Source: Terriglobia bacterium (GTDB lineage: Bacteria; Acidobacteriota; Terriglobia; Bryobacterales; Bryobacteraceae). Taken from it: a DNA stretch of 64,000 nt. Positions 1 through 64,000 of the stretch are shown here, piece after piece (positions within the stretch are counted from its first letter, which is position 1; every line of letters begins with the position of its first letter). The DNA lies in contig JAJPHN010000044.1 in NCBI GenBank assembly GCA_021325235.1, positions 62,001 through 126,000 of the forward strand, read 5' to 3'. The notes beneath the pieces were generated by a model that saw nothing but the letters and a program-made list of their open reading frames with translations, ran no database searches and was not told where the DNA came from. A program made the position numbers and the translations under genes.

Positions 1-1125
1 CGGCGCATACGTGATCGCTTCGAAAAACTGGTCGCGCTCCCCGACGATGCCGAGCGTGTACAGATCGTGCCTGAATCGCCGCTCCAGATACCCGATCGAA
101 TACACTTCGCTCGAAATGGCGGTGGCAAACGAGTACGAAAAGGCTTGCCGGAACAGGTACGAGCTCAGGTAGTTGTAATCGATCTTGCCGGTAAAACCCC
201 AGATATTCGTGCGGCCCGTGAGTTCAAATTGCGTGCCGCCTTCCGTGGTATTCGGGCATCTCCCGTTCACCGGTGTGTAGCCGTGGTCGCAGCTTCCGTT
301 GGAAAATTGTGTGGTCGGCAGACCGCTGTCCTTCACGCTGTACAGATTGAAGTTGAAATCGCTGACCTCGTTTGGCTTACCGCGGAAATTGTATAGCAGC
401 GCCGGGCCGCGCTGGGTGAAGTACTGTCCTTCGGCGGTCATATCGTAGCTGCGGCTCATCGCCCAGTAATAGCCGAACCCGTAGACATAGCCGAAGAGCG
501 TTGTGTGTCCGATGCTGGGCGTGAGAAAACCGCTCTGGCGTGGATTCCGCCCGAGCGGTCTCCGGAAGTACGGCAGGTAAAGTATCGGAATGTGTTTCAC
601 GCGGAAGAGCGCGCTTCGCGCCATCGCGTGATCGCCGGGCACGATCTCAAAGGTCGGCGCCTCGAACACCCACCAGGGCTTGGGCAGCTTACAGTCGGTG
701 ACAAAGCCGTGGTGCAGAATGTAGCGGTTCTTGATGCGCTCCACCCACTGCGCCTGGAAATAAAACGGATTGCTGGTGGTGAGCTGAAACGGGTTGCTCA
801 TCAGCTTCGGAGGCGCCGTTCCGGTGACACCATAGAAGCGGCCTTCGTCCGTTGCCAGATTGAACTCCGCCTTCTCGGCATTGATGATGTCGCCCGTCTT
901 GTAGTACTCCATGCGCACATGGCCGCGCGCGTAGACCCAGTCGGTATCGGAGTTGAAGTCGATCTGATCGGCTGAAATGGACATCTCCGTGGTGCGCACC
1001 CGCGAAGCGCCCCGCAGATATCTCCACTCACTGTTGCTTTCCTGGTTGATTGCGCTGGTCCAGATCTCGTCCTGTTTCGGTGTGTCCGCGGCAGGCGGCC
1101 GCGTGGCGACCTGCGCTTTCAGCAT
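1..1125 (-). CDS. lptD: LPS-assembly outer-membrane protein LptD (OstA), 5' portion; C-terminus lies beyond the window
   Basis: The reverse strand is open from about 1350 to the window edge. From the ATG at 1125 it encodes about 375 residues. A short OstA-like N-terminal part (SADQIDFNSDTDWVYARGHV, then a segment reading GDIINAEKAEFNL) leads into beta-barrel sequence containing HHGFVTDCKLPKPWW, LYLPYFRRPLG and GFLTPSIGHTTLFGYVYG, which are typical of acidobacterial LptD. LptD is the outer-membrane translocon that inserts LPS. The start is uncertain: upstream of 1125 the same frame encodes a hydrophobic signal-like stretch (FAKLLFWAVFCTVLAW) with no ATG, so a TTG or GTG start further upstream (for example TTG near 1269) is possible. 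Family call is confident; the 3' end is not visible. Confidence 0.85.
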   Translation of the reverse strand, partial: MLKAQVATRPPAADTPKQDEIWTSAINQESNSEWRYLRGASRVRTTEMSISADQIDFNSDTDWVYARGHVRMEYYKTGDIINAEKAEFNLATDEGRFYGVTGTAPPKLMSNPFQLTTSNPFYFQAQWVERIKNRYILHHGFVTDCKLPKPWWVFEAPTFEIVPGDHAMARSALFRVKHIPILYLPYFRRPLGRNPRQSGFLTPSIGHTTLFGYVYGFGYYWAMSRSYDMTAEGQYFTQRGPALLYNFRGKPNEVSDFNFNLYSVKDSGLPTTQFSNGSCDHGYTPVNGRCPNTTEGGTQFELTGRTNIWGFTGKIDYNYLSSYLFRQAFSYSFATAISSEVYSIGYLERRFRHDLYTLGIVGERDQFFEAITYAP

Positions 1126-1353
1126 GCCCGGCCACGCCAAAACCGTGCAAAAAACAGCCCAAAACAGAAGTTTTGCAAATTGTTCTGGACAAAATGCGCG
1201 TCTTCTGTTAGATACAGAAACTGGAACAGTATCGATTCCCGGTGAATCGGGAGCAGCGGACGGGCTCAACCGAAAACCGTAGCATGCCGCGCGCCGGCGG
1301 AGCAATAGTGTGTCGAGAGCATCGTTGAGAAGGATAACAGCCAGAGACCCCAA

Positions 1354-2202
1354 ATGACCTGCCAGTATTGTCAGACTTGGATTTTAGACGACGACCACCG
1401 CTGTCCGCGTTGCGGCAGACGTGTGCGTGCGACGCCCGCTCGCATTTCTCCGGCCACTTACCCGATTGCTGCTACCGCCACCGCGCCCGCCTACGATTTC
1501 GAGCCCGAGACCGCGCCGATATCCCCCGAAGCAGCACCCGGCCAGCAGGCCGCGCTGTTTTCGGGAACAGCCGGCGAGCCGCGCGTCATCCCCTTCGCTT
1601 CGCTCACCTCACCTTCCGAACGCACTGCCATCCGGCGCCGCGCTGCCACATCCGCCAAAGCCGACCGCAAGCGTACTCGCGTGACACGCAGCGAAGTCGA
1701 GCAGAGCCGCTTTGACTTCCCCTCCGAGATTTCCGCCGCGGAAGCTGCCCAGGCCGATGCCCGCCTGAAGATGTTCTGCGAGACGCCGGTCGCGACGGCC
1801 GGTCCGCGTCTGCAGGCCGCGCTCTTTGATGCGCTGGTGATGGCCTGCGGCTGCGGGCCCGCGCTCGGTCTCTATTTCTATCTCGGCGGCCAGCTTTCGC
1901 TCGATAAGCACGTGCTTCCGTTCTTTTTCCTGGCGCTGCTCACCATTCCGCTCTATTACAAACTGTTATGGGCTCTCGCCGGCAAAGATACGCCCGGCAT
2001 GCGCGCTGCCCGGCTCGAGCTCGTCGATTTCGACGGCAAGGAGCCAGGCCGCGATCAGCGCTTCGGAAGGCTCTTCGGCAGCGCTCTCAGTCTGCTCGCC
2101 GCCGGGATCGGGATGATCTGGCTGTTGGTCGACGAAGAGCGCCTCACCTGGCACGATCATATGTCCGGCACCTTCCCGACGTTCTCGGACCGCCGCAACT
2201 AA
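1354..2202 (+). CDS. Zinc-ribbon RDD-family membrane protein
   Basis: 282 residues. The N-terminus carries a four-cysteine zinc ribbon (C3, C6, C17, C20; CQYC and CPRC). A Pro/Ala-rich and then charged linker of about 125 residues follows. The C-terminal third is an RDD domain with three hydrophobic segments (roughly residues 155-178, 186-205 and 230-255) and the family-type sequence DTPGMRAARLELVD. RDD proteins are small inner-membrane proteins of mostly unknown function, some linked to ion transport. Convergent with clpS; a weak GCGGG/CCCGC hairpin lies in the 72-bp gap. The specific role cannot be read from context. Confidence 0.75.
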   Translation: MTCQYCQTWILDDDHRCPRCGRRVRATPARISPATYPIAATATAPAYDFEPETAPISPEAAPGQQAALFSGTAGEPRVIPFASLTSPSERTAIRRRAATSAKADRKRTRVTRSEVEQSRFDFPSEISAAEAAQADARLKMFCETPVATAGPRLQAALFDALVMACGCGPALGLYFYLGGQLSLDKHVLPFFFLALLTIPLYYKLLWALAGKDTPGMRAARLELVDFDGKEPGRDQRFGRLFGSALSLLAAGIGMIWLLVDEERLTWHDHMSGTFPTFSDRRN

Positions 2203-2274
2203 GTGGCTTTTTGGACGCGCTAACTGAACCGCGCGCGTAAGCAAGCGGGTGTTCGAAATTCCCGCCGAAACGAA

Positions 2275-2625
2275 TTACACCGTTGCTGTGTTGCCCGCCG
2301 GCTCAACAATCGCCGACATCGAGCCTTTCGATTGCGGCATCCGCGGATCGGCTCCATAGCTCTGTATCTGATCGCGCCCGAACTCCGCCTCCTCCAGTCC
2401 GCAGGTGATCACGATCGTGCGTCCTTTCGTATCGACCTCGACGGCGTGCTGAAATGCTGTCTCGAGTGGAAAAAAGAACAGCTTCTGCAGCATCTCGATC
2501 ACGTAATCGTAGGTGTGTTCATCGTCATCGAGCAGAACGACGTGAAATAGATTTCCATGCTCCTGCCGGAGGTCGTCCTGCAGCGCCGGACTGACCTTCT
2601 CGGGAACCACTACCGCACTCAGCAT
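2275..2625 (-). CDS. clpS: ATP-dependent Clp protease adaptor ClpS
   Basis: 116 residues. The core HVVLLDDDEHTYDYVIEMLQ and the downstream TKGRTIVITCGLEEAE match the ClpS fold, which docks on the N-domain of ClpA/ClpC and delivers N-end-rule substrates. The usual N-degron pocket pattern (DD...T.D.V...L) is visible. The C-terminal tail of about 30 residues after the core is longer than usual. No clpA neighbour is in the window. Divergent from the membrane-protein gene at 2729, with a TGCCCC/GGGGCA hairpin (2683-2700) between them. Confidence 0.92.
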   Translation of the reverse strand: MLSAVVVPEKVSPALQDDLRQEHGNLFHVVLLDDDEHTYDYVIEMLQKLFFFPLETAFQHAVEVDTKGRTIVITCGLEEAEFGRDQIQSYGADPRMPQSKGSMSAIVEPAGNTATV

Positions 2626-2728
2626 GCCGCAGCGTTTATTCTAGCCTGCGGACGCTGTACGATTACACTCCCGGTTTCAGCTTGCCCCACGTGAGGGGCA
2701 CTCACAACCATCGCCGGACCTCGCCCGA

Positions 2729-4546
2729 ATGGGAAAAAACGAGTATGCTTGCTTTGTGGATGAGGCTAATGTAAACCGGGTACCGGCGCCGATCGAGGCT
2801 GAGATCGTCCCGTCAGTCGCGCTCGACGCCGGTAGCTCGGTCGGGCCTTCCCAACCAGCCCAGAAGGCAATGTCGGGAGTTGGCAAGTTACTTTCGGCAC
2901 TGCTCATCTGTGGCGTGCTTCTGCTCGTCGGCTATGGCATCTACCGTTTCCTGTTGCCTTTCTGGGCGCCTATTCTCTTCTACACGTACGTTCTGGTTGC
3001 GTTACTGGTTCTGGGTCTTGCCGTCCGAGAACTCAAGCGCGATCAAAAGCGCAGGAGCGAAGAACAGCCATTCTCGGAGAAAGTCGGAAAAGCCGCCAGA
3101 AAGAATACAATCCCGGCGCGGCTGGAGAGAGCGCGTGACCGAATTGCAATGGTGGCACGAACGCTCGCGAATGCAATCGCCTGGCCCGTAACATTCCTAC
3201 ACAGCAGGCAGGTTGTCCGCCATCATGGCAGGCCCGGTATGACTCTTGAAGAGTTTGCCCTTCGCGCCGTCGACCGCCCCGAGCAAAACTTTGCCCTATT
3301 TTCATTGATGATTACCGCTGTCGTAACCGCCGGGCTCCTTCTGGGTATCATCCCCGGCCTGTACGGAAAAGCGGCGTTGGCACTGCTCATCGCAGGTACC
3401 ACCTTGCGCCATATCCAGTACTCCATCGGAACGGTTCCGCTTCCGACGAGCCTGCGACGCGTAACGAATCGCCCCTACACCGCATTTATTGCGATTCTCG
3501 TCTGCGATTTCGCTACCTTGATTCTCGCTTTGACGTGTCTCAGTTCAGCCCGTATTCCGCCTGCGCACATTCACCTCCTTGATTTCTGGAACACCACCAA
3601 ACAACTTGCGGAGCCCTGGGATGCCCCCATGGCTCTGTTGAAGTCGAGACACCTTGATATGCACGAGGTGATCCTGGGACTTGTCGCCCTGTTTCTGGAT
3701 CTTGCTCTTCTCGAAATCTGGAGACATCGTCGCGAATTCATCCGAAAGGACGAGGACCATGTCTGGCTTGCCAGTACCGCTAATCGTCTGGGAGATTTCG
3801 CCCTCGCCATGCGCCACTTGCGGAACGTGAAACATCTGGATGCCGACAGCCGCATCGTGGAAGTTTCCGCTCTGCTCGGGGTGAACGAATTGGAACGAGC
3901 CGAAAGTGAATTGAAGAGCGCCTTGGAAGAAACGGAACGCCTCGCCAGCCCCGACCGGATATTCACTACCTTATGGGGCCTGGGTGCAATGCTGCCGCTC
4001 TCCAACGACGTGCACATCGGGCTACTGAAAAGCGCGATCCGATCGAAGGTCAAGGATACCTACCTGCTCTCAGCGATTGGCCTGCACGAAGCGAGTGAAG
4101 ATTTCAAGCAGAGAGCGCTGGGTGTTTTCTTTCCCGTCAAAGATCAATATCCTCTCACGTCGGCGGCGCTCCTGAGTTGGAGCGACCCGGAGGTTGCGGC
4201 TAGCCTCCTGCAGCGAACGGATTTCGAGTTTACAGTCGATGAAGCGAGCGCGATGGTAATTCGGCTTGCGATCGTTTTGGGCGATGCCAATACCAGTTCT
4301 GATCAGGATCGGAAAGCCCTCGACGACTGGTGCGATCAGGATCTTTCGAAATTCCGAGCGCTATGTGCCGCCCTTACGGACTCCTACGACATCCTGGCCG
4401 TCGCCTCTAGTTTCCGCTCGATCGTGCAGCGGGCACGAAACCTGGGTTCAGGCAGAGCGGAGCAGTTGGCCTTCGTCTACGATTCGCTCATCGTCAGAAT
4501 CAAAGACCCGGACGCCAAAGCTTTCGTGGTGCAGATGGACGCGTAA
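2729..4546 (+). CDS. Multi-pass membrane protein of unknown function with a helical, TPR-like C-terminal region
   Basis: 605 residues, not recognised. A charged N-terminus is followed by hydrophobic segments at about 53-72, 78-98, 188-208, 210-226, 251-272 and 312-331. A long basic loop (about 100-185) lies between the second and third. The C-terminal 270 residues are soluble and helical; stretches such as LLGVNELERAESELKSALEE suggest degenerate TPR-like repeats. No enzyme motif was found. Codon use looks like that of its neighbours. The next gene, a cytochrome c, starts 56 bp downstream on the same strand, but co-transcription is not evident. The ATG at 2729 is the first in frame after a short leader. 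Confidence 0.6.
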   Translation: MGKNEYACFVDEANVNRVPAPIEAEIVPSVALDAGSSVGPSQPAQKAMSGVGKLLSALLICGVLLLVGYGIYRFLLPFWAPILFYTYVLVALLVLGLAVRELKRDQKRRSEEQPFSEKVGKAARKNTIPARLERARDRIAMVARTLANAIAWPVTFLHSRQVVRHHGRPGMTLEEFALRAVDRPEQNFALFSLMITAVVTAGLLLGIIPGLYGKAALALLIAGTTLRHIQYSIGTVPLPTSLRRVTNRPYTAFIAILVCDFATLILALTCLSSARIPPAHIHLLDFWNTTKQLAEPWDAPMALLKSRHLDMHEVILGLVALFLDLALLEIWRHRREFIRKDEDHVWLASTANRLGDFALAMRHLRNVKHLDADSRIVEVSALLGVNELERAESELKSALEETERLASPDRIFTTLWGLGAMLPLSNDVHIGLLKSAIRSKVKDTYLLSAIGLHEASEDFKQRALGVFFPVKDQYPLTSAALLSWSDPEVAASLLQRTDFEFTVDEASAMVIRLAIVLGDANTSSDQDRKALDDWCDQDLSKFRALCAALTDSYDILAVASSFRSIVQRARNLGSGRAEQLAFVYDSLIVRIKDPDAKAFVVQMDA

Positions 4547-4602
4547 TAGCAACTCATCTTCCTCCTGTCATAATCTCTATTTACATTCCGCACTTTGATC
4601 CG

Positions 4603-5568
4603 ATGAACTTTCGCGCTCTGCTCGTATTGACCGCCGCGTTCGCGCTCTCTGCCGCGCAACAGACACAGAATCCGCCTACTACGCCCCCGCCGCAGCCTCC
4701 CGCAGGCGCAGCCAACGGCCCGCAGCCCGGCCCTGCTGTGAAGGCTCCCGGCCCCGGCCAGCGCACCGGAGAAGCTGTTCATGGCCAGCAACCCTCGCCC
4801 GCCGGCGGAATGGCCGACTTCCTTGCGATCGGCCCTCCCGCCGATCCCGAAGCCGCTGCCCGCGGTCAAAAACTCTTCGTCGCAAACTGCGCCTTCTGCC
4901 ACGGCACCAACGCGAATGGCGGCAACGGCGGACCCGATCTGGTGCGCTCACTCGTGGTGCTGCACGATAAAGGTACCGGCGCAGAGATCGGCCCGGTGGT
5001 CCACAACGGCCGCCCCGGCAAAGGTATGCCGCCCTTCCCGTCGCTGACCGACGCGCAGATTCACGACATCGCCCAATTCCTGAAGCAGCGTCATCAGGCC
5101 GCCTCGAATCGCATGGCCTATCAGATTCAGAACATCGTCACCGGCGATCCCAAAGCGGGCGAAGCGTACTTCAATGCGCATTGCGCCAGCTGCCATTCGG
5201 CAACCGGAGATCTCGCCCACATTGCCACGAAGATCTCCGATCCCGTGCAACTCCAGCAGCGCTTCCTTTATCCCAAAGAAGAGCATTACCCGGGTATGCC
5301 CGGGCCTCCGCCCGATCCGCGCGCCGAAAGGACGGTTAGCGTCAAGCTGCCCGACGGCCAGTCGTATACCGGGAAGCTCGATCACATCGATGATTTCAGC
5401 GTCGCGCTCACGGATGCCTCCGGCCAGCACCACTCCTGGCTGCTCGATCAGACACCGGGCATTCAGGTCGAAGTGCACGATCCTCTCGCTGCGCATGCCA
5501 AGCTGCTGACCGAATACACCAATGCCGATATGCACAACATCCTTGCTTATCTGGAGACGTTGAAGTAA
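4603..5568 (+). CDS. Diheme c-type cytochrome, partner of a PQQ dehydrogenase
   Basis: 321 residues. A signal peptide (MNFRALLVLTAAFALSAAQ) precedes a Pro/Gly-rich linker to about residue 65. Two haem c sites follow: CAFCH with a downstream GMPPF methionine ligand, and CASCH with a probable ligand in YTNADMHNILAY near the C-terminus. About 75 residues resembling a small beta domain sit between CASCH and that methionine, so the second cytochrome domain carries an insertion. The stop codon is directly followed by the ATG of the PQQ dehydrogenase with no gap, so the two are almost certainly co-translated. The inferred role is periplasmic electron acceptor for that enzyme. Confidence 0.88.
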   Translation: MNFRALLVLTAAFALSAAQQTQNPPTTPPPQPPAGAANGPQPGPAVKAPGPGQRTGEAVHGQQPSPAGGMADFLAIGPPADPEAAARGQKLFVANCAFCHGTNANGGNGGPDLVRSLVVLHDKGTGAEIGPVVHNGRPGKGMPPFPSLTDAQIHDIAQFLKQRHQAASNRMAYQIQNIVTGDPKAGEAYFNAHCASCHSATGDLAHIATKISDPVQLQQRFLYPKEEHYPGMPGPPPDPRAERTVSVKLPDGQSYTGKLDHIDDFSVALTDASGQHHSWLLDQTPGIQVEVHDPLAAHAKLLTEYTNADMHNILAYLETLK

Positions 5569-7155
5569 ATGTTCCGCTCCCTGCTCTCGCTCGCGCTTCT
5601 GGGCGCCTCCGCTCTGCTCGCTGCAGATGATGCCCTCAACCCGGCTACCATCGCCAATCCGCCGCTCGGAAGCTGGCTCACCTACAACGGCGATTATTCG
5701 GGACGCCGCTTCAGCCCGCTTGACCAGATCAACGCCTCGAACGTAAAGAATTTGACCCTCGCCTGGGCCTTTCGCGCCAAAGTTCCACCCGGCGGCAGCC
5801 CGTTTGGCATGGTGATCAAGTCGACTCCGCTGGAGCTCAACGGCGTTCTGTACTTCACCATGCCCGATAATTGCTGGGCTGTCGACGCGCGCACCGGCCG
5901 CGAGATCTGGCACTACAGCTGGCAAAGTCAGGGCGGCATCCACACCGGCAATCGCGGCGTCGGCATCTACGGCAACTGGGTCTTCTTTGAAACACCCGAT
6001 AACCACCTCATCTCGCTCGAAAAGGACACCGGCAAGTTCCGCTGGGCCGTCGTCATCGCCGATCTTGCACAGGAATATTTCTCAACCCCCGCGCCGCTCA
6101 TCGTCGGTAACCACGTGATCGTCGGAGTCGGGGGCGACTCGCTCGATGTTCCCGGCTTTCTCGAAGCGCGCGATCCGGAAGATGGCAAAGTGCAATGGCG
6201 CTGGAACAGCGAGCCGGCTAAAGGCGAGCCGGGCTCCGAAAGCTGGCCCGATGAGCAATCGATGAGCCACGGCGGCGGCATGACCTGGATCCCCGGCACC
6301 TACGATGCCGATCTGCACCTTCTCTACTGGGGCACCGGCAACCCGAACCCGGTGCATGCCGGACAGGGCCGCAAAGGCGACAATCTGTGGACCTGCTCGA
6401 TCGTCGCCCTCAATCCCGATACCGGCAAACTTGTCTGGTGGTTCCAGTCGTCCCCGCACGATACCCACGACTGGGACAACGTGGAAACACCCGTCCTCTT
6501 CGACGGCACCATCGACGGCAAACCGCGCAAGCTCCTCGCGCAGGCCGCTCGCAACGGCTATTTCTTTGTGCTCGACCGCACCAACGGCAAGAGCGTCGTG
6601 AGCGCGCCTTACATTCCGCTGAACTGGTCAAAGGGCACCGACAAACTCGGCCGTCCGATCCCGAACACGGATAAAGAGCCGAAGACCGACGGTGCGCTTG
6701 TGATTCCCGCGTCCGGCGGCGGAACGAATTGGTTTCCACCCAGCTTCAGTCCGCAAACCGGTCTGTTCTACGTCACGGCCACGCCTTCCTACAGCGTCTA
6801 TTATTTGACCGACACCAGCCCCCATCCGGAAGGCTATGGCGGCCGCGATGCCGGGCTATGGTCACAGTCCGGCCTGGTCGCGATCGATTATCAGACCGGG
6901 AAAATTCGTTGGAATCACGTCTATCCGGATAGCGGCGGACATTCTGGCATATTGACCACGGCCGGTCATCTGCTCTTCACCGGCGATCCCTCCGGCAACC
7001 TGATCGCCTTCGATCCGGAAAATGGCAAACCGCTCTGGCACACCGGCCTGACCGCGACCGTCGACAACGGACCCATGACCATCCTGCTCGATAATCATCA
7101 GTACTTGATCGTGGGAGCAGGCGACACTTTATACGCGTTCACGCTGCCCCGCTAA
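5569..7155 (+). CDS. PQQ-dependent (quinoprotein) dehydrogenase
   Basis: 528 residues with a signal peptide (MFRSLLSLALLGASALLAADD). It has repeated beta-propeller W-motifs of the PQQ family, such as GVLYFTMPDNCWAVDARTGRE, DPDTGKLVWWFQ-like blades and HLLFTGDPSGNLIAFD. The DWDNVETPVLFDG segment resembles the DHD.D active-site region of alcohol/glucose quinoproteins. It is expected to oxidise an alcohol or sugar in the periplasm and pass electrons to the adjoining diheme cytochrome (4603-5568). The substrate cannot be deduced. No PQQ biosynthesis genes are in the window. Confidence 0.9.
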   Translation: MFRSLLSLALLGASALLAADDALNPATIANPPLGSWLTYNGDYSGRRFSPLDQINASNVKNLTLAWAFRAKVPPGGSPFGMVIKSTPLELNGVLYFTMPDNCWAVDARTGREIWHYSWQSQGGIHTGNRGVGIYGNWVFFETPDNHLISLEKDTGKFRWAVVIADLAQEYFSTPAPLIVGNHVIVGVGGDSLDVPGFLEARDPEDGKVQWRWNSEPAKGEPGSESWPDEQSMSHGGGMTWIPGTYDADLHLLYWGTGNPNPVHAGQGRKGDNLWTCSIVALNPDTGKLVWWFQSSPHDTHDWDNVETPVLFDGTIDGKPRKLLAQAARNGYFFVLDRTNGKSVVSAPYIPLNWSKGTDKLGRPIPNTDKEPKTDGALVIPASGGGTNWFPPSFSPQTGLFYVTATPSYSVYYLTDTSPHPEGYGGRDAGLWSQSGLVAIDYQTGKIRWNHVYPDSGGHSGILTTAGHLLFTGDPSGNLIAFDPENGKPLWHTGLTATVDNGPMTILLDNHQYLIVGAGDTLYAFTLPR

Positions 7156-7200
7156 GTGGGGCGGACGTTCATGTCCGCGGCGGTGCGTCCCCGCACCGCC
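7155..7200 (+). repeat. Tandem hairpins, REP-like intergenic element (copy 1)
   Basis: Directly after the PQQ dehydrogenase stop. The first hairpin is GCGGAC-GTTCAT-GTCCGC (7161-7178). The second is GGCGGTGCG-TCCC-CGCACCGCC (7179-7200), a perfect 9-bp stem. The leading AGTGGGGCGGAC recurs at 36468. No U-tract follows, so a role as a classical terminator is doubtful. It may be a dispersed palindromic repeat or an mRNA-stabilising element. Confidence 0.5.
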
Positions 7201-7207
7201 TCTCTTG

Positions 7208-8887
7208 ATGCACATACCTGACGGTTACCTCAGCCCCGAAACCTGCGCCGTCCTCTACGCGGCTTCGGCTCCGTTCTGGTATGTCGCACTGCGACGCGTG
7301 AAAAAGCTCCTTCACACCCGCTTCCTTCCGCTCATTTCGCTTTTCGCCGCATTTTCATTCGTGGTGATGATGTTCAATCTCCCGCTGCCCGGCGGCACCA
7401 CCGGTCACGCCGTCGGCATGGGCATCGCCGCCATCGTCCTCGGCCCCTGGGCCTCGATTCTCGCCATCTCAACCGCGCTCGCCATTCAGGCGTTCTTCTT
7501 TGGCGACGGAGGCATCACCGCACTTGGCGCAAACTGCTTCAACATGGCCATCATCGGTTCGCTCAGCGCCTGGTGTCTGTATCACCTGCTCGCCGGAAAC
7601 GCACCGAACACTGCGCGTCGCCGCGTTATCGCGGCCGGCCTCGCCGGATATGCGGCCATCAATCTCTCCGCACTGCTTGCCGCGATCGAATTTGGCATTC
7701 AGCCGATCTTTTTCCACGACGCTCACGGTACTCCGCTTTACTGCCCCTATCCGCTCTCCATCTCTGTTCCGGCCATGATGCTCGGCCACCTCACCTTTGC
7801 CGGATTCGCCGAATTCATCCTCACCGCCGGCGTCGTCGCCTACCTCCAGCGCGCCGATCCTGCGCTTTTGGGCGACTCCGCCGCTGGGCAGCCGCGAGCT
7901 CTTCGCCCGCTCTGGCTCACTCTCGCGGCTCTTGTCCTGCTCACCCCGCTCGGCATCATCGCCGTCGGCACCGCCTGGGGCGAGTGGAGCCCGTCCGATT
8001 TCGCCAAAGCACCCGCCGGTCTCGCCCGCCTCTCGAATCTATGGAACGCACCCATCGCCCGCTACGAGCCGCAATTTATCCGCAGCGCATCCGTCGGCTA
8101 TATCGTTGCCGCGCTGATCGGCGTCGCTCTTATTCTGCTGGTTTTCCTCCTGCTGTCCCGCTTCCGCCCCGGCTTTATCGAGCGCACCACGGGCCATCTG
8201 TACGAAATCGCCGCCCACTCGCTGTTTGCTGAAGAAATCGCTCGCACCCGCGGTCTGCTCCAGCCCGTCGATCCGCGCCTCAAACTCTGCTGCGCCTGCC
8301 TGCTTCTTGTTGCGGCCATTTCGATTCGCTCATGGCTCCCGCTTCTGATCCTGCTCGGGCTGATCACCGCGCTCGCTCTTCTTTCGCACATTCCGCTCTC
8401 GCTTCTCTCGAAAACGGTCTGGTTCCCGGCGCTCGCCTTCAGCGGCCTCATCGCCATCCCCGCTCTCTTCCTGACCCCCGGCCCGCTGCTCTATGCTCAC
8501 ATCACCCGGCCCGGTTTCAAAACCGCCTCGCTCCTGCTTCTCCGCGTCGAAGCCTGCGCCACCATTTCCGCCGCACTCATTTTCACTACCAGCTGGAGCC
8601 GTCTCCTGCGCGCACTCCGCTTCTTCCGCATCCCGGTCTCGGCGGTGATGATCCTGGGCATGGCGCATCGCTATCTTTTCCTGCTGCTCAGGACCGCTCG
8701 CGATATGTTTGAAGCGCGTCAGAGCCGCCTTGTCGGCACACTGCCTCGCGCCGAACGCGTGCGCCTCACCGCTTCTGCCGCCGGTGTCCTGCTCTCGAAA
8801 ACGTTCGAGCTCACCACCGAAGTCCACGCCGCGATGCGCTCGCGCGGCTATCACGGCGAAACCTATCTGCTCGACGATCCGTCATGA
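7208..8887 (+). CDS. Fused CbiM-CbiQ component of an ECF-type cobalt/nickel transporter
   Basis: 559 residues. The ATG at 7208 is preferred over the TTG at 7205 because it gives the N-terminus MHIPDGYL. In the CbiM/NikM family Met1-His2 form part of the metal site, so the start codon matters functionally. Residues 1-200 are CbiM (substrate-binding membrane subunit). Residues about 225-320 hold a two-helix CbiN/PDGLE-like segment. Residues about 330-559 are CbiQ (EEIARTRGLLQPVDPRLKL, later RSRGYHGE). The subunits are usually separate genes. The stop overlaps the CbiO start (ATGA), so the ATPase is translationally coupled. No cobalamin riboswitch or metal-regulator site is visible in the 49-bp leader. 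Confidence 0.88.
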   Translation: MHIPDGYLSPETCAVLYAASAPFWYVALRRVKKLLHTRFLPLISLFAAFSFVVMMFNLPLPGGTTGHAVGMGIAAIVLGPWASILAISTALAIQAFFFGDGGITALGANCFNMAIIGSLSAWCLYHLLAGNAPNTARRRVIAAGLAGYAAINLSALLAAIEFGIQPIFFHDAHGTPLYCPYPLSISVPAMMLGHLTFAGFAEFILTAGVVAYLQRADPALLGDSAAGQPRALRPLWLTLAALVLLTPLGIIAVGTAWGEWSPSDFAKAPAGLARLSNLWNAPIARYEPQFIRSASVGYIVAALIGVALILLVFLLLSRFRPGFIERTTGHLYEIAAHSLFAEEIARTRGLLQPVDPRLKLCCACLLLVAAISIRSWLPLLILLGLITALALLSHIPLSLLSKTVWFPALAFSGLIAIPALFLTPGPLLYAHITRPGFKTASLLLLRVEACATISAALIFTTSWSRLLRALRFFRIPVSAVMILGMAHRYLFLLLRTARDMFEARQSRLVGTLPRAERVRLTASAAGVLLSKTFELTTEVHAAMRSRGYHGETYLLDDPS

Positions 8888-9792
8888 GTGCTCTCCTCGA
8901 AGCCCGCGATCTCGTCGTTCATTACCGCGACGTTCCCGCGCTCACAGGCCTTTCCGTCTCGGTCGCAGCCGGCGAACGCATCGCTCTGCTCGGTGCCAAC
9001 GGCTCGGGGAAATCCACGCTTCTGCGTGTCCTCGACGCTCTCCAGTTCCCCGACTCCGGCACCTTTCACTTCGCCGGCGAACCCATTACCGCCGAGCGTC
9101 TCGAAGATCGCGCATTCAGCCGCGAATTCCGCCGCCGCGTCGGCCTCGTTTTCCAAAACGCCGACGTCCAGCTTTTCAATCCGACCGTATTCGATGAAAT
9201 TGCCTTCGGGCCGCTGCAGCTGCAGCTTCCAAAATCAGACATCCGCGCACGCGTTCAGCAGACGCTGCAGCAGATGTCGCTCGAACATCTGAAATTCCGC
9301 TCGCCTCATCAGCTTTCCGGCGGCGAGAAAAAACGCGTGGCGCTCGCCTCCATTCTGGTGCTCGATCCCGAAGTGCTGCTGCTCGATGAACCGACGGCCG
9401 GACTCGATCCCCGCAGCGCTAGCGAGATGGTCGAGCTGCTCGCAAGCTGGCGCGGGGCAGGGAAGACCGTCCTCACCGCCACTCACGATCTCGACAATCT
9501 CGAAGACATCGCCGATCGCGTCATCATCCTGCAGGACGGCCGGATCATTGCCGATTCTACGCCCTTCCACATCCTGCACGACGTTGGGCTCCTTCAGCGC
9601 GCCCGTCTCATTGCCGCGCATCGCCACACGCATCCCGGAGGCGCGAAGCAGCCGCATCCCCACGTCCACGCCGACCCGCTCACTCCTCCCGCAGCGCCGA
9701 CATCGGATCGATTCGGGCCGCCCGCAGACTCGGCAGCCACGCCGCCAATCCCGCGCACACCAGCAACGCCGCGAGCGAAAGACCCAGACTGA
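8884..9792 (+). CDS. cbiO: CbiO-type ATPase of the cobalt/nickel ECF transporter, with a His/Pro-rich tail
   Basis: 302 residues. Walker A is GANGSGKST, the signature is [12 protein letters not shown], Walker B is [12 protein letters not shown], and the switch His is in TATHDL. It couples ATP hydrolysis to uptake through the CbiM-CbiQ fusion it overlaps by 4 bp. The last 50 or so residues are unusual: [16 protein letters not shown] is followed by a Pro/Ala-rich stretch. The final 113 bp (9680-9792) are antisense to the 3' end of the ADOP gene, so much of this tail is encoded on top of a convergent gene. The ATPase core is confident; whether the tail is functional is not. Confidence 0.9.
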
Positions 9793-12397
9793 CCGGATCC
9801 GCCGCCGTCAACCCGAATAAGCTGTTGCGCAGCGCGCGTCCCAGCAAAAACGCGCCCGGTACGCCAATCACGACACCCAGCACCACCAGCCCGAAACACT
9901 GCCGCACCACGAACCCGATCACCTGCCGCGCCGACGCACCCAGCGCCATCCGCACGCCGATCTCATTCGTGCGCCGCGCCACCGTATAGGCCAGCAGCCC
10001 CGCGAGACCAATCGCGCACAATAGCAACGCGAGCGCTCCGAACGCCGCCGAAAGAATACTCAGCAGCCGCTCCATCAGCAGCAAATGATCGATCAGGGCA
10101 TTCTGCGTTTTGATCTCGGTCACCGGAACCGCGCGGTCGACTTGGGCCGCAGCGCGATAAATCTCCGGCGCAATCTTCGATTCCGGCAATCCCGTTCGCA
10201 GCACCAGATTGATCTGTGCGCCCGGATTCATGCCCACGCTCAGGGGCTGATAAAACGTAGGTCGAGCCGACTCGCGCAACGAATTATACCGGTTGTTCTT
10301 CACGACGCCCACAATTCGAAATTTCGGATCGAGCGCCGGTCCGCTCTCGCCAAAACGTTGCCCGATGGGATTCCGCCCCGGAAAGAAATGCTTTGCGAAC
10401 TGCTCATCCACGATCACCGCCCCCGAGTCCGGCTTCAGATCGGCAGGTTTAAACGTTGTCCCGGCAATGAGCGGAATGCCCATCGTCTCGAAAAGCCCGT
10501 CGCTCACCATGTTCAGGAGCGCTGAATGTTCCTGGTCCCGCGCAAAAGGCAGGCCGGGCGCATTGACCGTCGTCATATTCATTGATCCCGAAAACGGCCG
10601 GCTTTGAATAATCGCCACGCGCCTCACTCCTGGCAGTTCCGCCACCTGCGCCCGCAAGCGCTCGACATACTGCTTCACCTGCCCGCTCTGGTAACCCGCT
10701 GCCCACGGATCGATCGACACATAGATCAGATTCTGGCGATCGAAGCCGATATCGACATGTTCCAGATTCACGAGTGAGCGCGTCAGCAGCCCCGCCCCCG
10801 CGAGAACCACAAAACCGAGCGCGACCTCAATTGCCACCAGCATTCGCGGCAACCGCAATCTCCCCGAGAGCACAGTCCGACTCCCGGCTTTCAGAACATC
10901 GTTAATACTTGCGCGCATCAACTGCAACGCGGGTGCGCTGCCAAACAACAGTGCCGTCAAAACCGATACCAGCATTGTGAACAGCAGAATGCGCCAGTCT
11001 GTATGCAGATCAAAACCGCCGATGCCCAGATTCGCGCGAATAAAAGAATGGACGCCGTCGGCCAGCACACGGCTCAACAGCAGACCCAAAGCTCCGCCCG
11101 CGAATGCCAGCAGCATGCTCTCGATCAGATATTGCCGCAGCAGGCGAAACCGCGCCGCGCCCAGCGCCAGGCACACCGCCGATTCCCGTTGCCGCGCCAC
11201 CGCCCGCGACAGCAGCAGATTCGCCACATTCGCGCACACAATCAGCAGTACGAGCCCGACCAACAACAGCAGCACCCACAGCGCACGGCCATCGTCTCCA
11301 CCAAACGCAGCGAACCCGCGCGCGCCCGGCAGCGAAAACAATTTCGGCACCTTCTTTTGATCGACCCTGATCCCCGCCGGCGCGACCGCATGTTGAAACC
11401 GCGCCGAAAGCATCCCGACCGCCTGCGCTTCGCTCATCCCCGGCGCCAGCCGCCCGATCAACCGCACCCACCAGTACGTATCTTTTTCGCCCAGATCAGC
11501 GTTGAGCCGGTCGCGCGGATCGAGTAACACCTGCGCCGATAGCGGCGCGTATAGATCCACCCACTCGCCCACCTGCACGCCAAAAAAGTGCTCCGGTGCA
11601 ACTCCGATCACTTCCACCGGCACATTGTTCACCCGCAGCACCTGCCCCAGAACATCCGTTCGCCCGCCGAAGTAACCGCGCCAGAATCGGTCGCTGATCA
11701 CCACCACCGGCGCAGCTCCCGAACGATCCTCGCTATCGCGAAACGATCTTCCTAGCCGCGGCTCGACTCCTAATTCGCGAAAGAAATTCGCGCTCACGTA
11801 CTGAAGGCTGAACCGTTCCGCCGGACGCCTCCCGCTGGTCACCGATACTTTCCCCGGATCGCCCGCGCCCACAATCGCGGTGAACCCGCCCGGCTCCTTG
11901 GCCAGCTCGTGATATGCCCGCACTGAAACCGATGAGCCGCGCATCGCTGTATTGAAATCGCCCTCGCTGTCGCCGTTCATCATCGTGCAGAGCGGATCCG
12001 GCCAGCCATGGTTCTTCCACCAGATCGCGCGCAGCGTCTGCGGATCTTTCACCGGCAGCGGCTTCAACAGCGCCGCATCCACAATGCTGAAAATCGCCGA
12101 ATTCGCCCCAATCCCCAGCGCCAGCGACAGAATCACCACCGCACTCAAACCGCGATTGCGCCCGATCTGCCGCAGCCCATAACGCACATCGCGCGTCAGC
12201 GATTCGAGCCACATCAAAACATCCTGCGCCCGCGTCTCTTCCCGCAGTTTCGTGCGATTCCCGAAACGCACCCGCGCCGCGCGTGCGCCCGCCGCATCCT
12301 GCTCCTTCATCGCCAGATGATAGGCAAGCTCCTCTTCGATTTCCCGACTGTGCTGCTCCGGTCGAAATGTCCTGCGCAGCCGCGACCACAGGCTCAT
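9680..12397 (-). CDS. ADOP-family permease (acidobacterial duplicated orphan permease, MacB/FtsX-like)
   Basis: 905 residues. The N-terminus (RLRRTFRPEQHSREIEEELAYHLAMK) is the soluble segment typical of ADOP proteins. It is followed by DVRYGLRQIGRNRGLSAVVILSLALGIGANS, a MacB-type periplasmic domain, an FtsX block (about 380-500), a second periplasmic domain and a second FtsX block (about 780-890, ending [16 protein letters not shown]). No cognate ATPase adjoins it, hence 'orphan'. The PadR regulator lies 13 bp upstream on the same strand, the usual ADOP arrangement. Substrate unknown. Its last 113 bp overlap cbiO in antisense. Confidence 0.9.
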   Translation of the reverse strand: MSLWSRLRRTFRPEQHSREIEEELAYHLAMKEQDAAGARAARVRFGNRTKLREETRAQDVLMWLESLTRDVRYGLRQIGRNRGLSAVVILSLALGIGANSAIFSIVDAALLKPLPVKDPQTLRAIWWKNHGWPDPLCTMMNGDSEGDFNTAMRGSSVSVRAYHELAKEPGGFTAIVGAGDPGKVSVTSGRRPAERFSLQYVSANFFRELGVEPRLGRSFRDSEDRSGAAPVVVISDRFWRGYFGGRTDVLGQVLRVNNVPVEVIGVAPEHFFGVQVGEWVDLYAPLSAQVLLDPRDRLNADLGEKDTYWWVRLIGRLAPGMSEAQAVGMLSARFQHAVAPAGIRVDQKKVPKLFSLPGARGFAAFGGDDGRALWVLLLLVGLVLLIVCANVANLLLSRAVARQRESAVCLALGAARFRLLRQYLIESMLLAFAGGALGLLLSRVLADGVHSFIRANLGIGGFDLHTDWRILLFTMLVSVLTALLFGSAPALQLMRASINDVLKAGSRTVLSGRLRLPRMLVAIEVALGFVVLAGAGLLTRSLVNLEHVDIGFDRQNLIYVSIDPWAAGYQSGQVKQYVERLRAQVAELPGVRRVAIIQSRPFSGSMNMTTVNAPGLPFARDQEHSALLNMVSDGLFETMGIPLIAGTTFKPADLKPDSGAVIVDEQFAKHFFPGRNPIGQRFGESGPALDPKFRIVGVVKNNRYNSLRESARPTFYQPLSVGMNPGAQINLVLRTGLPESKIAPEIYRAAAQVDRAVPVTEIKTQNALIDHLLLMERLLSILSAAFGALALLLCAIGLAGLLAYTVARRTNEIGVRMALGASARQVIGFVVRQCFGLVVLGVVIGVPGAFLLGRALRNSLFGLTAADPVSLGLSLAALLVCAGLAAWLPSLRAARIDPMSALREE

Positions 12398-12410
12398 ACG
12401 TTGCCTCCCG

Positions 12411-12737
12411 CTACACCGTCCGCAGCACCTTAGCCACCGCCGCGTGAATCGAGTGCCAGCGCGCCTCTTCGGTTTCGAGCCGCTTGCGCCCCTTCGCGGT
12501 CAGCTTGTAAAAACGCGCGCGCCGGCCCGATTCCGACATCTTCCATTCCGCCTCGAGCAGGCCTTTTTCCGTCAGCCGGTGCAGCGCCGGATACAACGAT
12601 CCCTCTTCCACCTCGAGCACATCGTCTGATGCCTGCTCAATGGATGTGGCGATGGCATATCCGTTGTTCGGCCCCCGCCGCAGCACTTTCAGAATCAGGA
12701 TTTCGAGGGAGCCCTGCAGATTGTCGGTCTTTGGCAT
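12411..12737 (-). CDS. PadR-family transcriptional regulator
   Basis: 108 residues. A winged-helix core (LEILILKVLRRGPNNGYAIA...VLEVEEGSLYPALHRLTEKGLLEAEW) and a C-terminal dimerisation helix fit a short PadR protein. The sequence EGSLYPALHRLE/T is the family hallmark. It sits directly upstream of the ADOP permease gene with a 13-bp gap, so the two are probably co-transcribed and controlled by this repressor. A perfect 16-bp palindrome begins 10 bp upstream of its start codon (12748-12763) and is the obvious candidate autoregulatory operator. Confidence 0.92.
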   Translation of the reverse strand: MPKTDNLQGSLEILILKVLRRGPNNGYAIATSIEQASDDVLEVEEGSLYPALHRLTEKGLLEAEWKMSESGRRARFYKLTAKGRKRLETEEARWHSIHAAVAKVLRTV

Positions 12738-12747
12738 AGATAACTAC

Positions 12748-12763
12748 GTATAGATATCTATAC
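12748..12763. promoter_or_regulatory. Candidate PadR operator: perfect 16-bp palindrome
   Basis: GTATAGATATCTATAC is its own reverse complement. It is AT-rich in a GC-rich genome and lies 11 nt from the PadR start. Position and symmetry fit autoregulation of the PadR-ADOP operon; the assignment is inference. Confidence 0.65.
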
Positions 12764-12865
12764 CACAGCCGGCGGCGATCGGATTGTACTGCGTTTGAGC
12801 GTCGGTGGGAGAATGTCTGAGCCAGGCTACTCAGCCCTGTCAGTTCATTACGGAAAGTCTGGATG

Positions 12866-12943
12866 TGGTACGCCCGAGAGGATTCGAACCTCTGACCTTT
12901 TGCTCCGGAGGCAAACGCTCTATCCAGGCTGAGCTACGGGCGC
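12866..12943 (-). tRNA. tRNA-Arg (CCG)
   Basis: The reverse strand folds as a full cloverleaf: acceptor GCGCCCG/CGGGCGT, D-stem GCTC/GAGC, anticodon stem TTTGC/GCAAA with loop CTCCGGA (anticodon CCG), and T-arm AGAGG-TTCGAAT-CCTCT. The discriminator is A, and CCA is encoded (12866-12868). G1-U72 is a wobble pair. Confidence 0.95.
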
Positions 12944-12950
12944 TCGAAAA

Positions 12951-13523
12951 CTAATGGCCGCGTTTGGCGCTGGCCGATAAACCCTTCGACGAACTTCCAT
13001 TTCCGAGCAAGTGCTCGATGTGTGCTCGGATCGTATCTTCCTTCATCAGCGCATCCCACTTCTCGTCTTCTTTTTGGGACGTCTGATAGTGAATATATCC
13101 CTTGCGATCGATCAACGCCAGTTGTGGCACAACATAGCGATCCGAGTTGAAGCCCATGAACTTCACCATCGCATCCTGCGGTACCCATCCAACCGGAAAT
13201 TTCACCTGGTAGTCCTTGGCAAAGTTTTCAACCAGCAGATCGGCGTTCGGGTTTACCGCCACATCCAGCGCCTGAAATCCGCGGCTGCCGTACTCCTCTT
13301 GAAACCGGCTCATCACACGCGAAGCGGCCTGGCAATGAGGGCACGTTGTCCAGATGAATTCAAGCGCGACTACCTTCCCGAGATACTCATTCAGTGTCTT
13401 CTGCCCCTGGCCGGGAATATTGAAGGTCAGCTCAGGCGCCTTCCGGACACTTTCGTACTGATCGGCCGCCGAGCAAAACCCAGCCAGTGCCGCAGTCGCA
13501 ACCAGAACCGCAAGAAGTTTCAC
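12951..13523 (-). CDS. Exported thioredoxin-fold (TlpA/AhpC-TSA-like) protein
   Basis: 190 residues. The signal peptide MKLLAVLVATAALAGFCSA is followed by a thioredoxin fold with the redox motif TTCPHCQAAS and the TlpA-like GKVVALEFIWTTC. A periplasmic thiol-disulfide role (reductase, or cytochrome maturation helper) is inferred. It ends 8 bp before the 5' end of tRNA-Arg on the same strand. The C-terminal 25 residues (GSSSKGLSASAKRGH region) are disordered-looking and poorly conserved in type. The specific partner is unknown. Confidence 0.8.
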   Translation of the reverse strand: MKLLAVLVATAALAGFCSAADQYESVRKAPELTFNIPGQGQKTLNEYLGKVVALEFIWTTCPHCQAASRVMSRFQEEYGSRGFQALDVAVNPNADLLVENFAKDYQVKFPVGWVPQDAMVKFMGFNSDRYVVPQLALIDRKGYIHYQTSQKEDEKWDALMKEDTIRAHIEHLLGNGSSSKGLSASAKRGH

Positions 13524-13566
13524 CTGTACGCGCTCCAGAGTTTCCAGTTTAACGTAAGCGTCCGGC

Positions 13567-14853
13567 TCATGCCCGATGTAAAGCGCGCTTGCGCCCTGTG
13601 CTCCGTACCCGTAGCGACGCTAAGGTGACCGGCTCGGCCATGCCTTCGATACTCAACATCCGTTCGCCGGTCAAGTGCGACAGAAAATATCCCGTATCGC
13701 CGTCACCCGCAAAAACGGTGTCACTGTCCGTCATGGGCCTGCAATGCTTCCATTTGCCTTTGAGTATCTTTTTGTATGCGTCGAAATAAGCGGCGGCATT
13801 TTTTTCCGAGTCCCACAGGCACACGTATTCGAGTACCGGATGCTTTCCGCTGTCGTCCGCTGTCACGCGAAACTGTGCTCCCCGAAGATGAGGAGCAAGC
13901 CTGTTCGCCAGATCGATCCCAAGGTATTGCCATAAGAGCATGCGATGGTCGAACTCGCCCATTGAGCCTTCACTCACCTCGCGATCGCCCCCTGCGGGCA
14001 CGTCCGGCAACTTCGGCACGAGCGGCTTCTCATGCGCCAGGTACCGCTCCGGATGCAAAATTTGCGATGAGCTTACCGGTGCGTGAACGAATACGTCCGC
14101 GAACGCTCGCTTCCCAAGCTTTCGATACACCGCATCGAAGAATCGTGTCCCTTCGGTGTATGGAAATAGCAGCGACTGCTGAATATACAGGGGCGAAGAT
14201 TTCAAAACCGGAAAGTCCGCGCCCGAATCATCGCCCTCGCTCTGTTCGAGCGATTTCAGCATATCCGGAGTCGGAACCGGATTCTGTCCGGCAGCGGCCA
14301 GATCGTAAGCCAGCATCAGCCACGACGCCTGACCTTCCACCACCGCCGTATGCGCCAGATTCTCATCATCGTCCGAGGGATCCTCATCCATGTACTTCTC
14401 GAGATCGTAATGCTGATCGGCCAGCGCGTGCGCCAGTTCATGCGCGAGCGTGGTGGTTTCTTCGCTCAGCGATGCGCCCTGGAGCAGGAACAGCTTCTTC
14501 TCGTCGTAATCGTAAAAGGCGGCCGCCTGTTCGGTGAGCAGATCAACCGTCGATTTCTTCAGATCAAAATTTTGCGGGACCAGTCCGAACATCTTCAGCG
14601 CGATCTCGTCGGCGCGAATGTCCTCGGGCCGCAGCGTTTTCTTGATGCGTTTGTTCAGAAAACGGCGCAGCTGCCGCTTCGAAATCATGTCGTAGGGAAC
14701 CGGGTGCTCCGCCGTCATGCCCGAGATGTTTGCGAGCGAGTCTACAATCGCATGGATCTGGCCAAAGACCGGATCCTTGTCGCGCTTGCGGCCGGCAACG
14801 AGCAGCGAAAGCCCGAGCGTCAGGGCGAGCAGAACAGCGATGCGGCGGCGCAT
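13567..14853 (-). CDS. Putative secreted HExxH zinc metallopeptidase
   Basis: 428 residues from the ATG at 14853, which gives a signal-peptide start MRRRIAVLLALTLGLSLLVAG; the frame stays open to 14919. HELAH lies at residues 138-142 within TTTLAHELAHALADQHYDLE. A glutamate in VVEGQASW (about 173) is about 31 residues further on and is a candidate third zinc ligand, as in gluzincins. The rest resembles no peptidase family I can name. It probably acts outside the cytoplasm on an unknown protein. It lies between marC and the thioredoxin-like gene on the same strand. Confidence 0.65.
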   Translation of the reverse strand: MRRRIAVLLALTLGLSLLVAGRKRDKDPVFGQIHAIVDSLANISGMTAEHPVPYDMISKRQLRRFLNKRIKKTLRPEDIRADEIALKMFGLVPQNFDLKKSTVDLLTEQAAAFYDYDEKKLFLLQGASLSEETTTLAHELAHALADQHYDLEKYMDEDPSDDDENLAHTAVVEGQASWLMLAYDLAAAGQNPVPTPDMLKSLEQSEGDDSGADFPVLKSSPLYIQQSLLFPYTEGTRFFDAVYRKLGKRAFADVFVHAPVSSSQILHPERYLAHEKPLVPKLPDVPAGGDREVSEGSMGEFDHRMLLWQYLGIDLANRLAPHLRGAQFRVTADDSGKHPVLEYVCLWDSEKNAAAYFDAYKKILKGKWKHCRPMTDSDTVFAGDGDTGYFLSHLTGERMLSIEGMAEPVTLASLRVRSTGRKRALHRA

Positions 14854-14925
14854 GTATGGGAACGAGTGCAGTGGATTCGAGAACCGTGAGTCCCGCCAGT
14901 TGTCTGCGAAACCCTTCATTTAAGA

Positions 14926-15591
14926 CTAATGGATCGGGCGATACTGCGTGAACAGATTGTGCAGACCGTTGGTCAACACCTGCACTCCGATACAAAGCAG
15001 TATGAAGGCTGCGAGCCGCACAATCACGTTCATCGCTGTTTGCCCCAGCATGCGCGCCAGCCGCTCAGCAAAGCGATAGCTCACATAAATGAGGAAGGCT
15101 ACAAGCGCAGGTCCGACAATCGCGGCCACCAGGCGCACCCAGCCGTTCACATGAATCGCCTGACTGGCGCCCAGCGTGAGCGCCACCGAGATTGAGCCCG
15201 GCCCTACCGTGAGCGGAAGCGTCAACGGGTAGAAAGCCTTGTCCGATATGTCCTGGCGGCTGACTCGCTTTTGCGCGTGTTCCTGTTCCTGTTCGACATT
15301 CTGGTGCAGCAGTGTCCAGCCCGTCCACATCACCACCATGCCGCCTCCGATCTGGACTACCGGAATGGAGATCCCGAAGAATTTCAAAATATGCGTTCCG
15401 ATCAGCATGGAGCCAATCAGCAGCCACATACTGTTGAGCGCGATTTTGCGCGAGAGGAGTGCCCGATCACCGCTGGAATAGCCGGCCGTTAGACTCAGGA
15501 AGATCGGAATATTGCCCAGCGGATCCACAATCGGAAAGAGCGCGGTGAGCACCAGCAGACAATTCTTGGCAACCTCGAGGATTGCGTTCAT
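14926..15591 (-). CDS. MarC-family integral membrane protein
   Basis: 221 residues, six predicted membrane segments. The sequence starts MNAILEVAKNCLLVLTALFP and contains FPIVDPLGNIPIFLSL, the family signature of MarC/YhgN proteins. The C-terminal part reads AMNVIVRLAAFILLCIGVQVL. MarC proteins have no firmly established transport function. The next gene downstream on the same strand, the HExxH peptidase, starts 72 bp away, so they may share a transcript. Confidence 0.9.
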   Translation of the reverse strand: MNAILEVAKNCLLVLTALFPIVDPLGNIPIFLSLTAGYSSGDRALLSRKIALNSMWLLIGSMLIGTHILKFFGISIPVVQIGGGMVVMWTGWTLLHQNVEQEQEHAQKRVSRQDISDKAFYPLTLPLTVGPGSISVALTLGASQAIHVNGWVRLVAAIVGPALVAFLIYVSYRFAERLARMLGQTAMNVIVRLAAFILLCIGVQVLTNGLHNLFTQYRPIH

Positions 15592-15620
15592 GAATAACTA
15601 GAGTGTAAGTTGTTCCGCGC

Positions 15621-16682
15621 TCAACTGCCGTCAGGAAAACCGCCCCGATGCGAAACCATCGGGCAATGCGGCAACACTTCGCGGGCAGGAAGCGATGCGC
15701 GCCAGCCATCCGGGTAACCATCCAGCGCGGAAAAAACTGCGGGCCGTTGGCCGTCAGCCGGAATCGTCAGCCGCTCCAGGGCGGCGCGCAGTTCAGCGAG
15801 AGTGCCCGCCCCGAAGCTGGAGCGCCAGCGCTCTTCGATTTCAGCCGTCGCTCGTTCATACTCGGTGCGCGCGCGCTTCCCAGCGTTCGTCAGACGCAGA
15901 ACACGCGCGCGGTTCTCCAAATCCACAGTGACGTACCCGCGTTTTTCAGCGATTTTCACGAGCATCGCGACTGCTTCTTTCGACACGCCGCTGAGGCGAG
16001 GTAAATCGCGAATTCGCACACCGGCACCCGTGTCCATCAATCGCAGCAGGTTCGCTGGCAACGCGAGCGAGAGTCCTGTCCTGCCTTCATACTCGCCTTG
16101 GAACCGGGCCAGCACATTGCCGAGCAGTACGGGCAACATTTTTATGCTGCCGTCGCGACATACGATTTCGAGCGGCGGTGTCCCTGGACCTCGCTTGGAA
16201 ATCACGACATCGGCCGGTTCCGTTCCGGCACTTGCCGCGAAGTTCTCCAGTGTCCGCCGCAGCTCGCAATAGCTGCTGGAATAACGCTCAGCCCAGCGCC
16301 GCTCGATCTCGTCGTTGAGCCTGTTCCAGACCAGAAGCGCTTTCTCGCCGCCGCGTGTCGGCTGAACCTGTCCGCTCGGACTGACAAAAACATAGCCCCA
16401 CCATTTGCTGACCCGCGTCAGCCACATCTTCATCTGCTGTTTGTCGAAGCCCGCCGTGCGCTGAAGCTCTCCAACGGAGATGCCGCCCGTTGGAACGAAA
16501 CGAAGAAAGCGGAACCAAAGCGGCATCGAGACGAGCCATGGCACCCTGCTCGGATAGCCCGTTGCACCGTGATTTGTTGTCCGATGCGGCACCTGGCGTT
16601 CAAATTCGTTGTCGAATTCGATCACAAAAGCCACCAGCACCTGCGATAGAAGTGCCGATAACGGCAGCGGCTGTGACATCAT
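15621..16682 (-). CDS. Protein with two MarR-like winged-helix domains
   Basis: 353 residues from the ATG at 16682 (16679 is also possible); the longer frame to 16793 would overlap the divergent helicase gene. Two similar halves are seen. Each has a helix-turn-helix pattern (GGISVGELQRTAGFDKQQMKMWLTRV and VRIRDLPRLSGVSKEAVAMLV), then a wing (GYVFVSPSG.V.PT..G and GYVTVDLENRARVLRLT..G), then a helix with EIERRWAERY or EIEERWRSSF. This is a MarR-type repeat within one chain. It is probably a transcription regulator whose target may be the divergent helicase promoter or its own, 60 bp away. Recognition is at domain level only. Confidence 0.65.
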   Translation of the reverse strand: MMSQPLPLSALLSQVLVAFVIEFDNEFERQVPHRTTNHGATGYPSRVPWLVSMPLWFRFLRFVPTGGISVGELQRTAGFDKQQMKMWLTRVSKWWGYVFVSPSGQVQPTRGGEKALLVWNRLNDEIERRWAERYSSSYCELRRTLENFAASAGTEPADVVISKRGPGTPPLEIVCRDGSIKMLPVLLGNVLARFQGEYEGRTGLSLALPANLLRLMDTGAGVRIRDLPRLSGVSKEAVAMLVKIAEKRGYVTVDLENRARVLRLTNAGKRARTEYERATAEIEERWRSSFGAGTLAELRAALERLTIPADGQRPAVFSALDGYPDGWRASLPAREVLPHCPMVSHRGGFPDGS

Positions 16683-16742
16683 CAAACATCGTATCGGGAG
16701 GTCGAAGGCGATGGTATTCTGAAGACGCTCCCGCCGTTCTCG

Positions 16743-19160
16743 ATGGATTTCCTCGCAGGTTTGAACCCCCAGCAGCGCGATGCCGTTGCCCACGTCGAAG
16801 GTCCGCTATTGCTGCTCGCCGGCGCGGGCAGCGGCAAGACGCGCGTGATCACGCATCGCATCGCCCACCTCATCGAAACGCACTCAATCCCAGGACCGGC
16901 CGTGCTCGCCGTTACTTTCACCAACAAAGCGGCGGATGAGATGCGGCAGCGTGTCACCAGTCTGCTCAGCGATACTTCCACCTCGAAGATTCCGCTCGTC
17001 TCTACCTTCCATTCTTTTTGTGTGCGGATGCTTCGCCGCGACGGAAGCTCTCTTGCTGATATCCGCAACGGCTTCACGCGCCAGTTCACCATCTACGACG
17101 ACGACGACCAGCTCGCGCTGCTCAAATCGATTTACAAGCATCTGGGTCTCGATGAAAAGTTCATGCCCTATCGCGGCGCGCTGTCGCGTATCAGTCATGC
17201 CAAGAGCAACCAGGAAACGCCGCAGGACTGGTACAAAGCCGCCACCGACCCGAAACTGACCCGCCTCGCGAAAATCTACGAAAGCTACCAGGAACGGCTA
17301 CTGCAGGCGAACGCGCTCGATTTCGACGACCTGCTGCTTGAATCCGTGCGGCTGCTACGTCACGACGAAGTGCTGCGCGAACTCTATAACCGGCGCTTTG
17401 AATTCGTCATGATCGACGAGTATCAGGATACGAATCGCAGCCAGTACGAGCTCATGCGCCTGCTGACCGAGAAACGTCATAATGTCTGCGTCGTCGGCGA
17501 TGAAGATCAGTCGATCTATGGCTGGCGCGGCGCCGATATCCGCAACATTCTCGATTTTGAGCGTGACTATCCGGATGCCGTAGTAATCCGCCTCGAGCAG
17601 AATTACCGCTCCACCAAAAATATTCTCGAGGCAGCCAGCGCCGTTGTCGCAAATAATAAGGAGCGCAAAGGCAAGTGGCTTTGGACCTCAGCCGGCGAGG
17701 GCGCCAGGATCGGCTATTACGAAGCGCCCGACGGCGAAAACGAGGCTTTGTTCATCGCCGACACGATCGAAAAGCTGTTAGCCCGTAATCCGCGCGAGCG
17801 CGTCGCGGTTCTCTACCGAACGAATTTCCAATCTCGCCAGATTGAAGAAGCGCTCCGCCGTTATGGCCGCAAGTATCTGGTCGTGGGCGGCTTCAGTTTC
17901 TATCAGCGCGCCGAAGTCAAGGACATCCTCTCGTATCTCAAGCTGCTCGTTTCGCCCAGCGATTCCATTGCGCTGTTACGCGTCATCAACACGCCGGCCC
18001 GAGGCATAGGGAAGGGAACAACCGAGCAGCTGGAGCAGTACGCGCTTGAGCATTCGCTGAGTCTGCGCGATGCGATAAGCCGCATGCTGGAGGAAAAAAG
18101 TCTTCCCGCGCGCGCCGAAGCGGCTCTTAAATCGTTTACCAGATTACTCGACGAACTCACTGAAGTTGCAGCCGCAAAGCCGATTCACGAAACCTTGCGC
18201 GCCATCTTGGAAAAAACCGGATACGAGGAAATGCTCAAAGCGGATACCTCGCCCGAATCGGAATCACGCATTGGCAATCTCGAAGAACTGGTGAACGCCG
18301 CGGCCGAGGCAGCTGAGCGCGGCGAAACAATATCGGATTTTCTCGACCATGCCGCGCTGGTGGCGGACGCCGACTCCGTCGACATCCAGGCACAGGTTTC
18401 GCTCTTGACGATTCACAACGCGAAGGGTCTCGAGTTCGACAACGTTTTCCTCGCTGGACTCGAAGAAGGCATTTTCCCGCACAGCCGCTCGCGCGATTCC
18501 GAAGCGGCTCTCGAAGAAGAACGCCGGCTGTGCTACGTCGGAATGACGCGCGCCGAGAAACGGCTCTATCTCACGTGGGCCCGTTATCGCCGCCGTTTCG
18601 GCGGGAGCCAGCCGGAAGTGTCCCTGCCTTCTCGTTTTCTCAACGAAGTCCCGGTCTCTTTGCGGGAGCGCCTCTCGCCCTACAGCGAACCGCGCGGCGA
18701 GGAAGTGGACTTGTTCTCCGAACAGCACGACGTGCGCGAGTCGGTGAAACGGAATCTGTACACGGGCCGCACGTACAATTCGGTCGAGAACATTGCCCAG
18801 TTTTTCGCCGAACGTGGTCTGCCGCCGCCCTCAGGATTGACCCGACGCGCCGAGGTGAATCGCGCGGCCGCACAGGTTCAACCCTCGGCCCCTTCCGCCG
18901 AGCGCTCAACCTCTGCGCCAGCAGCCGGACCAGCCCGCTCTGCCCCGTCGCGCACTGTGCCCAAGCCGCCGCCCACCCGGCCGGGTACAAAATCCACGGG
19001 GTTTCGTTCCGGCTCCGTAATTCAGCACCCCAAATACGGCCGTGGCACCGTGCTTCGCCGCGAGGGCGATGGCGAGGATGCGAAACTAACGGTGAGTTTC
19101 CCCGGTTACGGTCTGAAAAAGCTCGTCGAAAAATACGCAGGCATAATAGTTAACGAATGA
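16743..19160 (+). CDS. pcrA: UvrD/PcrA-type superfamily 1 DNA helicase
   Basis: 805 residues. The start MDFLAGLNPQQRDAV carries the Q motif. Walker A is AGAGSGKTR (residues about 26-34), motif II is VMIDEYQDTN, motif III is GDEDQSIYGWRGAD, motif IV is LEQNYRST, motif V is LTIHNAKGLEFDNVFLAG and motif VI is LCYVGMTRAEKRLYL. The C-terminus has a Pro/Ser-rich linker and a PcrA-type Tudor-like end (VIQHPKYGRGTVLRREG...). It is a 3'-5' helicase for nucleotide excision and replication-fork repair. The stop codon overlaps the ATG of a 52-residue basic ORF (ATGA at 19157-19160). Confidence 0.95.
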   Translation: MDFLAGLNPQQRDAVAHVEGPLLLLAGAGSGKTRVITHRIAHLIETHSIPGPAVLAVTFTNKAADEMRQRVTSLLSDTSTSKIPLVSTFHSFCVRMLRRDGSSLADIRNGFTRQFTIYDDDDQLALLKSIYKHLGLDEKFMPYRGALSRISHAKSNQETPQDWYKAATDPKLTRLAKIYESYQERLLQANALDFDDLLLESVRLLRHDEVLRELYNRRFEFVMIDEYQDTNRSQYELMRLLTEKRHNVCVVGDEDQSIYGWRGADIRNILDFERDYPDAVVIRLEQNYRSTKNILEAASAVVANNKERKGKWLWTSAGEGARIGYYEAPDGENEALFIADTIEKLLARNPRERVAVLYRTNFQSRQIEEALRRYGRKYLVVGGFSFYQRAEVKDILSYLKLLVSPSDSIALLRVINTPARGIGKGTTEQLEQYALEHSLSLRDAISRMLEEKSLPARAEAALKSFTRLLDELTEVAAAKPIHETLRAILEKTGYEEMLKADTSPESESRIGNLEELVNAAAEAAERGETISDFLDHAALVADADSVDIQAQVSLLTIHNAKGLEFDNVFLAGLEEGIFPHSRSRDSEAALEEERRLCYVGMTRAEKRLYLTWARYRRRFGGSQPEVSLPSRFLNEVPVSLRERLSPYSEPRGEEVDLFSEQHDVRESVKRNLYTGRTYNSVENIAQFFAERGLPPPSGLTRRAEVNRAAAQVQPSAPSAERSTSAPAAGPARSAPSRTVPKPPPTRPGTKSTGFRSGSVIQHPKYGRGTVLRREGDGEDAKLTVSFPGYGLKKLVEKYAGIIVNE

Positions 19161-19315
19161 ATACGAAGCACGTTGAAGATAAAGCCGAACGCAAGAAGCT
19201 GAAGCGCACCGCGCGCAAGAAAGCCGCCCCGAAAGCGAAGCGCGCCTCGGGTGTCGCCCGCGGATCCAACAAAAAGAAAGTGCGGCACATGAGCAAAGGG
19301 CAACGCAAGCGCTAA
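19157..19315 (+). CDS. 52-residue Lys/Arg-rich protein translationally coupled to the helicase
   Basis: The ATG overlaps the helicase stop (ATGA), giving a 52-residue frame ending at TAA 19313-19315. By my count it has 14 Lys and 8 Arg (about 42 percent basic) and only three acidic residues near the N-terminus. It reads like a nucleic-acid-binding tail: MNTKHVEDKAERKKLKRT, then KKAAPKAKRASGVARG and MSKGQRKR. The composition suggests DNA or RNA binding. No family is recognised. It is short and could be chance, but the overlap start and consistent codon use argue for a real gene. Confidence 0.5.
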   Translation: MNTKHVEDKAERKKLKRTARKKAAPKAKRASGVARGSNKKKVRHMSKGQRKR

Positions 19316-19345
19316 GCAAGACTCTTTCGCTGCCAAGAGGGGCCG

Positions 19346-19705
19346 TTAGCGCCGGCCGGCGGTCTCTCGCGTTCCTGTCGGCTGATACGACGTCACTGCC
19401 GAATGCAATGCCAGCAGAATGCGGTCGAGTTGCGCGTGATCGTCAGCCTGAATAACCACCTGTGCTGTCGGCCGCAGATCATCCCGCCGAAAGGCCATTT
19501 CCGGTCCGGCGTTTGAGCCCGATTTTCGAGGGTCTGCCGCGGGCTTCTGGTTCCGCGGCGGGGGGTATCGGCGAGATGCTCGAAAATGGTGCCCGCAGTC
19601 CCCGCAGTAGAACGGCCATCGTCCCATGGAGGCAAGCAAGTTATCGACTACTCCGCGCCGGGCGGACCGGCGTATATCCTCGCTCTTGCATTCCGGGCAT
19701 TTCAT
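19346..19705 (-). CDS. Small zinc-ribbon protein of unknown function
   Basis: 119 residues from the ATG at 19705 (MKCPECKSEDIRRS); the frame extends to 19729. Two cysteine pairs, CPEC and CGDC (YCGDCGHHF), form a zinc ribbon in the first 45 residues. A basic, proline-rich linker and about 50 helical residues (AQVVIQADDHAQLDRILLALHSAV) follow. No function is recognised. It sits next to another small cysteine-knuckle protein (19769-20017), and the two may act together. Confidence 0.55.
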   Translation of the reverse strand: MKCPECKSEDIRRSARRGVVDNLLASMGRWPFYCGDCGHHFRASRRYPPPRNQKPAADPRKSGSNAGPEMAFRRDDLRPTAQVVIQADDHAQLDRILLALHSAVTSYQPTGTRETAGRR

Positions 19706-19768
19706 GGCTACACATCTCTTCGGCGCCATCTGCCCGGACCTTTAGGCCCACGGCGAAAAATTTGCGAA

Positions 19769-20017
19769 CTAACCGATGCCTGCCACCGCTCGCCGGACCT
19801 TAGGCGGTTTCAGCGAAGCAGGCGGCAACCTCTGAGAGCTCGTGATCGCGTAACGGTCTGTGTGCCCTTTCAAACACGTCAACTCGATCGTCTTGCCGTC
19901 CGGTGAATCGGTCCCGCCATTTGCTTCTAGCGGCACAAAAACCGGTTCACCGCAAATCCTGCACTGAAAACTGACGTATTTGTCTGTCATACGTTCGAAT
20001 GGAAATTCAAACGCCAT
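19769..20017 (-). CDS. Small CxxC zinc-binding hypothetical protein
   Basis: 82 residues. The motifs FQCRICGEPVFVP and LTCLKGH give a C-x2-C...C-x3-H pattern suitable for one zinc ion. Met10 (MTDKYVSFQC) is an alternative start. The C-terminus is basic and proline-rich (PPASLKPPKVRR). Nothing in the sequence shows a catalytic role. It is one of two small zinc-knuckle genes lying between pcrA and the DAHP synthase gene. Confidence 0.55.
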   Translation of the reverse strand: MAFEFPFERMTDKYVSFQCRICGEPVFVPLEANGGTDSPDGKTIELTCLKGHTDRYAITSSQRLPPASLKPPKVRRAVAGIG

Positions 20018-20052
20018 TGTAGCCCGAAAATCGCAGCAGGCTGGTAGTTCCC

Positions 20053-21084
20053 CTAGGGCGCTAGGGTAGGCTCAAGCCGCTGCGCCAGGAGCTCGTGAAT
20101 CGCGCGGCAATCGTCGGCGAGCGAGGCAAACTGCGCTGGATCAAGCGTCTGGTATCCATCCGACAACGCGAGTTCCGGATGCGGATGTACCTCGACAATC
20201 AGCCCTGCTGCTCCCGCCGCCACCGCCGCAAGGGCCATGGGCTTTACCTTGTCGCGTTTGCCCGTCCCGTGGCTGGGATCCACGATAATCGGCAGATGAC
20301 TCAATGTGCGCACCGCAGGCACAACGCTCAGATCGAGCGTATTCCGCGTGTGATCGGCAAACGTACGCACGCCGCGCTCGCAGAGAATCACGTTGTAATT
20401 GCCTTCCGCCAGGATGTACTCGGCCGCCATCAGAAACTCATCGAGCGTCGATGACATGCCGCGCTTCAGCAGCACCGGTTTCCGCGTTCGCCCGGCGCGC
20501 CGCAGCAGCGCGAAGTTCTGCATGTTGCGCGCTCCGATCTGAATGCAGTCGGCGTACTCTTCTACCAGTTCAAACGTCTCGGTGTCCATCGCCTCGGTCA
20601 CGATACCGAGCCCCGTCTCCGCCCGTGCCTCCGCTAGGTACTTCAACCCCTCTTCGCCAAGGCCCTGGAAACTGTACGGAGAAGTTCGCGGCTTATACGC
20701 GCCTCCGCGCAGCAATTGCGCGCCCGCTGCTTTCACCGCCCGCGCGGATGCCAGTATCTGCTCACGGCTTTCCACCGAACACGGCCCTGCACACAAGGCC
20801 AGTTCGTTCCCGCCCACTCTGCAGCCGCGGATCTCCACAATCGTGTTGTCCGGCTTGGTTTCGCGGCTCACCAGCTTATACGGCTTCGAGACCGGAATCG
20901 CCTCCGCCACGCCCGGCAGATCTTCAAACTCTGCCTTCTCGATCGGTCCGCTGTTACCCGTAATCCCGATTGCCGTCCGCTGTTCCCCGGGAATGATATG
21001 CGCTTTGAAACCAAGCGCGGCAATCCTGTCGCAGACGCGCACGATATCGGCCTGATTCGCCAGCGCTTTCATGACCACCAACAC
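20053..21084 (-). CDS. aroF: 3-deoxy-7-phosphoheptulonate (DAHP) synthase, AroA(B. subtilis)/type I-beta form
   Basis: 343 residues. The GTG start at 21084 gives MLVVMK, which matches the family's usual MIVVMK; ATG 21072 is an alternative. The first 70 or so residues form the ferredoxin-like regulatory domain ([20 protein letters not shown]). The catalytic barrel has [52 protein letters not shown] and [11 protein letters not shown]. It catalyses the first step of the shikimate pathway from PEP and erythrose 4-phosphate. The N-terminal domain suggests feedback control by aromatic or prephenate-type ligands. Confidence 0.95.
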
Positions 21085-21141
21085 GTTCGTTTCGCCCCTC
21101 GTCTCAGAGTATCCGAGGAATCATACGTCACAATAAATAAG

Positions 21142-22098
21142 TTGACTCCGTTTTCCGCCCAGCGCGCCGCCATCCTCTACAACCCGATCGCACGCGGACT
21201 GTCGCGCCACATCGACGCACTGCACCGTGTACCCGCTCTCCTGTCGCGCAATGGCATACAGACGGACTTGGTTCCGACCCGGGCTGCTGGTACAGCCGGC
21301 GAGCAGGCTCGCGAGCAGATCGCTTCCGGCTGCGAACTGATCATCGCTGCCGGAGGCGATGGCACGATTAATGAAGTGATCGAAGGCATGATCGGCTCGC
21401 GCGTGCCGCTTGCCATCCTGCCCGGCGGAACGGCCAATGTACTGGCGCGTGAAGTAAAGCTGCCGATTGGTATCGCCCGTGCTGCTGCTCAGATCACTCA
21501 CCTCGAACCCTGCCGCATTTCCGTGGGCGCGCTCAAGCTAAATGAGGGCGGCAACCGCCATTTCATCTGCATGACGGGAGCCGGCCTGGATGCGCAGATC
21601 GTCTCCCGGCTCAATCTTCAACTCAAAGCGAGCATTGGCAAGTTCGCCTACTACGTCGCTGGCTTTTCGCAGGTGTTCGGCAGACTTACCGAATTTGATG
21701 TTCTGGTGGACGGCCGCACCTATCGGGCAAGCTTCGCGCTCGTCTCGCGTGTGCGCAACTATGGCGGAGATCTCGAGATCGCCCGCGGGGCCTCGCTTTT
21801 GCGCGACGACTTCGAAATCGTCCTCTTTCGCGGAACCGCCAGCCTTCGCTATCTGAGCTACCTCGCATCCGTTGTCGGCCGCCAACTCCATCGCACAAGC
21901 GGCTGCACCGTGTTGTACGGACGCACCATTAGCCTGCACCCTCCGCAAAACCAAGACGTACTCGTGCAGGTCGACGGAGAACTCGCCGGCAAGCTGCCCG
22001 CTGCCATCGATATTCTGCCCGGCGCGATCACCCTGCTCGTTCCGCCCGCCTTTCTGGCGCGCGAGGCTGCCCGTCTCAAAATTCCCGCCTACGCCTGA
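21142..22098 (+). CDS. Diacylglycerol/sphingosine kinase-family lipid kinase
   Basis: 318 residues from the TTG at 21142 (start judged by the family N-terminus RAAILYNPIARG); the frame extends upstream over aroF with no sensible start. Motifs are AAGGDGTINEVIEG (nucleotide binding), LAILPGGTANVLARE and the C-terminal QVDGELAGKLPA. It is expected to phosphorylate a diacylglycerol-like lipid at the inner membrane. Divergent from aroF with 57 bp between. The YdjM-like gene follows 12 bp after the stop, a likely operon. Confidence 0.88.
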   Translation: MTPFSAQRAAILYNPIARGLSRHIDALHRVPALLSRNGIQTDLVPTRAAGTAGEQAREQIASGCELIIAAGGDGTINEVIEGMIGSRVPLAILPGGTANVLAREVKLPIGIARAAAQITHLEPCRISVGALKLNEGGNRHFICMTGAGLDAQIVSRLNLQLKASIGKFAYYVAGFSQVFGRLTEFDVLVDGRTYRASFALVSRVRNYGGDLEIARGASLLRDDFEIVLFRGTASLRYLSYLASVVGRQLHRTSGCTVLYGRTISLHPPQNQDVLVQVDGELAGKLPAAIDILPGAITLLVPPAFLAREAARLKIPAYA

Positions 22099-22110
22099 CA
22101 TCCTCGCGCC

Positions 22111-23103
22111 ATGGATAACCTGACCCATTCGCTCACGGGCGTTGCGCTCGCGCGTGCCGGACTCAATCGCTGGTCGCCGCACGCCATCTGGCTTCTTCTT
22201 CTTTCCGCCAATGCCCCGGATGCCGATATCGTCTACGCCTCGCACGGAGCCTTCTCTTACTTCGAACATCATCGCGGCTATTCTCATTCGCTGCTGGCCA
22301 TCCCGATTTGGGCCGCTGTTGTGGTTTTGCTCGTCGCCGCAGTTTCCCGCCAAAAGCTCCCCTGGTTGCGAGCCTGGCTCCTCTGTGTCATCGGCCTGGC
22401 CAGTCATCTTCTGCTCGATTGGACCAACAGCTACGGCGTCCGCTTCTTGCTGCCGTTCTCTTCCGCCTGGTTTCATCTCGATCTGAACGGGCTCTACGAT
22501 ATCTGGATCTGGGCCGTTCTTGTTTTCGCCCTCGTTTGGCCGCTCTTTTCCGGACTTGTTACGCGCGAAATCGGCGAGCGCAGAAAACCGGCGGGCCAGG
22601 CCCTCGCGATCATGGCCTTGATTTTTTTCCTGTGCTTCGATCTTTTTCGAGCCACTCTCCATGCGCGCGTCGTTGCGCAGCTTCAATCGCGGCTCTACAA
22701 CGGTGCGCCTCCGCTCAGAGTCGCGGCACTGCCCGATTCCTTCAATCCCTTCCGCTGGGCTGCGGTCGTCGAAACCAACGACGCTTACCGCTGGTTTGAG
22801 ACACGTCCCTTTGGCCTCTTCAATTCCAGCGCTCCGCAGATTTTCTATAAGCCGGCCGTAACGCCCGCGCTTGCTTCGGCCGAGTCGATCGAGCCGTTCC
22901 GATATTTCCTCTACTTCGCCCGCTTCCCCGTCTGGTCTCTCGAGCCCGTTGTCGAGGAGCACAATCGCGGAACACGCGTCGACCTAACCGATCTGCGCTT
23001 TGGAACACCGCGGGCCGGCTCATTCCACTGCATCGCCTACACCGATGCGAACGGGCGCGTGCTTCGCCAGTGGTTTACATTCGGCTCGGGCGCAGATCGT
23101 TAA
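22111..23103 (+). CDS. YdjM/DUF457-type metal-dependent hydrolase, membrane protein
   Basis: 330 residues. The N-terminus MDNLTHSLTGVALARAGL, HHRGYSHSLL and SHLLLDWTNSYGVR carry the conserved His/Asp set of the YdjM family. Four to five hydrophobic segments lie in the first 190 residues. The C-terminal 130 residues are soluble and probably periplasmic. Family members are predicted membrane hydrolases, and some are SOS-regulated, but no LexA box was found here. It is probably co-transcribed with the lipid kinase. Confidence 0.85.
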   Translation: MDNLTHSLTGVALARAGLNRWSPHAIWLLLLSANAPDADIVYASHGAFSYFEHHRGYSHSLLAIPIWAAVVVLLVAAVSRQKLPWLRAWLLCVIGLASHLLLDWTNSYGVRFLLPFSSAWFHLDLNGLYDIWIWAVLVFALVWPLFSGLVTREIGERRKPAGQALAIMALIFFLCFDLFRATLHARVVAQLQSRLYNGAPPLRVAALPDSFNPFRWAAVVETNDAYRWFETRPFGLFNSSAPQIFYKPAVTPALASAESIEPFRYFLYFARFPVWSLEPVVEEHNRGTRVDLTDLRFGTPRAGSFHCIAYTDANGRVLRQWFTFGSGADR

Positions 23104-23117
23104 TCGCCGTCTGAGGC

Positions 23118-23675
23118 TTACTTCGCGTTTTGCTTGCGGTGTGCGAGCCGGCTGCATGCGTCGGGCGTCTTCAGCATCTTGATCGCATCGCCTCCCGATT
23201 CGATGGTGTCGATTCGGCCGTTTGAATCGATCACAAATGTGACCCGATTCGCCACTCCGTACTTCGGAATGTAAATGCCGTATTCCTGCGAAACCTTACG
23301 ATCGAGAAAGTCGCTGAGCAGCGGAAAAGTCAACCCGAGCTGCTGGGCGAATGCCTTCTGCGAAGGTGTGTTGTCCGTACTGATTCCGAAGACCTTCGCG
23401 CCCGTCTCCTGGAAGTGCTGCATACCAGACTGGTACGCTTTCATCTCCGCCGTTCAACCGCCCGTAAACGCAGCCGGGAAGAACGCCAGCACCACCGTGC
23501 TCTTCCCGATGTAGTCGGCCAGATGAACCGTTCCCCCGTCCGTCGATGGAAGAGTGAAATCGGGCGCCTTATCGCCTTTTTTCAGCGTGCTCGATACCGG
23601 CTCTGCGCCCCTCGTTGTCCACGCCGCAATCCCCGATGCAAAAACACCCAGCGCCGCTCTTCTGTTGAGAATCAT
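23118..23675 (-). CDS. Exported peroxiredoxin with in-frame TGA (probable selenocysteine) at the peroxidatic position
   Basis: A single frame of 185 residues is interrupted once by TGA (23454-23456, codon 74). The upstream part has a signal peptide with a twin-Arg-like start (MILNRRAALGVFASGIAAW) and the AhpC/TSA core (GDKAPDFTLPSTDGG, VVLAFFPAAFTGG). After the TGA it continues TAEMKAYQ, VFGISTDNTPSQKAFAQQLG and FPLLSD. Cysteine homologues read FTGGCT at this point, so TGA replaces exactly the peroxidatic Cys. A hairpin of bacterial SECIS type follows 15 nt downstream. Selenocysteine is therefore likely. The alternatives are a sequencing error or a one-base nonsense mutation. A divergent GMC oxidoreductase operon starts 88 bp away. 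Confidence 0.75.
23420..23438 (-). promoter_or_regulatory. Candidate bacterial SECIS element
   Basis: On the mRNA the hairpin is GCGUACC-AGUCU-GGUAUGC: a 7-bp stem with one G-U pair and a loop holding an adjacent G-U. Fifteen nt separate the UGA from the stem, and the loop G lies 24 nt after the UGA, within the spacing known for bacterial SECIS elements. The loop resembles the AGGUCU loop of E. coli fdhF. Confidence 0.6.
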
Positions 23676-23763
23676 TTCCTTGCTCCCGGAAGTACGACAG
23701 TATCACGGATTGATCGCTTGGGAAGATTCACTCCGGCAGCGATCGTGTGAAACAATCACATTG

Positions 23764-24390
23764 ATGAAACGCCGAACGCTGCTCCGCTCCATAGCGGCAA
23801 TCCCTTCGCTCGCAGCCGGCCAGACGCTACCGCAGCGCGAGACGACGGCGGCGCGCGACAAAGGATTGCCCGCCGGACCAACGCTGATTCCGCCCGGCGT
23901 GAACGAGACGCCCACGATCCCGGTCATCCCAGCCGATGAAACTTCCGATTCGCGCATCCGCACCTTCGACGGACAGCAGCTTGCGGCCCTCGCCCGGCTC
24001 GGTGAAGTCCTCGTTCCGGCCTGGGATGGAAAGCCGGGCGCAGCAGAAGCCGGTGCTGCGGAGTTTCTCGATTTTCTGGTTGGCTCTTCGCCGGCGAACC
24101 GCATCGAGCTCTACAAGAGCGGCCTGGATGAACTGAATCGACGCGCCCAACAGCAGTTCGGCAAACCATTTGCCGCTATTTCGCAGGCCGATGCGGATTC
24201 GCTACTTGCGCCCTTGCGCGAAAAATGGAGTTACGGGCGCGCCGCAAAGAACGATTTCGAGGCCTTCCTCCTGGCCGCGAAAGGCGATCTGCTGCGTGCC
24301 ACCGTCAATTCGCGGCCGTACATCAATGCCGTGTCGCAGGAGCGGCGCCCCCGCAACGCTTCCAATTTCTTCTGGTATCCGATCAGCTGA
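23764..24390 (+). CDS. Gluconate 2-dehydrogenase subunit 3-family protein
   Basis: 208 residues from the ATG at 23764 (MKRRTLLRSIAAIPSLAAGQ, a twin-arginine-type leader); the longer frame upstream overlaps the divergent peroxiredoxin. The C-terminal half (LAALARLGEVLVPAWDGKPGAAEAG...FLD, and INAVSQERRPRNASNFFWYP) fits the small subunit of membrane-bound FAD dehydrogenases, which helps export and mature the flavoprotein. Its stop directly abuts the ATG of the GMC oxidoreductase, so the two form one complex. Confidence 0.82.
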   Translation: MKRRTLLRSIAAIPSLAAGQTLPQRETTAARDKGLPAGPTLIPPGVNETPTIPVIPADETSDSRIRTFDGQQLAALARLGEVLVPAWDGKPGAAEAGAAEFLDFLVGSSPANRIELYKSGLDELNRRAQQQFGKPFAAISQADADSLLAPLREKWSYGRAAKNDFEAFLLAAKGDLLRATVNSRPYINAVSQERRPRNASNFFWYPIS

Positions 24391-25953
24391 ATGTTCCACC
24401 GCAATTACGATGTTCTGATCATCGGCTCGGGGGCTTCGGGTGGCACGGCGGCGCGCCAGTTGACGCGCAAGGGCATCCACTGTCTGATGCTCGATGCCGG
24501 ACCTGCCGTTGACTTCACCCGCGACCGCGAACTGAAGAAAGTCTACACACTGCCATATCGGGGTTTCGGCCAGCCGGGCCGTTTTCCGCACGTCACGCAA
24601 GCCGACGAATACACCGAGAATGTCTGGGCGGATGAAAAACAGAATCCCTACACGTATCCCAAAGACGATCCGTATTACTGGGTCCGTGTGCGCCTCGTCG
24701 GCGGCAAGACGCTCTTCTGGGGCCGCGCGAGCTGGCGCCTGAGCAATTACGAATTCAAGTGCAAGGATCACGACGGCTTCGGAGAGAACTGGCCGATTGA
24801 ATACAACGATCTTGCGCCCTACTACGATCAGGCCGAACCAATGCTCCGCGTGCAGGGGCGCAAAGAAGGACTTCCGCAACTGCCCGATGGCGTCTTCATG
24901 GAAGACAAATCGCGCGATTCGGAAGCTTCGCAGCGCTTCATTGCGGCCGCGCGAAAGCGTGGCATCCCAACTACGAAGGAGCGCGTCGCCACCGGACAGC
25001 TGGCGAGCTCGGTCAATCGCATGCTGCCCGACGCGCTCGAAACCGGCAAGCTGCAGATCGTCTCAAACGCCGTTGTGCGCCAGATCACTACGGACCCCAA
25101 TACGGGTCTGGCAAACGGAGCGATCTTCATCGATCGCCGCAGCCGGCAGGAATTTCATGCCAAAGCGCGTGTGGTTGTGGTCGGCGCGTCCTGTCTGGAA
25201 AGCACGCGTCTGCTGCTCAATTCCGGACTGGCCAATTCAAGCGGCGTGCTCGGCCACTATTTGTTCGATCAGTTCTATGTCAAAGACGTCGTCAGCTGTA
25301 TCGTTCCCGAGGCGCGCAATCGTCCAAGGCCCGGCATTACCGGCGGCGACGGTTATGTCCCGCGTTTTCGCAACCTGGACCGGCGCGAGAAGGATTTCCT
25401 TCGCGGCTACGCGATGGACTTCAACAGCGGCGGCACGCCCAATCCGGAACTGCTCCCCTGCTACGGAGCCGAGCTCTTGCGCGAGCTGAACGAGCTGCAG
25501 GGTGCATCCTTCAGCCTGACCGCCATGGGCGAGGTATTGCCGCGCTACGAGAATTATGTCGAAATCGATAAGTCGACTGTCGATGCCTGGGGCATTCCGG
25601 CCCTGCACATTCGTGCGAAATATACCGAGAACGAATTCGCCATGGCGCGCGACGCAATGAACACCGCCGAGGAGCTTTGCCACGATGCCGGTTTTGAAGT
25701 CCTGGCGAAGCACTGGCAGATGGTACCGCCCGGCGAAAGTATTCACGAGCTCGGGACTTGCAGAATGGGCGATGACCCCAAAAAATCTGTGCTGAACAAG
25801 TACAACCAGACGCACGATATCAGGAATCTTTTCGTTGTAGATGGCAGTTCATTCGTTTCGGGCGGTTCGCAGAATCCAACCCTGACCATCTGCGCAATTT
25901 CGATGCGGGCATCGGATTTCATTGCCGAGCAGATGCGCCGGGGTGACATCTGA
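24391..25953 (+). CDS. GMC-family FAD oxidoreductase (gluconate dehydrogenase large-subunit type)
   Basis: 520 residues. The FAD-binding Rossmann motif [18 protein letters not shown] is at the N-terminus. The GMC core includes [17 protein letters not shown] and [12 protein letters not shown]. The C-terminal [18 protein letters not shown] and [13 protein letters not shown] match the family, with the catalytic His region near HELGTCRMG. It oxidises a sugar or polyol, probably in the periplasm when exported with subunit 3. Electrons likely go to the multihaem cytochrome just downstream. It starts immediately after subunit 3; the substrate is unknown. Confidence 0.92.
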
Positions 25954-25970
25954 CGCGCCCATTCTGGATC

Positions 25971-26432
25971 GTGCTGCTGCTTGCGTGCTGTTGCAGTGCG
26001 CAGACCACCAGTCCAGTCGGCCAGCCCATTCCCTTCAGTCATAAGAAACACGTCGAGACAGCGCATCTGAAATGCGCAGACTGCCACAAGCTGGCGCGCT
26101 CGGGCGAAGTCTTTTCCATTCCGACTGGGCCAACGTGTATGACCTGCCATGCGCAGATCGCAAAGGACTCGCCGGCCATCAAGGACCTGAAGGAATACGT
26201 CGCTGAAAAGCAGCCGGTGCCCTGGGTGCGCGTGTACGAAATTCCAAGCTTCGTAAACTTCGATCACAAGACGCATCTCAATGCTGGTACAAAGTGCGAG
26301 ACGTGCCACGGACCGGTCGCGACACGCGATTATCTGTGGCGCGAAACAGATTTGAGTATGGGCGGATGCTTCAACTGTCACCGCCAGACGGGCGCGACGA
26401 CCAATTGCGCAGCCTGTCACAACCTGGAATGA
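25971..26432 (+). CDS. Five-haem c7/c3-type cytochrome
   Basis: 153 residues with five haem c motifs: CADCH, CMTCH, CETCH, CFNCH and CAACH. Extra histidines at FSHKKHVETAH and FDHKTHLNAG are probable distal ligands, giving bis-His haems as in class III cytochromes. The GTG at 25971 gives a short lipoprotein-like leader (MLLLACCC). The same frame reads [15 protein letters not shown] from a CTG at 25950 overlapping the previous stop, so the true start may be there. It is the likely electron acceptor of the GMC dehydrogenase. Confidence 0.85.
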   Translation: MLLLACCCSAQTTSPVGQPIPFSHKKHVETAHLKCADCHKLARSGEVFSIPTGPTCMTCHAQIAKDSPAIKDLKEYVAEKQPVPWVRVYEIPSFVNFDHKTHLNAGTKCETCHGPVATRDYLWRETDLSMGGCFNCHRQTGATTNCAACHNLE

Positions 26433-26435
26433 CGG

Positions 26436-27269
26436 TTACGCCAGAATCTGTTTGCAGTAATTGAAACAGCGTCGCACTTCCGTGACTGTGTCCAGGTCCG
26501 GATGATCGTCGTTGTACTCGTATTCGATGTTGGCGGGAATCGGGTAGCGTTCTTTCTCGAGTAACAGCAGAACCTCTCGAATCGGCGTATCGCCTTGTCC
26601 GAAGGGCACAGCGGGCCCATGATTTTTCCGGCGATCTTTAATGTGCAGCGTCAGAATCTTCGCGTGTTGTGCGCGGATGTAGCTCACCGGATCGAAACCG
26701 GCCGCGCTGAAATGGCCGATATCCAGGTTGATATAGAAAAACGGCGACATACCAAGGGCGCGCGCAAAACTGGCCGGAGTGGAAAACTCGTTGGGCTTGT
26801 CGGTTTCGTCATGGCCGTGCATCGCCACCCGCACGCGATATTTTTCGGCCAGCGGCGCCAGACGTTCGGCACACGTAAGCGTGGTCGAGGTGGTGATGAT
26901 ATCGGTGCCGAGCGCTTTCGTCATCTCAAATCCGCGTGAGAGTTCATCGTCGGAAAAATTGTCGCGGAAATTGAGAGAATACGCGCCGAGCTCGACGCCA
27001 GCCTTGTCAAATTTTCCGCGAATCTCCTGGAAGTAGCTGAGCGGAACCGTAAGGCGCCAGTGCCGGAGCGCTTCGCCTTTCAAATCCTGCGGCTCGGCGT
27101 GGCCCATGTACAGCTCGCATTCGCCGATACCGATTTGCCGCATGGCATCCAGTGCGCGATCGAGCGGCATATCGCGGAAGCTGTAGCTTTGAACACCGAG
27201 CTGGACACCATGGAAACGTGAGTGGATCAGTGCCAGCGCGAGCTTGTGAAAGGTTCTGCGGGTGAGCAT
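26436..27269 (-). CDS. Sugar phosphate isomerase/epimerase-like TIM-barrel protein
   Basis: 277 residues. A twin-arginine-like leader (LTRRTFHKLALALI) is followed by a xylose-isomerase-like barrel. Visible pieces are LGVQSYSFRDMPLDRALDAM, GIGECELYMGH, RVRVAMHGHDETDKPNEF (metal-binding His/Glu), FYINLDIGHFSAAG and ILTLHIKDRRKN, ending with the PIPANIEYEYNDDHPD segment carrying acidic ligands. It is probably secreted; the substrate is unknown. It lies 9 bp downstream of the phosphodiesterase gene on the same strand and is convergent with the cytochrome gene (3-bp gap). Confidence 0.8.
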   Translation of the reverse strand: MLTRRTFHKLALALIHSRFHGVQLGVQSYSFRDMPLDRALDAMRQIGIGECELYMGHAEPQDLKGEALRHWRLTVPLSYFQEIRGKFDKAGVELGAYSLNFRDNFSDDELSRGFEMTKALGTDIITTSTTLTCAERLAPLAEKYRVRVAMHGHDETDKPNEFSTPASFARALGMSPFFYINLDIGHFSAAGFDPVSYIRAQHAKILTLHIKDRRKNHGPAVPFGQGDTPIREVLLLLEKERYPIPANIEYEYNDDHPDLDTVTEVRRCFNYCKQILA

Positions 27270-27278
27270 GAAAGTCCT

Positions 27279-29048
27279 CTATTCTGAGAATCGTTGCAGG
27301 ATAATGCCGGGCAGGTCGCGAATGTTAAGCGCTCGATCCGGCACAGCGAAATTCGCGAACAGCACGCCTGGGACGTACGCTGGGTCAATACAATGGTCTC
27401 CCATCCAGGCGTCGCGATTGTCTTCGAGTTCCTCCGCGCCGGTCTCGCCGACCCCTGTCTGCCAGGACGCGCGATATCCCGGGCTGTAGCCAACGACTAG
27501 GTCAGGCGCGATGGCGCGATTCGCGGGCGATGGATGCACCTGCGCGACAGAGGCGACAATCGTGTGATTGTTTTCCGGGTCGCGCCAGGCAAGCAGCTGC
27601 TCGCGTAGATTCGCGATCAGCGCCTCCGCGCGCTTGCCTGTGACGACTTTGTGATTCACATACAGTCCATTGAGCCCGAGCGCGTAGGCCTCGGTCTCGT
27701 TCCAGTCGCGCGCGTTCCCGTTCATCGCGAGAAAGCCGCGATTGCGCAGCCAGCCGTTCAGATTTACGGCCCGATCAAAGGCCGCAAATCCGTGATCCGA
27801 CATCACCATCAGCTCAGCTTTCGGAGCAGCGCGTACCACTTCACCGATCTCCTCATCAACCGCGCGATACACAGCCAGCAGCTCATCCTCGTAGCGGCCC
27901 CACAGCATGTGCGAGGCCTGATCGATCACCGAGATGTAGAAGAACAGCAGACCGTCGGGCGAATGAGCGAGCGAATAGCGTAGCAGCTTGTGCTCGTCCG
28001 CGAGCACAAGTCGGAGCTGCTGCTCGAATTCCGCGCGTGTCAGCACGTTCTGGCGCAGAGCGGCTGTGTCCTCCGGAATCCCCAGGGTGAAAAAACGGCC
28101 GGTTGCTTCCGTGATGCGGGCGCTCCAGTTTTTAGGATTAGAAACCGGCAGCGCAGGGGAGAGCGGATCAGCCTGTATCGCTGAAACGTACAACTCGAAC
28201 CCAGGATGAAGCTCTTTGGCGAACACACGAAACATTCCGTGGACCGAAGCAGCGTGCGGGATCAGACTAAACTCAACCGGAAGCCAATCGGACCACTCAC
28301 CCTGCTTCACAATCGCCAGTGTCCGGCCGCTCTGAAGCCGGGCGACCGGTTGATTAGGATCGATGTCGACGTCGAGTGTTGCGTAAGTAGCGGGTGCATT
28401 CGCGTGTACGGTATCAGGAGGTCCCTCCAGCCGAAGCGCGGCGTGGCCGTGTTCGGGATGAATCGAGATAATGCTGCCACCCGGAACCGAGCGCGAGAGT
28501 TCTTCCAGATCGTCGGTGAAGTAGGTGAATGTGCCCTGCGTACCTCGCAGATCCGGGGTGCCCATGCCCGAAAGCGCGAAGCCGGCCTCCACCGGCGGGT
28601 AGTTTGTCGGCATGCGCACAACGGTTACCGGCACCCCGCGCTCCGCGAGCATCTGCCAGAACGGTGTGCCTTGCCGCAGTGACATAATGCGTGCCTTTGA
28701 AAGCGGGATGCGCCAGGGGCCGAGCGGAAGCACAAAGCGCGGTTCTTCCGTGCGAGTCATCGACGAGTACGGCGCAAGCGTCACAGGGTCCCGATGAACG
28801 AAATCGAAGATGCCGTGTTCCGCGGGCTCGAGTCCCGTGATGAAGCTCGACCAGGCCACCGGACTCTGAGGCGGAGTCGTTGTGCCGAGACGCGCGAAAT
28901 GACCACGGTTGCGGAGCGCTCTCAGGTTCGGCAGTGCATCCCAGTGACGTTCTACAAAGGAAGGATCCATGCCGTCAACCCCCAGCACGATGAGATGCGC
29001 ATTGTGAGCGGGATGCTGATGACAAGCCGCTCCCGCAAGCAGAAGCAC
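27279..29048 (-). CDS. Alkaline-phosphatase-superfamily type I phosphodiesterase/nucleotide pyrophosphatase, exported
   Basis: 589 residues. The GTG start gives MLLLAGAAC, a short lipoprotein-like leader (lipobox AGAAC), though the frame is open a little further upstream. The family motifs are LIVLGVDGMDP (metal-binding Asp), TPPQSPVAWSSFITGLEPAEHGIFDF (nucleophile region) and LMVMSDHGFAAFDR with metal ligands Asp and His. It is expected to hydrolyse phosphodiesters or phosphonates outside the inner membrane. It lies 24 bp downstream of the sulfatase-fold gene, so they are probably one transcript. Confidence 0.82.
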   Translation of the reverse strand: MLLLAGAACHQHPAHNAHLIVLGVDGMDPSFVERHWDALPNLRALRNRGHFARLGTTTPPQSPVAWSSFITGLEPAEHGIFDFVHRDPVTLAPYSSMTRTEEPRFVLPLGPWRIPLSKARIMSLRQGTPFWQMLAERGVPVTVVRMPTNYPPVEAGFALSGMGTPDLRGTQGTFTYFTDDLEELSRSVPGGSIISIHPEHGHAALRLEGPPDTVHANAPATYATLDVDIDPNQPVARLQSGRTLAIVKQGEWSDWLPVEFSLIPHAASVHGMFRVFAKELHPGFELYVSAIQADPLSPALPVSNPKNWSARITEATGRFFTLGIPEDTAALRQNVLTRAEFEQQLRLVLADEHKLLRYSLAHSPDGLLFFYISVIDQASHMLWGRYEDELLAVYRAVDEEIGEVVRAAPKAELMVMSDHGFAAFDRAVNLNGWLRNRGFLAMNGNARDWNETEAYALGLNGLYVNHKVVTGKRAEALIANLREQLLAWRDPENNHTIVASVAQVHPSPANRAIAPDLVVGYSPGYRASWQTGVGETGAEELEDNRDAWMGDHCIDPAYVPGVLFANFAVPDRALNIRDLPGIILQRFSE

Positions 29049-29071
29049 GAGAACGAAGTTGCCGCGAGCGA

Positions 29072-31360
29072 TTACTGCTGCCCTCCGAGATAGCCAAGGC
29101 TCCGCAGCCGCTGGATCGTGGCCCGGTCGAGCTCGGAATTGCCCGGGCTGCCCACCAGCTCGCGAATCTTGTTCTGGGCGTCAATCCACGCGCGCAGGCT
29201 AGTCATCATCTGTTCAACCTGCTCAGGATGCCGCTCGGCAACGTCGTTCTTTTCCACCCGGTCGTGCACTCGATCGTACAGCTCAACGCGCTTGACGGCG
29301 ATTCCAGCGGCATGATTCCGGAAGATGAATTTCCAGCGAGCGTTGATAATGGCGAAATCATCGACCTGATTTTCCGGAATGAGCCCTTCCGGCCGCACCG
29401 CAGCGAAACGCGAGGAAACCACCAGCCCGCGGCGCTCGAATCGCGCTCCTCGCAGCAGCGGAACAAGGCTCTGCCCCTCCACCAGAGCAGGCGAGGAAAG
29501 ACCCGCAAGCTCGAGAATCGTGGGCATCACATCGATCAGCTGCACCGGTTCCTCAATGCGGCGCGGCGCAATGCCCGGTCCCGACATCATCAGCACAACG
29601 TGCGTAAGCTCCTGGTAAACGGTGTGGCCGTGCGCCGTCCAGCCATGGTCGAAAAATTCTTCGCCATGATCGGAGAGAACGATGACGATCGTATTGCCGA
29701 GCAGGTTGAGACGCCGGAGCTCCGCGAACAGAGCCGCCAGCTGTCGATCATTATGCGCGATTTCGCCGTCATACCGATCGACAGCCTGCCGGATGAACGC
29801 GTCGGGATCCAGTCCGGCGCGGCGCACAATTTCGGGGCTCACCACCGCGCCTCCCCCGTATTCATGGTTCGTGTGCAGCCCCAGATAGGCGCGCTGAAAA
29901 GCCGCATTTTGCGCTGGATTGGCGAAAAGCGAATTGAACGGTGCAGGCGGATCGTAGGGTGCGTGAGGATCCGTCGAGTGTGCGTAAAGAAAAAACGGCG
30001 CCCCGCGGTGCTGAGCCAGCCAGGGAAAAATCACCCGGTTCAGTGCAGCCGAATCCGTTGCGCCATCTGCCGGCGTAAGGCGCCGTTGGATAACGGGCGA
30101 TTCGAGCAGTTGATCGAAGCCGCGATCGAGCCCGGTAGCGCGGCCGACAAACGGGCTGGCGACAATGCTGGCCGTAAAATACCCGGCTTTGCGAAGTTCA
30201 CTTGCAAGCGTGCTCGCGCCTTCCGGAATTGTGTCCGCATCGGCGCGGATCCCGTGCGTAAACGAGTAGAGCGAGGTAAGCAGCGAAGCGATCGACGTTT
30301 TCGTCCAGGTACTTTGCGCCTGGCAATCGCTGAACACGGCCGAATTCGCGGCAAGCTGCTTCAGGAACGGTGTCGTATTCCGCGCGTACCCGTAAACGCT
30401 GGCGTGATCGGCCCGTAACGTATCGACAGTGTAGATCACTACATTCGGGTGTCCCGCGCCGCTCGTTATGAGTGGGTTTGCCCAGAGCGCAACATCACCT
30501 TCCCGCGCAGCCTTGGTCTCGAAGCGAAGCTTGACGCTCTGTCCGCTCCAGCGGCTCAAGTCGACCTCTCCATCGCGCCAGCTGTTCGGGTCGCTGAGTT
30601 CTCCGCTGTAAACCGGCTGATCGTTTACAGCAACACGGAATTGCATCTCAGAACGCGCCATAACGCCCAACCCGAATTGCAGACCACCCCCGGAAGGCAC
30701 CAACACCGAAAACGTGACCCCGGCGGGCGAATGAACATAAATCGCTCGGCGATACTCGTCGTTCTTCCCCAGTTCCTGAATGCCGGCTGCTTTCGGAAAG
30801 GCGGCCGGCTTGGGTATCAGCTTGATCGAGTGAATGGCGACCGTCCCATGCAAGCTGTCCGTCGGCATGATCCCGAGCAGCCGGCTGCCTTTCGGAGCAT
30901 CGACGTTCACCTCGAACCGATAAACGTTATATTGATTCGCCGGACCGAGCTTCTGCCGTCCTTCAAAATCGCCGATCTTGATCTTGATTTCACTGCCGGC
31001 ATCCGCCAACATGCGGATTTCTACCGCTTGATACAGACTCCAGTCGACAGCGGGCTGCTTCGGCGCGAGAATGACGGGCGTTGAACCTTCCGCGCGCACG
31101 ATGAGATCTCCGTTGCGAACGCCCAGCCGTCCCCGAATCAGCTGCCAGCTGACATCGGATGGCGCAAAGAAATTCTGCCAGACGATTTCATCCGCGGCCT
31201 GCGTGTTGCTTCCCGCCCGCGAGCTCTGAATGATGGCTCGTGATAGCTGATCGTCCAGACGGACAACCGGGACGTTAGCCGCTTCGAGCCGGACTGGAAA
31301 GGTCATGAACCAGACCAGCCCGAAGGCGGCGTACAGAAAGCGGAAGGGAACGAACCGCAA
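29072..31360 (-). CDS. Sulfatase-fold hydrolase lacking the formylglycine motif, exported
   Basis: 762 residues. A signal peptide (MRFVPFRFLYAAFGLVWFMTFPV) and about 270 residues of beta-rich sequence precede the alkaline-phosphatase-superfamily core: VVIYTVDTLRADHASVYGY, IVIVLSDHGEEFFDHG and TAHGHTVYQELTHV. The position of the Cys/Ser-x-Pro-x-Arg formylglycine motif reads TWTKTSIASLLT, with neither Cys nor Pro nor Arg. A threonine may be the nucleophile, as in lipid-phosphate transferases. It ends LGGQQ, 24 bp before the phosphodiesterase gene, and starts 28 bp after the TonB receptor. Confidence 0.8.
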   Translation of the reverse strand: MRFVPFRFLYAAFGLVWFMTFPVRLEAANVPVVRLDDQLSRAIIQSSRAGSNTQAADEIVWQNFFAPSDVSWQLIRGRLGVRNGDLIVRAEGSTPVILAPKQPAVDWSLYQAVEIRMLADAGSEIKIKIGDFEGRQKLGPANQYNVYRFEVNVDAPKGSRLLGIMPTDSLHGTVAIHSIKLIPKPAAFPKAAGIQELGKNDEYRRAIYVHSPAGVTFSVLVPSGGGLQFGLGVMARSEMQFRVAVNDQPVYSGELSDPNSWRDGEVDLSRWSGQSVKLRFETKAAREGDVALWANPLITSGAGHPNVVIYTVDTLRADHASVYGYARNTTPFLKQLAANSAVFSDCQAQSTWTKTSIASLLTSLYSFTHGIRADADTIPEGASTLASELRKAGYFTASIVASPFVGRATGLDRGFDQLLESPVIQRRLTPADGATDSAALNRVIFPWLAQHRGAPFFLYAHSTDPHAPYDPPAPFNSLFANPAQNAAFQRAYLGLHTNHEYGGGAVVSPEIVRRAGLDPDAFIRQAVDRYDGEIAHNDRQLAALFAELRRLNLLGNTIVIVLSDHGEEFFDHGWTAHGHTVYQELTHVVLMMSGPGIAPRRIEEPVQLIDVMPTILELAGLSSPALVEGQSLVPLLRGARFERRGLVVSSRFAAVRPEGLIPENQVDDFAIINARWKFIFRNHAAGIAVKRVELYDRVHDRVEKNDVAERHPEQVEQMMTSLRAWIDAQNKIRELVGSPGNSELDRATIQRLRSLGYLGGQQ

Positions 31361-31388
31361 ACGCTATGTTATTCCATTCGCCGCAGCA

Positions 31389-34300
31389 TCAGAACTCGAG
31401 CCGCGCGCCGACCTGAATAATGCGCGGCGAGTTCGGCTGCGAGCTCAGGTTGATCAAACCAGTCGTTGCATCCGGGTTATTGAGCAGTGGATGGTTGAAG
31501 GCATTGAAGAAGTCACCGCTCATGCGCAGCCGCACGCGTTCCGTGATGGTAAAGTACTTGAACGCGCTGAGATCCTGGTTCCAGGCCTTCGGTCCCAGCA
31601 TAAAGTTGCGTGCGTTGGGACTCAGGTTGTCTCCGATGTTGGTCGGGATTACGGTTCCATTTGAAAGCACCTGGTTCACATAGCCATCGAAATTCGCCCC
31701 GGCCGGATGAATGGCGCGATCGGCACGATTCAAGGGCACATACGTATAAAGCGCGGCCAGATTGACGTTGGTGGCCTGACTCGGATCAAAGTCCCCGGCG
31801 AACCAGAGCATCTGGTTATTGCCGAAGATATTCATGGTGATGTGTCGGCCAGAACCGATGACCGGACTGCGCCATTGATACTCGCCCGCATTGTTTCCCA
31901 TCCAGAAGCCGCCGTCCCACGTGCCAATGAAGCCGATCTGCCATCCGCCTACGAGCGCATCGACGGCGCGGTTTGTGTTTGCCAGATATTTTTTGCCCCG
32001 GCCAAATGGCAGCTGATATAAGCCGGTCCACGTGATCCGCTGCGGAGGAACCTGGCTCGAATTCGTGTAGAGCAGCCGCTGACGCGCGGAATCACTGATA
32101 TTCGGCGCACCGAGCAGTTCGTTCACCGCCGGTACCGAACCCGAGCTCCCGCCGCCCTGATTGCCACCTCCCGTCGCGACCGCATTGATGCCTCCATTGC
32201 CGCCGAACGTGAAGCCGCCCGCGTCATTCGTGGTCATTGTGTGCGTGTAGGCGTAGGAGAACGTGAAGTTCAGGCCGTTCGAATAGCGCTTGTCCAAAAT
32301 AAACTGAGCGGAGTTACTGTTCGAGTAACCGTTGTGCATGACTACGCCGAACTGCCCGGTCAGATTCCAGTTCGGATCGTACTGCCGTTGATACGCCTGC
32401 GTAGGAGCCTGCACATTATTCAGTAATTGATAGTTGTACTTCGTAAGCGGGGCATTCTCATCCCAGCTTTGCTGCAGGTTACTGCCGTGATTGCCGATAT
32501 AAGCAAGCTTCATCACCAGACTTGGCGAGAGCTGCCGCTCAATGGTGAACGTCCACTCCTGCATCCTGTCGTCGTTCCAGTTGCGGCCGTCCAGCACCAG
32601 CAGACTCTGCGCGGCAACACTGACCGCGCTCGGACTCACGGTCGCCGTACCGCCCGCGCCCAGCATATCGGCCGAGGTGGGAATCGCCGTCAGCGAGTAC
32701 ACGCCGTTATTGCCGTTTTGCGTATCGAGTGTATTTTCATAGCGCAGGTTGAGCGGCGGATTGATACGCATGCTCTGCAGAATTTGCGACAGCGGCATCG
32801 GCCAGTAGAACGTCGAGTAACCGCCGCGAAGTACCCACTTCTCGCCGAGCCGGTATGCCACCGCAAGGTGCGGTGCGAAATCGGTGAGCACGTTTGGCGT
32901 CAGCGCGCTCGGATAGTGAATCGAATTCGCTGAGACAGCAGTCAGACCCCGATTGCCCCACGCCTGTATGACGGCCGGCGGCAGCCCCGGAATGCTGCCC
33001 AGTGTGGTGTTCCCCGGCAACACGACCTGCATCGACGTCGGGCTCAGCGAGTTCAGGTCGATCGTGTCCATGCGATTGTACTTTTCTTTGTAGGGCGTCC
33101 AGTCGTTCCAGCGCAGCCCAAGGCTGACCGTGAGTTTCGGCGTAATCTTCCAGGTGTCTTCTCCGAAAATGCCGAATTCTTTCTGCTTGAAGTAGAAGAA
33201 CCCGCGATTGAACTGATTCGAAAGATAGCCGGGAATCCCGAGTTCGAGACTCGCTAGACCGGACCCGGTAAAGGGCGTCTGCGCCTGCGCGCTCGCGTTG
33301 TAAAGTCCGGTCCAGCTGCCGTCGAAAAAGTCGGAGCCCTGCGCCTGCTGCAGCTCTTCGACATTGTTGTATTCGCTGCGGCCCTTGAAGCCGAATTTGA
33401 AGCTGTGCTTACCTTTGATCCAGGTGACGTTGTCATCGAGCTCATACTGCGTCATCTTCTGTGCTTTGTGATTGTCCGAATCCCAGCCGCCGCCATAGAA
33501 CATGCTGTACGCATCGGTATAAACGGTGGGCCAGCCGGTCGCGCCAAAGGGATTGGGAAGGCCAAGTTTCGCGTCCCAGTTGATGTTATCCGCGCCGGTG
33601 CCCTGGGTGTTGCCCGAGCGAAGCGCGCTCGCCTGGAAATCGTTCAGCAGGGAAGCCGAAAAAGTGTGCGTATAGTGCGCGGTGACGTTGATGATATTCG
33701 ACTTCTGTGCGGAGCTGCCGGTTGCATTGCTGACGCCCGGCGGAGGATAACCGTAGTGCCCGCCGGTCTGCAGATAGTCGTACAGCGATTGCGTATAGCG
33801 TACGGAAAGATTGTTGCGCTCTGAGAAGACCTGATCGAAGCGCCCCGTGATCGAGTTGGTATCGGTGTTCTGGGGATAGTAGCCTTCCCAGTTCGGACCC
33901 AGCCAGGGATTCTGGTTCGCTGTTGGGCCGCTCGGCAGCGGCGTAACACTCTTGAATCCATTCAGCACCTGCGTGTTAAGCAGATTCTGCGGAATGATAT
34001 TGCCCGGAAATGGCTGGCGCGCGCCCGTCGTGGGGTTGGTCGTGTACGGATTGTAGAGCGTTATCTTGTCGCCCGCTGCATCCGCATACGCGTTGCTGAA
34101 ATCGCCGTTCCACATCGCCGCCGTGGGCACCGCAATCTGTGAAAAGACCTGCTGCCGCTGCTTCAGTAGCTCCTGATCGTAGAAGAAAAATGCCTTGTTG
34201 CGCTTGACAGGACCGCCCACAAACCACCCAAATTCGTTGCGAATCAGCTTGGCGGGCGTGTTGCTGTCCTGGATAGCGCGCGCCACAAGACCGCCGTAGT

Positions 34301-35060
34301 TATCGCGCAAAGTCTCAAACGCCCCGCCGTGAAACTCGTTCGTCCCGCTGCGGGTCACAAGCTCGATCGTCGCGGGCCGGTCGAACGCTGCTCCCGAACC
34401 TGCCGTTTCCACACGGTACTCCTGAACCGTATCCAGCCCCGGCTGTACCCGCGACATGCCGCCCCCAAAACGATCCACGTACGACATGCCGTCCAGCAGA
34501 ATCTCAGTCGAACCAACCATCATGCCGTTGGTACGGGGGCTCGACGCACCCTGCGTATTCTGCCCGCCCTCCACGCCCGGCGTCAGCGAAAACAGATTCG
34601 TGATCTGGCGCCCGTTGAGCGGCAGATCGTGAATCTCTTTCGCCGTTTTGATGTCGCTGATTTGCGAACCCTCGGTCGAGACCATGGGCGCCGCGTCGCT
34701 CACCTCCACCTTCGATTGCACATTGCCGACTTTCAGCGACGCATCCACCGTCAGCGTCTGGCCGGCCTCGAGCGTGAAGTCAGTCTCCCAGGTGCTGAAG
34801 CCGGGCGCGGTAACCGTCAGATGATACGGACCCACAAGAAGGCTGCCGAAGTAATAAATGCCGGAATCGTTCGATGTGGCCGTCCGCACAGCGCCCGTGC
34901 TGGTGCTGGTCAGCGTGGCGCTCGCCTTGGGAACAAAACCTCCCGACTGATCGGTGATCGTTCCGCTAACCACCCCCCGCCCGGATTGCGCGACGAGACA
35001 AACCGCGCCCATGAGCAAGACCAGAAGTGACTTTCTGACATCTGTTAAGTAAGTCGCCAC
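31389..35060 (-). CDS. Oar-like TonB-dependent outer-membrane receptor with carboxypeptidase-regulatory N-terminus
   Basis: 1,223 residues; GTG start giving MATYLTDVRKSLLVLLMGAVCLVAQ as signal peptide. A CarboxypepD_reg beta-sandwich (GVVSGTITDQSGGFVPKASATL...SGIYYFGSLLVGPYHLTV) comes first. A plug domain (IHDLPLNGRQITNLFSLTPGVEGG) and a long barrel rich in aromatic strands follow, ending in RIIQVGARLEF with the C-terminal Phe typical of outer-membrane proteins. The substrate is unknown, perhaps complex glycans or peptides. It is the first gene of the minus-strand block reaching to 26436, which suggests uptake coupled to hydrolysis by the phosphatase/sulfatase-fold enzymes. Confidence 0.93.
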   Translation of the reverse strand: MATYLTDVRKSLLVLLMGAVCLVAQSGRGVVSGTITDQSGGFVPKASATLTSTSTGAVRTATSNDSGIYYFGSLLVGPYHLTVTAPGFSTWETDFTLEAGQTLTVDASLKVGNVQSKVEVSDAAPMVSTEGSQISDIKTAKEIHDLPLNGRQITNLFSLTPGVEGGQNTQGASSPRTNGMMVGSTEILLDGMSYVDRFGGGMSRVQPGLDTVQEYRVETAGSGAAFDRPATIELVTRSGTNEFHGGAFETLRDNYGGLVARAIQDSNTPAKLIRNEFGWFVGGPVKRNKAFFFYDQELLKQRQQVFSQIAVPTAAMWNGDFSNAYADAAGDKITLYNPYTTNPTTGARQPFPGNIIPQNLLNTQVLNGFKSVTPLPSGPTANQNPWLGPNWEGYYPQNTDTNSITGRFDQVFSERNNLSVRYTQSLYDYLQTGGHYGYPPPGVSNATGSSAQKSNIINVTAHYTHTFSASLLNDFQASALRSGNTQGTGADNINWDAKLGLPNPFGATGWPTVYTDAYSMFYGGGWDSDNHKAQKMTQYELDDNVTWIKGKHSFKFGFKGRSEYNNVEELQQAQGSDFFDGSWTGLYNASAQAQTPFTGSGLASLELGIPGYLSNQFNRGFFYFKQKEFGIFGEDTWKITPKLTVSLGLRWNDWTPYKEKYNRMDTIDLNSLSPTSMQVVLPGNTTLGSIPGLPPAVIQAWGNRGLTAVSANSIHYPSALTPNVLTDFAPHLAVAYRLGEKWVLRGGYSTFYWPMPLSQILQSMRINPPLNLRYENTLDTQNGNNGVYSLTAIPTSADMLGAGGTATVSPSAVSVAAQSLLVLDGRNWNDDRMQEWTFTIERQLSPSLVMKLAYIGNHGSNLQQSWDENAPLTKYNYQLLNNVQAPTQAYQRQYDPNWNLTGQFGVVMHNGYSNSNSAQFILDKRYSNGLNFTFSYAYTHTMTTNDAGGFTFGGNGGINAVATGGGNQGGGSSGSVPAVNELLGAPNISDSARQRLLYTNSSQVPPQRITWTGLYQLPFGRGKKYLANTNRAVDALVGGWQIGFIGTWDGGFWMGNNAGEYQWRSPVIGSGRHITMNIFGNNQMLWFAGDFDPSQATNVNLAALYTYVPLNRADRAIHPAGANFDGYVNQVLSNGTVIPTNIGDNLSPNARNFMLGPKAWNQDLSAFKYFTITERVRLRMSGDFFNAFNHPLLNNPDATTGLINLSSQPNSPRIIQVGARLEF

Positions 35061-35194
35061 AGCACCACCTGCCTCATGCTGAAGTTATGGAGTGAAAGCA
35101 GAATACCAGATTCCCGAATCGGCTGCAAACAGAAATTTCACAACTCCGTTGCAGAACGATTTCATCCGCCGCAGGCAGACCGTGCGTACTCATA

Positions 35195-35219
35195 TATAAT
35201 TGAAGCGAGACGAAAGAGG
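35195..35219 (+). promoter_or_regulatory. tatA promoter -10 box and ribosome binding site
   Basis: A perfect TATAAT (35195-35200) lies 28 nt before the tatA ATG; no good -35 hexamer is seen 17 bp upstream. AAAGAGG (35213-35219) is placed 8 nt before the ATG as the ribosome binding site. Confidence 0.5.
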
Positions 35220-35227
35220 TCTACGAC

Positions 35228-35452
35228 ATGTTTGAGGGTTTATTCTCTCCCCAGCACTTGCTGATCATCCTGGCAGTGGCACTGTTTGTGTTCGGTCCGA
35301 AGAAGCTGCCGGAACTGGGGCAGGGTCTCGGTAAAGGCATTCGATCCTTCAAAGACAGCATGAAGGCCGCCACCGAAGAGCCGGAAAAGATCGATCGCCC
35401 CGCGGCTACGACCAACACGGCCTCCAGCTCGACACCCAACGAAGCGAAGTAA
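35228..35452 (+). CDS. tatA: Sec-independent translocase subunit TatA/TatE
   Basis: 74 residues. MFEGLFSPQHLLIILAVALFVFGPKKLPELGQGLGKGIRSFK has the single membrane helix, the FGPKKLPE hinge and the amphipathic helix of TatA; the Thr/Ser-rich tail is variable. TatA forms the pore of the twin-arginine pathway. Several genes in the window carry Tat-type leaders (for example 23764 and 39967), but tatB and tatC are not here. Divergent from the TonB receptor gene. Confidence 0.95.
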   Translation: MFEGLFSPQHLLIILAVALFVFGPKKLPELGQGLGKGIRSFKDSMKAATEEPEKIDRPAATTNTASSSTPNEAK

Positions 35453-35841
35453 GCTCCAGGCTTTTTCGATCAAAAGAAATTTAAATCCGGGCAGCGCGCC
35501 GTGCATCCCTCGCGCCTGCCTGCATCCCTCCAGTCCGTTTTCACCCGTTCCCCCGACCGCGTAACGCAGCAAATTTTTCACCGCACGGCAAGAAATTCCG
35601 CTGCGCGCCTGTTCGCCCGCGCCCTGGTATCAGCCCGGTAAATCCCGGCAAGTCTATGTGTAAGCGGAGCTTATGGGTTCCAGCGTTATTTCTCCAACGC
35701 TTGGTACCAAAACTGCCCTATTCCCAACCGGCAAGGTGATATCGACACCGGCCCAAGCCTAAGCAGTTTTTGGCAACTCCGATCAACAAAACGACAACAG
35801 TTTTGAAAGCAGACGAACATTTCAGGAGCGGTGAAGCGAAC
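35453..35841. other. 389-bp intergenic stretch without a gene
   Basis: No convincing reading frame. It contains a short direct repeat of GCATCCCTC (near 35513-35530) and an inverted pair CCAAAACTGC / GCAGTTTTTGG (about 35707 and 35763). It probably holds the leader and promoter of the sigma-like gene. Nothing else was recognised. Confidence 0.5.
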
Positions 35842-36396
35842 ATGACGACAGAAGATTTCGGCAGAGCCTATCAGAAGGGCTTCAACCTGACCGTGCGATT
35901 TCTCGTTTCGCGGGGTCTTTCCTACGATGCGGCATTAGACACGGCGCAGGCGGCCTGGGCAAAGGGCTGGGAGCGCCGCGAGCAATTGCGTGACCCGAGT
36001 CTGGTTCTGACCTGGACCAACAGTATTGCGCTCAATATCCACAGAACGTTTCTGCGGCGCGAACCGCAGACCCAAACACTCCCCGAGCTGCAGGCGCCCC
36101 CGCGCATGAACGTGGCGGCCATCGACGTGAAGCGAATTTTGAAAGAATGCAAGCCCAACGATCGCGTGGTTCTCGAAGGCCACTACATCGAGGGATACAA
36201 GGTTCAGGAAATTGCGCGCCAGCATGGATGGTCGGAAACCGCAGTTCGCATCCGGCTGCTGCGCGCCCGCCGCAGTGTGGAGAGACGACTCAGCCGGCCC
36301 AAGCATGCCCGGCTGCGCGATCTCGCCGCGAAAACGAAGCAGGCTCTGGCCAGTGCACTCGAGGTTCCCGCGACGCTTGAGGCCAAGGTAGCCTAG
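35842..36396 (+). CDS. ECF-like RNA polymerase sigma factor
   Basis: 184 residues from the ATG at 35842, which has an AGGAG sequence (35823-35827) about 14 nt upstream; the frame also opens from a TTG at 35770. The N-terminal half resembles sigma region 2 (YQKGFNLTVRFLVSRGLSYDAALDTAQAAWAKGWERREQ...NSIALNIHRTFLRR). The C-terminal half is region 4 (PNDRVVLEGHYIEGYKVQEIARQHGWSETAVRIRLLRARRSVERRL). An adjacent anti-sigma gene was not found. It ends before a strong terminator at 36419. The family is likely; its regulon is unknown. Confidence 0.72.
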   Translation: MTTEDFGRAYQKGFNLTVRFLVSRGLSYDAALDTAQAAWAKGWERREQLRDPSLVLTWTNSIALNIHRTFLRREPQTQTLPELQAPPRMNVAAIDVKRILKECKPNDRVVLEGHYIEGYKVQEIARQHGWSETAVRIRLLRARRSVERRLSRPKHARLRDLAAKTKQALASALEVPATLEAKVA

Positions 36397-36418
36397 ACAG
36401 ATACCACGTTTGTTCATC

Positions 36419-36458
36419 AAAGAGCACGGCACGCATCGTAATGTGTCGTGCTCTTTTT
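36419..36458 (+). terminator. Rho-independent terminator of the sigma-like gene
   Basis: The stem AAAGAGCACGGCACG pairs with TGTGTCGTGCTCTTT (15 bp with two G-U pairs), the loop is CATCGTAA, and a short T-run follows. It lies 22 bp after the stop codon at 36396. It is also symmetrical enough to act on the opposite strand. Confidence 0.85.
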
Positions 36459-36467
36459 GCTGTTTAT

Positions 36468-36497
36468 AGTGGGGCGGACCTCCAGGTCCCGCGGTGT
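36468..36497. repeat. REP-like intergenic element (copy 2)
   Basis: AGTGGGGCGGAC is identical to the start of the element at 7155 and is followed by a small palindrome GGACC-TCCA-GGTCC. Both copies lie between genes. Confidence 0.4.
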
Positions 36498-36671
36498 GCT
36501 TCTTTGGCGGGAACAAGATCAGCAATCGGCTTGCGTCGCGCGTCGTACCCTCGTTCGCGCCCATTCACAAATTTCCAAAAGTATCTTTCTCCCGCCATAC
36601 CAGCCAGTTCCCGCTCAATCGTCCCTACGCCCCATCGGCCCCCATGCTCCCGTAAACACAGGAGACCTTGC

Positions 36672-37346
36672 ATGGAATTCACCAATCAGTCCGCTTCCGC
36701 TATCGACCGCGCTGCCGTAAATCGCGCCAACGCCCAATACTCAACCGGCCCAAAAACCGACGAGGGGAAGCAGCGTTCCTCCCAGAATTCGTTCAAACAC
36801 GGCGTTTACTCCAGGTCCTTGATCCTCCCCACCGAGAATCCGCAGGAATTCAAAGAACTCCGCGAGGCGCTCTTCGCCGAGCACAATCCAGCCACCGCTA
36901 CCGAAAATGTCCTGGTCGACGAACTCGTCCACAACGCCTGGCGGATTCGCCGCTACCGGCGTCTCGAGATCAGTGCGCTCGATGCCCCACACTGCGAAGG
37001 CGGCCACAATTTCAAACTGATGGCTGTCGTCGAGCGTGCCCTCGCCTCCTCCGAACGCGGCTTCCATCGCGCCCTCACCGCTCTCCACAAACTACAAAAA
37101 GAACGTGGCTTCGTTCCTCAAAATCAAACCGCGGTGCACGACGACACTTCTGCTAAACCCAATAGGGAGACCGAACCACGAAGCCTGAGCGATGTAGAAA
37201 GTCCGGCAAATGGCTTCGTTTCTGCAAATACTCAGGCCCTCGATCGCGGCTCGGTTCGGACCGCTGGCTTCGTTCCTCAAATTTCATCTACAACGGCCGC
37301 CGAAACCGGGATTCCCGCGCCGCCCGTTACGAAATGCGCCGCCTAG
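36672..37346 (+). CDS. Hypothetical protein with a conserved NRANAQ-STGPKT-EGK start and 3' DNA repeats
   Basis: 224 residues from the ATG at 36672 (MEFTNQSASAIDRAAVNRANAQ). The opening NRANAQYSTGPKTDEGKQRSSQNSFKHGVYS is a pattern I associate with uncharacterised proteins common in Acidobacteria. A helical middle part (LVDELVHNAWRIRRYRRLEI) follows. The last third is low complexity and holds three near-identical 17-18-bp DNA repeats (37106, 37211, 37265) that encode GFVPQ, GFVSA and GFVPQ. No function can be assigned. Confidence 0.6.
   Translation: MEFTNQSASAIDRAAVNRANAQYSTGPKTDEGKQRSSQNSFKHGVYSRSLILPTENPQEFKELREALFAEHNPATATENVLVDELVHNAWRIRRYRRLEISALDAPHCEGGHNFKLMAVVERALASSERGFHRALTALHKLQKERGFVPQNQTAVHDDTSAKPNRETEPRSLSDVESPANGFVSANTQALDRGSVRTAGFVPQISSTTAAETGIPAPPVTKCAA
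37106..37281 (+). repeat. Three copies of a TGGCTTCGTTCCTCAAA repeat
   Basis: Copies lie at 37106-37122, 37211-37228 (TGGCTTCGTTTCTGCAAA, diverged) and 37265-37281, spaced 105 and 54 bp apart. All are inside the 3' third of the hypothetical gene, in the same reading frame. Confidence 0.65.
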
Positions 37347-37398
37347 TACCTGATTGCGGAAATTCGCGTACAGCTAATTGCCTAGCGAGTCGAAATCT

Positions 37399-37818
37399 CT
37401 ACAGCAGTTCCGAGGAGCTGAAGAAAAACGGCACTTCGATCGCGGCCGTTTCCTTGGAATCCGAGCCGTGCACGGAATTGCGTTCAATATTTTCGGCAAA
37501 CTTCTTGCGAATCGTGCCCTCGGCTGCTTTCGCCGGATCGGTTGCGCCCATCAGCTCGCGCCACTTCGCAATCGCATCTTCGCGTTCGAGCACCAGCAGG
37601 ACGGCTTTGCCCTCCGTCATGAAATTCACCAGGCCGCCAAAGAACGGACGAGCCTTATGAACTTCGTAGAAAGCCTCGGCCTGCGGCTTCGAAATGTGAT
37701 GCGTCTTCAGTGCGACCACGCGAAAGCCATTCTCTTCAATCAGAGCCAAAATCTTGCCCAGATGCCCGTTCTTCACCGCGTCGGGCTTGATCATTCCAAA
37801 CGTACGTTCGAGAGCCAT
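37399..37818 (-). CDS. ndk: Nucleoside diphosphate kinase
   Basis: 139 residues. MALERTFGMIKPDAVKNGHLGKIL and the C-terminal NSVHGSDS (catalytic phospho-histidine in VHGSD) are the family hallmarks. It transfers phosphate from ATP to nucleoside diphosphates. It lies 19 bp downstream of sucD on the same strand, so sucC-sucD-ndk is probably one operon, linking nucleotide pools with the GTP/ATP-forming succinyl-CoA step. Confidence 0.97.
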   Translation of the reverse strand: MALERTFGMIKPDAVKNGHLGKILALIEENGFRVVALKTHHISKPQAEAFYEVHKARPFFGGLVNFMTEGKAVLLVLEREDAIAKWRELMGATDPAKAAEGTIRKKFAENIERNSVHGSDSKETAAIEVPFFFSSSELL

Positions 37819-37837
37819 TCTGAAATCGTGATTCCTT

Positions 37838-38719
37838 TTAGTGTTTCGCTTGCAACGCTTCGCGCATCTTCTCGCCCATCATCGCCGGGCTCGGACAAAC
37901 GATAATGCCCGCGTCCGACATCGCCTTCAGTTTGTCTTCTGCTTTGCCGGAGCCACCCGAAATAATCGCGCCCGCGTGGCCCATCCGCCGTCCCGGAGGC
38001 GCGGTCTGCCCCGCAATGAACCCGACCACCGGTTTCTTCACATGCGCCTTCACGTAAGCCGCGGCCGTTTCTTCCGCATTGCCGCCGATTTCGCCGATCA
38101 TGATGATTGCGTGCGTGTCGGGATCTTCGTTAAAGAGCCGGATCGCGTCGGTAAAACTGGTGCCGATAATCGGATCACCGCCGATACCGATACAGGTCGA
38201 TTGCCCAATGCCCAGTTTCGTCAACTGCCCCACCGCTTCGTACGTCAGCGTGCCCGAGCGCGAAACAATGCCGACGTGACCAGGCAGATGAATGTGGCCG
38301 GGCATGATGCCGATTTTGCACTTTCCGGGCGTAATCACACCCGGGCAATTCGGGCCAACCAGCCGCGTCTTTGGCTTCGTTTTGAGATACGCCCAGACGC
38401 GCTCCATATCCGCCAGCGGAATGCCTTCGGTGATGCAGATCACCAGCGGCAATTCGGCATCGGCCGCTTCCATAATCGCGTCCGCCGCAAACGGAGGCGG
38501 CACGAAAATCACAGAGGCATTCGCGCCGGTCTTTGCCACCGCTTCCTGCACCGTGTTGAACACAGGCCGGTCAAGATGCGTCTGTCCACCCTTGCCTGGC
38601 GTGGTTCCACCCACGACATTCGTGCCGTACTTGATCGCCTGCTCGGCGTGGAACGTGCCTTCGCGCCCAGTGAATCCCTGAAACAGAACTTTTGTGTTTT
38701 GGTCGATGAGTACGCTCAT
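37838..38719 (-). CDS. sucD: Succinyl-CoA ligase alpha subunit
   Basis: 293 residues. [29 protein letters not shown] is the CoA-binding start. [22 protein letters not shown] and [14 protein letters not shown] carry the family motifs, with the phosphorylated His in GHAGA. It makes succinate and nucleotide triphosphate from succinyl-CoA in the TCA cycle with SucC. Its start overlaps the sucC stop by 4 bp (38716-38719), so the two are translationally coupled. Confidence 0.97.
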
Positions 38720-39873
38720 TTCGCCAGCTTCACCACTTTCTCGGCGGCGTCCTTCATACCGTCCGCAACTGTAAAATTCAACCCCGATTCGGTCAGAATC
38801 TTTTGACCCAGCTCGACGTTCGTTCCTTCCATGCGCACCACCACCGGAATCTTGATCTCGAGTTCGCGCGCAGCCGACACAACGCCGTTTGCCAGAGTGT
38901 CGCAGCGCAGGATGCCGCCGAAAATATTGATCAGAACCGCTTTCACACTGCGGTCGGAAAGCAGAATGCGAAACGCGTTCTTGATCTGTTCGGCATTGGC
39001 GCCCCCGCCGACATCGAGGAAGTTCGCCGGCTGTCCGCCCGCGTATTTGATGATGTCCATCGTCGCCATGGCCAGGCCCGCGCCATTCACCATGCAGGCA
39101 ATCGTTCCATCCAGCTTGATGTAATTCAGCCCGAACCGCGATGCTTCCACTTCGAGCGGATCTTCTTCGTTCAGATCGCGCAGCTCCAGCAGATCCTTGT
39201 GGCGATACAGCGCGTTGTCGTCAAGATTGATCTTGGCGTCCAGCGCATAGACCTTGCCGTCTTTGGTGAGAATGAACGGGTTGATTTCGGCCAGCGAGCC
39301 GTCGATACCGATGTACGCCTTCGAAAGCGCAATCATCGCGGCGGCCGCAGCATTCGCGCTCGCAGGCGGGATGCCGATACCGAACGCCAGTTTGCGCGCC
39401 TGAAACGGAAGCAGTTCCTGACCAGGCGCGAGCGGTTCGCGCAAAATCAGCTCGGGCGTCTTCGCCGCGACCTCTTCGATTTCGACGCCGCCCTCTTTCG
39501 ACGCCATGAAAACCGTCTGCCCAATCGCGCGATCCAGAACGAGCCCGAGATAGAGCTCGCGCTCGATCGGCAACGTCTCTTCTATCAGCAAACGCTGCAC
39601 CACCCGGCCCTCGGGACCGGTCTGATGCGTCACGAGCGTCATCCCGAGCATCTTCTTCGCGATCTCGGCGGCTTCGTTGGCGTCTTTCGCGATCTTGACT
39701 CCGCCGCCTTTGCCGCGTCCTCCCGCATGAATCTGCGCTTTCACAACAACACTGCCGCCGATTTTTTTGGCAGCGGCTTCGGCTTCTTCCACCGTGTACG
39801 CGACTTCGCCGCGCGGCACGGGAACGCCGTATTTGGCGAGGATCGCCTTCGCCTGATACTCGTGTATCTTCAT
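38716..39873 (-). CDS. sucC: Succinyl-CoA ligase beta subunit
   Basis: 385 residues. The start [25 protein letters not shown] and the ATP-grasp features ([50 protein letters not shown]) identify SucC. The phosphate loop [19 protein letters not shown] is present. First gene of the sucC-sucD-ndk set, divergent from the fucosidase gene with a 93-bp gap. Confidence 0.97.
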
Positions 39874-39966
39874 ATGGATGCGGCGCGATGGGGCGCGCCA
39901 AAGGCTAGTGTAGCCTGTGGGTATGCTGCGAACCGGCGGAAATCATGTGAGGCTGTGCCGGGCCGC

Positions 39967-41325
39967 GTGAAACTCACACGGCGCTCCCTTTTGCTTTCCG
40001 CGGTTGCCGCGAGTGGTCTTCGGGCCGAACAACCCTTCGGCGCAGTGCCTTCCCCGCGCCAGATTGCCTGGAGCAAACTCGAGTTCTGTAACTTCCTGCA
40101 CTTCACCGTCAACACCTTCACCGATAAGGAATGGGGCTACGGCGACGAAGATCCGCGTGTCTTCAATCCGACGCACTTCGATGCCGACGCCATCGCAGAG
40201 GTATTGCAGCAGGCCGGCAGCAAAGGCGTGATCCTGACGGCCAAGCACCACGACGGCTTCTGCCTTTGGCCCACCAAAACGACCGATCATTCCATTCGCA
40301 ACAGCCCGTACAAAAACGGTAAAGGCGATATCGTGCGCGAACTTTCAGAAGCTGCGGCGCGCCGTGGATTGAGATTCGGCATCTACGTTTCCCCGTGGGA
40401 CCGCCATCAGGCGAGTTACGGGCGGCCCGAGTACCTCACCATCTATCGGGAGCAGATCCGCGAGCTGCTCAGCAGCTACGGTCCGCTTTTCGAGATCTGG
40501 CACGACGGCGCAAACGGCGGCGATGGATACTACGGCGGTGCGCGTGAAAAGCGCGTCATCGACAAGCTGCACTATTACGACTGGCCCGGCACCTGGGCGC
40601 TCGAACGCAAGCTGCAGCCCGGTGCATGTCTGTTCAGCGATGTGGGCCCGGACATCCGCTGGGTCGGCAATGAAAAAGGAATTGCAGGGCAGACGTGTTG
40701 GGCAACCTATACGCCGCGCTCGCCAAACGGAGGCCCGGGCTCTCCCGGCGACACCATCGAAGCCGAAAACAACACCGGCACGCGCAACGGCAAATACTGG
40801 ATGCCCGCCGAATGCGACGTCTCCATTCGCCCGGGCTGGTTCTGGCACGCCAGCGAGAACGACAAAGTGAAAACGCCGGATGAGCTGTTTGATCTGTACC
40901 TGAAATCCGTCGGCCGTGGTGCGAGCTTTCTGCTGAATGTGCCGCCCGACCGGCGCGGCTTGATTCATGAGAACGATGCCGCCTCGTTGCGCGAATTCGG
41001 CAGGCGCATACGCGAAACGTTCGGACGCGATCTTGCTCCCGAGGCCGCGCGCAGCACCGTTGGCAACGCGATCATTCTGGACCTGCCGCGCGAAACTATA
41101 GTCCGCTACGTGCGCCTGCGCGAAGAAATTGCGCTCGGCCAGCGCATCGGCGCTTTCGCCATCGACAGATGGAACGGCGGGGACTGGCAGGAAATGGGAA
41201 AGGGCACGAGTATCGGCATCTGCCGGATCGTTCCAATCGAGGCCGTAAAGGCAAAACGCGTGCGGCTTCGCATTCTGAAGACCGAAGCGCCGCCGAAAAT
41301 CGCCGAGTTCGCGCTGTACGCATGA
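39967..41325 (+). CDS. GH29 alpha-L-fucosidase, exported
   Basis: 452 residues from the GTG at 39967, which gives a Tat-like leader MKLTRRSLLLSAVAASG; GTG 39955 is an alternative and the frame extends upstream over sucC without reason. GH29 signatures are WGYGDEDPRVFNPTHFDADAIAEVL, GVILTAKHHDGFCLWPTKTTDHSI and FEIWHDGANGGDGYYGG, which holds the probable nucleophile Asp. The last 100 residues resemble the usual beta-sandwich C-terminal domain. It probably releases fucose from glycans in the periplasm. The sialidase-family gene downstream suggests glycan degradation as a theme. Confidence 0.9.
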   Translation: MKLTRRSLLLSAVAASGLRAEQPFGAVPSPRQIAWSKLEFCNFLHFTVNTFTDKEWGYGDEDPRVFNPTHFDADAIAEVLQQAGSKGVILTAKHHDGFCLWPTKTTDHSIRNSPYKNGKGDIVRELSEAAARRGLRFGIYVSPWDRHQASYGRPEYLTIYREQIRELLSSYGPLFEIWHDGANGGDGYYGGAREKRVIDKLHYYDWPGTWALERKLQPGACLFSDVGPDIRWVGNEKGIAGQTCWATYTPRSPNGGPGSPGDTIEAENNTGTRNGKYWMPAECDVSIRPGWFWHASENDKVKTPDELFDLYLKSVGRGASFLLNVPPDRRGLIHENDAASLREFGRRIRETFGRDLAPEAARSTVGNAIILDLPRETIVRYVRLREEIALGQRIGAFAIDRWNGGDWQEMGKGTSIGICRIVPIEAVKAKRVRLRILKTEAPPKIAEFALYA

Positions 41326-41352
41326 GAAAGTAGTGCGAGGGACAAATAGAGA

Positions 41353-41667
41353 ATGGGCTTTCAGCAATATCACGAACCACCCGACGAGCTTTCGCAGGAG
41401 ACGCGCACATTCGCGCGCATGATCGCTTCGCTGATCGAAGAGGCCGATGCCATCAACTGGTATCAGCAGCGCATGTCCGTTGAGAAGGACAAGGGCGCCA
41501 AGGCGATCATGGAAGACGCGCAGGGCGAAGAATTCAAGCACTTCGGCATGGATCTCGAATTTCTCCTCCGGCGCACACCCAAATGGCGCGACATTCTGAA
41601 AGGAATTCTGTTCCAGGATGGCGATATCGTGCAGCACGGCGAAAAAGCGGAGAAGGAGAACGACTGA
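41353..41667 (+). CDS. Encapsulated-ferritin-like (EncFtn) protein without a targeting tail
   Basis: 104 residues. YHEPPDELSQETR, the helix segment SLIEEADAINWYQQR and EDAQGEEFKHFGMDLEFLLRR follow the EncFtn pattern. The ferroxidase residues correspond to E30, E60 and H63 here, and W36-Y37 are kept. The entry-site glutamate after E30 is replaced by Asp32. The C-terminus (QHGEKAEKEND) has no encapsulin-loading peptide, and no encapsulin gene is within the window. Iron oxidation and storage is inferred. It lies 27 bp after the fucosidase gene and overlaps the sialidase-family start by 50 bp. Confidence 0.8.
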   Translation: MGFQQYHEPPDELSQETRTFARMIASLIEEADAINWYQQRMSVEKDKGAKAIMEDAQGEEFKHFGMDLEFLLRRTPKWRDILKGILFQDGDIVQHGEKAEKEND

Positions 41668-42667
41668 TCGCAGCCGCGTTCTGCTCCTCGCGCTCGTCTT
41701 TTCCCTGAGCAGCCATCTGGACGCGGCGACAAGCAGGCAATTCATTTTCGAGACCGCGCCATTTGCTTCCGCCCATGCCTCCAGCATCGTGGAGCTGAAG
41801 AACGGCGACTTGCTCGCAGCCTGGTTCGGCGGTTCGGCGGAAGGGAAGCCGGATGTGGCGATCTGGAGCGCGCGCTATCACGACGGACGCTGGTCTGAAC
41901 CCCGCGTGCTGGTACGCGAGCACGAGATTGCCTGCTACAACCCGGTGCTGTTCTACACGCGCGATGGACGGCTCTGGCTCTACTACAAATTCGGCCCCTC
42001 GCCGCGCGAGTGGACCGCCGGGCGCGCCTGGAGCGACGATGACGGCCAGACATGGTCCGCGACCGAGCATCTCCCGGCCGGGCTCTACGGGCCGATTCGC
42101 ACGAAACCGCTCGTGCTCGCGGACGGTACGGTCGTCAGCGGTACCTCGGTCGAGAGCTATCATTCCTGGGCCTGCTGGATCGAGCGCAGCACCGACAATG
42201 GCCGTAGCTGGCACCGCATCGGCCCCATCACCGTGCCGCACCGGGACGGCATCATTCAACCGTCCGTGATTGAACTTGCGCCGAATCATCTCCGCCTCTA
42301 TGCGCGTTCCACCCGCAACATCGGACACATCTGCATGGCCGATTCCTTCGATGCCGGGCTGACATGGAGCAGCGCACGTCCGCTCGATGTTCCCAATCCG
42401 AACTCGGGTATCGACGTCGTGAAGCTCAAAGATGGGCGTATCGTCCTTGCATACAACGACAGCCCGGATCAGCGCACGCCGCTCAATCTTGCCCTGAGCC
42501 GCGACGGCGAACACTTTCAGAAGTTCGCCACACTCGAAAGCGGACCGGGCGAATTTTCCTATCCGAGTCTGATCGAATCCCGCAGCGGCGACCTTCTTCT
42601 CACCTATACCTGGAAGCGCCGCCGCATCGCGTTCGCGCGCATTCCCAGCGAGGAAATTCCGCGTTAA
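41618..42667 (+). CDS. Sialidase-family (BNR/Asp-box) exported glycosidase-like protein
   Basis: 349 residues. The ATG at 41618 gives a basic n-region (KKRRRRTTDRSR) and a hydrophobic core (VLLLALVFSLSSHLDA); it lies inside the upstream gene, and a later start is possible. Asp boxes are seen at SDDDGQTWS, STDNGRSWH and SFDAGLTWS. The early FASAHASSIVELKNGDLLAAWFGGSAEG is typical of the PF13088-type family. The substrate may be sialic acid or another sugar. The preceding GH29 gene supports glycan breakdown. Confidence 0.8.
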   Translation: MAISCSTAKKRRRRTTDRSRVLLLALVFSLSSHLDAATSRQFIFETAPFASAHASSIVELKNGDLLAAWFGGSAEGKPDVAIWSARYHDGRWSEPRVLVREHEIACYNPVLFYTRDGRLWLYYKFGPSPREWTAGRAWSDDDGQTWSATEHLPAGLYGPIRTKPLVLADGTVVSGTSVESYHSWACWIERSTDNGRSWHRIGPITVPHRDGIIQPSVIELAPNHLRLYARSTRNIGHICMADSFDAGLTWSSARPLDVPNPNSGIDVVKLKDGRIVLAYNDSPDQRTPLNLALSRDGEHFQKFATLESGPGEFSYPSLIESRSGDLLLTYTWKRRRIAFARIPSEEIPR

Positions 42668-42702
42668 CAAAACAGCTACTTTGATATGGAAAGCTAGATC
42701 TT

Positions 42703-43971
42703 ATGACGCTACTGCTCCTCCAGATGACAGTGGTGCTGCTGGTAACCACAGCATGCGGCTGGATTGCGAGGCGGATTGGCCAGGCTCGAGTCATCGGCGA
42801 AATTATCGGCGGCATCGTAATCGGTCCGTCGGTGCTCGGACGTTTCGCGCCGGGCGTCTTCAACCATCTCTTCACAAAAGCGACTGCCGCGACCTTCGAT
42901 TCGCTCAGCACCATCGGATTGCTCATCTTTCTGTTCCTGATCGGCATGGAGCTCGATTACGAACAGCTCTACAAGCGGCGCGGTATGGCCTTGATGGCCA
43001 GCGGCATGAGCATTGTTCTGCCCTTTGGGTTAGCCGTGCTGCTGGCTCACTCCATTCGGATTCGCTTCGCTCCGCAAGGCATCGGCAGCACGCCGTTCGT
43101 GCTCTTTCTCGGCATTGCCATGAGTATCACAGCCTTTCCGGTACTGGCGCGCATCCTGGAGGAACGCGGGATACAGAGCACGGCGCTCGGCACAACATCG
43201 CTGCTCTGTGCGGCGGTGGATGATGTAGTCGCCTGGCTGCTGCTCGCCTTTGCGCTGGCGTTTATCGGGGAAACCGAAGGGCCGGCAAGTCTCACGATTC
43301 GCATGATCGGCCTGGTCGCTTACCTGATTTTCATGCTGTTCATTGTCCGGCCACTGGCGAACTGGCTCATGAAGCGGCAGAGCACAGCAGGTCTCTCGAT
43401 TGAACGTCTCGCCATTGTGATCGCCTACATTCTGCTCTCAGCCGCCGCAACCGATGCCATCGGAGTTCATCCGCTATTCGGAGCATTTTTGGCAGGGGTG
43501 TGTTTCCCGCGCGTTCCGCTCTGGCACGCAGCACTGCGCACGCGGCTCGACATGCTGGTTTCCGTGCTGCTGCTGCCGCTCTTCTTCGCGTTAACCGGCC
43601 TCCGCACCCGGCTTGACCTGCTCAGTGGCGGCCGTATGTGGCTCTGGGCCGGCATTATCCTGATTGCTTCTATCGCCGGCAAGATGGGCGGCGCGGCACT
43701 GGCGGCGCGCTGGAGCGGGCAGAGCTGGAAGGAAGCAGTGGCCCTCGGCGCTCTGCTGAACACACGCGGGCTGGTGGAATTGATCGTGCTGAACATCGCC
43801 TACAATGCCGGCGTGTTTTCGCCGACGCTGTTTACGATGCTGGTCGTAATGGCGCTGGTGACAACAATTCTGACCACGCCTATCCTGAACGCGCTCGGCA
43901 TCGATAATCGAGGGAAAGAAGGCGTGGATATGTCGATCGTTGCGCCGGAGGTCGCCGATCCGGCGGCTTAA
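42703..43971 (+). CDS. Cation/proton antiporter, CPA2 (Kef-type) family
   Basis: 422 residues, about 12 hydrophobic segments. GEIIGGIVIGPSVLG, LFLIGMELDYEQL, CAAVDDVVAWLLL (the conserved Asp pair of the ion-binding site) and GALLNTRGLVELIVLN are CPA2 hallmarks. There is no C-terminal TrkA-N/KTN domain, so this is the short form. It probably exchanges Na+ or K+ for H+. Its start is 36 bp after the sialidase stop. Confidence 0.9.
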   Translation: MTLLLLQMTVVLLVTTACGWIARRIGQARVIGEIIGGIVIGPSVLGRFAPGVFNHLFTKATAATFDSLSTIGLLIFLFLIGMELDYEQLYKRRGMALMASGMSIVLPFGLAVLLAHSIRIRFAPQGIGSTPFVLFLGIAMSITAFPVLARILEERGIQSTALGTTSLLCAAVDDVVAWLLLAFALAFIGETEGPASLTIRMIGLVAYLIFMLFIVRPLANWLMKRQSTAGLSIERLAIVIAYILLSAAATDAIGVHPLFGAFLAGVCFPRVPLWHAALRTRLDMLVSVLLLPLFFALTGLRTRLDLLSGGRMWLWAGIILIASIAGKMGGAALAARWSGQSWKEAVALGALLNTRGLVELIVLNIAYNAGVFSPTLFTMLVVMALVTTILTTPILNALGIDNRGKEGVDMSIVAPEVADPAA

Positions 43972-43974
43972 GGT

Positions 43975-44412
43975 TTACTTGGGCTGGCTCGCCGTTGCGC
44001 AGAACTGATCGAAGGCGCGCGTCAGCTTGTTGGCAATCTGTGGCGCTTCGCTCGTTTCGATATCGTGGCGATGCAGCACAAATATGGGCTTGCCGTCCCG
44101 AAACAGCGCCATCGACGGAGAGGACGGCGGGACGCCAGGCAACAACTCGCGCACGCGGTTGACGGCTTCGAGATCCGCTCCCGCGAAAACCGTAGCGACC
44201 TGATCGGGCCTCGTCTCGTGCTGCAGCGCCATCCCGACTGCCGGGCGCGCTTTGCCCGCTGCGCAGCCGCACACCGAATTGGTGACGATCAGCACCGTAC
44301 CGCTGTTCGGGGCGAGTAGCTGATTCACATCTTCAGCCGTTCTCGCCTCTTTCACTCCATACTGGGTCAAGTCCTCGCGCATGCGCGCGATCAGTTGTTC
44401 TGGGTATCTCAT
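43975..44412 (-). CDS. Bacilliredoxin (BrxA/BrxB, YphP/YqiW family)
   Basis: 145 residues. MRYPEQLIARMREDLTQYGV and the active-site CGC (C48-G-C50, in VTNSVCGCAAGKARP) match the family that removes bacillithiol or related low-molecular-weight thiol adducts from proteins. Whether this organism makes bacillithiol cannot be seen here. It lies 11 bp downstream of the coiled-coil membrane protein gene on the same strand. Confidence 0.92.
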   Translation of the reverse strand: MRYPEQLIARMREDLTQYGVKEARTAEDVNQLLAPNSGTVLIVTNSVCGCAAGKARPAVGMALQHETRPDQVATVFAGADLEAVNRVRELLPGVPPSSPSMALFRDGKPIFVLHRHDIETSEAPQIANKLTRAFDQFCATASQPK

Positions 44413-44423
44413 GATAAGTGATT

Positions 44424-45293
44424 TTAGGAACCTGCTCTCGGAGTCTGGACTTTCGGCGTCGACAGATAGCCGGAAATCCTGTCTTTGCTCACCGAGTTCA
44501 CGACGATTTCGTAGGGTTGATGAGCCTTTGAAGTGTAGAACTGAATCGGCTCGTTTATGTTGCGGTCCTTTTTCTCGACGGTCTTGTCGTCGGCCGTAAT
44601 CGCAATCGTAAAGCGGTTGTGCTTGGGATCCGCTTTCTTGAGCGCCACCATGACGTCCGCCACGCGGCTCGCCTGTTTCGATTTGGTGATGTTGAATTCG
44701 GTGTAGTTGCGCTCGCCGAGCTCACGCAAGGCCTGCAGCTCCTTGGCATTGGTAGCAATCAGGCTGGTGTGGTTGTCGAGTTCGCCCGTGGCGCGCTTCA
44801 GATTCGCGACCGTTTGCTCGAGCTGAGACTTCGTGTTGCCGAGATCGGTGGAAACCGAGCTGATTTGCTGCGTGTTGGTATCGGCGGCCTGCTTGACCTG
44901 CGTGATGGCGGCCTGCTGCGCTGCCTGCTCCTGAGCTACTTTGTCCTGCAGCTGCTGCACCTTCTGTTGGGCGTCAATTTTCGCTTGTCCCACGGCCAGT
45001 TCTGCGGCACGGCGTTGGGCGGCGAGCCGGCGCTCGAGATCTTCGACGTTCCGGCGCGAGCGCTGCACTTCGGCGCTCGAATCAATGCGCAGCTTTTCGA
45101 TGGTGCCGTTCAGATCGGCCGATAATTTCGCAAACTCGTTGCGATTATCGGTTTTCATGCGGTCCATCTGCACATACAGAAAGATATTGGCGGCCGCCAA
45201 AAGCACAAGTACGCCAATCACGACGGGCGTTTTCCAGTTGGCACCCGATGGGGGCGGGATGATATAGGTCGGCTGCTGCGGTGCGCTGCTCAT
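44424..45293 (-). CDS. Membrane-anchored coiled-coil protein of unknown function
   Basis: 289 residues. A proline-rich N-terminus (PQQPTYIIPPPSGANWK) is followed by one membrane helix (VVIGVLVLLAAANIFLYVQM). A coiled coil of about 130 residues (rich in Gln, Lys and Glu; NVEDLERRLAAQRRAAELAV, KVAQEQAAQQAA) comes next. The last 90 residues are a globular-looking domain (NITKSKQASRVADVMVALKKADP, IQFYTSKAHQPYEIVVNSV). The topology suggests a periplasmic structural or scaffold protein. It lies between tdk and the bacilliredoxin gene, all on the minus strand. Confidence 0.6.
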   Translation of the reverse strand: MSSAPQQPTYIIPPPSGANWKTPVVIGVLVLLAAANIFLYVQMDRMKTDNRNEFAKLSADLNGTIEKLRIDSSAEVQRSRRNVEDLERRLAAQRRAAELAVGQAKIDAQQKVQQLQDKVAQEQAAQQAAITQVKQAADTNTQQISSVSTDLGNTKSQLEQTVANLKRATGELDNHTSLIATNAKELQALRELGERNYTEFNITKSKQASRVADVMVALKKADPKHNRFTIAITADDKTVEKKDRNINEPIQFYTSKAHQPYEIVVNSVSKDRISGYLSTPKVQTPRAGS

Positions 45294-45317
45294 GGCTTCA
45301 CTTCTTTCTATTATGTT

Positions 45318-45938
45318 TCAGTCCAGAGTAAAACGGTTCGGATTGGAGGCGGCGGCGAAGTCGAGCGTGTCCTGGCGAGGAGACCCGGGCTCAAAACAGG
45401 CCCGACAGCGCGCCTCATAGGAATCGACGGCTCCGACCAGAATAAGTTCCTCCGATCTTACCAGCCGCTGCGTGTGTTTGGCCGGCGCTCCGCATCGCAT
45501 ACAAATCGCGAGCGTCTTGGTGATGGACTCGGCGAGTGCAAGCAAGTCCGGTATGGGCGGAAACGGGCGGCCGAGATAGTCCGTGTCGAGACCCGCGATG
45601 ATCACCTGCTTGCCGCCATCGGCCAGCTGGTTGGCAACGCGGATCAGATCTTCGCCGAAAAAATTCGCTTCGTCGATCCCGACCACATGACTCGTCCAGT
45701 CGAGGCGGCGCAGGATGTCCTCTGCGCATTCGACCGAGTCGGAGGTCATGCGCGTGGCGGCATGCGTCACAATTTCGGTATCGGAGAAGCGGTCGTCAAG
45801 AGAAGGTTTGAAAACGGCCACCTGACGCCGCGCGATCTTGGCGCGCCGAAGGCGGCGGATCAGTTCTTCGCTTTTGCCCGAGAACATGGGGCCGCAGATG
45901 ACTTCAATCCAGCCCGTTTGTTGATTCAGAGTGTCCAA
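45318..45938 (-). CDS. tdk: Thymidine kinase
   Basis: 206 residues. The Walker [20 protein letters not shown] is near the N-terminus. IGIDEANFF-type [31 protein letters not shown] and a cysteine cluster (CMRC, CRAC) form the zinc lasso of type II TK. The TTG at 45938 is the likely start; no ATG or GTG is near. It salvages thymidine to dTMP. First gene of a minus-strand set of three. Confidence 0.95.
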
Positions 45939-45961
45939 TACAGTATGTTCGCCTACCCCCT

Positions 45962-46621
45962 ATGATTTTCAAAGCGCGCCGGATTGAGCCCGAAGTACTG
46001 GATCATGCTCCGCCCGAAGTGGCGCGGCCGAATCTGGCAGACCTGGTGCGAATCAACCAGCGCTTTGGCGGTCATTCCGTGCTGCGGAAGATGCTGGCAC
46101 GTGTGGTCAGTCCGAATGACGCGTTCAGCCTGTTGGATGTCGGAGCGGCTTCGGGCGATTCCGCTTTGCTGATCAAGGAACTATACCCGCGAGCGCGCGT
46201 CACATCGCTCGATCTGAACTGGACCAACCTGGAGACCGCGCCGCAGCCCAAGATTCTGGCCGATGCCTTCGAGCTTCCATTTGCGCCGGCGAGCTTCGAT
46301 TATGCGCTCTGCTCGTTGTTCCTGCATCACTTCAGCGACGACGAAGTGCGCGAACTGCTGCGCGCCTTCGCGTACGTGGCAAAGCGCGCGGTAATCGTTT
46401 GCGATCTGGAACGCCACATCCTGCCCTATCTCTTTCTGCCCGCGACGAAGCGGGTGTTCGGCTGGAACGAGATTACTGTCGGTGACGGAATGAAGTCGGT
46501 GCGTGCGGCGTTTCGCGCGCAAGAACTTGTTGCTCTTGGGCTTGCGGCCGGTCTTAAGAACAGCGAGGCGCACGTCTTTCGGCCGGCTTTTCGAATCGGG
46601 ATGATTTCGTGGAGAGAGTGA
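45962..46621 (+). CDS. Class I SAM-dependent methyltransferase
   Basis: 219 residues. SAM-binding motif I is LLDVGAASGDSALLIKELYP, with the acidic residue in VTSLDLNWTNL. Motif post-I/II is DAFELPFAPASFDYALCSLFLHHF, a methyltransferase_11-type pattern. The C-terminal region reads WNEITVGDGMKSVRAAFRAQEL. The substrate is unknown. Divergent from tdk and followed by two hairpins (46627-46681). Confidence 0.85.
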   Translation: MIFKARRIEPEVLDHAPPEVARPNLADLVRINQRFGGHSVLRKMLARVVSPNDAFSLLDVGAASGDSALLIKELYPRARVTSLDLNWTNLETAPQPKILADAFELPFAPASFDYALCSLFLHHFSDDEVRELLRAFAYVAKRAVIVCDLERHILPYLFLPATKRVFGWNEITVGDGMKSVRAAFRAQELVALGLAAGLKNSEAHVFRPAFRIGMISWRE

Positions 46622-46626
46622 GCCCA

Positions 46627-46681
46627 GTGGGCACTCGGAGGTAATGCCCACCGGGGGATGTGTGTACCCGAAGGTGCACAC
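46627..46681. terminator. Two intergenic hairpins between convergent genes
   Basis: Hairpin 1: GTGGGCA-11 nt-TGCCCAC (46627-46651). Hairpin 2: GTGTGTACC-CGAA-GGTGCACAC (46660-46681), 9 bp with one G-U. They lie between the methyltransferase and the convergent MFS gene. There is no T-tract, so they may be bidirectional terminators or a palindromic repeat. Confidence 0.45.
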
Positions 46682-46745
46682 GTATTTGCGCTTTAGATTA
46701 TCACAGTGCGATGAATTCGGACCAGTTGACAACAGTGCCGGCGTA

Positions 46746-48032
46746 CTAATACCGGATCGGTTGCGCCCCACTGGTTTTTCCGGAAGCGGTGGCTGTCGCC
46801 GTCCACGATTGTTCTTCAGGTTTGCCGATGATCATGGAATAACCAAGAACGCCGGCCAGGAGCACGCCACAAGCAATCGCAAACGCAGCGAAGAAGGAAT
46901 GTGTCGTTTGGATCGCATAACCGCTGACGATCTGGCCGATGACCCCGGAGAGATTGCCGAGACCATTCTGGATGCCGGTCCATTTTCCAGCGGCATGCGG
47001 CCCGGCAAGCAGTTGAGTGAGCGCCCAGTTGTTCGATGACCACATACCAAGAGAGACAGAGGCGAGTAGAAGAAAGACGTTCGCCTGCATATTGCTGGCG
47101 CTTAGTACGGCGGGGAGCATGAAACTACAGCAACCGACAAGACCGATGGAGACAAACAGCTGACGTACGCGCCCGGGCTCATGGCCGCGGCGGATAAACC
47201 AGTCCGCAAGACAGCCGAAGAGCAGGGAAGAGAGCGCTGAAGTCCAGAAGGGCAGGGAGCCAACGATGGCCAGGCGGTCGCGGCTATAGTGGCGCTCGGT
47301 TTCGAAGTAGTAGGGAAGCCAGTTCAGGAAAAAGAACCAGGCGTAATTACCGCCGAACAGTCCCAGAGCGCTGCCCCATAGAGCACGGCATCGAAGGAGC
47401 TGGGGAATTGCAGGTTGAGTATCGTCTTCGTCCTCCTGACGTGACGGACGGCTCGGCAGATGAGCGGCGACAAAGAACCACGGAATCAGCCACAGCAGGC
47501 TTGCACCGCCCATGATAAGGAACATGCCGCGCCAGCTAAAGCGCTCGACCATTTCGACGCCCAGCAGAACACCGAGCGCAGGACCAATCTTTGAACCGGC
47601 GTCGATCAGCGCATTGGCAGCCCCGCGCAGTTGCTCGGGAAAACTGATGACGATCATCTTGGAATACGCGGGGTAGGCGATCGACTCGCTTAAGCCCAGC
47701 AGAAGGCGCAGCAGAAAAATGGCCGCAAAGCCATTGGCGAGGCCGGTGAGCCCGGTTGCCAACGACCAGAGCAGAAAGGCGAAAGCATAGACCCAGTTGA
47801 CATTCCAGCGATCGATGATTTTTCCGGAAAATGCCTGCGCAAAGGCGTAGGTCAGCGAGAACGCGGCCAAGAGATAGCCGAGTTTTTCGGGGCCAAAGCG
47901 CAGCTCGGAGGAGATGCTTTTGGCGGCTACTCCGAGATTGCCGCGGTCCGCGTAATTGATGCACACGGAGACGACCAGAAGCGCTAAAGCGATCCAGTGG
48001 AGCACGCGCGGCTGGGGTCGAATACGGGTCAT
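46746..48032 (-). CDS. MFS transporter of the anion:cation symporter (hexuronate/glucarate-like) family
   Basis: 428 residues and 12 predicted membrane segments. The start HWIALALLVVSVCINYADRGNLGVAAKSI and the cytoplasmic-loop pattern FSGKIIDRWNVNWVYAFAF, with LLLGLSESIAYPAYSKMI, fit the ACS family, which takes up sugar acids such as galactarate or hexuronates. The exact substrate is not readable. Convergent with the methyltransferase and adjacent to the hypothetical gene at 48078. Confidence 0.88.
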   Translation of the reverse strand: MTRIRPQPRVLHWIALALLVVSVCINYADRGNLGVAAKSISSELRFGPEKLGYLLAAFSLTYAFAQAFSGKIIDRWNVNWVYAFAFLLWSLATGLTGLANGFAAIFLLRLLLGLSESIAYPAYSKMIVISFPEQLRGAANALIDAGSKIGPALGVLLGVEMVERFSWRGMFLIMGGASLLWLIPWFFVAAHLPSRPSRQEDEDDTQPAIPQLLRCRALWGSALGLFGGNYAWFFFLNWLPYYFETERHYSRDRLAIVGSLPFWTSALSSLLFGCLADWFIRRGHEPGRVRQLFVSIGLVGCCSFMLPAVLSASNMQANVFLLLASVSLGMWSSNNWALTQLLAGPHAAGKWTGIQNGLGNLSGVIGQIVSGYAIQTTHSFFAAFAIACGVLLAGVLGYSMIIGKPEEQSWTATATASGKTSGAQPIRY

Positions 48033-48077
48033 GTATGGGCGAATGTATCAGACCAGGAGGACGGCTGGAAAAGCGAA

Positions 48078-48776
48078 TCAGTGCAAATAGAATAGACTGA
48101 GCCGCGGGAGATTCGCGCGCGCAAGCAGGGCCGAGTCAAGATAGCGGCGCTCGAGCATCGAGATCTGATCGGCGCTCATTTTTCCGCGATATGGTTTGAG
48201 CTCGGCTTCGAGCGAAGTACGCAGTGCGTACAGCTCGGCATCGGTCTGGCTCGCTCGAACGATTGCGACCATTTTTTCTTCCAGAGCTGTCAGACGGCGC
48301 TCGAGTTCTTCCAGATTGTTCAGATACTCTGCCGCGTTTGGGGCCAATTCGTCCAGCGAGGCGGCGATGGCTGCGAGCGAATCGCTTTGGCGCAAAGCAG
48401 CCGCCGCAGTTTGCAGATGAGCCTGCAGTTGTTCCGCCTCAAACGGAGCTTCAACCTGCGAAGGATGCTCGCGAGCCGGAGTGCGTTGTGCGGCTTCCAT
48501 GACGGCCTGCGTGCAGTAAGCGATCGAATTGATGTGGCGCCGCTTTTGTTTACGGCTCCGCCATTTCTCAAAAGCGGCATCGATACCCTTGAGCACGGCT
48601 TCGAGCGGCACGCCGGCATTCTTCCAGTTTTCCAGCAGAGCCCAATCGAGCGGCGAGAGCAGGAAGAGACCGGTGCCGCGCGCGCGCTGGAAGTGCTCTT
48701 CCGCTTCGGTGAAATAGTTGAAGTAATTGCGCGGCCAGTCCGGCTCGGGAGCGCCGGGAGCAGAGGAGTTGCTCAC
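48078..48776 (-). CDS. Hypothetical protein coupled to birA
   Basis: 232 residues. A distinct N-terminus (WPRNYFNYFTEAEEHFQRARGTGLFLLSPLDWALLENW) precedes a helical region, KWRSRKQKRRHINSIAYCTQAV, and a long coiled-coil-like segment (LNNLEELERRLTALEEKMVAIV). The start overlaps the birA stop by 4 bp (48773-48776), so it is translated together with it. No known function; I have seen the N-terminal pattern in acidobacterial proteins of unknown role. Confidence 0.7.
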   Translation of the reverse strand: MSNSSAPGAPEPDWPRNYFNYFTEAEEHFQRARGTGLFLLSPLDWALLENWKNAGVPLEAVLKGIDAAFEKWRSRKQKRRHINSIAYCTQAVMEAAQRTPAREHPSQVEAPFEAEQLQAHLQTAAAALRQSDSLAAIAASLDELAPNAAEYLNNLEELERRLTALEEKMVAIVRASQTDAELYALRTSLEAELKPYRGKMSADQISMLERRYLDSALLARANLPRLSLFYLH

Positions 48777-49540
48777 GCGGTTTCGCCTCGATCGGGACGG
48801 ATGCCGCCCGAAGAGATGCGAACGACAGATCCGGAAGCATCCCTTACGAGAAGAAAGCCATGCTCGTCGAGACCGCAGGTAATGGCGCGCATACCGTTCT
48901 CTTCCACGATGACGCGGCGATTGCGCACGTAGCTCGAAGCAGCACTGAAGGCTCGGAGAATGGATTCGCGGCCGCCAGTGGCGAGCAGTTCGGAGAAATT
49001 ATCGAGCGATCGGAGGAGTTCGATCACCAGTTGTTCGCGAGAGTGGCGGCGGCCACCGGATGCGAGCAAGAGCGACGTAGCAGGCGTTCGTAAGTCGTGC
49101 GGAAACGCCGTATTGTTGACGTTGATGCCGATTCCGGCGATGACGAACTCGGCAACAAGTTGAGGCAGAATGCCGGCTGCTTTCCGCTCATTAATCAGAA
49201 CATCGTTCGGCCAGCGCAGATCGCACGCAAGCTGGCTCGCTCTCTGGATGGCTTCGGCTGTAGCGAGACCGATCAGGAGGCTGGCCACCGGCAGATCGGA
49301 GGGTGCAAGCGGTAAGCGCAGGAGGATGGAAGCGTAGATGCCCGCCTCAGCTTCCGAGATCCACTGCCGGCCGAAGCGCCCTACGCCGGCGGTCTGTTCA
49401 TCGGCGAGAATAACGGTGCCATGCGCTGCGCCCGCGCCGAGCAGATGCGCGGCCTCGGTCATGGTGGAAGTTGTGGACGCGAAATAGTGGAATGTGTTCT
49501 GCGGACGCGCTTCGCGCAGCGCTGCCAGATCGAGCGGCAT
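48773..49540 (-). CDS. birA: Biotin--[acetyl-CoA-carboxylase] ligase, without a DNA-binding domain
   Basis: 255 residues. FASTTSTMTEAAHLL, ILADEQTAGVGRFGRQW (biotinyl-AMP loop), CDLRWPNDVLINERKAAGIL and VIAGIGINVNN match BirA; the N-terminal winged helix is missing, so it is a non-regulatory class I ligase. It attaches biotin to acetyl-CoA carboxylase. It directly follows nadC (stop at 49541) in the valS-nadC-birA-hypothetical operon. Confidence 0.93.
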   Translation of the reverse strand: MPLDLAALREARPQNTFHYFASTTSTMTEAAHLLGAGAAHGTVILADEQTAGVGRFGRQWISEAEAGIYASILLRLPLAPSDLPVASLLIGLATAEAIQRASQLACDLRWPNDVLINERKAAGILPQLVAEFVIAGIGINVNNTAFPHDLRTPATSLLLASGGRRHSREQLVIELLRSLDNFSELLATGGRESILRAFSAASSYVRNRRVIVEENGMRAITCGLDEHGFLLVRDASGSVVRISSGGIRPDRGETA

Positions 49541-50383
49541 CTACAATTCGAGCCGGAAACTGATATCGACGGCCTGTGCGGAATGAGTGATTGCGCCGCA
49601 GGAGATGTAATCGGGTCCGGCTTCGGCGTAAGCACGAATGTTCTCGAGCGTTATGTTGCCTGAGAGCTCGGTAGTAGCGCGGCCTGCGATTGAGTCGATC
49701 CATTCGCGAGCCTGCGGCGGAGTGAGATTATCGAGCAGCAGATGTTGCGCGCCGGAAGCGAGCGCCTCCTGCAACTCTTCCGGGGTTCGCACCTCGATCT
49801 CGATTGGACCTTTGAAACTCGCGACCTTCTCCAGGGCGGCTCGAACTCCGCCGGCTGCCGTGATGTGATTGTTCTTGATCAGAACCGCATCGAAGAGTCC
49901 CTGGCGATGATTGGTGGCTCCGCCGGCGGCAGCTGCATACTTCTCGAGGAGGCGCAATCCCGGAATTGTTTTGCGGGTATCGAGCACCTTGACGTTTGTG
50001 CCTGCGACGGCGTTTACGTACTCGCGGGCGAGAGTCGCAATCCCGCTCAGCCGCTGGAGGAAGTTGAGCGCGACACGTTCGCATTCGAGCAATGTGCGGG
50101 CTGCGGCTGAGACGGTGGCAAGGGTGTCGCCCGCAGCAACCGCATCGCCGCTCTTCTTATAAAGATGCACACTCGCGCCTCCGCGCAAATCGCCGCGGAT
50201 GGTGTAGATCAGAGGCAGCAGTTCGATTCCGGCAACCGTGAACGCTTCTTTCGCGATAAAGCGTCCGCTTGCGCGCAGCGGCTCCGGAACGGTCAGCTCC
50301 GAGGTGACGTCTCCGCTGCCGATGTCTTCGTCGAGGGCTGCGCGGACGATGTGCTGGATCTGCGGATGATCGATGTCAAACAC
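49541..50383 (-). CDS. nadC: Nicotinate-nucleotide pyrophosphorylase (quinolinate phosphoribosyltransferase)
   Basis: 280 residues from the GTG at 50383 (VFDIDHPQIQHIVRAALDEDIGSGDVTSEL); the frame extends to 50464, but that part overlaps valS. LLECERVALNFLQRLSGIATLAREYV, LDTRKTIPGLRLLEKYAAAAGGATNHR and VRTPEELQEAL are NadC hallmarks. It makes nicotinic acid mononucleotide from quinolinate. The GTG overlaps the valS stop region, so it is coupled. Confidence 0.95.
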   Translation of the reverse strand: MFDIDHPQIQHIVRAALDEDIGSGDVTSELTVPEPLRASGRFIAKEAFTVAGIELLPLIYTIRGDLRGGASVHLYKKSGDAVAAGDTLATVSAAARTLLECERVALNFLQRLSGIATLAREYVNAVAGTNVKVLDTRKTIPGLRLLEKYAAAAGGATNHRQGLFDAVLIKNNHITAAGGVRAALEKVASFKGPIEIEVRTPEELQEALASGAQHLLLDNLTPPQAREWIDSIAGRATTELSGNITLENIRAYAEAGPDYISCGAITHSAQAVDISFRLEL

Positions 50384-53048
50384 CGGCCGACTCTCCTGCG
50401 CCGCCTTCCTCAAGCAGACGGCGATTCTTTTCCAGTTGGGCACGGTACCCGGCGAGTTTTTCACGCAGTGAGTCGATCACCTTCGGTGGCGCTTTGCTCA
50501 TGAAAGTAGAATCGCTGAGCTGGCGCTCTGCATTCTCGATGGCGCGCTCGAGGCCGGCATTCTCTTTGAGAACTCTTTGCCGCGCTTCAGGTGAGAGCGC
50601 TCCGTTGCTCGAGAGATGCGGGGTTTGCAGCTGCAGAGAAAAGGCGAGCTTGCCTTCGGGTTCCGAATGCGATTCGATTCTGAGCCGGGCGAGTGCCGCG
50701 ATGGCCGCTAAATCCGGCTCGGCGAAGCGGACTCCCGTAGTTTTCAAACTAGCCGCGATGGTAGTCTTGGGATCGAGCTTGTGATCGGCGCGCATTTCGC
50801 GGGCGTTGGTTACGATCTGCTGCAGAAGTGTAAATTGTTCGAGCCGGATATCCGGCGCAGGCTCGGATGTAGCCGCCGGGAACTGGGCGAGCGAGATGGA
50901 TTTCGGCTGAGCTGTGTTGACGGAAGCGCCGTGAATCAGTCGTTGCCAGAGTTCCTCGGTGACGAACGGCATGAAAGGATGCAGGAGACGCAGCGCGCGT
51001 TCATAGACGGTGAGCGTGGCTTCCCAGTGCTGATCGATGCCCGAGTTTTCACGAAAACGAAGCTTCTTGATCTCGAGATACCAGTCGCAGAAATCGTGCC
51101 AGACGAAATCCCAGAGCGTCTGGGCCGCTTCGTGATAGCGATGAAGGGCGAGAGCGCGATTGACGGTTTCGGTTGCGCGGCTGAGGCGGTCGAAGATCCA
51201 GAGGTCTTCCAGGGGGCTGTTTTCGCTGACGGGAATTGCGTGTGGCGGTATCCAGCCTTCCACCCGCGAGCGCTCCATGTTCATAAAGAGCAGACGCGAG
51301 GCGTTCCAGAGCTTGTTGGCAAAGGCGCGCCCCGACTCCATGCGATCTTCTTTGAGCGCAATGTCGGAGCCGGCAGCAGCCGAAAGTAAAAGTGAGATGC
51401 GGCAGGCATCGGTTCCGTAGCGATCCATGATGACCAGAGGATCGATGACGTTGCCGCGAGTTTTTGACATCTTCTGCTTCTCGGCATCGCGCACAAGACC
51501 GTGAATATGGACTTCGCGGAACGGGACCTGGCCAGTCATCTCGATGCCGAGCATGATCATGCGTGACAGCCAGAAAAACAGAATGTCAAAACCGGTGATA
51601 AGAAGCGACGTGGGATAAAAGGTGCGGAGGTCAGCGGTATCATCAGGCCAACCGAGCGTCGAGAAAGGCCAAAGACCGGAGCTGAACCAGGTGTCGAGAA
51701 CATCGGACTCCTGCTCGAGCTCGGTGGAATGGCAATGCGGACAGGTTGCGGGGGCCTCGCGCGCGACGGTCGTTTTCGAGCAATTCCGGCAATGCCAGGC
51801 AGGAATGCGGTGTCCCCACCAGAGCTGGCGCGAGATGCACCAGTCGCGGATATTTTCCATCCACTGGAAGAAGAGCGCCTCGCGATCATCCGGAACAAAG
51901 CGAATTTTTCCGCTGCGCACCGCGTCCATGGCTTTCTCGGCCAGCGGCTTCATGTGCATAAACCACTGGGTTGAGACGAGCGGTTCAATAATGGTTTGGC
52001 AGCGATCGCATTTGCTGAGGCTGGCGGTATACGGCTCGGTCTTGACGAGCTCGCCCGATTGGTCAAGCGCGGCCAGTACACGTTTACGCGCTTCGAAACG
52101 ATCGAGATCGGCGTACGGTCCGGCAGCGGCGGTCATGCGCGCGTCCTCACCGATGACTTTGATGAACGGCAGTTTGTGGCGTTTGCCGATCTCGAAATCG
52201 TTAGGGTCGTGCGCCGGCGTGACTTTTACCGCACCAGTGCCGAACTCGGGATCCACGATAGGATCGGCGATGACCGGGATCTCGCGGCCGAGCAACGGAA
52301 GTGTGACGCTGTGCCCGTGCAGATGACGATAACGAGTGTCGTCGGGATGAACGGCAATGGCGGTATCGCCGAGCATGGTCTCAGGGCGCGTGGTCGCGAC
52401 GGTGATGAACTCGTCGGTACCAGTGATGCGGTAGCGGACGTGCCAGAGATGGCCGGCGGTTGCCTCGTGGTTGGTTTCGAGATCGGAAATAGCGGTGTGG
52501 CAGCGAGGACACCAGTTGACCATGTACTCGCCGCGATAGATCAGCCCTTTGTCCCAGAGACGCACGAACGCTTCGCGGACGGCGCGCGAGAGTCCCGGAT
52601 CCATGGTGAAACGTTCGCGCGACCAGTCGACGCTGGCGCCTTCACGGCGAATCTGAGTATTGATGCGGCCGCCGTATTCCTCTTTCCACTGCCAGATGCG
52701 GCGCTCGAATTCGTCACGGCCGAGCTGCTGCCTGGTGATCTTCTCCGAGGCGAGCTGGCGTTCTACGACCATTTGCGTCGCGATGCCGGCGTGGTCTGTG
52801 CCAGGGAGCCAAAGTGTAGCTTCGCCCCGCATTCTGTGCCAGCGCACGGCGGCATCCATCATGGTGTGCTCGAAAAAATGTCCGATATGCAGTGAGCCGG
52901 TTACATTCGGCGGCGGGATCACGATGGAAAAGACTCGTTGTTCCGGCGCGACATCCTTCGTCGGAACGTGATAAATGCCGGATTCGATCCACCACTGAGC
53001 CCAGTGCGGTTCGAAGCGCTGAGGCTCGTAGACCTTCTCAAGTTGCAT
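50376..53048 (-). CDS. valS: Valyl-tRNA synthetase
   Basis: 890 residues. The HIGH motif is in PPPNVTGSLHIGHFFEHTMMDA. KMSKTRGNVIDP is the KMSKS loop. PKCHTAISDLE-type CPRCHTAISDLETNHE and GDTAIAVHPDD belong to the editing domain. The C-terminus has the expected valyl-specific coiled coil (AIENAERQLSDSTFMSKAPPKVIDSLREK). It charges tRNA-Val and proofreads threonine. First gene of the operon valS-nadC-birA-48078. Confidence 0.97.
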   Translation of the reverse strand: MQLEKVYEPQRFEPHWAQWWIESGIYHVPTKDVAPEQRVFSIVIPPPNVTGSLHIGHFFEHTMMDAAVRWHRMRGEATLWLPGTDHAGIATQMVVERQLASEKITRQQLGRDEFERRIWQWKEEYGGRINTQIRREGASVDWSRERFTMDPGLSRAVREAFVRLWDKGLIYRGEYMVNWCPRCHTAISDLETNHEATAGHLWHVRYRITGTDEFITVATTRPETMLGDTAIAVHPDDTRYRHLHGHSVTLPLLGREIPVIADPIVDPEFGTGAVKVTPAHDPNDFEIGKRHKLPFIKVIGEDARMTAAAGPYADLDRFEARKRVLAALDQSGELVKTEPYTASLSKCDRCQTIIEPLVSTQWFMHMKPLAEKAMDAVRSGKIRFVPDDREALFFQWMENIRDWCISRQLWWGHRIPAWHCRNCSKTTVAREAPATCPHCHSTELEQESDVLDTWFSSGLWPFSTLGWPDDTADLRTFYPTSLLITGFDILFFWLSRMIMLGIEMTGQVPFREVHIHGLVRDAEKQKMSKTRGNVIDPLVIMDRYGTDACRISLLLSAAAGSDIALKEDRMESGRAFANKLWNASRLLFMNMERSRVEGWIPPHAIPVSENSPLEDLWIFDRLSRATETVNRALALHRYHEAAQTLWDFVWHDFCDWYLEIKKLRFRENSGIDQHWEATLTVYERALRLLHPFMPFVTEELWQRLIHGASVNTAQPKSISLAQFPAATSEPAPDIRLEQFTLLQQIVTNAREMRADHKLDPKTTIAASLKTTGVRFAEPDLAAIAALARLRIESHSEPEGKLAFSLQLQTPHLSSNGALSPEARQRVLKENAGLERAIENAERQLSDSTFMSKAPPKVIDSLREKLAGYRAQLEKNRRLLEEGGAGESAGV

Positions 53049-53197
53049 GGGAAATTTCAGCGTAACATCGGGAAACAGGTGTCGAATTCGGTGCGATTCC
53101 GGGGCGGGACGGTGTTGGATGAGGGGTGTGGTTTAATAAGTGAAGTCCCGCTTGCGCCGAGGCGAAGTGAGCCTGGATGACGAAGCGAGAGCGATGC

Positions 53198-53272
<75 letters not shown>

Positions 53273-53279
53273 AATTAAG

Positions 53280-54119
53280 TCACTGTAAATACGACGACTT
53301 AGCGGATTCCGCAGATTCCTTGACCTCTTCGACTGTGCGAACTTGGCCGGGCAGTGTGCGAATTGTGCGTTCTGCCGCCGCTTGTTCGCGCTCCCGCAAG
53401 TAACGCTCCATCTTCTCGCCGGCCGCATGGACGTCGCGCTCGTCGATGATGTTGTAGCGGTCGAGCATGGCCCGCGTCTTCCAGCCGACGATATCGAGAA
53501 CCTGCTTCTCCGGGACACCGGCACGGATCATGTTTCGCGCTGCCGTTCGGCGCAGATCATGGATGAGGAGTTCGGGCACGCCGGCACGGACTCGCGCCTT
53601 CTGCCAAGCGGTTTTCACTTCCCTGATGCCGCGGCCGCGCCAGGCAACGATGAACGAGCACTCGGGATCACGCGCGGAAAACGCCATGTCCAGCCATGCC
53701 TGTATCTCGCCGTAGAGTGGTGCCACTCGGGCTTTCTTCCCCTTGGTCTGGCGCTTCTCCAAACGGATCACGTTTCCATCCCAATCGACTTGATCCCAAC
53801 GAAGATTCAGAATCTCGCCGCGGCGCATACCGAAGTGATAACCGATAACCAGAATCAGCTTCTGATGATCCGGCAGTTCCTCGCGGAGGAGAACGTACTG
53901 CTCGTGTTCGAGGAAACCCTCGCGCACGTTGTTCTCTTGGAGCAGCAGGTCCCTGATATTTGGCCCGACGTAGATAAGAGGCGGAAGTGCTCTGAGTCCC
54001 AGTGCATAGGCGTGCCGCAGCGCCTCAAGCCAACGGTTAATGGTCGCATTGGCGTACTCTTTTGTCTGTTTCTGATCAATGAAAGCTTCGATGTGCTTCG
54101 ATTCGAGGCGCGCGCCGCA
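53280..54119 (-). pseudogene. Truncated tyrosine recombinase/integrase next to tRNA-Asn
   Basis: The frame is open from a TAA at 54120-54122 to 53280 but has no upstream start; the longest start-initiated piece is 215 residues from the GTG at 53927. The catalytic domain is visible: MRRGEILNLRWDQVD (Arg), HDLRRTAARNM (His-x-x-Arg), VGWKT (Trp in place of His) and MLDRYN (Tyr). An N-terminal core-binding-like part (ESKHIEAFIDQK, NRWLEALRHAYALGLR) is also encoded, but the first 100 or so residues expected of such enzymes are missing. It is probably a relic of the element that used the tRNA-Asn site. Confidence 0.8.
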
Positions 54120-54968
54120 TTAAAGAGTCGAGCGTGCCAAACGCGCCGTAGCCGCTCGGGAGGCGAAACGAGCCGCGCTTAAACCGCGGCGGCCAGCGGC
54201 GCGCTAGGCTGCGTTCTTACTCACAATTTCGGGGTGCTGGAGCATTAGGCGATGCCCGTCGATTGATCCTAGCGCGTTCTGGCGGGTCGTTTTTTGCTAA
54301 AGCCCGGCCAAAGCGCCATTCTGAGGAAGTAGAGACTGAAAAACTGCGAATCGCCGAAAGCGCGGCTGCCACGCACTGAATTCCGGAATCCGGCTCGAAC
54401 CGAGGTCCGATCACCGGAACCGGTTTCGCCAGGTTCGAAGGCCGGCGCGCGGCGGTGGCTGCGGCGTCGGACGGTGACCATCCTTTCGGAGGACCCACCC
54501 CTCCCCCACAGCCCAAAATCGCAACCTCCTGACTCCGGGGGCTAAAGTTGAAATCCCATGCGCGCACTCTGGCGCGGATGCGAAGCATTCGAGTACTGCG
54601 GCAGCGAGGCGGCGATTTTGGCGCGGCTTCGAATTCGGAAGCCGGCGGAGATCGCTTCACGCGGTGCGATGATGGAAGGGCCCCCTGTGGCCGGAACGGG
54701 AAAGCTCCGCCTAAGGCCGAGTAAAATCCAGAGTGTAAATTAAGGCCTTGATAATGCCAGCCGAAGCTGTCTCCAGTGAAGTTCTCAAGGCTTACGCGAA
54801 AGGAGATAGGCAACGGCCTGGCCAAGGGCAGGATAGAGCGAGACGAGCTGGCAGGCACGCTGGTAGCAATGTTCGCTTAAGCGAGTTTTCTGTTCCGTTG
54901 CGCTCGGCCCGGATTCGCCGCGGCGCGCTTACACCGGTTTTGCGGCCGATTGTTTCCGGAGCGGTTGG
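54120..54968. other. 849-bp stretch with no recognisable gene
   Basis: The only long frame, on the minus strand at 54217-54858, has no coding-like composition or domain and is rejected. The stretch has small inverted repeats (for example ATTCCGGAAT near 54380) and GC-rich segments. A short plus-strand frame ending near 54875 contains GNGLAKGRIERDELAGTLVAMFA, possibly a decayed gene end. It sits between the broken integrase and the immunity-like gene, as expected of a decaying island. Confidence 0.5.
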
Positions 54969-55727
54969 CTATTTCCCCGTCGCCAGATCGGGCAATTTCA
55001 CCCCGTGCGCTTTCAGGAAGTTGTAGCACTTGACTTTATAGGAATAAAGGGGGGAATCGGGCTTCGTAGCGTATGGGTTTTTGAAGGCAATATAAAAATT
55101 GTTTGGCAAATTGGCGTAATCGAATTGTGCTCCCAGTTGCAGCAAACACCATGTCACATCCCAGTCCTCTGCAATCGCAGCATCCAGCACAAGCGGATCG
55201 TCGGACCGGGTCCGGGCATTGATATCTGTACCTGCTTCTTTCATGAGCCGTATAGCTGAGCAATCGAAATCATTCATAAACCGCATGATGATTGGGTCTC
55301 CACCGGCATCCCGGGTATTCGGATCCCCTCCTGCGGCAAGTGCCAGCTTCAGGTAATCTGGATCTTTTTTGTACGCCCTGACTGCGAGCGTCATTGCATT
55401 ATCTTTCTCCTCATCGCGCCGATTCGGGTCGGCCTTCAATTCCAACAGCTTTTTGTAGGCGTTCTTTTTGAAGTGCCCTAGCGCCCACTCGAGCGGAGTC
55501 GTGCCGTGTAACCCCTTCGCGTTCACATTCGCGCCGTTCCGTACCGCCTGATCGACTGCAGCCGGATCGTCGGCATCGATCGCACGTTGTAAAGCTATAT
55601 CCTTCCCGTAGAACCAATCCATTTGCTTTTTTTTTCCCTGTGGAGCTGCGCCACACGCGGTCAGCGCAACACTCCAAAGCACCACGACGGCAGCTCCGAT
55701 TCGGAAGGGTGCCGTTATCGGCCGCAT
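54969..55727 (-). CDS. Ankyrin-repeat lipoprotein, candidate immunity protein for the VgrG effector
   Basis: 252 residues. A lipoprotein signal with lipobox LTAC (C25) is followed by ankyrin-like repeats (LQRAIDADDPAAVDQAVRNG, ANVNAKGLHGTTPLEWALGH, ADPNRRDEEKDNAMTLAVRA, GTDINARTRSDDPLVLDAAI). Periplasmic ankyrin-type lipoproteins are known to guard against T6SS lipase effectors. Its start overlaps the last 13 bp of the shifted effector frame ending at 55715, so the effector and this gene were once translated together. The immunity role is inferred from position and export. Confidence 0.7.
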   Translation of the reverse strand: MRPITAPFRIGAAVVVLWSVALTACGAAPQGKKKQMDWFYGKDIALQRAIDADDPAAVDQAVRNGANVNAKGLHGTTPLEWALGHFKKNAYKKLLELKADPNRRDEEKDNAMTLAVRAYKKDPDYLKLALAAGGDPNTRDAGGDPIIMRFMNDFDCSAIRLMKEAGTDINARTRSDDPLVLDAAIAEDWDVTWCLLQLGAQFDYANLPNNFYIAFKNPYATKPDSPLYSYKVKCYNFLKAHGVKLPDLATGK

Positions 55728-56176
55728 TCCCGTAAGAACCGCTCCATCGCTGCCCGGTCTTCCTTGGCCTGTCCCTCCATCGGGCCGACCACGTTACTGA
55801 TCTGATGCTGCGCCAGATGCCCCAGATTAGGTCCGGGCAGATTGCCGCCCAGCAGTTCTCCGGCTGCGCTCATGCCAGGAATAGTTTCCACATCGTTTGC
55901 GCGGACGGGCGGGAACAGCCGAAACGGGCGGCCTACGGCTGCGTCCGCCTTGGCTTTTGCAATCATCTGGTCCAGGCTGTGCAAATAGTCTTGCCTTGTT
56001 TGCTGGAAGGCGGGGTCGGCTGGCGTGGTCGCTTTCGCAATGAGATCGCTGGGAGGAATGCCGCCGGCTGCAATGATACTCGACATTTGAGCTTGCGCCG
56101 CCTGTTGTGCCTCGAAGCCGGGATAGGTCTCCGGGCTTTGATAATCGAGCGAGATCGGATTCGGAATTCGGCGCCA
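55715..56176 (-). pseudogene. C-terminal fragment of the VgrG-linked lipase-like effector, in another frame
   Basis: This frame opens after a TGA at 56177-56179 and reads NPISLDYQSPETYPGFEAQQ, RQDYLHSLDQMIAKAKADAA, FPPVRANDVETIPGM and LGHLAQHQISNVVGPMEGQA, ending LRECGR at 55715. These look like the C-terminal part of the lipase-type effector and end exactly at the immunity-like gene, so this is probably the original C-terminus. The upstream VgrG frame leaves this register at about 56160. Between the two there may also be a deletion that removed part of the effector core. Confidence 0.65.
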
Positions 56177-58493
56177 TCAGCGCACCCTCTTGCACCAGAC
56201 CGCCGCCCTTGGAATAACCAGCGAAATCGAAAGCTACATCATGCTTGATCAATTTCTGCGTGAGCTCGCGCATGGCTTTGTACTGGTTACTGTCCAGGCC
56301 GGTGGCATTATCGGTATTCGTTTTCCAGTCCGAAAGCGAATGCGGCTCGGTGTCGCGTGGCACGAGAATCAATTTGCCGGTTGCATCGTCGCGATACATG
56401 GCGGCTCGAAAGCCATTATTGTCTTGCTGTAGATCGTCATTTTTGATTGTTTTTGGCGGCAAACCCAGCGCCTTACTCAATTCGGCACCCGTGTCCGGCA
56501 GCCGCGTAATGCAGGGTTTGCCTTTTGCCGCGCTGCCCGGTTTGTCGCCGAGTTCGTTCACATCCTGTGCGGCGCGCGCATAAGGCAGCGCCTGGTTGTA
56601 CTTTTGAAAGCGTGCTGCGCGGCCCTGCATCTCGGCGGCTTTATTCAAACAGTGCGATTGGTCGGCCGGAAACCAAGTCGGGCCATTTTGCGGCAGCTCG
56701 CCGGGCATGCCGGATTTCTGCCACATCGCTTGCGCCCGCGCAACGGCTTGCTGTGCCAGTTCGTTGTCTTTGTCGCGCGCGATCGCGCAGGGGCCTTTCT
56801 TCTGCGGAACTGGTTGCGCGGCTTTCGGCGCCACCGGGACAACCGGAGTACTCGGCGCAACGGGAGGGCTGACGGGCTGCAAATGAGCCAGAGGCGCCGC
56901 CGCTGTGCTCGCTGGTCCCGCTGCGGCGTCGCCCGCCTCGCGCGATACGTATTTGCCGTGCAGATGGATGCGGCCGTTCGGGGCGGAAATCAGAATGTCG
57001 CCGTTGGCGTTCGAGAGCTGGATCATCGAACGGCCGGTCTCGGTGGCCTTTTCGAACATCGAGAGCTTCAGATTTTCCGGCGTAGCGAAGGAGATCGCCT
57101 CCTTGCCGGGCTTATCGACCATCTGGACACGGTTGCCGCTTTTGGTGACGATGCGCTTGACGTCGTTCGGTTCGTACTCGCCGCCCCAGAAGTCCTCGGT
57201 GGGTGCGGTATCGACGCCGTTCCAGACCGAGCCAAGGATTACGGGACGCTCGGGATCGCCGTCTTCGAATACCACCACCACTTCATCGCCAACTTCGGGT
57301 TGAAAAAAGAAGCCGCGGCTTTGGCCGGCGTGCGGGGTCATCATGCGCGCCCACAGCATCGGTTCGCCCTGCTCCTGCCACCAGAAGCGAATGCGGTACC
57401 GGCCCACGCCGAGCGGATCGCTGTGTTCGACGATGCGCGCGGGAAACACGCCGTCGGCAATCGGACACAACGGCGCCTGCGGCTCCATCCATTTCGTCCA
57501 GGGCGTGCACCAGAATTCGTTCTCGTAGCCGTGCAGCGTCCAGCGGTGAATCACCTTCGTGAGCCCGTAGCTGCCGCTGGCATCGAGCGCGCCGTCGATC
57601 TCTACTTTGTCGCCGGCCTTTAAGCGCAGAACGCGGCTGATGCCGTGGCCGATGACCTGCGCGCCGAGAGCGCGTTCGCTCTCGAGCCGTAGCCGCTGCT
57701 GGTAATCGCCCAGCGTGGGCACGCGGCTGCGCTCGAAGACATAGCCGGGCGGCAAGGCCTGCGAGCTTTGCTCGACGGCATTCGCGAGCGGGCCGCTGGC
57801 GCCAGTGAACGCGGGCGGCTGCGCAATAGCGGTGTAGGACTGGCTTTGCATCACCAGCGGATCGTAGTGTGCGCCGTTCATGGACGGAGCCGCCATACCG
57901 CCGCCTGCTTCGAAGCTCAGCAGGCCCATCTCCTGCTGGAAGGTAGCGGTGGTGCCTGCCTGAAACTGATCCAGAATCTCGATGCCGCTCGTGGTGGCCC
58001 GTATCCATGCGCCGTGATCGTCGGCCAGGCGCAGCAGGAAACGGTAATCGGTCTCGCCCCATTGCACGTACTGTTTGGGTGCGAGCTGTGCGCCAGCCTG
58101 TACTTTGGCCGAGATGCCGGTGAAACCCGCCGCCTGAGACGCAATGGCGCTGAGCGCGCTAGTGGTGTAGCAGAAGTAGCGCGGCGCTAGATCGGTCTTG
58201 TAGCTCTGCGAAACGGCTACCAGATGGCCGCCATAGTTGCCGTACGCCAGATAGCGGAGTTCGGATTTGAGAACGAAGCCTTCGAAGACGGTGCCCTGCG
58301 CGCCGTCCTGATCGTAGGCGAATAGCGAGCAGGGCTTGCCGAGATAGCTTTCGTAGTGCGGCCGCTCGTCGCTGGTCTGGCGGAACTCGACTTCGAGAAC
58401 CCAATGGCGGTTCAGTTCCTGGGTCACGGATACGGTATCGAGCAGAGCGTTGCTGAGCAAATCGTCGCCGATTCTCAGATAAGCCGGATTCAT
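55827..58493 (-). CDS. vgrG: VgrG spike protein with a C-terminal lipase-like effector domain, frameshifted near 56160
   Basis: 888 residues as it stands. Residues 1 to about 520 are VgrG (PAYLRIGDDLLSNALLDTV; gp27-like domain; GSVWNGVDTAPTEDFWGG and VTKSGNRVQMVDKPGKEAI of the gp5-like needle). A Pro/Ala linker spans about 525-575. The effector begins at KKGPCAIARDKDNELAQQAV and contains IKNDDLQQDNNGFRAAMYRD, DSNQYKAMRELTQKL and FAGYSKGGGL, with GxSxG nucleophile Ser near residue 761. After about residue 777 the frame turns into non-native sequence (LARLSKPGDLSRLRGTTGG...), while the natural continuation lies in the next frame (55715-56176). It acts in type VI secretion; no other T6SS genes are present. 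Confidence 0.85.
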   Translation of the reverse strand: MNPAYLRIGDDLLSNALLDTVSVTQELNRHWVLEVEFRQTSDERPHYESYLGKPCSLFAYDQDGAQGTVFEGFVLKSELRYLAYGNYGGHLVAVSQSYKTDLAPRYFCYTTSALSAIASQAAGFTGISAKVQAGAQLAPKQYVQWGETDYRFLLRLADDHGAWIRATTSGIEILDQFQAGTTATFQQEMGLLSFEAGGGMAAPSMNGAHYDPLVMQSQSYTAIAQPPAFTGASGPLANAVEQSSQALPPGYVFERSRVPTLGDYQQRLRLESERALGAQVIGHGISRVLRLKAGDKVEIDGALDASGSYGLTKVIHRWTLHGYENEFWCTPWTKWMEPQAPLCPIADGVFPARIVEHSDPLGVGRYRIRFWWQEQGEPMLWARMMTPHAGQSRGFFFQPEVGDEVVVVFEDGDPERPVILGSVWNGVDTAPTEDFWGGEYEPNDVKRIVTKSGNRVQMVDKPGKEAISFATPENLKLSMFEKATETGRSMIQLSNANGDILISAPNGRIHLHGKYVSREAGDAAAGPASTAAAPLAHLQPVSPPVAPSTPVVPVAPKAAQPVPQKKGPCAIARDKDNELAQQAVARAQAMWQKSGMPGELPQNGPTWFPADQSHCLNKAAEMQGRAARFQKYNQALPYARAAQDVNELGDKPGSAAKGKPCITRLPDTGAELSKALGLPPKTIKNDDLQQDNNGFRAAMYRDDATGKLILVPRDTEPHSLSDWKTNTDNATGLDSNQYKAMRELTQKLIKHDVAFDFAGYSKGGGLVQEGALMAPNSESDLARLSKPGDLSRLRGTTGGASSNVEYHCSRRHSSQRSHCESDHASRPRLPANKARLFAQPGPDDCKSQGGRSRRPPVSAVPARPRKRCGNYSWHERSRRTAGRQSART

Positions 58494-58696
58494 CGTGTCC
58501 CGGGGTTTGATACCCGTTCAAACAATGTACCAGTGGGCTTGCGACGAGGTTTCTACGGTTGATACGATACGCCCGGGCCTGTGCCGAAACACGTTGCATC
58601 GCAAGTAGCTGTAATCTTCCGGAGGAAGCGCGATACACAGGCGGTCTCTTCGCGCTTCCCATGGATAAGACTTGAGCTACAAGGGAGGATGATTGG

Positions 58697-58771
58697 CGTC
58701 CCCAAGGGGATTCGAACCCCTGTTATCGCCGTGAAAGGGCGGTGTCCTAGGCCGGGCTAGACGATGGGGAC
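58697..58771 (-). tRNA. tRNA-Glu (TTC)
   Basis: A cloverleaf on the reverse strand: acceptor GTCCCC/GGGGAC, T-arm AGGGG-TTCGAAT-CCCCT, anticodon loop CTTTCAC (anticodon TTC at 58733-58735), discriminator G and encoded CCA at 58694-58696. The base of the anticodon stem has one C-A mismatch (C27-A43). It marks the right side of the island-like segment beginning at tRNA-Asn. Confidence 0.93.
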
Positions 58772-58804
58772 GCTTTCGGCGCGGGGACTTTCTCAATGTA
58801 GCAG

Positions 58805-58833
58805 ATGCCCGAAACCACCCCGGTTTCGGGCAT
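58805..58833. terminator. Hairpin between cytochrome c and tRNA-Glu
   Basis: GCCCGAAACC-ACCCC-GGTTTCGGGC is a perfect 10-bp stem, extended to 12 bp by flanking A-T pairs. It lies 18 bp downstream of the cytochrome c stop. No T-run follows on the minus strand, so it is a weak or rho-assisted terminator at best. Confidence 0.5.
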
Positions 58834-58850
58834 GCAAGGAAGCCGCGCGA

Positions 58851-59192
58851 TCAGAGCGTGTGCAGATACGCCAAGACGTTGGCTTTTTCGTCGGCCGAAA
58901 GCATGTCCTTATAAGGAGGCATGCCGTTGCCGCCGTTGTTGATCTGGTCGAGCACGTTGGCATCGTTCACCGGTTTGCCGCTCTGCAGCGTCTTGCGTTT
59001 GAACAAGCCCTTGAGAGACGGGCCCATCTTCTTTTCGTCGGTGTCGACGTTATGGCACATTGCACACTGCTCAAACGTCTCTTTGCCTTTGGCAGCATCG
59101 CCTTTCGATGCAGACTGGGCGGCGGAAATCCCAGCGGACAGGGAAGCGCAAACCAGCATCGCGCTGAGGGAGGTAAAAGTCAGGCGTTTCAT
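58851..59192 (-). CDS. Small monohaem cytochrome c (class I)
   Basis: 113 residues. Signal peptide MKRLTFTSLSAMLVCASLSAGISAA. One haem site, CAMCH, with the methionine ligand in GNGMPPYKDML and the end helix SADEKANVLAYLHTL, like class I cytochromes c of soluble electron carriers. It probably shuttles electrons in the periplasm, perhaps for the dehydrogenases elsewhere in the window. It begins 23 bp before a TGATCTATGTCGATCA sequence (59216-59231) of partial symmetry. Confidence 0.9.
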   Translation of the reverse strand: MKRLTFTSLSAMLVCASLSAGISAAQSASKGDAAKGKETFEQCAMCHNVDTDEKKMGPSLKGLFKRKTLQSGKPVNDANVLDQINNGGNGMPPYKDMLSADEKANVLAYLHTL

Positions 59193-59371
59193 TGTGCAAT
59201 CTCCAGGAAAAAAGTTTGATCTATGTCGATCAATCGTTTACAGTCTACAACTAGCGACGACGGCGGATGCGCGAATGATACGCAAAAGCTGAGCGAATGA
59301 AACGAGATTAACAATAGGGAAGCTTAACCCGCGCAAGGCTCGAATCGTCGCGCTCGCGCGATTGCGGGATA

Positions 59372-61261
59372 ATGAAAATTCATTCAGCCGAGATGTTCAA
59401 ACGGGCTTCCCTCCTCACAGCTTCCCTCCTATTGTGCGCAGGTTGCGCATGGTGTCAGACCTCGCCTCCGAACGTGACTGCACCGCCCAAGGCGGGTCCG
59501 GTGGCGTTGTTTCCCGAAAGCGCACTGCGGCCTGGCATGAAGGGTGTTGCCTGGACAGTTTTCGAAGGCACTAAGCCCGAACCGGTGCCGGTTGAGATTG
59601 TCGGGATCTGGGAGAACGGCTGGGGACCGCGTCAGGACATCATCATTGGCAAGCTGACCGGCAAGGCATCGCGGACCAATGTGGCCGGTGGCATGAGCGG
59701 CAGTCCCGTTTATATCGATGGCAAGTTAGTGGGCGCGATTTCGCTGCGGCTGAGCGTATTTTCGCCGGATGCGATCTGCGGCATTACGCCGATCCGGCTG
59801 ATGCTGGACGTGAAGGAGTTCGATCAGAGCCGTCCATCGGACTCGCGCAGCCCCGAGAAACTGGAAGCGGCAGCAGCGAGCGAGATGAAGCTGCCGGAGG
59901 GTTTGCTGCGGCAGGTTGTCAGCGCGGCGCACAGCGTTTCGGAATCGCCGAGCATGACGCCGATTGCAACTCCGATCAATTTCTCGGGATTCAGCGACGA
60001 AACGATCCGGCAATTCACGCCGATCTTCAACCAGCTCGGGCTTACAGTTTCGCAGGGAGGCGCGGGCGGCAGGCTGAACTCGAGCACGCCGGCGGCGGAC
60101 TGGGCCTCGGCGCTGCAACCGGGTGACAGCATCGCGGCCGTGCTGGTTTCGGGCGATATGAACATCACGGGCACTGGTACGGTCACCTACAACGACGGCA
60201 AGCATGTGCTCGCGTTCGGGCATCCGCTGTTCAATCTCGGTCCGGTGGACATGCCGATCGCCAAGGACAGCATCATTACGACTCTTGCATCGTCTTACCA
60301 GCCGACGAAGATGGGGAACGCGACGGAGGTGGTAGGCGCGCTCCGGCAGGACCGCCACAGCGCAATTGAGGGCGAACTCGGTGCGACGGCGCAGATGATT
60401 CCGGTGGATTTGAAAGTTCGTTCGTTCGGCAATGACGACAGCGTGCGCAAATCGAGCGATTTCCACTTCAACGTGTTCGTGGATCAGAAGTGGACGCCGT
60501 ACCTGATGATGGCAACGCTGTTTAATTCGCTCTCTAATTTGAACGATTTTTCGGAAGAGGCGACGTACCGGTTGCATGGCGAGCTGCAGGTCGAGGGCCA
60601 GAAAAAAGTAGAGCTGACGACCATGCAGGCGCCCGCCGGAACTCCGGTGCCGACGCCCATGCTGCTGGCCGGATGGTGGGCCGAGAAATTTAACAAGCTA
60701 TACGTAAACTCCGCGAAGCCGCCGAAGCTGGATGCGGTGAATGTAACGGTGGATCTGCTGCCGGAGCGGCGCATTGCGCAGATTGAATCGGCCTGGATCG
60801 CAGATAACAAGGTGGCGCCGGGTGCGAGTGTGCCGGTGAAAGTTTTTCTTCGGCCTTATCGCGGGGAGCGCATGGAGCGCACTGTCGACGTGAAGATTCC
60901 GGCTGGTCTGGCGCGCGGCGAACATCAGATTTTGTTCAGCGATGCCGACACACTGGATCGTTTCCAGAACATCGCAAGCACGCTGAACCGCATCGAAGAC
61001 GTGCCGCAGACGGTGGCGATGTTGAACCAGGAGCGCAGCAATAACCGGCTCTACGTCTCGCTCATTGAATCGCAGCCGACGGTGTATTCGGATGAAAAAG
61101 TATTGCCGAGCCTGCCGGCTTCGGTGCTGAATGTGATGCAGAGCGGCCGCACTACAAACCACGAATTCGTCAGTTCACCCGAGAGTGCGCACGAAGAGCT
61201 TTCCATACCGCTCGATGAGGTGGTTACGGGCAGCTACTCGCTCAAAATCTACGTAAATTAA
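59372..61261 (+). CDS. SpoIVB-type S55 peptidase domain protein, exported
   Basis: 629 residues. The ATG at 59372 (or 59393) opens a signal/lipoprotein-like leader (LLTASLLLCAGCAWC). The sequence VAGGMSGSPVYIDGKLVGAISLRLS has the GMSGSP serine motif of the S55 family, and AFGHPLFNLGPVDMPIAKDSI matches the conserved GHP region. The last 250 residues are beta-rich and unknown. It may be a regulatory serine protease or a periplasmic scaffold. It lies 19 bp before the beta-propeller gene, so they are probably one operon. Confidence 0.82.
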   Translation: MKIHSAEMFKRASLLTASLLLCAGCAWCQTSPPNVTAPPKAGPVALFPESALRPGMKGVAWTVFEGTKPEPVPVEIVGIWENGWGPRQDIIIGKLTGKASRTNVAGGMSGSPVYIDGKLVGAISLRLSVFSPDAICGITPIRLMLDVKEFDQSRPSDSRSPEKLEAAAASEMKLPEGLLRQVVSAAHSVSESPSMTPIATPINFSGFSDETIRQFTPIFNQLGLTVSQGGAGGRLNSSTPAADWASALQPGDSIAAVLVSGDMNITGTGTVTYNDGKHVLAFGHPLFNLGPVDMPIAKDSIITTLASSYQPTKMGNATEVVGALRQDRHSAIEGELGATAQMIPVDLKVRSFGNDDSVRKSSDFHFNVFVDQKWTPYLMMATLFNSLSNLNDFSEEATYRLHGELQVEGQKKVELTTMQAPAGTPVPTPMLLAGWWAEKFNKLYVNSAKPPKLDAVNVTVDLLPERRIAQIESAWIADNKVAPGASVPVKVFLRPYRGERMERTVDVKIPAGLARGEHQILFSDADTLDRFQNIASTLNRIEDVPQTVAMLNQERSNNRLYVSLIESQPTVYSDEKVLPSLPASVLNVMQSGRTTNHEFVSSPESAHEELSIPLDEVVTGSYSLKIYVN

Positions 61262-61280
61262 AGGCGCTTTCCGAAAAACC

Positions 61281-63485
61281 ATGAAAAATTCCACGGCCCT
61301 TCGATGGGCCGCCGCTCTAATTCTGCTTGGCGCGACTCTCTGCCTGGGCGTTGACACGCACGTCTGGGAGCAGTCCGATCAGGCGGAATTCGGCCGCGGC
61401 ACGCGCAAAGGGATATCGATTCGCAGCGACGGGCATTTGACCCTGGCGCCCGAGTTCAGAGAACTCGACAGCACCGGTGTTCCCTATCTCTGGGCGCTGG
61501 CGGAAGATTCGAAAGGCGTCATTTACTATGCCGGCGGAGCGCCTACCGGTTCGACAGCCAAAATCTTTGCACTCGCGCCGGGCTCGAAGCCGAGGACGTT
61601 TGCGCAGCTGACCGGACTCGAAGTGCATGCGCTGGCGGTGGATAGAGAGGACCGGGTTTATGCGGCAGTGCTGCCCGACGCCAAGATCTACCGCATCGAC
61701 GCGAATGGCAAACCGCAGCTGTTCTTCGATCCGAAATGCAAGTACATCTGGGCGATGGCGTTCGATCGTGAAGGAAATCTGTTTGCGGCGACGGGCGACA
61801 ACGGCGTCGTTTACAAAATTGCGCCTGATGGGCAAGGCAGGCGATTTTTCGAGACGCAGCAGACCCATGCGCGCTCGCTGGCGATCGATGCGGAAGGCAA
61901 TCTGATCGTGGGGACCGAGCCAGGCGGTCTGGTATTGCGTGTCACACCTGCCGGGAAAAGTTTCGTACTGTACCAGGCCAACAAGCGCGAGATTACAGCG
62001 GTCGCGGTGCGCGACGGAATCATCTACGCGGCTGCGATCGGAGGGAAGCCGGCTGCAGTTGTGGGAACGCCGCCCGTGCTGCCCGTTGTACCTCAAAGTC
62101 CGGTAACGCCGACAGGTGCGCAACGTCCTGCAACCCAACCCGCCGCACCGGCGCCGCCGCTCACGACGTTCAACGCGAGTGTGGCAGGAGGTTCTGATCT
62201 GTATCGGATTCAGAAAGACGGATTTGCCGAGACGCTCTGGAGTTCGCCGAGCGATCTGATTTACGCGATTGGGTTTGATGCTCAGGGGAAGCCGTTGCTG
62301 GGCACCGGCAATAAGGGAGTGATTTACCGGGTCGACTCGGATCATCTCTCGACCGATCTCATCGACGCGCCTCCAACGCAGGTCACGGCGTTTCTGAACG
62401 GGCAGAGAGGGGTCATTTACGCGGTTACGGGGAACGTTGGAAATCTGTACGCGATCGGCCCTTCGCTCGCGCAGAAAGGTACGCTCGAGAGCGAAGTGCT
62501 CGACGCCAATGCGTTCGCGTACTGGGGGAAGGCGCATGTGAAAGCAGCATTGCGTGAGGGCCGCATCGGACTGGAAACGCGCAGCGGAAATGTGAACAAT
62601 CCGGAAGCGAGTTGGAGTGGCTGGGCGCCGGTACAAATTGCACCAGAGGGCGGGACTGTCGCGTCGCCGCCGGCACGGTTTCTGCAGTATCGTCTGACGC
62701 TGGAACGCGGTGCGGGCGGCGGAACGCCCGATCTCAGCACGATCGATATCCCGTATCTGCCGAAAAACATAGCGCCGCGGATTGACCAGATCGAGGTGGC
62801 GCCGTTCAACTATCGGCAGCCGGCGAGCAACAATCCGCTCGAGCGTTCGACAACGGCTTCGGGTTCCCCTTTGACCATTTCACTGCCCGCGGTTGGGCAT
62901 CGGCGCGCGCCGGGTGGCCTTTCGCTCGAAGGGGGTGGCGGGGCCACGCTGCAATACAGCAAAGGCTATTTGACGCTGCGCTGGGCTGCTTCCGATCCGG
63001 ACGGTGATCCACTCGAGTATCGCGTCGAGTTGCGGGAACAGAAGGGCAGGCGCTGGACTCTGCTGAAGGACAAACTGCAGGACCGCTTCTATGCGTTTGA
63101 TACAACGGCGTTTGCCGACGGGCAGTACGTCGCGCGCATTACGGCCAGCGACGCCCCGGGTAACGTGCCGGCCAGCGCGCTTTCGTCGTCGCTTGAAAGC
63201 GATTCGTTCACGATCGACAATACGCCGCCGGAGATTACGGATGTCGCCGTGAGCAAGAACGGCGGGGTTTGCACGCTAAAGTTTACAGCGAAAGACGCCC
63301 TGAGCTGGATTGATAAAGCGGAGTACTCGATCGACGGGGGAGAATGGATTCTGCTCGAGCCGGAGAATCGGGTGACCGATTCGCAGACGCTGAACTATAC
63401 GGTGCGCGGTAAAGAAGGGCAGAGCATTTCCGTCCGAGTGTTCGACGAGAACGACAACAGCGTGGTGAAACAGTTTTCGCTTTGA
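61281..63485 (+). CDS. Exported beta-propeller protein with a C-terminal Ig/fibronectin-like region
   Basis: 734 residues. Signal peptide MKNSTALRWAAALILLGATLCLG. Repeats about 40-45 residues long such as LAEDSKGVIYYAGGAPTGSTAKIF, LAVDREDRVYAAVLPDAKIYRI and MAFDREGNLFAATGDNGVVYKI are NHL/WD-like blades. A Pro-rich insertion (TPPVLPVVPQSPVTPTG) interrupts them. The C-terminal 150 residues (DPDGDPLEYRVELREQ, VSKNGGVCTLKFTAKDALSWIDKAEYS) resemble Ig-like folds. I know no function; it reads like a surface or periplasmic binding protein. Confidence 0.75.
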   Translation: MKNSTALRWAAALILLGATLCLGVDTHVWEQSDQAEFGRGTRKGISIRSDGHLTLAPEFRELDSTGVPYLWALAEDSKGVIYYAGGAPTGSTAKIFALAPGSKPRTFAQLTGLEVHALAVDREDRVYAAVLPDAKIYRIDANGKPQLFFDPKCKYIWAMAFDREGNLFAATGDNGVVYKIAPDGQGRRFFETQQTHARSLAIDAEGNLIVGTEPGGLVLRVTPAGKSFVLYQANKREITAVAVRDGIIYAAAIGGKPAAVVGTPPVLPVVPQSPVTPTGAQRPATQPAAPAPPLTTFNASVAGGSDLYRIQKDGFAETLWSSPSDLIYAIGFDAQGKPLLGTGNKGVIYRVDSDHLSTDLIDAPPTQVTAFLNGQRGVIYAVTGNVGNLYAIGPSLAQKGTLESEVLDANAFAYWGKAHVKAALREGRIGLETRSGNVNNPEASWSGWAPVQIAPEGGTVASPPARFLQYRLTLERGAGGGTPDLSTIDIPYLPKNIAPRIDQIEVAPFNYRQPASNNPLERSTTASGSPLTISLPAVGHRRAPGGLSLEGGGGATLQYSKGYLTLRWAASDPDGDPLEYRVELREQKGRRWTLLKDKLQDRFYAFDTTAFADGQYVARITASDAPGNVPASALSSSLESDSFTIDNTPPEITDVAVSKNGGVCTLKFTAKDALSWIDKAEYSIDGGEWILLEPENRVTDSQTLNYTVRGKEGQSISVRVFDENDNSVVKQFSL

Positions 63486-63998
63486 TCAGTCGGGCAGGAT
63501 TTCGGCAAGCGGGAGTTCGAGAGGCGGGTTGGCGCAGCGTAGGATGCCGTCGGTCGCTTGCTGTGTGCCGCCTTGCGGTGTGACGATCCAGGCGTCGGTT
63601 GAGTACGGATCGATGATCCAGATTGTGGGAACGCCGAATTGGAGAGCGTCGTTCACGCGCTTTTGAATGCGGTTGAAGTGATCGTCGGGAGAAAGAATCT
63701 CGACCCAGAGGATTGGGGGCTCTTGAAGGACCTCGTCCTTTGTGCCTGTTGCAACAAGGCAGACGTCGGGAATGCGCACGCGCCGTGGCTGGACTTGAAC
63801 GCGTTGTTCCGTGAGTCCTCGCATCCCAAGCTCTTTCTCGCGTGCGGCAAACCAGGCCCCCAAGCGAAACTGTGTTCGACTGTGCTTTTGCTTTCCTACG
63901 TTGCGCTCTTCTAAAGAGCCGTCCACATAGTCGCAATCGGGCTCATAGTCGGTCGTGAGATATTCCTCGAGCGGGATGGCAGCAGGAGCGGCGGACAT
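63486..63998 (-). CDS. Uma2 family protein (DUF820, endonuclease-like fold)
   Basis: 170 residues starting at MSAAPAAIPLEEYLTTDYEPDCDYVDGSLEERNVG, the usual opening of Uma2 proteins. RIPDVCLVA, PPILWVEILSPDD (PD-(D/E)xK-like active-site pieces) and GVPTIWIIDPYSTDAWI are present. The family has a restriction-nuclease-like fold, but its role is largely unproven. It ends next to the propeller gene's stop (convergent). Its start is 2 bp from the window edge; a further upstream start cannot be ruled out. Confidence 0.88.
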   Translation of the reverse strand: MSAAPAAIPLEEYLTTDYEPDCDYVDGSLEERNVGKQKHSRTQFRLGAWFAAREKELGMRGLTEQRVQVQPRRVRIPDVCLVATGTKDEVLQEPPILWVEILSPDDHFNRIQKRVNDALQFGVPTIWIIDPYSTDAWIVTPQGGTQQATDGILRCANPPLELPLAEILPD

Positions 63999-64000
63999 AT

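Follow-up and report, generated by a model that had tools for sequence, protein, structure and literature searches.

Results

Gene and in-frame TGA codon

The window, that is, the whole 64-kb stretch of DNA analysed here, contains a peroxiredoxin reading frame with a TGA at its active site, which raises the question of whether this codon breaks the gene or is read as selenocysteine (Sec). An earlier sequence-only reading had favored a probable selenoprotein, with the TGA placed exactly at the peroxidatic cysteine, and had named no strand. Plus-strand reading of positions 23118–23675 yields unrelated sequence; the gene lies on the minus strand, where the single in-frame stop of the peroxiredoxin frame is the TGA at 23456–23454 (codon 74, in the context FFPAAFTGGUTAEM). 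When TGA is translated as U, the frame gives a protein of 185 aa whose match to PF00578 (AhpC-TSA; 133.2 bits, cut-off 26) covers residues 34–156 and runs across the TGA, bearing out the earlier statement that the frame is full length and otherwise undamaged. The placement at the peroxidatic cysteine is confirmed by this translation, by alignment with Mycobacterium tuberculosis AhpE and by the codon retained in homologues. The features of the locus are listed in Table 1.

Table 1 Features of the peroxiredoxin locus, in window coordinates.
Feature	Position	Strand	Basis
CDS of the predicted selenocysteine peroxiredoxin, 185 aa with U74, TAA end	23118..23675	(-)	TGA=U translation; PF00578, 133.2 bits
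UGA, predicted selenocysteine 74, in PxxxTxxU; aligns to the FTGIC cysteine of M. tuberculosis AhpE	23454..23456	(-)	TGA in 112/137 classified homologues
Putative SECIS hairpin GCGUACCAGUCUGGUAUGC with GUC in its apical loop; spacer of 15 nt from UGA to stem	23420..23438	(-)	
Ribosome-binding-site-like GGGAGCAAGGAA, 5' of ATG	23676..23687	(-)	inspection
N-terminal export-signal-like stretch MILNRRAALGVFASGIAAW..., twin-arginine-like	23607..23675	(-)	inspection
Codon of Cys174, the one cysteine of the protein; near-invariant among family members; candidate for resolving Sec	23154..23156	(-)	

Across the six frames of the 64-kb window, 62 TGAs have at least 60 open codons before them and at least 90 after, so the open frame around a TGA is by itself no evidence. 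What is beyond chance is that this TGA falls at the position of the active-site Cys in a recognised protein family and is retained there in 112 of 137 classified homologues.

Relatives were found in 197 of the 200 related genomes searched (the window's own included), and 129 loci, the majority of the matches listed, were used, tblastn places above 1e-15 being left out. At the active-site codon, the 137 classified homologous genes carry TGA (112), TGC (21) or TGT (4). Two unmatched places stand outside this set: L158, with TGA in an odd motif, and the second place of L143 (G020:C8), a decayed copy near a Sec gene with Arg at the Sec site and a stop further on. The ten nearest homologues (L033–L042; eight of the window's genus, two of its family) all have TGA in a full frame, in keeping with the earlier reading. 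Of the 16 other genomes of the window's genus, five are without a close copy, G006 carries TGC and the remaining ten carry a TGA gene, although two of these genes (L102 and L110) are truncated or include an undetermined base. Cysteine homologues had been said to read FTGGC-T; most of the 25 Cys genes do so, but two read FTSGC. Matches in plasmids (7 records) and phages (13 records) are all below 60% identity.

With the standard code, the TGA interrupts the frame, and the ORF list gives just a 108-aa C-terminal piece, as would be seen in a pseudogene created by a nonsense mutation. Median pN/pS is 0.14 before the TGA and 0.215 after it (55 pairs from 11 orthologues, nine of the genus including the window's and two of the family), with pS near saturation and the ratios accordingly rough. 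These values point to purifying selection both before and after the TGA. Given the ratio after the TGA, a frame with no further damage and the same codon in many genera, decay of the gene is hardly credible.

A frame open through the TGA would also be produced if UGA were generally reassigned to sense in this lineage. Yet TGA terminates four of nine inspected neighboring genes, all nine are free of internal stops, and within the family TGA is bound to one codon and one hairpin (see below), leaving reassignment with next to no credence. On the plus strand at 23764–26432, divergent neighbors encode a gluconate 2-dehydrogenase subunit 3, a GMC oxidoreductase and a cytochrome c family protein. In flanks of up to 1.5 kb at 30 loci, the flanking YdjM, gluconate-dehydrogenase-subunit-3, GMC and cytochrome genes match only the window's own locus; since they are unmatched at the 29 relatives' loci within this distance, no operon argument is drawn.

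A conserved hairpin downstream of the TGA

The RNA behind the UGA can form the hairpin GCGUACC-AGUCU-GGUAUGC, a SECIS-like feature which the sequence-only reading had not sought and which further backs a selenoprotein. Singly this hairpin is unexceptional (z=-1.48; 20 of 200 shuffles fold equally well), so the case for a SECIS rests on comparison. After removal of one duplicate window, which reduces the set from 112 to 111 distinct Sec genes, all five core pairs are present in 89 of 111 Sec genes and in just one of the 25 Cys genes. When synonymous codons were shuffled with the protein kept (500 runs), the five core pairs occurred in a mean of 2.3 and a maximum of 7 of the 111. The first apical-loop base is G in 111/111. 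Ala at +9 is encoded by GCT in all 81 Sec genes with Ala there, in four of ten such Cys genes and in 13% of Ala codons elsewhere, and Gly at +10 by GGT in 89% of the 84 Sec genes with Gly there, in 2 of 25 Cys genes and in 17% of Gly codons elsewhere.

Pair 23–31 joins the third position of codon +7, usually a Tyr codon, to the second position of codon +10, which usually encodes Gly or Asp. In 110 Sec genes it is C/G (81), T/A (28) or T/G (1) and never C/A, while the 25 Cys genes have nine C/G, three T/A, five T/G and eight C/A. Pair 22–32 is A/T in 102, T/A in 7 and A/C in 2 of 111 Sec genes. The amino acid at codon +10 thus tracks a mostly synonymous choice three codons upstream, which is best explained by RNA pairing. 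Among phylogenetically independent pairs on starred branches, covariation is concordant in a mean of 3.8 of 4 (median p 0.125), too few for significance.

The hairpin comparison also bears on a sequencing or assembly error concealing a true TGC or TGT, a reading encouraged by the single base that separates TGA from the Cys codons and by the draft state of the 60-contig genome. The full hairpin accompanies TGA and not Cys, and the homologues with TGA at this codon lie nearly all in other genomes. With independent assemblies showing TGA, a sequencing error at this base is very unlikely, to the point of being negligible.

As a group, the Cys genes contain 2.04 hairpin pairs versus 1.90 in shuffles, no clear excess. 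In one of them, L097 (TGC; G043:C18), the SECIS-like hairpin is intact, and the genome that carries this gene has selA, selB and tRNA-Sec. Remnant SECIS elements in Cys genes have been described for FdhA of Mannheimia and a HesB-like protein of Desulfitobacterium (PMC1794560). L097 resembles these in its intact hairpin behind a Cys codon and differs from them in that the remnant lies in a peroxiredoxin.

Sec machinery and its co-occurrence with the Sec form

The sequence-only reading had pointed to selA, selB, selC and selD as its check, and all four are present in the source genome (5.03 Mb, 60 contigs, 95.7% complete). These comprise selA, which lies on the window's own contig, C42 (501.9 bits), a full-length selB (377.2 bits), selD (362 bits) and a tRNA-Sec (73.1 bits), for which ARAGORN gives the anticodon tca. 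Small contigs carry further copies: a partial selB close to the end of its contig (G000:C36:150-1004; 62% identity with the main gene) and another selD (G000:C3:9955-10890; 81% identity). These extra copies possibly derive from a contaminating relative (estimated contamination 4.77%).

The family was classified in 124 of the 200 related genomes, with L158 hand-added as Sec, and the Sec form is present in 104. Sec occurs with selA in 99 genomes and without it in 5; Cys alone occurs with selA in 13 and without it in 7 (Fisher p=5e-4, relatedness not corrected). The 13 selA genomes with Cys forms only indicate that the machinery does not force Sec; within the window's genus, G006 has the Cys form despite selA, selB and tRNA-Sec.

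The presence of selB and tRNA-Sec was also examined in 14 genomes, of which 12 have no selA. Five Cys genomes (G118, G064, G066, G081 and G136) lack both selA and a selB over cut-off. Their best tRNA-Sec matches score 44–50 bits, and four of the five exceed the Rfam cut-off of 47; since matches above cut-off are also seen in 5 of 14 control genomes and clear tRNA-Sec genes score 63–75 bits, these are taken as other long tRNAs. Of the remaining Cys genomes, G087 (no selA; 74% complete) has selB and G032 (62% complete) has neither. Among the five Sec genomes in which selA was not detected, G046 and G111 have selB and tRNA-Sec matches of 71 and 54 bits (G111 being less clear), G033 and G090 have selB with tRNA matches at background level, and G056 has a 63-bit tRNA-Sec match and no full selB. 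We read the absence of selA from these five draft assemblies as likely assembly gaps.

These data can be set against programmed UGA readthrough in which an ordinary amino acid is inserted and the hairpin acts as stimulator. Hairpins after stop codons can stimulate readthrough, and the product is so far predicted from sequence alone. Against this, the genome contains the Sec machinery, the intact non-TGA homologues all have Cys (25/25 classified; the lone Arg copy is decayed), and the five genomes lacking both selA and selB over cut-off have Cys. Readthrough of this kind is therefore very improbable. TGA at the active site, conservation of the hairpin, complete machinery and selection on both halves together make a selenoprotein very probable, and the tests by machinery, homologues, hairpin and selection support the original proposal. 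We predict with high confidence that the gene encodes a selenoprotein in which UGA74 is read as Sec via the SECIS.

Protein family and conserved residues

The protein has the hallmarks of a Sec peroxiredoxin: its PF00578 match is above the gathering score, PAAFTGGU fits PxxxTxxU, and the active-site Arg is conserved, its column being invariant among 66 aligned members. No NCBIfam model attains its cut-off for this protein. The top score is that of the Bcp model NF006960 (thioredoxin-dependent thiol peroxidase; 85 bits, cut-off 140), and the PrxU model NF040737 reaches 69.4 bits (cut-off 270). Because the standard code breaks the frame at the UGA and no such model is attained, the gene is easily mis-annotated.

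By sequence, the top solved-structure match is M. tuberculosis AhpE (E 4.9e-25). U74 aligns with the Cys of FFPLAFTGIC, which we take from residue counting to be the peroxidatic Cys45, and the family's invariant Arg aligns with an Arg of AhpE. The AlphaFold model has a mean pLDDT of 94.5, and Foldseek places Sulfolobus Bcp and AhpE at the top of its list (AhpE: TM 0.87, 39% identity). The window protein is AhpE-like in both sequence and fold.

Cys174, the only cysteine of the window protein, sits in a C-terminal helix of the AlphaFold model, and at least 90% of the 66 aligned members likewise have Cys at this position. Exactly one cysteine beyond the active site is found in 25/25 Cys genes and 104/112 Sec genes. 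These properties make Cys174 a natural candidate resolving residue, which may resolve the oxidised selenium. The N-termini of 40 family members mostly look signal-peptide-like by eye, a few having uncertain starts, suggesting that the enzyme probably works outside the cytoplasm.

Among the 112 Sec genes, 31 have V, I, T, A or S in place of the Pro of PxxxTxxU, a residue described as highly conserved (PMC13188914); among the 25 Cys genes, it is replaced in only one. These replacements require four changes on the quick tree (see below) and are carried by L041, L042, L071, L079, L080 and 27 further genes. Neighboring pairs of Sec peroxiredoxin genes occur in eight genomes of the related family f6 (L085, L090, L092, L094, L098, L099, L142 and L150), and several of the second copies have a divergent motif, e.g. 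FYVYANTPGU.

Repeated exchange between Sec and Cys

A single-protein scan of the genome contigs kept 80 relatives at 31–44% identity, of which 78 have Cys at the site and two have a stop there, and provided outgroups. A quick tree of 145 rows (137 genes and ten outgroups, minus two short genes; outgroup rows counted) needs 19 Sec/Cys changes, at least 7 of them forced by starred branches; the outgroup was not recovered as one group in this tree. A careful tree of 78 rows (25 Cys genes, 50 of 110 Sec genes and three uncounted outgroups), with the SECIS-coding columns excluded, needs 16 changes (14–16 across bootstraps), of which at least 9 are forced by well-supported branches. In both trees, G070 (Sec, with selA) and G118 (Cys, without selA), two genomes of one genus, are sister rows.

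Parsimony alone does not fix the direction of change. In 2000 sampled reconstructions each, a Sec root gives 8–16 Sec-to-Cys and 0–8 Cys-to-Sec changes, and a Cys root, which costs one step more, gives 4–15 and 2–13, respectively. The hairpin core is much alike throughout, and L097 has an intact hairpin in a Cys gene, which together favor one origin followed by repeated loss, although the Cys genes taken together have no clear surplus of hairpin pairs.

Discussion

Sec-containing peroxiredoxins are a known kind (PMC13188914, PMC1794560, PMC5029168, PMC1088965), as the sequence-only reading had stated for other bacteria, and the window gene adds to them. It is like these enzymes, including PrxU of Eubacterium acidaminophilum, in having a peroxidatic Sec in PxxxTxxU and a bacterial SECIS behind the UGA. 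It scores below the cut-off of the PrxU model and may also differ from the published members in its export-signal-like N-terminus, AhpE-like character and near-invariant C-terminal Cys. M. tuberculosis AhpE, which it resembles in sequence, fold and the aligned Arg, is a 1-Cys peroxiredoxin by its PDB titles and has Cys where the window protein would have Sec; Cys174 and the signal-like N-terminus are further differences. We recognised no treatment of this peroxiredoxin family among the open-access papers listed, although one may exist.

A working scheme can be proposed. The SECIS 15 nt downstream of UGA74 would recruit SelB carrying the Sec-tRNA-Sec that SelA makes using selenophosphate from SelD, and the product, judging by its N-terminus, would probably be exported. 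By analogy with family chemistry, Sec74 would attack the O–O bond of H2O2 or organic hydroperoxides. We give roughly even chances to the next step, in which Cys174 would resolve the selenenic acid as a selenenylsulfide, to be reduced by a thioredoxin-like partner of the envelope. The alternative would be a 1-Sec mechanism with an outside thiol.

The unexpected aspect is evolutionary: repeated Sec/Cys change, an intact hairpin behind the Cys codon of one gene, and a Cys form in the window's genus alongside the machinery. Our combined proposal is that a probably exported family in this class of bacteria gained Sec and SECIS once and lost Sec to Cys many times independently, often with the machinery kept, that its C-terminal Cys resolves Sec, and that many Sec members are without the PxxxTxxU Pro. 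Taken as a whole this is tentative, with somewhat less than an even chance of being right. If a single gain with many Sec-to-Cys losses is true, it would be the opposite of the Cys-to-Sec trend that a 2006 survey reported for peroxiredoxins, its Table 1 giving five Cys-to-Sec and no Sec-to-Cys events (PMC1794560). The close Sec/Cys contrasts offer near-matched enzymes with which the reasons why Sec is kept or lost become directly testable. Useful ones are G070 versus G118, the Cys gene with hairpin in G043, and the Cys gene of G006.

For Acidobacteria, four selenoproteins in three families were reported in 2006 (PMC1794560), and Occallatibacter riparius, of the Acidobacteriota, has three known selenoprotein genes (PMC12013277). 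The source genome also contains a gene for a deiodinase-like protein (locus L161:722-1480, minus strand; PF00837, 95 bits) with a UGA at G000:C20:143605-143607 in the motif FGSYTUPPF and a predicted hairpin downstream, a probable second selenoprotein of this genome.
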